A stretch of 32,883 nt of DNA, taken from NCBI GenBank assembly GCA_945865625.1, contig CAMBFD010000014.1:1-32883 (forward strand), in the 5' to 3' direction. Position numbers and translations under genes: made by a program. Source of the DNA: Chitinophaga pinensis (GTDB lineage Bacteria; Bacteroidota; Bacteroidia; NS11-12g; UBA955). Positions 1 through 32,883 of this stretch are shown piece after piece. A model generated the notes under the pieces. That model was not told the origin of the DNA and ran no database searches. It worked only from the letters and a program-made list of their open reading frames with translations. Every line of letters starts with the position of its first letter. Position 1 is the first letter of the stretch.

Positions 1-1
1 G

Positions 2-343
2 AAGAGTGGTATAGAATATATGGTTTGGTTGGCCGATTGGTACGTGAAAAATAGTGAAGGTAAAGGCATTGGATTCTTCCAAATTGGTGGTGGTATTGCT
101 GGTGATTTCCCTATTTGTGTGGTGCCAATGTTGTACCAAGATATGGAAATGGAAAACATTCCTTTCTGGTCGTATTTCTGTCAAATTTCCGACAGTACTA
201 CCAGTTATGGTAGTTATTCAGGCGCTGTTCCTAACGAGAAAATTACTTGGGGTAAACTCGATATCGATACGCCTAAGTTCATTGTGGAAAGTGATGCTAC
301 CATTGTAGCTCCTTTGATTTTTGCTTGGATTTTAGGTTGGTAA
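2..343 (+). CDS. Deoxyhypusine synthase-like protein, C-terminal part (5' end outside window)
   Basis: The reading frame is open from base 2, so the gene begins upstream and only about 113 C-terminal residues are seen. They match the NAD-dependent deoxyhypusine synthase fold: a GGGIAGDFPICVVPMLYQD block, an SGAVPNEKITWGK block and a final DATIVAPLIFAW segment. The lysine of WGK (bases 254-256) sits where the catalytic, imine-forming lysine lies in eukaryotic deoxyhypusine synthase. Bacteria have no eIF5A, so the substrate is probably a free polyamine; some bacterial members are known to make homospermidine or related polyamines. Which reaction applies here is inference. The next gene starts 9 bases after the stop, so the two may share a transcript. 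Family assignment is strong; the exact reaction is open. Confidence 0.85.
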   Translation, partial: KSGIEYMVWLADWYVKNSEGKGIGFFQIGGGIAGDFPICVVPMLYQDMEMENIPFWSYFCQISDSTTSYGSYSGAVPNEKITWGKLDIDTPKFIVESDATIVAPLIFAWILGW

Positions 344-352
344 TCTAAAAGT

Positions 353-724
353 ATGACCGATATTCAATCGTTCGAAGATGTGGTTAAAGTTGTTGACTTG
401 CAATACAAACAATTGTTAGAAAACGATGTAACCCGAAAACATTTCGAACCACTGAATTTATCAGAACATTTGCCAAGAATTTATACTTTTTGGACGTTTA
501 TCTTAGACATCGATGCTGTAAATCACCCTTATCAAGGCAGTGCGTATGGCGTTCATACAAAGTTAGGATTACAAAATTTAGACTTTGAAATTTGGCAAAA
601 TTGCCTAAAAAATGCTGTGAATTCTCAATTTGAAGGCGAAAAAGCATCTTTGATGCTCGAAAAGGCCAATCAGCTTGGAATGATGTTTCAATACAAACTT
701 GGATTGCTCGATATACAAGATTAA
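353..724 (+). CDS. Group III truncated haemoglobin
   Basis: This 123-residue protein has the length and layout of group III (P-type) truncated haemoglobins. Visible are an FW pair in the distal region (residues 46-47), a YQG turn (60-62), a histidine at 68 in VHTKLG that fits the proximal haem ligand, W81, and the FEGEKA helix start (93-98). Members bind O2 or NO in the cytoplasm; their physiological role is not settled, and NO or redox defence is commonly proposed. The gene begins 9 bases after the polyamine-enzyme stop, and kdsC starts one base after its own stop, so all three are probably co-transcribed. No separate promoter is seen. Haem ligand assignment comes from family knowledge; the motifs are seen directly. 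Confidence 0.85.
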   Translation: MTDIQSFEDVVKVVDLQYKQLLENDVTRKHFEPLNLSEHLPRIYTFWTFILDIDAVNHPYQGSAYGVHTKLGLQNLDFEIWQNCLKNAVNSQFEGEKASLMLEKANQLGMMFQYKLGLLDIQD

Positions 725-725
725 C

Positions 726-1247
726 ATGACAAATTTAATCCCTCAAATGAAAGATATCAAAGCTTTTGCTTTCGATATAGATGGCGTACTCACCAAGGGT
801 GATGTTTTGGTGAATGAAGAAGGACAAATGCTCAGAAGTGTAAACATTAAAGATGGATACGCACTTCAACATGCTGTAAAACAAGGCTATCCAATTGCCA
901 TTATTTCTGGTGGCAAATCGGAAGGTATGCGCAAGCGTTTTGAGGGACTTGGGTTGCAGCATATTTACTTGGGTCAGGATCACAAAGAGGCTGCATTTGC
1001 AGATTTTTTAACTAAAGTTAATCTGCAACCGCATCAAGTGGCTTACATGGGCGATGATATGCCAGATTTGCCTTTGATTAAACAAGTTGGATTGGGCTGT
1101 TGCCCGAAGGATGCTGCGGTTGACGTGAAAGACATTGCTCACTATATTTCCCCCAATGGTGGCGGTGAAGCTTGTGTTCGGGAGTTGATTGAGCGTGTAA
1201 TGAAAATCCAAAATACCTGGTTCAACGAAGATTCACATCGTTGGTAG
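726..1247 (+). CDS. kdsC: 3-deoxy-D-manno-octulosonate 8-phosphate phosphatase (KdsC)
   Basis: A 173-residue HAD-superfamily phosphatase of the small C0 type without a cap domain, as in tetrameric KdsC. Motif I is FDIDGVLT (D17 nucleophile, D19), motif II is ISGGKS (S61), the conserved lysine is near K87, and motif IV is GDDMPD (D110/D111, D114). It removes phosphate from KDO-8-phosphate in the cytoplasm, giving KDO for the LPS core. I chose the ATG at 726, one base after the haemoglobin stop; upstream in-frame codons overlap that gene, and a second ATG at 747 (MKDIKAF) is also possible. The C-terminal ISPNGGGEACVRELIE block is typical of the family. It carries one GAGGGAC site at 942. A related YrbI-type phosphatase with another sugar substrate cannot be fully excluded. 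Confidence 0.9.
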   Translation: MTNLIPQMKDIKAFAFDIDGVLTKGDVLVNEEGQMLRSVNIKDGYALQHAVKQGYPIAIISGGKSEGMRKRFEGLGLQHIYLGQDHKEAAFADFLTKVNLQPHQVAYMGDDMPDLPLIKQVGLGCCPKDAAVDVKDIAHYISPNGGGEACVRELIERVMKIQNTWFNEDSHRW

Positions 1248-1277
1248 GATTTCTCACAAACACAAATATTATTTCCA

Positions 1278-1285
1278 TATATTTG
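1278..1285 (+). promoter_or_regulatory. Bacteroidota -7 promoter element TATATTTG for the CBS-domain gene
   Basis: TATATTTG matches the Bacteroidota -7 consensus TAnnTTTG exactly. Only 7 bases separate it from the ATG at 1293, so the mRNA would have almost no leader. No convincing -33 TTG/TTTG is seen at the usual distance. Confidence 0.6.
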
Positions 1286-1292
1286 TGTAAAT

Positions 1293-1955
1293 ATGATTGC
1301 GAGCGAACTATTAAGTGAACATTTAGACGGTTTGCGTTTAACCGATAGCGTTGAAGCTGCCATTGATTTTATGGAAAGCCAAGGGGTTTGTGAATTGCCA
1401 ATTATTGACAAACGCAAGCTTTACAATTACGCTCGTATTTCTGCTTTACATTTGGTTACAGATAAGCAACAATTGTTGACAGATGTAATTCACTTTAATC
1501 AATTTTCTCCAAAGGTTTTTGTCAATCAACATATCTATGAAATCATTCCTGTTTTGGCTTCCAATGATTTAAGTGTGGTTGCTGTAGTCGATCAAGAGGA
1601 TCAGTATTTAGGCTTGATAGATCAAAAAAGGGTGAATAAACAAATTACGGAATCAATAACTTACAGGGGATTAGGAGCCGTGATGGTTTTACGAGTGAGC
1701 GATAGAGATTTTGCACCTTCGTTAATTGCAAGATGGATTGAAGAGAATGGTGCCAAAATTTTGGGCATGATGGTCAATACCACTCCCGATGGTGAATTGC
1801 TCGTGAATTTGAAACTTAATACCACCATTGTAAAAAATATTGTAGCAACTTTTCAACGTCAAAATCTCAGAGTTGAACACGTTTATTTGGCGGAAGATTT
1901 CAATCAAGACAATGACAGAGCCATTGATTTGGCATTAAAATTCTTTGATTTTTAG
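1293..1955 (+). CDS. CBS-pair protein with ACT-like C-terminus
   Basis: A 220-residue soluble protein. Residues 1-120 look like two CBS repeats: a first unit around SEHLDGLRLTDSVEAAIDFM and PIIDKRKL, and a second ending VVAVVDQEDQYLGLI. CBS pairs bind adenine nucleotides and act as energy or ligand sensors. Residues about 135-205 (GAVMVLRVSDRDFAPSLIAR through VATFQRQNLRV) have an ACT-like alternation of strands and helices. Combined CBS-ACT proteins are common in Bacteroidota and their targets are mostly unknown. It has its own promoter element 7 bases before the start. No enzyme domain is present, so a regulatory role is inferred only. Confidence 0.7.
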   Translation: MIASELLSEHLDGLRLTDSVEAAIDFMESQGVCELPIIDKRKLYNYARISALHLVTDKQQLLTDVIHFNQFSPKVFVNQHIYEIIPVLASNDLSVVAVVDQEDQYLGLIDQKRVNKQITESITYRGLGAVMVLRVSDRDFAPSLIARWIEENGAKILGMMVNTTPDGELLVNLKLNTTIVKNIVATFQRQNLRVEHVYLAEDFNQDNDRAIDLALKFFDF

Positions 1956-1980
1956 TTGAAAACGAAAAAAAATGTGGATA

Positions 1981-2028
1981 ATCTAAATATTTCTGACGAA
2001 ATACATGAGATACTCATTACGTTTAGAT
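1981..2028. repeat. Short inverted repeat ATCTAAA / TTTAGAT upstream of the wzz-like gene
   Basis: ATCTAAA at 1981-1987 and its reverse complement TTTAGAT at 2022-2028 flank 34 bases and run into the -7 element of the next gene. It could be an operator, but seven-base arms this far apart arise easily by chance in AT-rich DNA. Confidence 0.25.
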
Positions 2029-2035
2029 ATTTTTG
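2028..2035 (+). promoter_or_regulatory. -7 promoter element TATTTTTG for the wzz/O-antigen ligase/permease unit
   Basis: TATTTTTG matches TAnnTTTG and lies 19 bases before the ATG at 2055. The three following genes are tightly spaced or overlapping, so it probably drives all of them. No clear -33 element is seen. Confidence 0.55.
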
Positions 2036-2054
2036 AAAACGTATTAGTCTTAAC

Positions 2055-3098
2055 ATGAATCAAAATTTAAATTCCAGCTCAAATAATTTAATTGATGAAA
2101 ATGAAGTAAAGCCAATTACCCTGGTTGGCATAGTGAACTTCTTTTGGCGTTGGAGAAAGGTTTTTATGATCAGTGCATTGTGTGCGATCATTTTTTCAGT
2201 GGTGTTAACACATCCAGCAATTACAAAACCCAAATATTCTGCCCGTCATATTTTTTATCCAACCAAGAACAATTCAATTTCAAATGCTTTGTTAACGGAA
2301 TTGAGTCAGCGTCAATCTGATCCATTAGAATTTGGTGAAGAGATTGAAGCAGAAAAAGCCTTACAGGTTTTACAATCTGGCACATTGCTTGCTAGATTGG
2401 TGCGTAATTTTAATTTGTTAAAGCATTATGGAATTGATCCAAAAACGGAGAAATATCCTCAATATGCTTTGGATAATAAAATTAAAGAAAATTTCAGTTT
2501 CGAGAGAACACGTTACCTCAGTATTAAAATTGAAGTCTTGGATGAAGATCCAAAGATGGCTGCAGATTTAGCCAATGGAATTGCCATTTTGTATGATAGC
2601 ATTACAACTGAAATTCAAAATCAGGTGGCAACTCCTGCATTGCAAATTGTTGAACGAGCTTTGAATGATAAAAGAGGTAAAATTCAAAATATCAAAGATG
2701 AACTCAGAAAATTAGGTCAGAATGGTATCACCAACTACGAAGAGCAAAGTAGGGCTTTGGCAGAAGAAATTTACAAAGCGCAATCGAGTGGTAAAGTGAG
2801 TGAAATGAAGAAACTTCTTGAAGAGCAAAAAACGTTGGTTGCTAGTGGCGGTGATTTTATTGCGTTGAATGAGTTAATTAAACTTGAAGAGGAAAAAGAA
2901 AGTGATTTAATTACGCAATACGAAAAACGTAAGGTCGACGTTGGAGAAACATTATCTCATAAATTCACCGTTGAATCAGCCACCATGCCTGAAATTAAGG
3001 CTTGGCCAAAACGAACTTTTATAATCGTACTTTCTGTATTGGGAACATTCTTTGCAACCGCATTGATGTTGGCTTCTATTGAATTGTTTAGACGTTAA
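2055..3098 (+). CDS. Wzz-type polysaccharide chain-length determinant
   Basis: A 347-residue inner-membrane protein with the polysaccharide co-polymerase layout. It has a short cytoplasmic N-terminus, a first membrane helix at about residues 36-52, a long periplasmic part and a second helix at about 325-343. The stretch before the second helix, MPEIKAWPKRT, carries the proline pattern typical of Wzz. Residues about 200-300 are rich in E, K, L and Q and should form the usual extended coiled-coil helices. Such proteins set the chain length of O-antigen or other Wzy-dependent polymers. No tyrosine-kinase domain is attached. The next gene, an O-antigen ligase-like protein, begins 6 bases after the stop, which supports a shared surface-polysaccharide role. 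Confidence 0.85.
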   Translation: MNQNLNSSSNNLIDENEVKPITLVGIVNFFWRWRKVFMISALCAIIFSVVLTHPAITKPKYSARHIFYPTKNNSISNALLTELSQRQSDPLEFGEEIEAEKALQVLQSGTLLARLVRNFNLLKHYGIDPKTEKYPQYALDNKIKENFSFERTRYLSIKIEVLDEDPKMAADLANGIAILYDSITTEIQNQVATPALQIVERALNDKRGKIQNIKDELRKLGQNGITNYEEQSRALAEEIYKAQSSGKVSEMKKLLEEQKTLVASGGDFIALNELIKLEEEKESDLITQYEKRKVDVGETLSHKFTVESATMPEIKAWPKRTFIIVLSVLGTFFATALMLASIELFRR

Positions 3099-3104
3099 TA
3101 ATTT

Positions 3105-4571
3105 ATGAATTTGCTGCCGTTGCAAATAAGCGCAAAACAAAAAATACTTTTGTTTTCGATGTTGGTGCTATTGGCATTCGGCTTTGCTTTTGCTACAGTT
3201 TTTCAAGCTTATTGGGTCATATTATTGCCAATAGGAATTGCTGCAATTTTAATTAGCATTTTATATACTGAAAAGGCACTTTTGTTTTTTGGAGCTTTGG
3301 CCCCATTGTCTGTCAATAACGACAATTTGTTCGGTGGTTTCGGAATGTCGTTGCCAACAGAACCTATGTATATTTTCTTATTCTTGCTACTTATTTTTAA
3401 TGTGTATCGTGAAGGGCGAATTAACTTAAACACATTGAAGCATCCTTTGGTAATTATGGTTGTTATCTATTTGGCTTGGCTTTGGATAGCAAGTATTTTT
3501 AGCTCATTGCCTTTGGTTAGTGTAAAGTATAGTTTGGCAAGAACTTGGTATATAACGTTATTCTTTTTCTTTGGAATTCGAATATTTAGAGATTATTCAA
3601 AAATTCATTGGTTTTTAAGTGCGTTTACAATTTTCACCCTAATTTGTGTAGGGTACACATTGATTATGCATTCGGTAGATGGATTTTCAAGGAGTGCCAG
3701 TTATGGAATTTCTTGGCCATTTTTCCCAGATCATGGAATGTATGCTGCCTCAATTGCTTTTGCGTTTTTCATTCTATTTTTCTATACTTTTTACGTTAGA
3801 CAATTTAATTTTCATGTTTTCTTTAGTCCATTGCTTCTTTTTGCCTTATTTATTTTAACCTTTGGAATTATTGTGAGCTTTACAAGGGCCACTTGGTTAA
3901 GTTTGGTTGTGGCATTTGGTGTTTGGGGCTTGCTAAGCATGAAAGTGAAGTTTTCATGGATTTTCATAGTGCTTTTCAGCATCGGAACTTACGCAGTGAT
4001 TCAGCAGGATGAAATTTTATATTCTTTAGAAGCAAACAAACAGGGGAGCAGCGATGAACTTGAGGGACATGTTAAGTCTGTGAGTAATATTACAACTGAT
4101 CCGAGTAACTTAGAACGTATTAACCGATGGAAATGTGCGGGAAGAATGGTTTCTGAACGTCCGTTTTTTGGTTTTGGTCCAGGAACTTATGTTTTTAAAT
4201 ATGGCCCGTTTCAAAAAAGTTCGGAACTCACCATTATCAGTACAAACTCTGGGGATTTAGGCGATGCTCACAGTGAATTTTTCTCGGCAATGAGTGAAAT
4301 GGGATACATTGGACTTATTGTATGGTCGAGTTTGGTACTTTTAACCATTTCTACAGGCTTTAAAGTTATTTATGAAACACATATAGTCAAAGTTAAACTT
4401 ACAGCCTCAATTGTTCTCTTGGGCTTAATTACTTATTACATACATGCCATATTGAATAACTATAGTCAATACGATAAAGTTGCTGTTCCATTATGGGCTT
4501 TTACCGCAATTATTGTAGTTTTGGATTTATACCATAAAAACGGCATTGTAAATGCTCAAAAAGATATTTAA
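3105..4571 (+). CDS. O-antigen ligase/polymerase-like membrane protein (Wzy_C family)
   Basis: A 488-residue protein with about eleven or twelve hydrophobic segments and one large periplasmic loop near residues 305-400. The loop has the family's hallmark pattern, INRWKCAGRMVSERPFFGFGPGTY, followed by DAHSEFFSAMSEMGY with a histidine at residue 389 in the position expected for O-antigen ligases. Members transfer undecaprenyl-linked glycans to lipid A core or to proteins, or polymerise repeat units; sequence alone does not tell these apart. It follows the chain-length gene by 6 bases, and its last 20 bases overlap the permease gene, so translation is probably coupled. A GAGGGAC site lies at 4062. 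The family call is strong; ligase versus polymerase is open. Confidence 0.82.
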   Translation: MNLLPLQISAKQKILLFSMLVLLAFGFAFATVFQAYWVILLPIGIAAILISILYTEKALLFFGALAPLSVNNDNLFGGFGMSLPTEPMYIFLFLLLIFNVYREGRINLNTLKHPLVIMVVIYLAWLWIASIFSSLPLVSVKYSLARTWYITLFFFFGIRIFRDYSKIHWFLSAFTIFTLICVGYTLIMHSVDGFSRSASYGISWPFFPDHGMYAASIAFAFFILFFYTFYVRQFNFHVFFSPLLLFALFILTFGIIVSFTRATWLSLVVAFGVWGLLSMKVKFSWIFIVLFSIGTYAVIQQDEILYSLEANKQGSSDELEGHVKSVSNITTDPSNLERINRWKCAGRMVSERPFFGFGPGTYVFKYGPFQKSSELTIISTNSGDLGDAHSEFFSAMSEMGYIGLIVWSSLVLLTISTGFKVIYETHIVKVKLTASIVLLGLITYYIHAILNNYSQYDKVAVPLWAFTAIIVVLDLYHKNGIVNAQKDI

Positions 4572-5589
4572 ACAACCATTATTTTTAACAGGATTTTCTG
4601 TTTGTGCCTTCTTCTTTATATTGGGTTTGTTGGGCTATTCCATTACTCCTGATTCTTCGGTTGATTCAAATCAAATTATGCCTGAATGGTCGAGTTTGTC
4701 GCCGGGTGAAACCGTAAAGTTTGTTCAAAAGCAGAGAGTGAAAGAAAAATCAGTCTTTTTTTGGCTTTTGGGGGATGATGGTTTGGGTGAGATGATTTCA
4801 ATTTCTTTAACGCACCCAATGTCCCTCAAAAATAAAAATATCACTTTTTTTAATGAAAAACGAGGACTTCAAATGACAGTAAGTCTTGATTCTATTGATG
4901 GAAATTCGATTAAGACTAGAAACTTCATTCTTGGATCGGACCGTTTTGGGAGGGATATTTTTAGTCGGTTGGTCATTGGTACCCGCGTTTCATTAAGCAT
5001 TGGATTTTTAGCCATGGCGCTTAGTTTAATCATTGGTGTGTTTATTGGATTGGTAGCAGGATATTTTGGTGGTAAAATAGATTTATTTTTAACTTGGTTG
5101 ATTACGGTATTTTGGTCGGTTCCAACACTTTTAATTGCCTTGGGATTGAGTTTTTTTCTGGGAAAAGGATATTTTCAAGTTTTGTTGGCAACGGGTTTAA
5201 GCAGCTGGGTGGAAGTTGCCAGAGTGGTTAGGGGTCAAACGATGCAATTGAGAAACAGAGAATTTGTATTGTCGTCTAAGATTACTGGATTTTCTTCGTT
5301 TCATATTATGTTTAAGCATATTTTACCCAATTTGAAAGGCTCGTTGACTGTTTTAGCTACCACAAATTTTGCGGCGGCTATATTATTGGAGGCGGGTTTA
5401 GGATTTTTGGGATTGGGAGTTGCGCCGCCAACTCCAAGTTGGGGAATTATGGTGAAAGAAAACTTAGGTTATTTGGTGATTGATAAAGCTTATTTGGCCA
5501 TTATTCCTGGACTTGCCATTATGTTATTGGTGATGGCATTCAATTTAATGTCGATGGGAATCAAAGATTCTGAGGAACATCATTCTTAA
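4552..5589 (+). CDS. OppC/DppC-type ABC transporter permease
   Basis: A 345-residue inner-membrane permease. One membrane helix is at the N-terminus (about 13-32), then a roughly 90-residue hydrophilic insert, then the OppC signature LGSDRFGRDIFSRLVIGTRVSLSIG and five further helices. The EAA-type loop that contacts the ATPase is visible around EFVLSSKITGFSSFHIMFKHILP, and GLGFLGLGVAPPTPSWGIM is typical of the peptide/nickel family. These proteins work as heterodimers with an OppB-type partner, two ATPases and a binding lipoprotein; none of these is beside it here. The ATG at 4552 lies inside the upstream gene (20-base overlap). The cargo is unknown; peptide import is the default for the family. 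The 3' neighbour is on the other strand. Confidence 0.85.
   Translation: MLKKIFKQPLFLTGFSVCAFFFILGLLGYSITPDSSVDSNQIMPEWSSLSPGETVKFVQKQRVKEKSVFFWLLGDDGLGEMISISLTHPMSLKNKNITFFNEKRGLQMTVSLDSIDGNSIKTRNFILGSDRFGRDIFSRLVIGTRVSLSIGFLAMALSLIIGVFIGLVAGYFGGKIDLFLTWLITVFWSVPTLLIALGLSFFLGKGYFQVLLATGLSSWVEVARVVRGQTMQLRNREFVLSSKITGFSSFHIMFKHILPNLKGSLTVLATTNFAAAILLEAGLGFLGLGVAPPTPSWGIMVKENLGYLVIDKAYLAIIPGLAIMLLVMAFNLMSMGIKDSEEHHS
4816..4831 (-). repeat. 16-bp copy of the GAGGGAC-centred repeat
   Basis: CCAATGTCCCTCAAAA (on the minus strand TTTTGAGGGACATTGG) is identical over 16 bases to 15286-15301. It lies inside the permease gene and reads antisense to it. It is the fullest form of a motif found 15 times in the window. 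Confidence 0.7.
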
Positions 5590-5837
5590 AGAATGGCATT
5601 GAATACAATTCATTAGATGCTTTTTAGTGTTTATGATGTCTTATAATTTAAGATAAAGGGTAATCAAAGATTCAACGGTTCACCAAATTCAAAGAGCATT
5701 TTAGTTATAACACGAATTCGCAATTCTTGGCATTTATTGCTAGGGTTTGAAATCATGTTGTTGGAATTGAATGAAATCTTATGGCATAAAAAAAGGCTGC
5801 CCAATGGACAGCCTTTTGATATTTTATAAGATGAATC
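5590..5837. other. Intergenic region without recognised gene
   Basis: This 248-base AT-rich gap lies between two convergent genes. Apart from the hairpin at 5791-5817 it contains nothing I can support: no open frame with family features and no tandem repeat. Confidence 0.6.
5791..5817. terminator. Bidirectional intrinsic terminator
   Basis: AAAAGGCTG (5791-5799) pairs with CAGCCTTTT (5809-5817) around a 9-base loop. A-runs precede and T-runs follow the GC core, so it can end transcription both from the permease unit and from the minus-strand secreted-protein gene. Confidence 0.85.
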
Positions 5838-8585
5838 TTAGTTGTTGATATAGATAGAAGCTTTGAACGTTTGTTCGTTGTTTCCACCTTTGATCCAATA
5901 CAAACCAGCGTTCAATTTGGTTGGAACAACAGTTGTGTTATCGATTACTTTTGCAGCTGCAACTTCACGTCCACTTACATCATACCAATGAATTTCAGTA
6001 GCATTGATGCCTTGGATGTTTAACATTGTACCATTTTTTATTGGGTTAGGATAAACACTTACAGTAGGATTGCTAATGTTTTTAGTGCTCACATGATTCA
6101 CAGAGACAAGAATATCGGCTGTGTCTGTGCAACCATTTGATGTGCTTGTAGTGACCAATTTAATGATGTAATCGCCATCGGTGGTGTAAGTATGTTTCGC
6201 AGGTAAACCTGTTGTTGAATTGCCATCTCCCCAATTCCAAGAGAATGTCATTCCGGCAGTTGTAATCGGCGTACAAGATACTATTCTAGGCCAAGCCAAT
6301 GTCCATGTGAAACCAGCAGTAGGTCTTGGCAATGCTTTTACGGTTACTGGTGTTCTTACACCATAGCAACCATTAGATTCAGTTACATAATATAAAGTTA
6401 CGTTAGACCACATTTGTCCTAATGAAACAGTTTTGCCTGTTGCAAAAGTAGATGTAGAAGTTTCATCGGTATACCACTTGATATTGCCAGATGCTAATTC
6501 AACGTTGATTTCTCCTAAGCTTTTTTGGCAAACATCATTGTTTGTTACTTTGGTTACAGTTGGAGGAGTATTCACGGTAACTTTTACGCTATCGAAGTTA
6601 GGACTAACACAATTGTTTTCGCGAGTTTTATAGTAGATGTAGTTAATATTATTTGTTAAACCCTGTAAGGTTATATTTTTCTGGTTAGAAACGATAGATC
6701 CCGTTTTACTTGTATACCAGTCAATGTTACCCCAAAGTGTTGATGCTCCAACGGTTGCTGAATCACCTGAGCAGATTGTTGCATTTGTTCTTGTAAATGT
6801 AGATGGGTATTTAGCACCAACAATGTTAACTGCTGTTCTACCGCTACCGCAGATACCATTCCAACATTCTACATAGAAAGTTTGTGTTCCACGAGAATTT
6901 ACGATGACATCATAAGTATTTCCTGTTGAAAGTGGTGTGCTTCCCAACGGAACATCATACCAACGCAATGATGCACCTGAAGACGGTGTTGCTGAAATTT
7001 TCACTGTTGAACTTGAAGAAAAACAAACACTTGTATCTTTTACATTGGTAGGTAAACTTGGAGCATAAGAACTTCCAACGAAAGCTTTAACAGTAGCTCT
7101 ACCACCTTTGTAAATACAACCATTGTTGTTTGCTTGTGCGTAGAATGCAGTATCGCCAAATAGTTGACTTGTTTGGAATGTATTGCCAGTTGACAATTTA
7201 GTACCACCTGTTTTTGCAGTGTACCATTCAATCAAACCAATATTTGTAGACGCAACTAAATTTGCAGTAGCACTTGAACAAATTGAATCATTCTTGGTGG
7301 TTAATGTTGTTGGATATGTACTAGCTTTCTGATAAATGGCTAAGAATCCAGAAGAACATGGTCCGTTGATCGAACGCACATAGAAAGTATCTGCTTTTTG
7401 AACATTTGAAATGGTATATGATATTCCTTTGTGAAATGGCGTTGCATCAGTTTGTTTTTTAAACCAATTCATTGTAACCCCAGCATCACCGGTTAAAGTC
7501 ATTCTTAATGAGTCACCAATACAACCATTCGCAGCTTTGAATAAACCAGGGATAGCTGGTTTGAAGTAAATATCTTTTACGGTAGTATCATAACACAAAC
7601 CGGATTTATATGGTACAACCATTGATCTCAATGCAACGTTGATGTTACTTTTTGAACTTGATTTTAATTTTGCATCTACTTGGTTGTATAAATAGGTTGA
7701 ACCATTGATAACCCAAGTATGGCAATAATCGTTGTAACCAAGTCCAAGTTCATCGTAATATTGATATTGGTTGTAATATACACTTCCCCCAACATTTGAT
7801 TTGTAAGAATTTGTCAAACGAATGGTATCGATTACGTTATAGCAATTGATATTTGACGTAAAATCTGTCCCAAATTTGTAACTTACAAACGGATAAATTT
7901 GCATATGAGCATCGAAGCTTACGCCGCCAATGTTCAATTGCAAACAACGGTACCATTTTCCGCTCACTGAACCAACAGCTAAGTTACGGCCTTCGCCATC
8001 GCCATATTGCCATGCGTTTGAAACAATACCAGGCTTAGAACTTGTGCTATCACTCTCAACCGTAATGATGTAAGGAAAATTACATGCAACTGGTGTAGAA
8101 AACGATACGTCTCTCATGATTTTATTCAAATACAAAGGCCCATTTATGGTATCTAATTTTATTGTTGTAGTTGCCAATGCAGAACCTGTAGGTAATGAAT
8201 CTGAACCTGCTTTGTAAAGGTTACATTTTACGTATGTGCTTTTCACCTTAGTCACAGTGTCGTAAATAAAATAGCCATAGAATCTAAAACCTGAAACTGT
8301 GATTGTTGTTGGAGCTCCAAAAAATTGGCCTAAACCTTGTCCAGTTCCAATATTAAGCGACCTGTATTGATATGATCCGCTGGCAATTGATGTTGATAGG
8401 TTTGCAAAATAACTCGTATCAGTGTCGCAAGTTTTAGGATTCGTTGCAGAACGTGATGATACCTTTTTCATACCTGTTTTAACTGGTGCCATGTTCACGA
8501 TTGTTTTATTGTCGCTCACAAATTGCCCAAACAAGTTTGCACCGATTAGCAATGCGATACAAATGGAGAGTAAATTTTTATTCAT
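5838..8585 (-). CDS. T9SS-secreted protein with five Ig-like modules, PKD domain and sorting tail
   Basis: A 915-residue protein. Residues 1-20 form a signal peptide (KNLLSICIALLIGANLFG). Residues about 60-340 are an N-terminal region I do not recognise. Five modules of about 80-90 residues follow at about 345-424, 425-504, 505-594, 595-674 and 675-752. Each has a C-x-G/S-x-S start, a central W(F/Y) and a late cysteine, resembling the Ig-like domains common in large Cytophaga and Flavobacterium surface proteins. A PKD domain (about 755-830) has the FSWNWGDGNS and KHTYTTDGDY motifs. The last 75 residues (VSVYPNPIKNG, WYDVSGREV, LNAGLYWIK) form a type A sorting domain, recognised by the type IX machinery for export and surface attachment. 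No catalytic domain is visible, so adhesion or matrix binding is inferred. It contains no GAGGGAC site despite 2.7 kb. Confidence 0.88.
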   Translation of the reverse strand: MNKNLLSICIALLIGANLFGQFVSDNKTIVNMAPVKTGMKKVSSRSATNPKTCDTDTSYFANLSTSIASGSYQYRSLNIGTGQGLGQFFGAPTTITVSGFRFYGYFIYDTVTKVKSTYVKCNLYKAGSDSLPTGSALATTTIKLDTINGPLYLNKIMRDVSFSTPVACNFPYIITVESDSTSSKPGIVSNAWQYGDGEGRNLAVGSVSGKWYRCLQLNIGGVSFDAHMQIYPFVSYKFGTDFTSNINCYNVIDTIRLTNSYKSNVGGSVYYNQYQYYDELGLGYNDYCHTWVINGSTYLYNQVDAKLKSSSKSNINVALRSMVVPYKSGLCYDTTVKDIYFKPAIPGLFKAANGCIGDSLRMTLTGDAGVTMNWFKKQTDATPFHKGISYTISNVQKADTFYVRSINGPCSSGFLAIYQKASTYPTTLTTKNDSICSSATANLVASTNIGLIEWYTAKTGGTKLSTGNTFQTSQLFGDTAFYAQANNNGCIYKGGRATVKAFVGSSYAPSLPTNVKDTSVCFSSSSTVKISATPSSGASLRWYDVPLGSTPLSTGNTYDVIVNSRGTQTFYVECWNGICGSGRTAVNIVGAKYPSTFTRTNATICSGDSATVGASTLWGNIDWYTSKTGSIVSNQKNITLQGLTNNINYIYYKTRENNCVSPNFDSVKVTVNTPPTVTKVTNNDVCQKSLGEINVELASGNIKWYTDETSTSTFATGKTVSLGQMWSNVTLYYVTESNGCYGVRTPVTVKALPRPTAGFTWTLAWPRIVSCTPITTAGMTFSWNWGDGNSTTGLPAKHTYTTDGDYIIKLVTTSTSNGCTDTADILVSVNHVSTKNISNPTVSVYPNPIKNGTMLNIQGINATEIHWYDVSGREVAAAKVIDNTTVVPTKLNAGLYWIKGGNNEQTFKASIYINN

Positions 8586-8737
8586 CTTTAGGTTAATTAT
8601 TTAAGTGTAAAGAAAACGATAATAATCTACATTTTCAAGCAATGTGGAATCTAAAATTCTAAAATGACATTTGGCTGTATTCAAATGATAAATTTTTATA
8701 AGAAATTAATAGATTTTCATTTGTGTTCGGAATGGAG

Positions 8738-8745
8738 TATTTTTG
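8738..8745 (+). promoter_or_regulatory. -7 promoter element TATTTTTG for fabI
   Basis: TATTTTTG matches TAnnTTTG and ends 15 bases before the fabI ATG. A TTTG at 8720-8723 lies 14 bases upstream, shorter than the usual spacing, so the -33 box is uncertain. Confidence 0.6.
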
Positions 8746-8760
8746 CATCAAAATTATCTT

Positions 8761-9573
8761 ATGGCAAATCAAATTTTAAAGGGTAAAAATGGCATTATTT
8801 TTGGTGCATTGAACGAAGCTTCAATTGCATGGAAAGTTGCTGAGCAATGCGTTGCAGAAGGTGCAAATATTGTTTTAACAAACGCTCCTGTGGCTGCCCG
8901 TGTTGGTCAAACCGAAGAATTGGCAAAGAAATTAAATGTGCCTTTAATTTATGCTGATGTAACAAAAATGGAAGACTTACAAACTCTCGTTTCTGGTTCT
9001 ATGGCTGCCTTCAACGGTAAAATTGATTTTGTTCTGCATAGTGTAGGCATGAGCTTGAACGTTCGCAAGAAAAATCCTTACATAGATTCTAATTATGAAT
9101 ATATGCATCAGTCATTCGATATCTCTTCTATGTCGTTCCACCGCTTGATGCAAACCTTAATGAAGGCAGATGCTATGAACGATTGGGGTTCTATACTTGC
9201 CTTAAGTTACATTGCTGCTCAGCGTACTTTCCCAGATTATGGAGAAATGGCTGACGCAAAAGCTCTTCTTGAAAGTTTTGCCCGTAGCTTTGGTTATCAC
9301 TATGGTAAATCTAAAAAGGTTCGTGTAAATACAATTTCTCAAAGCCCTACCAAAACCACTGCTGGTAGCGGAGTAGGCGGATTTGATGCGTTTTACAACT
9401 ATGCCGATACAATGAGTCCTCTTGGAAACGCCTCTGCAGACCAATGTGCGCAATATTGTGTGAGTTTGTTTAGCGATTATACCCGTATGGTCACAATGCA
9501 AAACCTTTTCCATGATGGTGGATTTAGCTTCACTGGAATTTCTACAGATTTAATGGAAAAATTTTCAGACTAA
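8761..9573 (+). CDS. fabI: Enoyl-[acyl-carrier-protein] reductase (NADH), FabI
   Basis: A 270-residue short-chain dehydrogenase/reductase. The nucleotide-binding start GIIFGALNEASIAWKVAEQ has the variant glycine pattern of FabI with SIAW. LSYIAAQRTFPDYGEMADAK carries Y150 and the catalytic Y160-x6-K167 pair. The ending FHDGGFSFTGIS is typical of Bacteroidota FabI. It carries out the last step of each fatty-acid elongation cycle, reducing trans-2-enoyl-ACP in the cytoplasm, and is the triclosan target in many bacteria. I chose the ATG at 8761; an in-frame TTG at 8743 falls inside the -7 promoter element, so it cannot be the start. It is convergent with pdxH, 42 bases away, with no clear terminator between. 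Confidence 0.95.
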   Translation: MANQILKGKNGIIFGALNEASIAWKVAEQCVAEGANIVLTNAPVAARVGQTEELAKKLNVPLIYADVTKMEDLQTLVSGSMAAFNGKIDFVLHSVGMSLNVRKKNPYIDSNYEYMHQSFDISSMSFHRLMQTLMKADAMNDWGSILALSYIAAQRTFPDYGEMADAKALLESFARSFGYHYGKSKKVRVNTISQSPTKTTAGSGVGGFDAFYNYADTMSPLGNASADQCAQYCVSLFSDYTRMVTMQNLFHDGGFSFTGISTDLMEKFSD

Positions 9574-9615
9574 GCTCAAGACAAATAAGATTCGCAAAGG
9601 TTTCACGACAATCAA

Positions 9616-10251
9616 TTAAGGCGATAATCGCTTCTTAATCCAAGCACCTGTTGTTTTTGAATATGCAACCCTGTCGTGTATGCGACTTGCCCTTCCATGC
9701 CAAAATTCAAAATACTCAGGCACTAAAATATAGCCACCCCAATATTCAGGGCGTTTAATTTCTAGATTCGATTCTATAATTTCCGTAATTTTCGATTCTA
9801 AATCTTCGTCTTTTCCAATTTCAGCACTTTGTGCACTCACAATGGCACCAAGTTGAGAAGCTTTAGGTCTGGAATAAAAATATGTATCGCTTTCAACGGA
9901 AGATATTTTTGATGCCACACAATGAATTCTCACTTGTCGTTCCAATTCAGGCCAAAAGAAATTGATCGCTACATTTGGGTTCGTTGCGATATCTTGACCT
10001 TTCTGACTTTTATAATTGGTGAAGAACACAAGTCCCTCAGAATTAATTTCTTTCAATAAAACCACCCTCGAATTCGGGAACTTACCGCTAGAAATTGTTG
10101 CAATGTTCATGGCTGTTGGTTCTTCAACCTCCGACTCAATGGCTTGATTGACCCAAGTTTGGAGCGCTTCGAGCGGATTTTCGGGCATTGTATCAACAGA
10201 AATACTTCCCTTTAAATACTCTTTTCGAATGTTTGCAAGTTCTTTTTTCAT
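9616..10251 (-). CDS. pdxH: Pyridoxamine/pyridoxine 5'-phosphate oxidase
   Basis: A 211-residue FMN-binding split-barrel protein of the usual PdxH length. FMN and substrate motifs are visible: SRVVLLKE, FFTNYKSQKGQDI, the FYSRPKASQLGAIVSAQS block and the C-terminal EFWHGRASRIHDRVAY. It oxidises pyridoxamine or pyridoxine 5'-phosphate with O2 to give pyridoxal 5'-phosphate, the cofactor used by GlyA and the alanine racemase encoded further along. It begins 6 bases after the ffh stop and is probably read from the ffh promoter. A GAGGGAC-type site lies at 10032-10038 in sense orientation. Confidence 0.94.
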   Translation of the reverse strand: MKKELANIRKEYLKGSISVDTMPENPLEALQTWVNQAIESEVEEPTAMNIATISSGKFPNSRVVLLKEINSEGLVFFTNYKSQKGQDIATNPNVAINFFWPELERQVRIHCVASKISSVESDTYFYSRPKASQLGAIVSAQSAEIGKDEDLESKITEIIESNLEIKRPEYWGGYILVPEYFEFWHGRASRIHDRVAYSKTTGAWIKKRLSP

Positions 10252-10257
10252 GGTATT

Positions 10258-11571
10258 TTATTTTAGCATACCACGCATTTTCCCTTTGTTGTTGTTCATA
10301 GATTTCATCATCTGACGCATTTGGGTAAATTGTGTCAAAAGTTTATTCAATTCTTGAACAGAACGACCGCTACCAGAAGCAATGCGTTGCTTTCTAGAAG
10401 CATTCAAAATTTCAGGTTTTTCGCGCTCTTGCGGTGTCATCGATTGAATCAATGCCTCAATTCCTTTGAAAGCATTATCGTCGATGTCTAGATCTTTAAT
10501 TTTACTTCCAACACCTGGCAACATACCCAACAAATCTTTCATGTTACCCATTTTCTTAATTTGTTGTAATTGGCCTAAGAAATCTTCAAAGTCGAATTTG
10601 TTTTTGGCAATTTTCTTCGACAAACGCTGAGCTTCTTCTTCGTCGAAATTTGCCTGAGCTCTTTCTACCAAAGAAACCACGTCGCCCATACCCAAAATAC
10701 GTCCAGCCATACGGTCTGGGTGGAACACATCGAGGGCTTCCATTTTTTCACCGTTAGAAACAAACTTAATTGGTTTGTTCACCACCGATTTAATGGAAAG
10801 GGCAGCACCACCGCGGGTGTCACCATCTAATTTCGTTAACACCACACCAGTGAAATCCAAAATATCGTTGAAGTTTTTGGCGGTATTCACGGCGTCTTGA
10901 CCGGTCATTGAGTCAACAACAAACAAAATTTCGGTAGGGTTTATTGCTTTTTTGAGGGACGCTATTTCGTCCATCATTTCTTTATCGATGGCAATACGGC
11001 CAGCGGTATCAACAATTACAACATTGTGATTGTTGGCTTTCGCATATTTTATCGCATTTTCTGCGATGTTAATCGGATTGTTATTTTCATTTTCGGTGTA
11101 GTAACCCACTTCTGTTTGGCTTGCAAGCACACGCAACTGTTCTCTCGCAGCTGGACGGTAAACGTCGCCAGCAACCACCAAAGGATTTTTACCTTGGCTT
11201 TTGAGGTACTTACTCAATTTGCCTGTGAACGTGGTTTTACCAGAACCTTGTAAACCGGCAATCAGTATGATAGAAGGAGAACCTTTGGTAGAAAGCTCTT
11301 GCGTTGTACCTCCAAGAAGTTGAACCAATTCATCGTATACAATTTTTGTAAGTAATTGGCCAGGGGAAACAGATTTAATTACATTTTGACCACGGGCGGT
11401 TTCTAGAACATCATCGGTGAATGTTTTAGCAACTTTAAAGTTTACGTCGGCAGCAATAAGGGCACGGCGTATTTCTTTCACCGTTTCTGCTACGTTCAGC
11501 TCATTGATGCTGCTTTGTCCTTTCAGCAATTTAAATGCTTTTTCTAATCTGGATTGCAGGTTTTCAAACAT
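10258..11571 (-). CDS. ffh: Signal recognition particle protein Ffh
   Basis: A 437-residue SRP54-type GTPase. Order: N-terminal helical bundle (MFENLQSRLEKAFKLLKGQ), G domain with P-loop GLQGSGKTTFTGKL, DTAGR and TKLDGDTRGG, then the methionine-rich M domain with LGMLPGVGSK and SRKQRIASGSGRSVQELNKLL for 4.5S RNA and signal-peptide binding. It targets nascent membrane proteins to FtsY and the Sec translocon. I set the start at the ATG 11571 because MFENL is the conserved N-terminus and a -7 box lies 6 bases upstream; the frame continues 11 codons further but overlaps that promoter. A GAGGGAC site at 10953 is antisense. pdxH follows after 6 bases. Confidence 0.95.
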   Translation of the reverse strand: MFENLQSRLEKAFKLLKGQSSINELNVAETVKEIRRALIAADVNFKVAKTFTDDVLETARGQNVIKSVSPGQLLTKIVYDELVQLLGGTTQELSTKGSPSIILIAGLQGSGKTTFTGKLSKYLKSQGKNPLVVAGDVYRPAAREQLRVLASQTEVGYYTENENNNPINIAENAIKYAKANNHNVVIVDTAGRIAIDKEMMDEIASLKKAINPTEILFVVDSMTGQDAVNTAKNFNDILDFTGVVLTKLDGDTRGGAALSIKSVVNKPIKFVSNGEKMEALDVFHPDRMAGRILGMGDVVSLVERAQANFDEEEAQRLSKKIAKNKFDFEDFLGQLQQIKKMGNMKDLLGMLPGVGSKIKDLDIDDNAFKGIEALIQSMTPQEREKPEILNASRKQRIASGSGRSVQELNKLLTQFTQMRQMMKSMNNNKGKMRGMLK

Positions 11572-11577
11572 AGAATG

Positions 11578-11585
11578 CAAAGATA
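11578..11585 (-). promoter_or_regulatory. -7 promoter element TATCTTTG for ffh-pdxH
   Basis: On the minus strand TATCTTTG matches TAnnTTTG, with only 6 bases to the ffh ATG. A TTG at 11604-11602 lies 16 bases further upstream and is a possible -33 box. Confidence 0.6.
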
Positions 11586-11660
11586 CCAAATTTTTTGTGA
11601 TCAAGTGTAAGAAAAACGACCACTTACAAAGCCGTTTTATAAAATTCGCATCGAACTTTG

Positions 11661-11668
11661 TATATTTG
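11661..11668 (+). promoter_or_regulatory. -7 promoter element TATATTTG for metK
   Basis: An exact TAnnTTTG match 15 bases before the metK ATG. The short leader leaves no room for a SAM riboswitch. Confidence 0.6.
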
Positions 11669-11683
11669 TGAAAATATTAAAAA

Positions 11684-12982
11684 ATGCCGTATTTTTTTAC
11701 TTCCGAATCGGTGTCTGAGGGACACCCAGATAAAGTAGCAGATCAGATTTCTGACGCGCTTATCGATAATTTTTTGGCTTATGATCCTAGCAGTAAAGTG
11801 GCTTGCGAAACCTTGGTAACAACAGGTCAAGTTGTGTTAGCGGGCGAAGTTAAATCTCAAGCTTATTTAGATGTTCAAAGCATTGCACGCGGTGTCATTG
11901 CGAAAATTGGATATACCAAAAGTGAATATATGTTCGATGCGAATAGCTGCGGTATTTTATCAGCCATTCACGAACAAAGTGCCGACATTAACCAAGGTGT
12001 AGAACGCAAAAATCCTGAAGAACAAGGTGCCGGCGACCAAGGTATGATGTTTGGTTATGCAACCAACGAAACCGAAAATTATATGCCTCTTCCATTAATG
12101 TTGGCTCACATGCTATTGCAAGAGCTTGCTGAAATGCGCAGAGAGAATAACCAAATTCCTTATTTACGTCCCGATGCTAAAAGCCAAGTGACCATCGAAT
12201 ATTCTGATGAACACAAACCTTTGAGAATCGATACCATTGTTATTTCTACTCAACACGACGATTTTGTGAAGCCTGCTTCTCAATCTGATTCAGATGTGTT
12301 GAAAGCAGATAACGAAATGTTGGCGAAGATTTCTAGCGATATTATTCAAATTTTGATTCCAAGAGTGAAAGCAAAATTGGATGCTTCTTTGCAATATTTG
12401 TTCGACAACAACATCACTTATCACATTAACCCTACTGGTAAATTTGTGATTGGTGGTCCTCACGGCGATACCGGTTTAACCGGTCGTAAGATCATTGTTG
12501 ACACTTATGGTGGTCGCGGTGCACATGGTGGTGGAGCGTTCTCAGGTAAAGATCCCTCAAAAGTAGATAGAAGCGCTGCATACGCAACCCGTCACATTGC
12601 TAAGAACTTAGTTGCTGCTGGTGTTTGCGACCAAATTTTGGTTCAAGTGAGTTATGCCATTGGAGTTGCCGAACCAGTAGGTGTTTATGTAGATACTTAT
12701 GGAACTTCTAAGGTGGGTAAAAACGACGGTGAAATTGCATCAATTGTTAAGAATATGCCAGAATTTAGCTTAAAACCTTACCATATTGAGCAACGCTTTA
12801 ACTTAAGAACTCCTATTTATTTGGAAACCGCTGCCTATGGACACATGGGTCGCAATCCAGAAACAGTCACTAAAGTGTTCAACCCGGGTAAACCGAATGA
12901 ACTAAAAGTAACTGTAAAATTATTCCCTTGGGAAGAAACAAATGCTGTGAGCGCTACGAAAGCGGCTTTCGGTTTAGCTTAA
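11684..12982 (+). CDS. metK: S-adenosylmethionine synthetase
   Basis: A 432-residue enzyme making SAM from methionine and ATP in the cytoplasm. Signature motifs are [20 protein letters not shown] at the N-terminus, [12 protein letters not shown] in the middle, and the lysine-containing [19 protein letters not shown] phosphate-binding loop. The family is strongly conserved, so confidence is high. GAGGGAC at 11717 falls within the invariant EGHPDK codons. glmS starts 20 bases after the stop with no terminator between, so read-through into glmS is likely. Confidence 0.97.
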
Positions 12983-13002
12983 TCTATAATTATATATAAA
13001 TC

Positions 13003-14844
13003 ATGTGTGGTATTGTTGCCTATATCGGAAATAAACAAGCGTTTCCTATTGTTGTTAAAGGACTTAAACGTTTAGAATATCGTGGATACGACAGTGCGGG
13101 TGTTTCCTTGTTGAACGGCGATATGCGTATTTACAAGCAAAAGGGAAAAGTTGCTGATTTAGAAGCCATTACTGAGGGACAAGATATTTCTGGTACCATT
13201 GGAATGGGACATACCCGTTGGGCTACACATGGAGAACCAAATAACGAAAATGCGCATCCGCATTTGAGTCAGTCTGGCGATTTGAGCATCATTCACAATG
13301 GCATTATTGAGAATTATGCTACGCTTAAGGAGAGACTTAAACTTCGTGGGCACGTGTTTTCAAGTGATACCGACACAGAAGTGTTGGCGCATTTAATTGA
13401 AGACGTGATGGAACATACTGGTTTGCCTTTGGCAGATGCAGTGAGGTCGTCGCTCAAACAAGTTGTTGGGGCTTATGCAATTGTCATTTTAAGTAAAAAT
13501 CATCCAGAACACCTCATTGCTGCAAGAAAAGGAAGTCCTTTGGTTGTGGGAATGGGAAAAGATAGGGGTGAATTTTTCTTTGCATCAGATGCAACTCCAA
13601 TTGTTGAATACACCAACAAAGTCGTGTATTTAAACGATGGTGAAATTGCCATTGTAGAGAAAAAAGAACTGATTATTAAATCGATTGACAATGTTGTTCA
13701 AGTTCCTTATGTTCAAGAACTTGAATTGAATTTAGAGCAACTTGAAAAAGGCGGATATCCGCATTTCATGTTGAAGGAAATTTACGAACAACCGCGTTCT
13801 ATTTTCGATAGCTTTAGAGGTCGTTTCGATGCTGGCACTGGTGAAATCATGATGCGCAGCATGGAAGATTACGCCGACAGACTGAAAGAAATTAAACGTT
13901 TAATTTTAATTGGATGTGGTACGAGCTGGCATGCAGGTTTGGTTGCTGAATATTTATTTGAAGATTTGGCAAGGGTTCCTGTTGAGGTAGAATATGCATC
14001 CGAATTTAGATACAGAAATCCTGTTTTATATCCAGACGATTTAATTATTGCAATTTCTCAATCTGGTGAAACCGCAGATTCTTTGGCAGCCATGGAGTTG
14101 GCAAAGAGAAAGGGTTCATCGGTTTTTGGTGTTTGTAATGTTGTAGGAAGTAGCATTCCAAGAATGAGTGATGCAGGAGCGTATACGCATGCTGGCCCAG
14201 AAATTGGGGTGGCAAGTACGAAGGCATTTACAGCTCAAGTTACAGTTTTGGCTTTGATGGCGGTGGGCATGGCAAAATTGCGTGGCACCATGAACATCAA
14301 AGAAATTACCGCTTTCATGGATGAATTGGAAAAAATTCCTTCAAAAATTGAGAAAGCATTGTTATTGAATGATATGATTGTTGATTTGGCAGACAAATAT
14401 AAAGATGCAAAGAATTTCTTGTATTTGGGCCGTGGATACAATTTCCCAGTGGCATTGGAAGGTGCATTGAAATTAAAAGAGATCAGTTACATTCATGCTG
14501 AGGGATATCCTGCCGCAGAAATGAAACATGGTCCAATTGCATTGATCGATGAGGAGATGCCAGTGGTTGTGATTGCAACAAACAGTGAACACTACGAAAA
14601 AGTGGTGAGCAACATCCAAGAGGTGAAAGCGCGTAAAGGTAAAGTCATTGCGGTTGTATCAGAAGGCAACAGAGGATTGGATTCATTGGTAGATCACATT
14701 ATAGAAGTGCCTGAAACCATTGAAGCATTGAGTCCATTAATTAATACAATACCATTGCAATTGTTAAGTTATCACATAGCAGTGATGAGAGGTTGTAATG
14801 TAGATCAACCAAGAAACTTGGCAAAATCTGTTACAGTAGAATAA
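13003..14844 (+). CDS. glmS: Glutamine-fructose-6-phosphate aminotransferase (isomerizing)
   Basis: A 613-residue enzyme that makes glucosamine-6-phosphate from fructose-6-phosphate and glutamine, the entry to peptidoglycan and LPS amino sugars. The N-terminal class II glutaminase begins MCGIVAYIGN, so Cys2 is the nucleophile after methionine removal; HTRWATHGEPNNENAHPH and IHNGIIENY are further glutaminase motifs. Two SIS domains follow (IGCGTSWHAG with SQSGETADS, and FLYLGRGYNFPVALEGALKLKEISY with EMKHGPIALID). The end, PRNLAKSVTVE, is the standard C-terminus. The gap to metK is only 20 bases, too short for a glmS ribozyme. A GAGGGAC site lies at 13174. A strong terminator follows. Confidence 0.97.
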   Translation: MCGIVAYIGNKQAFPIVVKGLKRLEYRGYDSAGVSLLNGDMRIYKQKGKVADLEAITEGQDISGTIGMGHTRWATHGEPNNENAHPHLSQSGDLSIIHNGIIENYATLKERLKLRGHVFSSDTDTEVLAHLIEDVMEHTGLPLADAVRSSLKQVVGAYAIVILSKNHPEHLIAARKGSPLVVGMGKDRGEFFFASDATPIVEYTNKVVYLNDGEIAIVEKKELIIKSIDNVVQVPYVQELELNLEQLEKGGYPHFMLKEIYEQPRSIFDSFRGRFDAGTGEIMMRSMEDYADRLKEIKRLILIGCGTSWHAGLVAEYLFEDLARVPVEVEYASEFRYRNPVLYPDDLIIAISQSGETADSLAAMELAKRKGSSVFGVCNVVGSSIPRMSDAGAYTHAGPEIGVASTKAFTAQVTVLALMAVGMAKLRGTMNIKEITAFMDELEKIPSKIEKALLLNDMIVDLADKYKDAKNFLYLGRGYNFPVALEGALKLKEISYIHAEGYPAAEMKHGPIALIDEEMPVVVIATNSEHYEKVVSNIQEVKARKGKVIAVVSEGNRGLDSLVDHIIEVPETIEALSPLINTIPLQLLSYHIAVMRGCNVDQPRNLAKSVTVE

Positions 14845-14861
14845 AATTAAGAAGATATAAC

Positions 14862-14889
14862 AAAAAAGGCAGCATTGGCTGCCTTTTTT
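14862..14889. terminator. Intrinsic terminator after glmS
   Basis: AAAAAAGGCAGC (14862-14873) pairs with GCTGCCTTTTTT (14878-14889) around the loop ATTG, a 12-bp stem with a T-run. Confidence 0.92.
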
Positions 14890-14965
14890 GTTGGAGTTAA
14901 CGAGGGAGTGTTTTCGGGTTAAAAATATTTTTTTGAAAAAATTTTGCATTTTCTGCAACACAAAC

Positions 14966-14995
14966 TTTGTTTTATCATTTATTCCCTTATATTTG
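14966..14995 (+). promoter_or_regulatory. Full -33/-7 promoter for the cold-shock gene
   Basis: TTTG at 14966-14969, an 18-base spacer, and TATATTTG at 14988-14995 give the best complete Bacteroidota promoter in the window. About 23 bases separate it from the ATG at 15019. Confidence 0.75.
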
Positions 14996-15018
14996 TAGAA
15001 CTTAATATAAATTTAATA

Positions 15019-15213
15019 ATGAAAACTGGAACTGTCAAATTCTTTAATAACACTAAAGGGTTTGGATTTATCACCGAAGACGGATCAGGTACTGAGCATT
15101 TTGTGCACGTATCAGGTCTAATTGATCAGATCAATGAAAACGACAAAGTATCTTACGATCTAAAAGAAGGCAAAAGAGGATTAAATGCGGTAGACGTCAA
15201 AAGACTACCATAA
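15019..15213 (+). CDS. Cold-shock domain protein
   Basis: A 64-residue single cold-shock domain (five-stranded OB fold) beginning MKTGTVKFFNNTKGFGFI. RNP1 is KGFGFI and RNP2 is HFVHVS; these aromatic residues bind single-stranded RNA or DNA. The rest (GLIDQINENDKVSYDLKEGK, then NAVDVKRL) is typical. Such proteins melt RNA structure and aid translation, not always in response to cold. I chose the ATG at 15019, since the upstream in-frame extension runs through the promoter. It has its own promoter and a terminator right behind it, so it is transcribed alone. Confidence 0.93.
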   Translation: MKTGTVKFFNNTKGFGFITEDGSGTEHFVHVSGLIDQINENDKVSYDLKEGKRGLNAVDVKRLP

Positions 15214-15236
15214 TAGAATTTTTTTGAATTTCTTGG

Positions 15237-15265
15237 AGGCCATCAATTTGATGGCCTTTTTTTTT
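15237..15265 (+). terminator. Intrinsic terminator after the cold-shock gene
   Basis: AGGCCATC (15237-15244) pairs with GATGGCCT (15250-15257) around a 5-base loop and is followed by a run of T. The opposite side has no matching run, so it acts mainly on the plus strand. Confidence 0.88.
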
Positions 15266-15285
15266 GCCCATTTTTCGCCACCAGG

Positions 15286-15301
15286 CCAATGTCCCTCAAA
15301 A
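15286..15301 (-). repeat. Intergenic 16-bp copy of the GAGGGAC-centred repeat
   Basis: CCAATGTCCCTCAAAA is identical to 4816-4831. This copy is intergenic, between the cold-shock terminator and the end of the DUF5686 gene, so protein coding cannot explain it. Confidence 0.75.
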
Positions 15302-15306
15302 TTAAT

Positions 15307-17757
15307 TTACCAACTGTTGCTGCTGCGATCGTAAAATTCGAAATTAATCTTAAATGCAGTTCTCGGTGCATCAAATAAATTTGAATACCCAACGCAATAA
15401 AAAATGCCAATCTTGAACCGATCACGCCAGATTTTAACCAATTTATCAATCCCAAAATACATTTCGTAATACATCATGTTCCTTCGCTCTGGCGCATATA
15501 ACATACTCATTCCCACCGATTCATAAAGATTTAATTTCTTTACCAATGGAATCTTATTGAGCAGCGATCCATAAAAATGATGGCGGTAATGCACCTCATA
15601 ATACCTTTTAAAGGTTTTGAAAGTGCTGTCTAACATTTGGAATGCATACATCGGCGGCGTAAAAATGGAAGCATCACCTCTGCGCTGATATCGATAATCA
15701 ATGACGTTGATGTTTTTGTGCGACAAAAAGGCACCACTTGTTGCCCTCAATTCACTCTTTCCAAATAATCCCCAAGGAAAATCATGTTCAATTCTATATT
15801 CCAAGTATTGATAATCGATGGTGCTATTGAAAATTCCAGGAACCGCCCTGCGATAATCTATCACAAATGTTGGCCACGTTGAACCTAAAATGATTTTTTG
15901 TTTTGGCTCACTTAAATACCGCTGGAATGGGGTATATGACAAAGTGATATCGGCAAATAAGGCCCTATGCGCATTGAATTTTAAAGGTGTGTTGTTTTCG
16001 AATAAACTATCGCCAGTTGACGAAAATTTGAAGTACGAAATGTCTTTTCGATCGCTAAACTCAGTTCGTATCCTTAAAAATAATCCATTTACAATTTCTT
16101 GTCTGTGGTAAACCGAAATGTGATCGTGCTGGTAGAAATTGTCCCTCCGAAATAAATCTATATAAGCTGCAAATGGATTTACAAAACCAAAATCTCTTCC
16201 CACTGAAGCATAAATCACCTTTCTTTTGTAGGGATTGTATAAAGTTGAGAATGCAACTGTACCTCTTAAGTCTTTATTATTTAAACCGTAAGATAAATTT
16301 TCGTTGAAGTTTATTTCTTTTTTATTTTCAAACGTTTTCACAATTCGATTGAACAAAGTGATGCGACTTCCACCGGGCCACCATGGTTGCCAAATAAACA
16401 TGAGTGGTTGAAACTGCAAATTCAATCCTTTTCGGCGGCTTTGATATTCTTGTCCTTCTAAAAACAGACTCTTCAGTGTGATTTTATTGGCGAGTTTTTC
16501 TAAGCTATCTAAATATACATCAGATGAATGAGCGCGTTTGATGCTATCCAATTTATTGATGAAGGTGCGTTCAATGAGGGTCAAAGGAACTTGTCTTTTT
16601 TGAGCCCAAAAAGCAGTATCTTTTTCGTAGGCATCTTGTTCAACTTTACTCAATTCTAAGCCAAAATGATTTTTAGGGAAATTGGGGTTTGTAATAATGT
16701 TTGAGTAAATGACCTTTGTTTCACCTTTCGATTTGAAAGAACCATTTCTAATGCCATAATTAAATCGTTGTGAATCAATGAGTATGCTCGAATCTGAAGA
16801 AAGTCTATAGTTTTGTGTGAGTGTCATTTCATCGTACTCTGCCATCAAATGTTTGGGAACATTCAGTACAATTTTAGCCACGTAAAAAGAGGAATCCACA
16901 AGGTGAATTTCACCAGAAAAAGTGGAATTGGAAGTTTGACGGCTATCGACTTTAATTTTTAGCATCCTGCCATAAACGGGGTGGTTGTAGCTTTCAATGA
17001 AACGAAACCGGTAGGCTAAAATGGCACTGCTAGAGAGCGGCGACATTACAGGAAGGGGGCATAAGCCCGGCAGGTTCATTAGATTTTGATAAATGTTAAA
17101 GTCGCCTTCAATTGTTGAGAGATAATACAATCCTGATTTATCTCCGCGCACCGAAACCCCTTGTTTCACTTCCTTGATTTTATTTGGCGGAGACCAATCG
17201 CGCTTCATTGTAATTTCTACGAAGTTTCCAGAAGCTTCTTCCTTTTTTGGGTCATTGGCATTGGGTTCTTTTTCAGCTTCAGCGGTAATTTGAGCGGGTG
17301 TTTTGCGAATGGTTAAATCTTCAAAGGCGCGAATGTAAATATCTGCAGATTGTGCGGGTATTCTTTTGGCCCAAATATTTCTTCTAGCGATCGCTTTTCG
17401 CATGTAATCGGGACCTGGATCTTTCCATTTTGCCGTCACATGAACCACATTGATTTTATTTACCTGTCTGACAAGAACAACGGTAATTGTATCTTTAAAT
17501 TTAGCTTCAACAACAATGGCTACTTCTTGGTTGAAAAATTCTGGATGAGAAAAAACCAGTTTATAAATGCCCGCTTTTAGTTCTAATTTAAAATAACCAT
17601 CTATTTTTGATTGACCCATTTTTGTACCTAATGTCTTCTCATAAATTTGAACACCACCTATTGGCGCATTTGTGGTATCTAGGCACAAGCCAATCAGTTG
17701 GGCATTTGCGTCTAATAGAAAAAAATGAAATATGATAATGGCTAAAATCTTCTTCAT
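15307..17757 (-). CDS. DUF5686 family outer-membrane protein with carboxypeptidase-like regulatory domain
   Basis: An 816-residue exported protein. Residues 1-19 are a signal peptide ending DANAQ. Residues about 20-100 are a carboxypeptidase-regulatory-like beta domain (IGLCLDTTNAPIGGVQIYEKTLGTKMGQSKIDGYFKLEL shape), common at the N-terminus of Bacteroidota outer-membrane proteins. The motif WKDPGPDYMRKAIARRN then opens the DUF5686 region, and the C-terminal third has alternating beta strands rich in aromatics, consistent with an outer-membrane barrel. The function of the family is unknown. The start overlaps the end of the OstA-like gene by 4 bases (ATGA type), so the two are translationally coupled, suggesting a shared outer-membrane role. 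A GAGGGAC site at 16141 is in sense orientation. Confidence 0.8.
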   Translation of the reverse strand: MKKILAIIIFHFFLLDANAQLIGLCLDTTNAPIGGVQIYEKTLGTKMGQSKIDGYFKLELKAGIYKLVFSHPEFFNQEVAIVVEAKFKDTITVVLVRQVNKINVVHVTAKWKDPGPDYMRKAIARRNIWAKRIPAQSADIYIRAFEDLTIRKTPAQITAEAEKEPNANDPKKEEASGNFVEITMKRDWSPPNKIKEVKQGVSVRGDKSGLYYLSTIEGDFNIYQNLMNLPGLCPLPVMSPLSSSAILAYRFRFIESYNHPVYGRMLKIKVDSRQTSNSTFSGEIHLVDSSFYVAKIVLNVPKHLMAEYDEMTLTQNYRLSSDSSILIDSQRFNYGIRNGSFKSKGETKVIYSNIITNPNFPKNHFGLELSKVEQDAYEKDTAFWAQKRQVPLTLIERTFINKLDSIKRAHSSDVYLDSLEKLANKITLKSLFLEGQEYQSRRKGLNLQFQPLMFIWQPWWPGGSRITLFNRIVKTFENKKEINFNENLSYGLNNKDLRGTVAFSTLYNPYKRKVIYASVGRDFGFVNPFAAYIDLFRRDNFYQHDHISVYHRQEIVNGLFLRIRTEFSDRKDISYFKFSSTGDSLFENNTPLKFNAHRALFADITLSYTPFQRYLSEPKQKIILGSTWPTFVIDYRRAVPGIFNSTIDYQYLEYRIEHDFPWGLFGKSELRATSGAFLSHKNINVIDYRYQRRGDASIFTPPMYAFQMLDSTFKTFKRYYEVHYRHHFYGSLLNKIPLVKKLNLYESVGMSMLYAPERRNMMYYEMYFGIDKLVKIWRDRFKIGIFYCVGYSNLFDAPRTAFKINFEFYDRSSNSW

Positions 17758-19352
17758 TTCTTATCTTTTTTCTTCTTGCCTTTATTTTTATTGTTGGGTT
17801 TTTTAGGATTCAATGCGTATGAAGTTTTAGGAATTAAAGGCGTAAATTGATTTCCGAAAATATTTCTTTTAGGTTTGTTCTCAATGTCCCATTTAAAACC
17901 AACCAATTTGTTTTTTTCTTGGGGGAATAACTCAAGGGGATAAATTTTTCCCATTGGTTTAACATAAAAGTAAACGTTTGATATTTTATTGTTTGTGAAT
18001 TGGAAACGGATATTGGTACATTCTATATCGAATACAGATGAAATTGAGTCTTTTTCCCTCATGAAATATACACTTTTGCCATTTTTATGGACAAGGGTTT
18101 GGGTGAGTTTTTGGTTTGCATCGAGCCAATGGGTCATAGAATCACCTGAAATCTGACTGAATCTGTTTTCATCTTCTTGCATGGCAATAAAACCATGTTT
18201 ATACATGGTGCTGTGACTCAGTTTTTTATTCTTTAAGAATAGATTGATGGTGTCGCCGCTCATGCGCGTGAGCGAATCCCACAAAACAGGATTTCCTCTA
18301 AGTTTAAATGTACTGTCTGAAGATCGATATTCAAGGGTTTTGGCAGTTCCAGAAACATTGTTTCTTTTGAAATTGACATTGAACCAACCTTTAATTTTTT
18401 GATGTTGTGTGGCGCTGTCTTTGCTGTAAAACAGGGTATCGGCTTTGATGAAGAAACTATCAGATTTGTCAATTTGAAGGGCCAATGGATTTCCAGTGAT
18501 GGTAATTTCACCTGTATTTTTTGTGTAATCGGCTTTTTGTCCCCACACTCTCCAATTTTCATTGGAGTCAACCAAGAAGACATTTTTGTAGGCTGTTCCT
18601 TTTTTATTCTTTTTATTGACATACACTGAATCGGCAACTAGGGTTTTGTCGTTGTCGAACATTCCAACCTTTTGATAGAAAGTTCCTTGTTCTGTTTCTG
18701 TGCTATAATTCCCACGTTCAAAAACCATTGTTTGGGTTTCGTATTCTAACTGGGTAAAAGAAAAGAAACGCGCAGTTTTTGATTGTGTGTTGTATTGAAG
18801 TGTGTCAGTTTTAATGGTATAATCGGGGGTTTGAAGCACTACGTTTTGTTTGAAGAATAACGTTTTACTTACTGGATTATAGCTACCAGAAACTGAGGTT
18901 AATTTTGTTTTTTTATCGTTTATAACGCCTCCGCTACCATACCAACCAACCCTTGTTTGGGTATTGTATTGGAGCCAAGGAGTTAAAAGGGTCATTGTAT
19001 TGTCAACCAATTTTACATTGCCATCTACTTTAGCAGTGTGAGTAGCATTGTCGAAAATAAGTGTATTTCCTGTTACAACTGTCCCTTCTGCATTCACAAT
19101 TTTTACATCGCCATAACCTTTGAGGGATTCTGTTTGTGGGTCGTATTCCGCTTCATTGCAATAAACTCTAGATCCTTGTTGTTCAAATTGTACATTGCCT
19201 TTGAGCAATTGCCCACCATGGCCATCAATTTGGATTGATTTCATTTTTTTGGCACTCAAAGAAATTGGTTGCGCTGTTAAAATTCCATGTGAAATTGAAA
19301 TTAAAACGAACAACCAAAGCTTAAAAATATGTTCTTTGTACTTGAGTACCAT
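17754..19352 (-). CDS. OstA/LptA-like periplasmic protein
   Basis: A 532-residue protein with an N-terminal signal peptide (hydrophobic FKLWLFVLISISHGILTAQ). It then has repeated short beta units of the OstA/LptA type: GGQLLKGNVQFEQQGSRVYCNEAEYDPQ, YGDVKIVNAEGTVVTGNTLIFDN, VDGNVKLVDNTMTLLTPWLQYN and more through about residue 430. This is the beta-jellyroll ladder that carries LPS across the periplasm in LptA and in the N-domain of LptD. The C-terminus is basic and lysine/asparagine-rich. At over 500 residues it is far longer than a typical LptA (about 180). I chose the ATG at 19352 (MVLKYKEH); an in-frame TTG at 19373 is less likely. It is coupled to the DUF5686 gene. A role in LPS export is inferred. 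Confidence 0.78.
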   Translation of the reverse strand: MVLKYKEHIFKLWLFVLISISHGILTAQPISLSAKKMKSIQIDGHGGQLLKGNVQFEQQGSRVYCNEAEYDPQTESLKGYGDVKIVNAEGTVVTGNTLIFDNATHTAKVDGNVKLVDNTMTLLTPWLQYNTQTRVGWYGSGGVINDKKTKLTSVSGSYNPVSKTLFFKQNVVLQTPDYTIKTDTLQYNTQSKTARFFSFTQLEYETQTMVFERGNYSTETEQGTFYQKVGMFDNDKTLVADSVYVNKKNKKGTAYKNVFLVDSNENWRVWGQKADYTKNTGEITITGNPLALQIDKSDSFFIKADTLFYSKDSATQHQKIKGWFNVNFKRNNVSGTAKTLEYRSSDSTFKLRGNPVLWDSLTRMSGDTINLFLKNKKLSHSTMYKHGFIAMQEDENRFSQISGDSMTHWLDANQKLTQTLVHKNGKSVYFMREKDSISSVFDIECTNIRFQFTNNKISNVYFYVKPMGKIYPLELFPQEKNKLVGFKWDIENKPKRNIFGNQFTPLIPKTSYALNPKKPNNKNKGKKKKDKK

Positions 19353-19378
19353 TGCAAAGTAAAACTTATGCAAATTAA

Positions 19379-20698
19379 GTGTTAAATTCTTTTAAAGCAT
19401 TGATGAATCTACAGAATTGGCAATTAGACCGACAACTGACTGTTTTGGGGGTGAGTGGAGGACTTGATTCGATGGTTCTTTTGAATGTTTTTGTGATGAA
19501 TCAATGGCCTTGCGTGGTGGCTCATGTGAATTTTGGTTTACGGGGAGTGGAGAGTGATGGAGATACCAAATTTGTTGAAGAAGAATGCTCTAAGTTAGGT
19601 GTTCCGTTTTTTGTTAAATTTGTTGATACTGAGAAGATTGCGAATGAGTTAGGTGTTTCAATTCAAATGGCTGCCAGAGATATTCGGTATGCATTTTTTG
19701 ATGAAGTTTTACATGCCACCAAGGCACAAAGTATTGCAACTGCTCACCATCAAGACGATGAATTGGAGAATTTCTTCATTTACCTAATGCGAAATGAAAT
19801 GCACAATGCTTGGCTGGGTATACCTGAAACTAGAGGACATATCATTCGACCTTTTTTGCATATTTCGCGAAAAATAATTGCAGAATTTGCCGCACAAAAC
19901 GCAATTCTTTGGAGGGAAGACAGCAGCAATTCCAAAACGAAGTACCTGAGAAATCAAATCAGACATTTGTTGTTGCCAAGTTTGAAAGAAGAATTTCCGA
20001 ATATTGCCAATGAATATCAGTTGATTACAAAATTGAACCGGGAGCAAGAAAAGGATTATTTAGAGCAATTTGAAGTGAGATGGATGCAGTTTGTAAAACA
20101 CAATAGCCAACAGATCGATGTCCCTCAAGAATTCATTGAAGAAAAATACAATTTACCCGGGGTGCTTCGCAAATTTAGATACCTTGGTTTTAGTGAAAGT
20201 CAAATTTCACAAGCCGTTTCTAAAAATCAAAGGATTGGTAGTTTTTGGAAGTCTTCAAAATGGAGTTTGGTTAAGAATAGAGATGGGTTGACCACGATTT
20301 TAACAGAAGAGAGGGATAATGACGATTTACAAGTAAATATTGGTGCTGTAGGTGAATATTTTTTTGGCGATTATAGGATTGATATTGAGATTATTGATAT
20401 TGAAAATGTAGATTTTAAATTGCCCAATGTTTATTATTTTGATGCGGCTATATTAAATGAAAAGCTGGTTTTGCGGCAATGGAGAAAGGGCGATAAAATG
20501 CAGGTTTTAGGGATGAAGGGACAAAAAAATTTGAGTGATTTGTTTGTTGATTCCAAGATTGATTTGCTTTCAAAGCATAAACTTCCTGTCATGGTTTTAG
20601 AAGATCAAATTTTGGCAGTTTTGACACTTAGAAGAAGTGGACTGTATTTATTAGATGAATCGAAACAGGCGGTTTCAATTTCTTGGAATCGGATATAA
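19379..20698 (+). CDS. tilS: tRNA(Ile)-lysidine synthetase
   Basis: A 439-residue N-type ATP pyrophosphatase. The PP-loop is GVSGGLDSMV (S26 to S31), followed by AHVNFGLRG and ATAHHQDDELENFF, and by WREDSSNSKTKYLRNQIRH, all typical of TilS. The C-terminal domain (LRQWRKGDKMQVLGMKGQKN to LYLLD) is also present. It converts cytidine 34 of tRNA-Ile(CAU) to lysidine so that the tRNA reads AUA. The family N-terminus suggests the GTG at 19379 (LNSFKAL); an ATG at 19403 would leave only about 18 residues before the PP-loop and is possible. It is divergent from the OstA-like gene with only 26 bases between starts. A GAGGGAC-type site at 20120 is antisense. Confidence 0.92.
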   Translation: MLNSFKALMNLQNWQLDRQLTVLGVSGGLDSMVLLNVFVMNQWPCVVAHVNFGLRGVESDGDTKFVEEECSKLGVPFFVKFVDTEKIANELGVSIQMAARDIRYAFFDEVLHATKAQSIATAHHQDDELENFFIYLMRNEMHNAWLGIPETRGHIIRPFLHISRKIIAEFAAQNAILWREDSSNSKTKYLRNQIRHLLLPSLKEEFPNIANEYQLITKLNREQEKDYLEQFEVRWMQFVKHNSQQIDVPQEFIEEKYNLPGVLRKFRYLGFSESQISQAVSKNQRIGSFWKSSKWSLVKNRDGLTTILTEERDNDDLQVNIGAVGEYFFGDYRIDIEIIDIENVDFKLPNVYYFDAAILNEKLVLRQWRKGDKMQVLGMKGQKNLSDLFVDSKIDLLSKHKLPVMVLEDQILAVLTLRRSGLYLLDESKQAVSISWNRI

Positions 20699-20707
20699 GT
20701 AAATGCA

Positions 20708-20735
20708 TTTGGTCTTGATTTTTCGCTTATTTTTG
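20708..20735 (+). promoter_or_regulatory. -33/-7 promoter for the nucleotidyltransferase gene
   Basis: TTTG at 20708-20711, a 16-base spacer and TATTTTTG at 20728-20735. Only 5 bases remain before the ATG at 20741, so the mRNA is probably leaderless or nearly so. Confidence 0.65.
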
Positions 20736-20740
20736 TATCA

Positions 20741-21742
20741 ATGAGAGCCATTATTCCTGTTGCTGGTATTGGAAGCCGATTAAAACCTCACACCCAAACT
20801 CAGCCTAAATCACTGATTCCGGTGGCTGGTAAACCTATATTAGGGCATATTATGGACAATCTGGTGAATGCTGGAATTGATGATTTTGTGTTTATCATTG
20901 GTTATTTGGGAGATCGAATTGAGCAATATTTAACTGAAAATTACGCGCAATGCAAATTAACCTTTGTGATGCAAACCGTTGGAAAGGGAATTGGCCATGC
21001 TGTTTGGTTAACCCGCGATGAAGTGAATCACGAAGAACCTGTATTCATTGTTTTGGGCGATACCATTTTTGAAGCCGATTTAAAGTCGGTTGTGGCAGCA
21101 AATTCGAGTAGTTTGGGCGTTAAAAAAGTGGATGATCCAAGGTTATTTGGTGTGGCCGAGCTTGATTCAGATGGTCAAATAACTAAATTAATTGAAAAGC
21201 CCAATATCCCTCATTCTAATTTGGCATTGGTGGGACTTTACTATGTTAAAGAAACGACCATGTTGTTTGAATGTTTGGAATACCTCATTCAAAATGAAAT
21301 TAAAACGAATAATGAATATCATTTAACCGATGCCCTTCAATGCATGATTGAAAAAGGGGCGACAATGAATACCTTTGGCGTGTCAACTTGGTTCGATTGT
21401 GGTAAAAAAGATGTGATTCTTCAAACCAATAAGAATTTATTGAAGCGTCTAAATAATCAAGACTTTGGATATCTAACAAAACTGGGGAACATCATTGTAC
21501 AACCGGTTCATATTTCGCCAACTGCAAAAATTGAAAATAGCATCATTGGTCCAGATGTGAGTATTGGAGATGGTGCTTATATTTCTCGTTCAATTGTTAA
21601 AAATAGTATCATTGGAATGAATGCATCGTTGCAAAATGCAATCATTGAAAACTCTTTGATGGGGAGTGATGCAAGTTTAATTGGGGCAGTTCATAGTTTG
21701 AATATTGGCGACAGTGCAGAAATTAATTTAAGAGACAGTTAA
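20741..21742 (+). CDS. Sugar-1-phosphate nucleotidyltransferase with C-terminal hexapeptide repeats
   Basis: A 333-residue protein. The N-terminal nucleotidyltransferase fold has the PVAGIGSRLKPHTQTQPKSLIPVAGKP signature (G9, G11, R13, K23) and the metal-binding VLGD with D107. Residues about 255-325 are left-handed beta-helix hexapeptides (HISPTAKIENSIIGPDVSIGDGAYI and following). It resembles glucose-1-phosphate thymidylyl- or uridylyltransferases with an added beta-helix, but no acetyltransferase catalytic residues are evident to me. The product is probably a dTDP-, UDP- or GDP-sugar for surface glycans; the exact sugar cannot be read from sequence. murF-alr begins after a single base, so the two are co-transcribed and probably translationally coupled. 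Confidence 0.82.
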   Translation: MRAIIPVAGIGSRLKPHTQTQPKSLIPVAGKPILGHIMDNLVNAGIDDFVFIIGYLGDRIEQYLTENYAQCKLTFVMQTVGKGIGHAVWLTRDEVNHEEPVFIVLGDTIFEADLKSVVAANSSSLGVKKVDDPRLFGVAELDSDGQITKLIEKPNIPHSNLALVGLYYVKETTMLFECLEYLIQNEIKTNNEYHLTDALQCMIEKGATMNTFGVSTWFDCGKKDVILQTNKNLLKRLNNQDFGYLTKLGNIIVQPVHISPTAKIENSIIGPDVSIGDGAYISRSIVKNSIIGMNASLQNAIIENSLMGSDASLIGAVHSLNIGDSAEINLRDS

Positions 21743-21743
21743 C

Positions 21744-24203
21744 TTGAATTTTTTGGTATCTCATATTCAAAATGTAATTCAAGCGCAAAGCTTGGGTGCC
21801 TCAGCATCGGAAGTTTTAATTTCCGAGATTGTATTTGATACCCGTAAAATAACTGTGCCAGAAAATGCAATGTTTGTTGCTCTAAAAGGTGAGTTTAGAA
21901 ATGGACACGATTTTATTGCGCAAGCTTACAACAAAGGAATTCGTGTTTTCTTGGTTGAAAGTGCTTATCAAATCGAAATTTCTCAATATCCGGATGCCTG
22001 TTTTCTGGTGGTGGAATCATCTTTGAAATCTTTGCAAACATTGGCGGAGCAACATCGGAAACAATATTCATTTCCCGTTGTAGGCATTACCGGTAGCAAT
22101 GGAAAAACAGTTGTGAAAGAATGGTTGTATGAATTGTTACAATCCGATTTTTCGATTCATAGAAGTCCTAGAAGTTTCAATTCGCAACTTGGAGTTGCAA
22201 TTTCTCTACTTGGAGTTGCTTCAGGAAACCAAATGGCCCTGATAGAGGCTGGAATTTCGCAGACTGGTGAAATGGATGCCCTTTGGAAAATGATTCAGCC
22301 CTCGTTGACTGTTTTGACGCACCTTGGAAGTCAGCACGACGCTGGATTTTCGAGCACAAGTCAAAAAGTATTGGAAAAAATAAAGCTCTGTAAAGATGCA
22401 GATGTGGTTGTTTTTCCGAGGGATATAGAAGCGTTCAGTGAAGGGTTAGCGTCCCTCAAAAAAGAACAACCTTTGACCCGATTGATCACTTGGGGATACA
22501 CGGAAGGATCTACATTTAGGTTGCTGAATGTTGAAAAAACTAAAACCGGTCAAATCATTCATTTTTACAACAGAGGCACAGAACATTCGTTGGAAATTCC
22601 ATTTTTCGATGAGGCTTCGGTTGCCAATGCAATGACATGTTTTTGTGTGCTTTATGCCTTTGAACGTTGGGATGAGGCGCATATTTTGAAATTTAAAAAT
22701 TTGAAGCCCATTCACAATCGTTTAACCATTGAAAAGGGAAAACGTGGAAATGTGATTCTGAACGATAGTTATTCAAATGACATTGAAAGTTTGGGTATTG
22801 CAATTGATGTGATCCAGCGTCAACAGCCCAATCTTCCGTTGATGTTAATTTTGTCGGAAATGGATCAAATTGGGCATTCCGATAAAGTTGATCAGAAAGT
22901 GATTCAACTTTTGAATCACAAATCAATTAGCCGCATCTTTTACCTTGGTCAATACAAGCTTCAATTTTCTGAAAGTATAGAGGTTCAATATTTTACAAAT
23001 ACTGAAGAGTTGATTCAATCGGGCTGTTTGCTAGACATTACTTCAACGGCTATTTTGGTGAAAGGGGCCCGCAAATTTCATTTGGAGCAGGTGGTTGAAA
23101 TTTTAAAGGAAAGGCTTCACAAAACGAGTTTGGAGATTCACTTGGAGTCTATCAAACATAACTTGAGATATTTCAAACGAAAGATTTCTGCCGATACCAA
23201 AATGATGTGTATGGTGAAAGCGTTTGGGTATGGCAGTGGAACTTTTGAAGTGTCGAAAACCTTGCAAGATTTAAACGTTGATTACCTTGGAGTTGCCTTT
23301 GCCGACGAAGGCGTTGCCTTAAGAGAAGCTGGCATTCATGCACCCATTATGGTGATGAACACCGATGCTCAAACCATGGATGTTTTGAATCGATATAACC
23401 TCGAACCTGTGGTTTACAGCTTATCGAATTTACAGAGCTACATGACTATTTTGGAGGGACAAGAGGGACGAATTCATTTGGAAATTGATACGGGAATGCA
23501 CCGTTTGGGATTTAATCCGGCGGAAATTTTATCGGCGGTAAAAATGATTCCTTCGAACATTAAGGTGATGAGTGTTTTTAGTCATTTGGCTGTTTCGGAA
23601 GATGAACAAAAAGATGCATTTACAGAGAAGCAGGCTGTCACTTTTTTTGAAATGGCGAAGGGCATTGAGTCGTTTTTAGGCTATTCTATTTTAAAACACA
23701 TTAGCAATACGGGTGGCATAGAAAGGTTTAGTGAGTTACAAGGCAACATGGTTCGTTTGGGAATAGGATTGTATGGTTTGGAGCCAAATGGAACTGAGAA
23801 TACAGATTTACAAACGGTTGCAAGTTTATATTCGACCATCACTCAAATTCATGAAATTGCTGAAAACGAGGGAATTGGTTATGGTTTGCACAACAATGAA
23901 CCTAACAAACGCCGAATTGCAACCATTGCCATGGGCTACGCCGACGGTTTAAGCCGACGTTTTGGCAAAAAGGTTGGTTCTGTTTTGATCAATGGAATCG
24001 AAGCTCCTTTTGTAGGCAACATTTGTATGGATATGTCGATGGTAGATGTCACAAACATTCCTTGCATTGAGGGCGACAGGGTTGAGATTTTTGGTGAGCA
24101 TTTGTCTATAAACAAAATGGCCCGCCGGGGCGGGACCATTTCTTATGAAATCTTAACAGGAATTTCTCAGAGGGTGCCAAGAATATACCTTGGCGATAAT
24201 TAA
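21744..24203 (+). CDS. Bifunctional MurF / alanine racemase fusion
   Basis: An 819-residue fusion. Residues 1-455 are MurF-like (UDP-MurNAc-tripeptide:D-Ala-D-Ala ligase): the P-loop is GITGSNGKT (114-122), with ALIEAGISQTGEM, a histidine/arginine block at KPIHNRLTIEKG and ILNDSYSND. Residues about 463-819 are a PLP-dependent alanine racemase: the Schiff-base lysine is K492 in MVKAFGYGSG, the second catalytic tyrosine is Y713 in GIGYGL, and GNICMDMSMVDVT and GTISYEILTGISQRVPRIY close the fold. Together they make D-alanine and add D-Ala-D-Ala to the peptidoglycan precursor. The fusion is known in Bacteroidota. The start is a TTG one base after the previous stop; no better start fits the conserved N-terminus. 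A GC palindrome lies at 24115-24141, and GAGGGAC sites lie at 22451 (antisense), 23454 and 23463. Confidence 0.92.
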   Translation: MNFLVSHIQNVIQAQSLGASASEVLISEIVFDTRKITVPENAMFVALKGEFRNGHDFIAQAYNKGIRVFLVESAYQIEISQYPDACFLVVESSLKSLQTLAEQHRKQYSFPVVGITGSNGKTVVKEWLYELLQSDFSIHRSPRSFNSQLGVAISLLGVASGNQMALIEAGISQTGEMDALWKMIQPSLTVLTHLGSQHDAGFSSTSQKVLEKIKLCKDADVVVFPRDIEAFSEGLASLKKEQPLTRLITWGYTEGSTFRLLNVEKTKTGQIIHFYNRGTEHSLEIPFFDEASVANAMTCFCVLYAFERWDEAHILKFKNLKPIHNRLTIEKGKRGNVILNDSYSNDIESLGIAIDVIQRQQPNLPLMLILSEMDQIGHSDKVDQKVIQLLNHKSISRIFYLGQYKLQFSESIEVQYFTNTEELIQSGCLLDITSTAILVKGARKFHLEQVVEILKERLHKTSLEIHLESIKHNLRYFKRKISADTKMMCMVKAFGYGSGTFEVSKTLQDLNVDYLGVAFADEGVALREAGIHAPIMVMNTDAQTMDVLNRYNLEPVVYSLSNLQSYMTILEGQEGRIHLEIDTGMHRLGFNPAEILSAVKMIPSNIKVMSVFSHLAVSEDEQKDAFTEKQAVTFFEMAKGIESFLGYSILKHISNTGGIERFSELQGNMVRLGIGLYGLEPNGTENTDLQTVASLYSTITQIHEIAENEGIGYGLHNNEPNKRRIATIAMGYADGLSRRFGKKVGSVLINGIEAPFVGNICMDMSMVDVTNIPCIEGDRVEIFGEHLSINKMARRGGTISYEILTGISQRVPRIYLGDN
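23454..23469 (+). repeat. Tandem pair of GAGGGAC sites
   Basis: GAGGGAC occurs twice with two bases between (23454-23460 and 23463-23469), coding for EGQEG in the racemase domain. It is the only close pair in the window. Confidence 0.7.
24115..24141. repeat. Near-perfect GC-rich palindrome inside the alanine racemase domain
   Basis: AAATGGCCCGCC (24115-24126) pairs with GGCGGG-A-CCATTT (24129-24141) with a 2-base centre and one unpaired A at 24135, giving 12 base pairs. The core of 14 bases is entirely G and C in an AT-rich gene. It codes for MARRGGT just before the conserved TISYEILTG. Confidence 0.75.
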
Positions 24204-25013
24204 TTACTTCACGAGACAAGTCATTGGGTTTTTAAGGTTTTGGTATTTTACCAAATCTACTTTTAATGAACCCACTCGAATATCGGTTTGGATACGAACT
24301 GGAACCTTGTTTTCGTCATCAGTAACCCAAACAGTCATTGCATCGGTGCGTTTGAAAACCCTATCTACAACCAGTTGAGGTTTGATTTTGAAACATCTAA
24401 TTTTACCGATGTCCGATTTGATGACTTCTTTACCCATATACTTTACATTTAAGTTATAGATTTTGTTGTCGAGATAAACATCAATCGGATAAGTTGTTCC
24501 AACGCTTGCATTGGCATAATCTAAAGTTCTCATGTAATAGATGGCAGAAGCAACGTCTTGCGTATATTGAGGGATGGTCAATTGCCCTTGTTTGTTCTTG
24601 AGCCATTTTTCAGAGTGGTTGTAGATTGCAATGTCTTGGTTAAAATAGGCGTTCTCACGAACGGTTTTAGCGTATCTAATTGGAGCTTGAGATTCGCCAT
24701 CAACCCAACTTTCAAATTTATCTCTCACTTTATAAGCCCAATCAAAAGATTTTAGGGTTTCACCTTCTACCTTTAAATTGTATGCACTTTTATTGTTGAT
24801 TGTAAGGGGTTCAGAAACTGTCATGTTTACCAAACCAGCATTGATAATTCCATAGTGGATTCTATAGTTTAAAATTTCTCCAGACTGGTAAGCAGTGTTT
24901 TCAATTTTTCTTTCTGTTGGTGCAACTTTCTCAGCTGATTTCATTGAAAAAAGCAATGCGCAAAAAACAGATAATCCCACTGCGCTGATGTAAAAAGTAA
25001 CTCGGTTGTTCAT
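24204..25013 (-). CDS. DUF3108 domain exported protein
   Basis: A 269-residue protein with an N-terminal signal or anchor (VTFYISAVGLSVFCALLFS) and a mature part starting GEILNYRIHYGIINAGLVNMTV, the opening of the DUF3108 family. The rest is mostly beta strand (YPIDVYLDNKIYNLNVKYMGKEVI, RIQTDIRVGSLKVDLVKYQ). DUF3108 proteins are periplasmic and of unknown function; lipid or outer-membrane links have been suggested for the fold. I chose the ATG at 25013 (MNNRVTFY); the 12 codons upstream lack family support. The stop codon abuts the murF-alr stop on the other strand with no base between. No clear promoter match is seen. Confidence 0.78.
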   Translation of the reverse strand: MNNRVTFYISAVGLSVFCALLFSMKSAEKVAPTERKIENTAYQSGEILNYRIHYGIINAGLVNMTVSEPLTINNKSAYNLKVEGETLKSFDWAYKVRDKFESWVDGESQAPIRYAKTVRENAYFNQDIAIYNHSEKWLKNKQGQLTIPQYTQDVASAIYYMRTLDYANASVGTTYPIDVYLDNKIYNLNVKYMGKEVIKSDIGKIRCFKIKPQLVVDRVFKRTDAMTVWVTDDENKVPVRIQTDIRVGSLKVDLVKYQNLKNPMTCLVK

Positions 25014-25112
25014 AGTCGTTAATTTTAGGTTGTATACTCCTAAATACACTTATTTTCATATTTGCCCCCAAAAAATGGGCCAACTATTTTATTTGTTGCG
25101 ATATTTGCAAAA

Positions 25113-26141
25113 ATGAAACACGAAATTATTCTCACTTCTATTTCCAAGGGCAGCGGTTGTGGATGTAAAATACAACCGGCGGTGCTACAAGAAATGTTGC
25201 AGGGATTAAATGTGGATTTAGCGAAATACAATCAATTGTTGGTGGGCAACCATTTGAATGATGATTGTTCAGTATATGATTTGGGGGATGGTCAACTGCT
25301 GTTACAAACAGTCGATTTTTTCACGCCAATGGTAAACGATGCTACGATCTTTGGTAGAACGGCTGCTGCAAATGCGCTGAGTGATATCTATGCAATGGGA
25401 GGACGTCCGATTATGGCGAATGCCGTATTTAGTTGGCCGCTCGATATTTTACCTGTTGCAATGGGTAGAGAAGTATTGAAAGGAGGGATGGACTTAGCCG
25501 GTGAATTGGGCGTACCAGTTGCTGGCGGACATAGCATTGATGGTAAAGAGCCGATTTTTGGATTGAGCGTGACGGGATTGGTGTCAAAGGCCAACCTAAA
25601 AACAAATGCCGATGCCCAAATCAATGATGTTGTTTACATGACCAAACCTCTAGGAATTGGCATGTTGGCAGCGGCCCATAAAAGAGGCATTTCAACGACT
25701 GAACAAGATAAAGCTTTGTATGATTTGTTGACTTCTACAAATCAGATTGGATATGAATTGGGTAAAATTGGGGGGGTACATGCCATGACGGATATTACGG
25801 GCTTCGGATTTTTAGGTCATTTATTGGAGGTTTGCAAGGCTTCTGGTGTGGGTGCGGAAATTGAATTCATGAATGTCCCTCTAAAAGAAGAAGCGAAAGC
25901 ATTGGCAAGTTCTTTTGTTTTGCCCGACAACGCAATGCGCAATTGGAATGCTTACGAAAAGGATGTTCAGTTGAGCAATCAGGATTCATTTGCATGGATT
26001 GTAGATCCACAAACCAATGGTGGATTGTTATTTACGGTATCTGAGGAAAGTAAACTTGATGTGGTTAAGCTGTTTTCAGACAATGGTTTACCGCTTTATG
26101 AAGTGGGTAAAATTGTTGAAGCCGGAATTGTGGTGAAGTAA
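25113..26141 (+). CDS. selD: Selenide, water dikinase (selenophosphate synthase)
   Basis: A 342-residue member of the AIR synthase/PurM superfamily. The N-terminal flexible loop has GSGCGCK, with C16 in the catalytic Cys/Sec position and K19 as the conserved lysine; this is the cysteine form, with no in-frame UGA. DDCSVYDLGDGQLLLQTVDFFTP holds the metal-binding aspartates, and AGGHSIDGKEPIFGLSVTG and ITGFGFLGHLLE are typical. It makes selenophosphate from selenide and ATP for selenocysteine or 2-selenouridine in tRNA. No selA, selB, selU or selenoprotein gene is in the window. I chose the ATG at 25113. The upstream GATATTTG (25100-25107) is one base off the -7 consensus. A GAGGGAC-type site at 25875 is antisense. 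Confidence 0.93.
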   Translation: MKHEIILTSISKGSGCGCKIQPAVLQEMLQGLNVDLAKYNQLLVGNHLNDDCSVYDLGDGQLLLQTVDFFTPMVNDATIFGRTAAANALSDIYAMGGRPIMANAVFSWPLDILPVAMGREVLKGGMDLAGELGVPVAGGHSIDGKEPIFGLSVTGLVSKANLKTNADAQINDVVYMTKPLGIGMLAAAHKRGISTTEQDKALYDLLTSTNQIGYELGKIGGVHAMTDITGFGFLGHLLEVCKASGVGAEIEFMNVPLKEEAKALASSFVLPDNAMRNWNAYEKDVQLSNQDSFAWIVDPQTNGGLLFTVSEESKLDVVKLFSDNGLPLYEVGKIVEAGIVVK

Positions 26142-26146
26142 CACAA

Positions 26147-26171
26147 AAAAACCTCCCGTTAGGAGGTTTTT
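26147..26171. terminator. Bidirectional terminator between selD and pdhB
   Basis: AAAAACCTCC (26147-26156) pairs with GGAGGTTTTT (26162-26171) around CGTTA. It has A- and T-runs on the two sides and serves both convergent genes. Confidence 0.9.
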
Positions 26172-26195
26172 CATCTTATATAATTTGGATTATAA

Positions 26196-27176
26196 TTACA
26201 ATTTGTACATCGTAGATTTCACTGCTTTTACAATTCTTTCTACGTTTGGCAAATAAGCTTCAACGAATGTTGGAGCGTAAGGTAAATTTGTGTCCATGCT
26301 TGTTACACGGTGAACTGGAGCGTCTAGATAATCGAATGCTCTACGTTGAACAATGTGACTAATTTCTGAACTGATGCTTGCCAAAGGCCAAGCTTCTTCA
26401 ACCACAACCAATCTATTTGTTTTCTTAACAGATTCAATCACAGTGTCGTAATCAATTGGTCGAACTGTACGTAAATCGATTAATTCAACACTAATGCCTT
26501 CAGTTTCTAATGCTTGAATGGCATCGTAACAACGGAGCATCATTTTACCAAAGCTCACGATTGTAACATCTGTACCTTGTTTCACTACATCTGCTTTTCC
26601 GATTGGAATGATGTATTCGCCATCTGGAACCATTCCTTTGAAACCATACATTTGCTCACTTTCCATGAAAATCACAGGATTTTCATCGCGGATAGCGCTT
26701 TTCAACAAACCTTTAGCATCTGCGGGATTTGAAGGCACAACCACTTTTAAACCAGGAGTGTTTGCATACCAGTTTTCAAAGTTTTGAGAATGTTGTTGAG
26801 CCAATTGACCTGCACTTCCTGTAGGACCGCGGAAAACAATTGGACATAAGAACTGACCATCGCTCATGCTATTGATTTTAGCAGCTGAGTTAATGACTTG
26901 ATCGATTGCCACCAATGAAAAGTTGAATGTCATGAATTCGCAAATTGGGCGTAACCCATTCATGGCCGCACCAACTGCAATACCAGCAAAACCAAGTTCG
27001 GCGATTGGGGTGTCAATGACACGCTTTTCACCAAATTCATTTAACATACCTTGGCTTACTTTATAAGCACCGTTATATTCAGCAACTTCTTCTCCCAATA
27101 AAAATACGCGGTCATCTGCACGCATTTCTTCTTGCATGGCCTCACGAAGGGCTTCACGGAAAGCAATTTCTCTCAT
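26196..27176 (-). CDS. pdhB: Pyruvate (2-oxoacid) dehydrogenase E1 component, beta subunit
   Basis: A 326-residue transketolase-like beta subunit starting MREIAFREALREAMQEEM. Motifs are LLGEEVAEYNGAYKVSQGM, the GERVIDTPIAE-type block (here GEKRVIDTPIAELGFAGIAVG), IVFRGPTGSAGQLAQQHSQNFE and the C-terminal SMDTNLPYAPTFVEAYLPN. With an alpha subunit it forms the thiamine-diphosphate E1 enzyme that decarboxylates pyruvate or, less likely, branched-chain 2-oxoacids. The alpha subunit, E2 and E3 are not beside it. I chose the ATG at 27176, as the 13 codons upstream run through the promoter element. The length and MREIAFREAL start favour pyruvate dehydrogenase; the symbol is used in that sense. Confidence 0.88.
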   Translation of the reverse strand: MREIAFREALREAMQEEMRADDRVFLLGEEVAEYNGAYKVSQGMLNEFGEKRVIDTPIAELGFAGIAVGAAMNGLRPICEFMTFNFSLVAIDQVINSAAKINSMSDGQFLCPIVFRGPTGSAGQLAQQHSQNFENWYANTPGLKVVVPSNPADAKGLLKSAIRDENPVIFMESEQMYGFKGMVPDGEYIIPIGKADVVKQGTDVTIVSFGKMMLRCYDAIQALETEGISVELIDLRTVRPIDYDTVIESVKKTNRLVVVEEAWPLASISSEISHIVQRRAFDYLDAPVHRVTSMDTNLPYAPTFVEAYLPNVERIVKAVKSTMYKL

Positions 27177-27196
27177 AATTAATTCTAAATGAATGG

Positions 27197-27204
27197 CAAA
27201 ATTA
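27197..27204 (-). promoter_or_regulatory. -7 promoter element TAATTTTG for pdhB
   Basis: On the minus strand TAATTTTG matches TAnnTTTG and lies 20 bases before the pdhB ATG. No clear -33 box is seen. Confidence 0.5.
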
Positions 27205-27244
27205 AGCAATTGCAACCAAGAATGCGAGAAAATCGAAGAATGGA

Positions 27245-27811
27245 TTAATTCAATCGTTTCGACAAAATTCCCTCAACATGCTGAAAGAGTTGTCTGGGTC
27301 CGAGTTTGCGCCACAATACGTCGTCTAAGTCGCCCCCAAAATTCAGGTAATAATCGATATGATTTTTTCTAAATTCTTCGAGTACATGTTCTCTAAAATT
27401 GATGAGGGATATCCAACCGTCTTCAACATCTTGAAACCATTCTTCATAGTAACTATCGTCGGATGCGTGAAAATTCATTACGCTTTCGCCAATGAGTATG
27501 AATTTATTGATGCCTTCTGCGCCCAAAATCTCTAAGACTTCGCGCTTTAATTGCATAATGTCGTTGTACAATGCATCATTCCATTCACCAATCATTTCGA
27601 TAATTACAAATCCTTCTTCGTAATCGGCAAATAAAATTTTGATATATAAAGTGCTACTTCCAAAATGATCCCATTGAGGGTGAATTAAATAATTATAAAC
27701 GGTTTTATCGTAATAAAATTCGCTGTATTCTCTGCCATAAAATGGAGAGGCGCTATCTTCCGCCGCGCTGTATATATTTAACCAAGCAAAGTGAGGTTCA
27801 ATGTCGTGCAC
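27245..27811 (-). CDS. Conserved Bacteroidota hypothetical protein, GTG start
   Basis: A 188-residue acidic soluble protein with no signal peptide or membrane helix. I recognise its type as a conserved Bacteroidota protein of unknown function, with an HDIEPHFAW start, SPFYGREYSEF, NYLIHPQWDHFGS and the aspartate/tyrosine-rich DDSYYEEWFQ. I place the start at the GTG 27811, because the conserved part begins exactly there and a -7 element lies 4 bases upstream. The frame stays open upstream to 28024 only because the 9-bp repeat reads as LSN/HSN/PSN units, which I regard as non-coding. It is divergent from the flippase gene across the repeat island and ends 68 bases before the pdhB start codon. 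Confidence 0.75.
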   Translation of the reverse strand: MHDIEPHFAWLNIYSAAEDSASPFYGREYSEFYYDKTVYNYLIHPQWDHFGSSTLYIKILFADYEEGFVIIEMIGEWNDALYNDIMQLKREVLEILGAEGINKFILIGESVMNFHASDDSYYEEWFQDVEDGWISLINFREHVLEEFRKNHIDYYLNFGGDLDDVLWRKLGPRQLFQHVEGILSKRLN

Positions 27812-27815
27812 GGCG

Positions 27816-27823
27816 CAAAGGTA
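27816..27823 (-). promoter_or_regulatory. -7 promoter element TACCTTTG for the conserved hypothetical gene
   Basis: An exact TAnnTTTG match on the minus strand, 4 bases before the GTG start. It implies a leaderless mRNA, and places the minisatellite in the -33 and upstream region of this promoter. Confidence 0.55.
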
Positions 27824-27831
27824 AGAAATAG

Positions 27832-27975
27832 GATTAAAAAGATTAGAATGATTAGAAAGATTAGAATGATTAGAAAGATTAGAGGGATTAGAGGGATTAG
27901 AAAGATTAGAATGATTAGAATGATTAGAGGGATTAGAAAGATTAGAAAGATTAGAAAGATTAGAAAGATTAGGGA
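27832..27975. repeat. 9-bp minisatellite, 16 tandem units
   Basis: Sixteen consecutive 9-base units fill exactly 144 bases. The unit is GATTAGAAA (seven exact copies), with variants GATTAGAAT (four) and GATTAGAGG (three), and a degenerate unit at each end (GATTAAAAA first, GATTAGGGA last). There are no spacers, so it is not a CRISPR array. Because the unit is a multiple of three, both strands stay open through it. It lies between two divergent genes and directly upstream of the minus-strand promoter at 27816-27823. Confidence 0.97.
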
Positions 27976-27984
27976 GAATACAGT

Positions 27985-28007
27985 TCGCCCCAACGATGGC
28001 GGGGCGA
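27985..28007. repeat. GC-rich inverted repeat next to the minisatellite
   Basis: TCGCCCC (27985-27991) pairs with GGGGCGA (28001-28007) around a 9-base loop. It sits 9 bases from the minisatellite and shares the core CGGGGCG with the palindrome inside alr. It may be a REP-like element or a hairpin in the flippase upstream region. Confidence 0.7.
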
Positions 28008-28056
28008 TAAACATTAAACACCAAACCTTAAATTTTATCTTTTATCTTCGCAGCGA

Positions 28057-29382
28057 ATGTCGAAAGCGTTTTTTAAAAATCAACTTTGGTTGCAAGCCTT
28101 AAATTGGCTCATTAAACCATTGTGGATTTTTGCCATTGAAAGAACGGTACAATTAAAACTTGGCGACGAATGGTATGGTAAGTACTTCGTTCTGTTTAAT
28201 TTAGGATTGCTTTTTGCCGTTTTGTTAGATGCCGGTTTGAACAATTACATCTCTCGTGAAATTTCAGCTGCCGGAAGATTGGTTCACAAAAAGAGAATCT
28301 TAAGCTTACGTTTGCTCTTGGGGTTATTATACCTGATTTTGGTGTTTGCCGCAGGGCTGAATCAGAATTTGGATCTTAAATTATTGGCATTGGTTGCATT
28401 CAACCAAATTTTGGCCTCTTTTTCTTTGATGTTTCGGGCGGTTTTGCAGGGCCGACATCGATTTATTGCCGACAGTATTCTCAGTGTTTTAGACCGTTTT
28501 GTTGCCCTCATTTTATGCAGTGTATTTTTGTATTTTTACGAAAATCAATTCATTGCTGAACAAGGAATTACCTTATTTTTAATTGCTCAAACTTGTGGGT
28601 ATTTCCTCGCCGTTATTCTGGGGTTAATTTTAGTGAAAAGGACAGATAATGCTGAGCCTCCAACCGATTATACGGCTACTTTGTCCCTCGAAAACGAAAC
28701 CCTAAAAAATTGGATTCAGAAGGTTGGATGGTTTGCCGTGATGGCATTGGCAATGAGCGTGTTTACCCGCGTTGACGCCTTAATGATTCGCCAATATTCT
28801 TTAGATGGCTTAACCACTTATTTAAAGCCTATTTCGGAGGGATATTATCAGGCCGGAATTTACGCTCAAAGTTATCGTTTACTCGATGCCGCACTTATTT
28901 TTAGCACCCTTTTAAGCACGCAACTTTTGCCCATGTTTACTCGGAAAATTGCAAATAAAGAAAATGTAAATGGCATTTTAAAATTGTCTACGGTTGTGGT
29001 ATTGTCGATTGGAATAACGGCGTCTTTGGTTGCTGTTTTTGGAGGAAATTTTATCCTAAATTTTATCTACAAATCGGGCTATTCAAATGAGGCGGAATTG
29101 CAGTATGCAACTACAATTTTTGGTGTATTGTTGTCATCGTTTTTACCAATGGCACTCACTCATGTGTTTGGCACATTTATAACAGCATTAGGACAAATGA
29201 AATGGCTCGCATTTATGGCCATAGGATGTATGGCGTTGAATATTGCAATTAATTTTGTTTTTATACCAAAAATGGGAGCCTTAGGGGCTGCATGGAGTTG
29301 CTTAATTACGCAATGCGTGTTTGCCTTAGGTTGTATTTTTAGAAGCTTGCAATACTTAAGCGGAAATTCTTCGGATCAATAA
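28057..29382 (+). CDS. Polysaccharide flippase (MATE/MOP superfamily, Wzx-like)
   Basis: A 441-residue protein with about twelve to fourteen hydrophobic segments and no large soluble domain. The N-terminal half has the typical LDAGLNNYISREISAAG motif after the second helix and AVLQGRHRFIADSILSVLDR, both common in Wzx-type lipid-linked oligosaccharide flippases. The C-terminal helices include VFIPKMGALGAAWSCLITQ. It probably moves undecaprenyl-linked sugars across the inner membrane, in line with the Wzz and O-antigen ligase genes far upstream, though no sugar gene is adjacent. TATCTTCG at 28043-28050 is a one-mismatch -7 element 6 bases before the ATG. A GAGGGAC-type site at 28683 is antisense. 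It is convergent with glyA, 11 bases apart. Confidence 0.83.
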   Translation: MSKAFFKNQLWLQALNWLIKPLWIFAIERTVQLKLGDEWYGKYFVLFNLGLLFAVLLDAGLNNYISREISAAGRLVHKKRILSLRLLLGLLYLILVFAAGLNQNLDLKLLALVAFNQILASFSLMFRAVLQGRHRFIADSILSVLDRFVALILCSVFLYFYENQFIAEQGITLFLIAQTCGYFLAVILGLILVKRTDNAEPPTDYTATLSLENETLKNWIQKVGWFAVMALAMSVFTRVDALMIRQYSLDGLTTYLKPISEGYYQAGIYAQSYRLLDAALIFSTLLSTQLLPMFTRKIANKENVNGILKLSTVVVLSIGITASLVAVFGGNFILNFIYKSGYSNEAELQYATTIFGVLLSSFLPMALTHVFGTFITALGQMKWLAFMAIGCMALNIAINFVFIPKMGALGAAWSCLITQCVFALGCIFRSLQYLSGNSSDQ

Positions 29383-29393
29383 AAACGTCTCTT

Positions 29394-30674
29394 TTAAGCG
29401 TAAAGTGGAAACTGTTTCATTAGCTGTTGCACCGACAATTTAACTTCATTTAAAACGTTTTCGTCAGCATGATTTGTGAGTGCTTTATCAATGAGTTCGG
29501 CAATGATTTCCATATGTTCTTCTGTCATACCGCGTGAAGTTATTGATGGTGTTCCAAGGCGCATGCCGGAGGTTACAAACGGACTTCTTGTTTCAAACGG
29601 AACGGTATTTTTATTGATGGTGATATCGCATTTAACCAATGTATTTTCAGCGAGTTTTCCTGTGAGTTCGTCTGATTTTGTTCTTAAATCAATGAGCATC
29701 AGGTGATTGTCGGTTCCCCCAGATATAACTGAGTATCCTTTATTGACCATTGCATTTGCAAGTGCTTTGGCATTTGCTATGACTTGTGAGCCATATTGGG
29801 TGAATTCATCGGAAAGTGCTTCTCCAAAAGCAACTGCTTTTGCTGCAATTACATGTTCAAGAGGACCGCCCTGAGTACCTGGGAAAACGGCACTATCAAG
29901 AATTGCGCTCATCATTTTGATTTCTCCTTTAAGGGTAGTTTCTCCCCAAGGATTAGGAAAATCTTGTCCCATCATGATGATACCACCTCTAGGGCCTCTA
30001 AGGGTTTTATGTGTTGTGGAAGTAATGATATGGCAATGTGGTACCGGATTGTTTAGTAAACCCGCAGCAATAAGTCCTGCTGGATGCGAAATATCAGCAA
30101 GGAGCAAAGCACCAACAGAATCGGCAATTTGACGTAATTTTTGGTAGTCCCAATCTCTTGAATAACTCGAGGCACCACAAATCATTAATTTTGGTTTTTC
30201 GAGTTTTGCAATTTCTTCAACGTGTTGGTAATTAATGAGTCCAGTTTCTTTTTCTACACCGTAGAAACTTGGTGTGTAAAGTTTTCCTGAAAAGTTGACG
30301 GGAGAACCATGGGTTAAATGTCCCCCATGACTCAAATCAAACCCTAATATTTTGTCGCCGGGTTTAAGAATTCCGAGCATCACAGCGGCATTTGCCTGTG
30401 CGCCAGAATGTGGCTGAACGTTGGCCCATTGAACACCGAAAAGTTGTTTGAGTCGATCGATAGCAAGTTGTTCAATTTGATCAACAATTTGGCAACCGCC
30501 ATAGTACCTTTTATTGGGTAACCCTTCGGCATATTTGTTGGTGAGTACGCTGCCCATGGCGTCCATAACTTGTTGGCTTACAAAATTTTCACTTGCAATA
30601 AGTTCAATTCCTTCTTGCTGACGCTCTAATTCTTGTTGAATTAAATCAAAAACCACGGTATCGCGATAACTCAT
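29394..30674 (-). CDS. glyA: Serine hydroxymethyltransferase
   Basis: A 426-residue PLP enzyme that interconverts serine plus tetrahydrofolate with glycine plus 5,10-methylene-THF. Motifs are [51 protein letters not shown] and the PLP-lysine block [14 protein letters not shown] with K223. The open frame runs 100 codons further upstream, but that extension has no family similarity. I chose the ATG at 30674 ([10 protein letters not shown]) because the family starts there and a -7 box ends 8 bases upstream; an ATG at 30695 would lie upstream of that box. It is convergent with the flippase and divergent from the YfhO-like gene. Confidence 0.95.
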
Positions 30675-30682
30675 ATGTGGAA

Positions 30683-30690
30683 CAAATTTA
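30683..30690 (-). promoter_or_regulatory. -7 promoter element TAAATTTG for glyA
   Basis: On the minus strand TAAATTTG matches TAnnTTTG, 8 bases before the chosen ATG. It rules out the upstream ATG at 30695 if this promoter is the one used. Confidence 0.55.
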
Positions 30691-30828
30691 TGCATTTTCT
30701 TAAGGTTTGGAAAGGAATATTGAGAAATTGACATCAAAAATGAATGAGAATAAAGGCTTGAGTGATAAAAATGAATGACATTAGTTAGAATAATCAAAAA
30801 AATTGTTGAAATTCGCCCAACTGATTTT

Positions 30829-32883
30829 ATGGATATCAATAAAGTATTTTTGAAAAAAGCTGGAATTTTTATGCTGTTCCTGCTAGGATTTTGGGTCATT
30901 TCTATGTGGTATTTTAGTCCTGCAATGGATGGAAAAGTACTGAAGCAAGGTGATATGCAGCAGGTGAAACTCATGGTTTCAGTTGCAGATTCAATTAAAG
31001 CAAATACAGGAATTTTTCCAAACTGGAACGACAGGGTATTTTCTGGAATGCCAAGTAACTTAATTTCAGGTATCCCTCAAGGAAGTTTACTTCTTAAATA
31101 CAGGGTATTAGAGGCTTTTGGTATCGTAAAATCGCCATTTACAATTTTATTTTTAAGCATGTTGAGCATGTTTGTGCTCTTGCGCTCTGTTAAGGTAGAC
31201 CAATGGTTGGCTGCTGCCGGTGCGGTCGGATATGCATTCATGACCTTCAGCATTTCGAGTTACGAAGCTGGGCACGTGACCAAGGTTTTGGCAATGTCGG
31301 TGATGCCAGGTGTGGTTGCAGGATTAATCATGCTCTCACAACGAAAATATTTGTGGGGTGGCATGACATTGGGATTGTTCTTCGCAATGGTTATTAATTA
31401 CTTTCATTATCAAATTGCATATTATACAGGCATTATTATGGCCATTTATTTGGTTGTGGAATTGATCAATAGCATTCAAAAGAAAACGATTGGTGAATAT
31501 TTAAAAATACTTGGAATTACCATTGCGGTTTCGGTGATTGGTGTTTTAAGTTGCATTGGTAAAATTCAAGATACCATGCAATATTCAAAAGCAACAATGC
31601 GTGGTGGCTCAGCTGTTGCAAGCGAAGTACCTAAGGGTGGTCCGAAAGAAACGGTGAATGCAAAAGGTTTGGATATTGAATATGCATTTAGTTGGAGCTA
31701 TGGTATCGATGAAACATTTACATTGTTGGTGCCTCGTTACAAAGGCGGTAGCTCAGACGAGCCAGTTCCTGAAAATGAATTTGGCGCAGAGCGTATGCCA
31801 ATTTATTTTGGCGATTTACAATTTACCAGCGGTCCTGTTTACATGGGTGCTATCATGATGTTTTTGTTTGTATTTGCAATTGTTTTTGCTTTCCAATGGA
31901 AGAAAAACGACCCTGAAAATGCGTCAGCGCAATTCATGTATAAATTAATGTGGTTTAGTTTAATCACATTCTTGGTCTCAATTATGATGTCGTGGGGAAG
32001 AAACTTCTTCATCAACGAATGGTTGTTCGAATATTTACCTTATTACAATAAATTCAGAACACCAATGATGACGTTGGTGATTGCGCAAGTGGTGGTGCCT
32101 TTCTTTGGTTTGTTTGGTTTGTATCAAATGATGACTGCCAATTTTAATGCTGACTTTTCAAATAAAATAATTAAATCTGCCGCCATTGTTGCTGCTTCAT
32201 TGTTGGGAGTAGTCATTTTTGGAACAATGAATTCTGACATGGCTGGATTGTCAGACAAAGAAATCATGAAGTCTTCTGGTCAAGCAGCTGTTGATGTTGT
32301 GAAATCGATGAGAGACAAATTGGTTTGGGGCGACATTTGGAGAACCGTTGGATTTGTGGCATTGGCATTTGCAATGATTTATGGTGCGGCTAAAAAACAA
32401 TTGAAGCCAATGGTGATTTCGGTTATTTTATTGGTGGCAATTACGTTGGATATGGTATCTGTGTCTCAACGTTATTTAAACGAAAGTAACTGGCAAGATA
32501 AAGAAGAAGAGTCTGCAATTGTACCAACTCAATACGATGAAATGGTGATGAAAGACAATAAAGAAGGCGCAAGGGTTTTTGATTTGCGATACAATCCATT
32601 TAACGACAATCATGCGGCACCATTCCACAAGAATATTGGGGGTTACCATCCGGCTAAATTAAGTCGTTACCAAGACGTTATTTCTTATTGTATAACGCCA
32701 AATGGCGGTCAGCTTTCTGGTGATTTTATCACTAAAAATAACGCATTGGATATGTTAAATTGTAAGTATGTTTTGTCGAGAGATCAAAAATCAGGTAAAG
32801 AAGAAGGTTTCCCTCGATTGAATCCATTAGGACATGCATGGTTTGTTGATAGCGTAAAGGTTGTTGAAAAGCCTAAAGATGCT
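30829..32883 (+). CDS. YfhO-like large multi-spanning membrane protein (3' end outside window)
   Basis: The frame is open from the ATG at 30829 ([14 protein letters not shown]) to the window end, 685 codons without a stop. The N-terminus has a membrane helix ([16 protein letters not shown]) and a periplasmic loop with [18 protein letters not shown]. Many further helices follow ([49 protein letters not shown]). The last visible part (about residue 555 onward: [38 protein letters not shown]) is soluble. The layout fits YfhO-type GT-C-like membrane proteins, which in Gram-positives aid teichoic-acid glycosylation; in Bacteroidota the role is unknown. No TAnnTTTG match is seen upstream. It carries no GAGGGAC site but has GAGGGAT at 31072. 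Confidence 0.75.

Follow-up and report, generated by a model that had tools for sequence, protein, structure and literature searches.

A nine-base tandem repeat in a divergent promoter region belongs to a dispersed, clade-limited intergenic family

The array of nine-base units at positions 27832-27975 is probably a copy of an intergenic tandem-repeat family, with the unit GATTAGANN, that belongs to one clade of lake Flavobacteriales and that would slip and spread in gaps where it is tolerated. The family is dispersed in its genome, is limited to that clade, differs in its linker bases between species, and shows both gains and losses within closely related species. The window copy, as comparison of orthologous loci indicates, occupies a gap opened between divergent promoters that nearly coincide elsewhere in the genus; it appears to have been gained there recently, in a manner that looks like drift and not like a switch. 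By the window we mean the whole stretch of DNA analysed, 32,883 nucleotides, which is the entire contig C14 of a 2.22 Mb draft genome (G000) of 153 contigs.

The array, its flanking promoters and the neighbouring palindrome

Sixteen units can be read in register on the forward strand at 27832-27975, each formed by GATTAGA and two further bases, and the GATTAGA strand points away from the gene on the left. TRF, run on the window, gives a period of 9, 15.7 copies and a score of 205 over 27832-27972. The first-pass annotation had described sixteen units of perfect length, and this number stands in register, although GATTAGA is exact in only 14 of them (units 2-15, with the linkers AA seven times, AT four times and GG three times), the first (GATTAAAAA) and the last (GATTAGGGA) being degenerate; the count is taken from a draft MAG, and short-read assembly can give a wrong count for a repeat of 144 bp. 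Dinucleotide shuffling of the window, repeated 60 times, never produced three tandem units. The order of the linkers, with stretches such as AT-AA-AT-AA, GG-GG and AA-AA-AA-AA, resembles the outcome of one- and two-unit duplications. At 28008-28033, also on the forward strand, lies a remnant of a second repeat type, the 7 bp TAAACNN, recognised from its sequence and from the presence of its family elsewhere in the genus.

The left gene (27245-27811, minus strand) encodes a conserved protein of unknown function of 188 amino acids including the GTG start, as deduced from its translation and its orthologs. Its product matched 0 Pfam families, its relatives are encoded by at least 585 loci, and it is conserved across Bacteroidota. 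With queries that spanned 27245-27808, a stretch lacking the residue of the GTG start, orthologs were found in 11 of the 14 genomes of the genus, the other three giving no match; the five genomes closest to G000 share 87-98% identity in this gene and the next ones 76-81%. Among the matches listed, the nearest named relative is the MAG ErkenSummer_bin-0977 (98% identity), and further near relatives are labelled Flavobacteriales or Bacteroidetes. The GTG start is conserved in all 11 orthologs, and so is, at equal spacing, a -7 box of the form TAnnTTTG, which in the window reads TACCTTTG and lies on the minus strand at 27816-27823, 4 nt before the start codon. With the -7 box placed at -12 to -5, as in the passage cited here (PMC9723704), this 4-nt spacing predicts that the transcript begins at the GTG itself, that is, that the mRNA is leaderless.

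On the other side, a flippase-type membrane protein with matches to the MurJ and Polysacc_synt families is encoded on the forward strand at 28057-29382, preceded by a -7-like box, TATCTTCG, at 28043-28050 on the same strand, whose form TAnCTTCG is kept in relatives. The earlier placement of the array in a divergent promoter region is thus upheld by back-to-back -7 boxes that are conserved in orthologs, and the coordinates agree with its further statement that the array starts 9 bases upstream of the minus-strand -7 element (TACCTTTG) and covers the -33 region, the -33 position falling in unit 2.

Nine bases past the array, the inverted repeat TCGCCCC/GGGGCGA that had been reported was found at 27985-27991 and 28001-28007; as RNA it folds into a 7-bp stem of -13.5 kcal/mol. 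The palindrome alone barely exceeds chance, given that GC-rich 7-bp inverted repeats arose at a mean of 0.12 per dinucleotide shuffle, with a maximum of 2, in 60 shuffles of the window. It is accepted as real because related copies exist, and not on the strength of the shuffle statistics. A decayed copy of a GGGGCGAAT...ATTCGCCCC palindrome lies at 27972-27994 on the forward strand and has a perfect 29-bp counterpart at the same place in the sister species G004; an extra CGGGGCG segment beside the decayed palindrome gives rise to the inverted repeat seen in the window. Copies of GGGGCGAAnTGnATTCGCCCC with up to three mismatches are found at five places in G000 and nine in G004, and they are often followed by ATTCGCCC-type units. 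In G004 (L072, L074 and L075), dispersed arrays of approximately 16-bp ATTCGCCCC-type units are opened by a half palindrome, GTAGGGGCGAAT.

The pairing of array and palindrome does not recur: the 14 G000 loci that were read at or next to other arrays contain no CGCCCC/GGGGCG inverted repeat. A single composite element made of array and palindrome is rejected, as the other arrays lack such a palindrome, and the CG-rich palindrome belongs to a repeat family of its own that occupies the gap independently of the array. Compared with REP/RAYT systems, it shares the dispersed palindrome and lacks the Y1_Tnp transposase: Y1_Tnp (RAYT, PF01797) is absent from both G000 and G004, by which a RAYT-driven spread of the palindrome is rejected, and PF01797 occurs in one of the 14 genomes of the genus, G012, with three Y1 transposase (RAYT-type) matches (L083-L085).

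Distribution of the family and turnover between sister species

The expectation that similar arrays would be found elsewhere in the genome was borne out: a search of G000 for GATTAGANN gave 11 places with at least three tandem units, on 10 contigs. The three-unit pattern occurs in six of the 57 genomes of the order (G000, G004, G006, G008, G010 and G013), all of which form one clade within one genus and are also the six closest by the left gene, and the four-unit pattern is absent from all 394 other Bacteroidia that were sampled evenly across the class. The two linker bases are species-typical, being AA, AG, GG or AT in 46 of 53 units in G000, and CG or CA in 99 of 106 in G010, 29 of 29 in G008 and 10 of 10 in G013. 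Clusters of GATTAGA arrays fall in coding sequence in none of 16 cases in the G000 stretches and in one of 43 in G010. The repeats therefore have the properties of a dispersed intergenic short tandem repeat family of the STRR type, with unlinked places, non-coding location and lengths that differ among relatives. Among the matches listed from the open PMC literature no description of the GATTAGANN repeat was found, which is not proof of its absence from print.

The gaps that hold these arrays also house other short-unit families, namely the 7 bp GTTTANN, whose four-unit pattern is present in 7 of the 14 genomes of the genus, and the GGTTTATRA/GCTTATGG types. Larger rearrangements were seen at some places. 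On contig C8 of G008 (L034, about 1250-2200), a block of approximately 150 bp, composed of a GATTAGAC array, TAAAC and GCCGAAGGC stretches, is present in about five tandem copies, and on contig C44 of G000 (L023/L189, about 540-800) a duplication of approximately 105 bp has copied an intrinsic terminator hairpin together with a GATTAGA array. In G010 (L194-L201), a palindrome, TCCCGAWAGCTWTCGGGA, recurs at several places within the GATTAGAC units or between them, and inward-facing arrays stand at both ends of many gaps.

The history of the window locus can be approached through the distance between the two -7 boxes, measured from start to start. This distance is 21 bp in G009, G001 and G002, 22 bp in G003 and 40 bp in G012, and it is 68 bp in G008, 104 bp in G013, 178 bp in G006, 114 bp in G004 and 227 bp in G000, with a different repeat content in each of the latter; in G010 no flippase box was found within the 420 bp read. 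In this reading of orthologous loci, no start motif was seen in nine of the 15 named ones (L107-L121), which were dropped. The spacing of 21-22 bp in relatives, set against the wide, repeat-filled gaps of the clade, suggests that superimposed divergent promoters are likely the older arrangement, later pulled apart by repeats in one clade, species by species. The window locus would then be a case of superimposed divergent promoters separated by the insertion of repeats.

According to BLAST pieces, the flanks of the window locus are 95.1% and 90.7% identical between G000 and G004, and the sole break, 27829-28009 (181 bp) in G000 versus 68 bp in G004, falls exactly over the array plus the palindrome. 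At this locus G004 has the same two promoters and no GATTAGA; what it carries is a GGTTTATRA array and the perfect palindrome. On contig C58, G000 has six GATTAGANN units directly behind a stop codon, and G004 has GGTTTATRA units in that slot and retains the adjoining GTTTANN stretch; in G006 and G010 the aligned flanks are separated by only about 10-20 bp. The unit numbers in G000 and G004 at the four orthologous loci compared are 16 vs 0, 6 vs 0, 5 vs 4 and 4 vs 4 (one unit of the last locus being degenerate), with G004 74% complete and the C48 locus excluded for its partial coverage by the G004 contig. The proposal that unit number varies across relatives accordingly holds, for both presence and length differ between close relatives, as in the 16 units of the window and the 0 of G004.

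All of this can be accommodated by a drifting repeat family. Short repeat stretches would be copied, as seeds, into gaps where nothing breaks, presumably those behind stop codons, behind terminators and between back-to-back promoters. Once seeded, an array may gain or lose one or two units at a time through slipped-strand pairing, and ectopic copying may maintain the similarity of arrays within a species, as the patterns of units and linkers suggest. Since the gaps are short and an insertion is harmless only behind stops or terminators or between -7 boxes, a family drifting in this way needs no function. The chief local effect would be that overlapping promoters are pulled apart, after which the number of units would matter little. 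A search for a donor, an enzyme or an insertion junction of the arrays found none.

Orientation of the arrays and competing explanations

Among the 11 intergenic regions of G000 with arrays, seven are convergent, three codirectional and one, that of the window, divergent, and the distance from stop codon to array start is 1-36 nt in most cases. When one array is counted per region, whichever is nearest a gene, 43 of the 49 intergenic regions have GATTAGA pointing away from that gene (p = 6e-8), with 9 of 11 in G000, 28 of 31 in G010, 4 of 5 in G008, and 1 of 1 in each of G006 and G004. The orientation is the same at 3' ends (30 of 34) and at 5' ends (13 of 15). Counted by cluster, it is significant in G010 (34 of 41, p = 2.5e-5) and not in G000 alone (10 of 13, p = 0.09), after dropping the clusters without one flanking gene (3 of 16 in G000 and 1 of 43 in G010) and the one G010 cluster that is coding. 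Genes were called with a codon-usage script and not taken from annotation; some of the stretches were picked for holding arrays, orientation being no criterion, and the remaining ones by contig number, some of those contigs being already known array holders.

No such polarity is seen for the control heptamer AATCAAA (34 of 75 and 53 of 112), and the GTTTANN family has no clear one in G000 (9 of 14). A general outward GC skew at gene borders is rejected as its cause, for the pooled skew is -0.01 to 0.06 at array-free borders and 0.36 to 0.83 at array borders. The idea that the TAG of GATTAGA serves as a backup stop codon is likewise rejected, given that the distances from stop to array, worked out by hand, show no preferred frame. 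An orientation as strict as 43 of 49 regions is unexpected for a purely neutral repeat and requires selection or directional insertion; it remains unaccounted for by the drifting family.

This outward orientation, alike at 3' and 5' ends and unmatched by the control heptamer, would suit a polar insulator. According to this explanation, which we regard as unlikely, the array is copied as UCUAAUC RNA in transcripts that enter the gene and works there as a Rho utilization (rut) site that stops read-through or antisense transcription at gene borders; such RNA is G-free, contains C, is unstructured and offers a YC step every 4-5 nt, and different repeat types of like property could replace one another. 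Rut sites are described, in the passage cited, as C-rich, G-poor and unstructured, with YC repeats (PMC9160355), and the gene-entering strand of the window array has this composition, with spaced YC steps. Over its 144 nt, the minus-strand RNA contains 39 C and no G, and it folds at 0 kcal/mol. No other stretch of the contig stays G-free for as long as the one in which the array lies (164 nt, the next being 54), and the array also provides the highest C minus G value of the contig in any 78 nt (24). The lead over the next 78-nt stretch (22) is small, however, and the richness in C is automatic from the unit once the polarity is given. G000 has one Rho_RNA_bind match, and the GGTTTATRA array that takes the place of GATTAGA yields a CC step per unit on the equivalent strand. 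Against these points, the second repeat type, GTTTANN, is without clear polarity, some arrays already stand behind an intrinsic terminator, and array-free relatives do without. Were the arrays insulators, leftward transcripts from the flippase side would end before the left gene, whose promoter, lying beyond the array, would be untouched.

A broader version of this idea, which is more doubtful still, extends polar border arrays to unrelated phyla. Units of 7-10 bp would have their G-bearing, C-poor strand outward, and the transcripts entering the gene, G-free and YC-periodic, would recruit Rho. The unit could then drift or be swapped, as GATTAGANN for GGTTTATRA, polarity and strand composition being what is selected, and the polarity of GGGAATC repeats would be explained without quadruplexes.

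It is quite improbable that a non-autonomous, MITE-like element has these arrays as its terminal inverted repeats and that its insertion between genes would dictate their orientation. Several intergenic regions of G010 do have inward-facing arrays at both ends and a partly shared interior. However, in G010 no more than 7 of 44 arrays are followed by shared sequence, and these lie within 7 kb on a single contig; in G000 the maximum is 3 of 18, and the G000 gaps that were read closely carry different repeat types at their two ends. GATTAGA arrays thus lack the constant ends and shared interior of such an element, and no target duplication or transposase was found, the Y1 family, which was the one searched, being absent from G000 and G004.

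The proposal of the first-pass annotation that a variable number of repeats tunes or phase-varies the flippase or its neighbour, through promoter geometry or protein binding, is weakly supported by the sequences compared and seems very improbable. It draws on the position of the array over the -33 of the left promoter and on the variation of its presence and length among relatives. Both -7 boxes lie outside the array, though, and the left one is intact in 11 of 11 orthologs, whereas just two of the 11 have a TTG at -33. In the sister species another repeat accompanies the same promoters, so that the repeat is exchangeable, and only one of the 11 array regions of G000 is divergent, nearly all other arrays of this genome lying away from promoters. 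Whole units added on the promoter-distal side should leave the proximal sequence as before, and unit number was not found to change the spacing or the sequence of the -7 and -33 elements. A frame-shifting role for the array is not available either: translation of the left gene begins downstream of it, at the GTG conserved in all 11 orthologs.

The prospect that the array encodes an N-terminal (Ser-Asn-Leu)n extension of the left protein is practically nil: a minus-strand frame is open across the array up to a TTG at 28024, which is uninformative because a stop-free 9-bp unit keeps any frame open, and this coding reading is rejected since 11 of 11 orthologs start at the GTG directly behind the -7 box, the other 10 having no extension.

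Relation to known short tandem repeats

The STRR sequences of Nostoc and Anabaena are dispersed short tandem repeats that serve as strain fingerprints, and heptamers of this kind occur in cyanobacteria. The GATTAGANN family, read as a drifting intergenic repeat, can be likened to them by description, both being dispersed short tandem repeats.

A second likeness is to the TAACTGA repeats of Beggiatoaceae, cyanobacteria and five Bacteroidetes (MacGregor, 2015, PMC4679880), which are, in the passages cited, short-unit intergenic direct repeats present in several Bacteroidetes and often missing from neighbouring species. The same passages give them a fixed 7-bp unit and, in the main species, a position mostly just upstream of start codons, in which they differ from the family described here, and propose them as sites for a translational regulator (MacGregor, 2015, PMC4679880).

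A further comparison is with the GGGAATC and GGGGA(C/T)T heptamers of Xanthomonas and Nostoc (Rehm et al., 2015, PMC4692102). In the sections of that study considered here, these repeats form dispersed intergenic tandem arrays of heterogeneous units, vary in length between relatives, are scarce between divergent genes, and lie close to the ORF located 5' of the repeat, whatever the direction of that ORF, which corresponds to the outward orientation observed in 43 of 49 regions here. The same sections leave the role of the GGGAATC repeats open. The differences are also clear from them: the GATTAGANN unit has 9 bp with two free bases, whereas theirs has 7; X. campestris has 186 patterns, against about a dozen array places in G000; and their sites are mostly shared and in stable regions, while GATTAGANN loci turn over between sister species. 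Unlike the heptamers, GATTAGANN is not of the guanine-quadruplex type, since most linkers give no GGG, and for the CA- and CG-linked arrays of G010 a quadruplex is rejected, as they have none.

The outward polarity known for quadruplex-type heptamers thus also holds for a unit unable to form a three-tetrad quadruplex, and two different arrays can substitute for each other in one slot within sister species. From polarity in a non-quadruplex unit and from this swapping of arrays it follows that what needs explaining, in the GATTAGANN family as compared with these heptamers, is the polarity and not the sequence of the unit.
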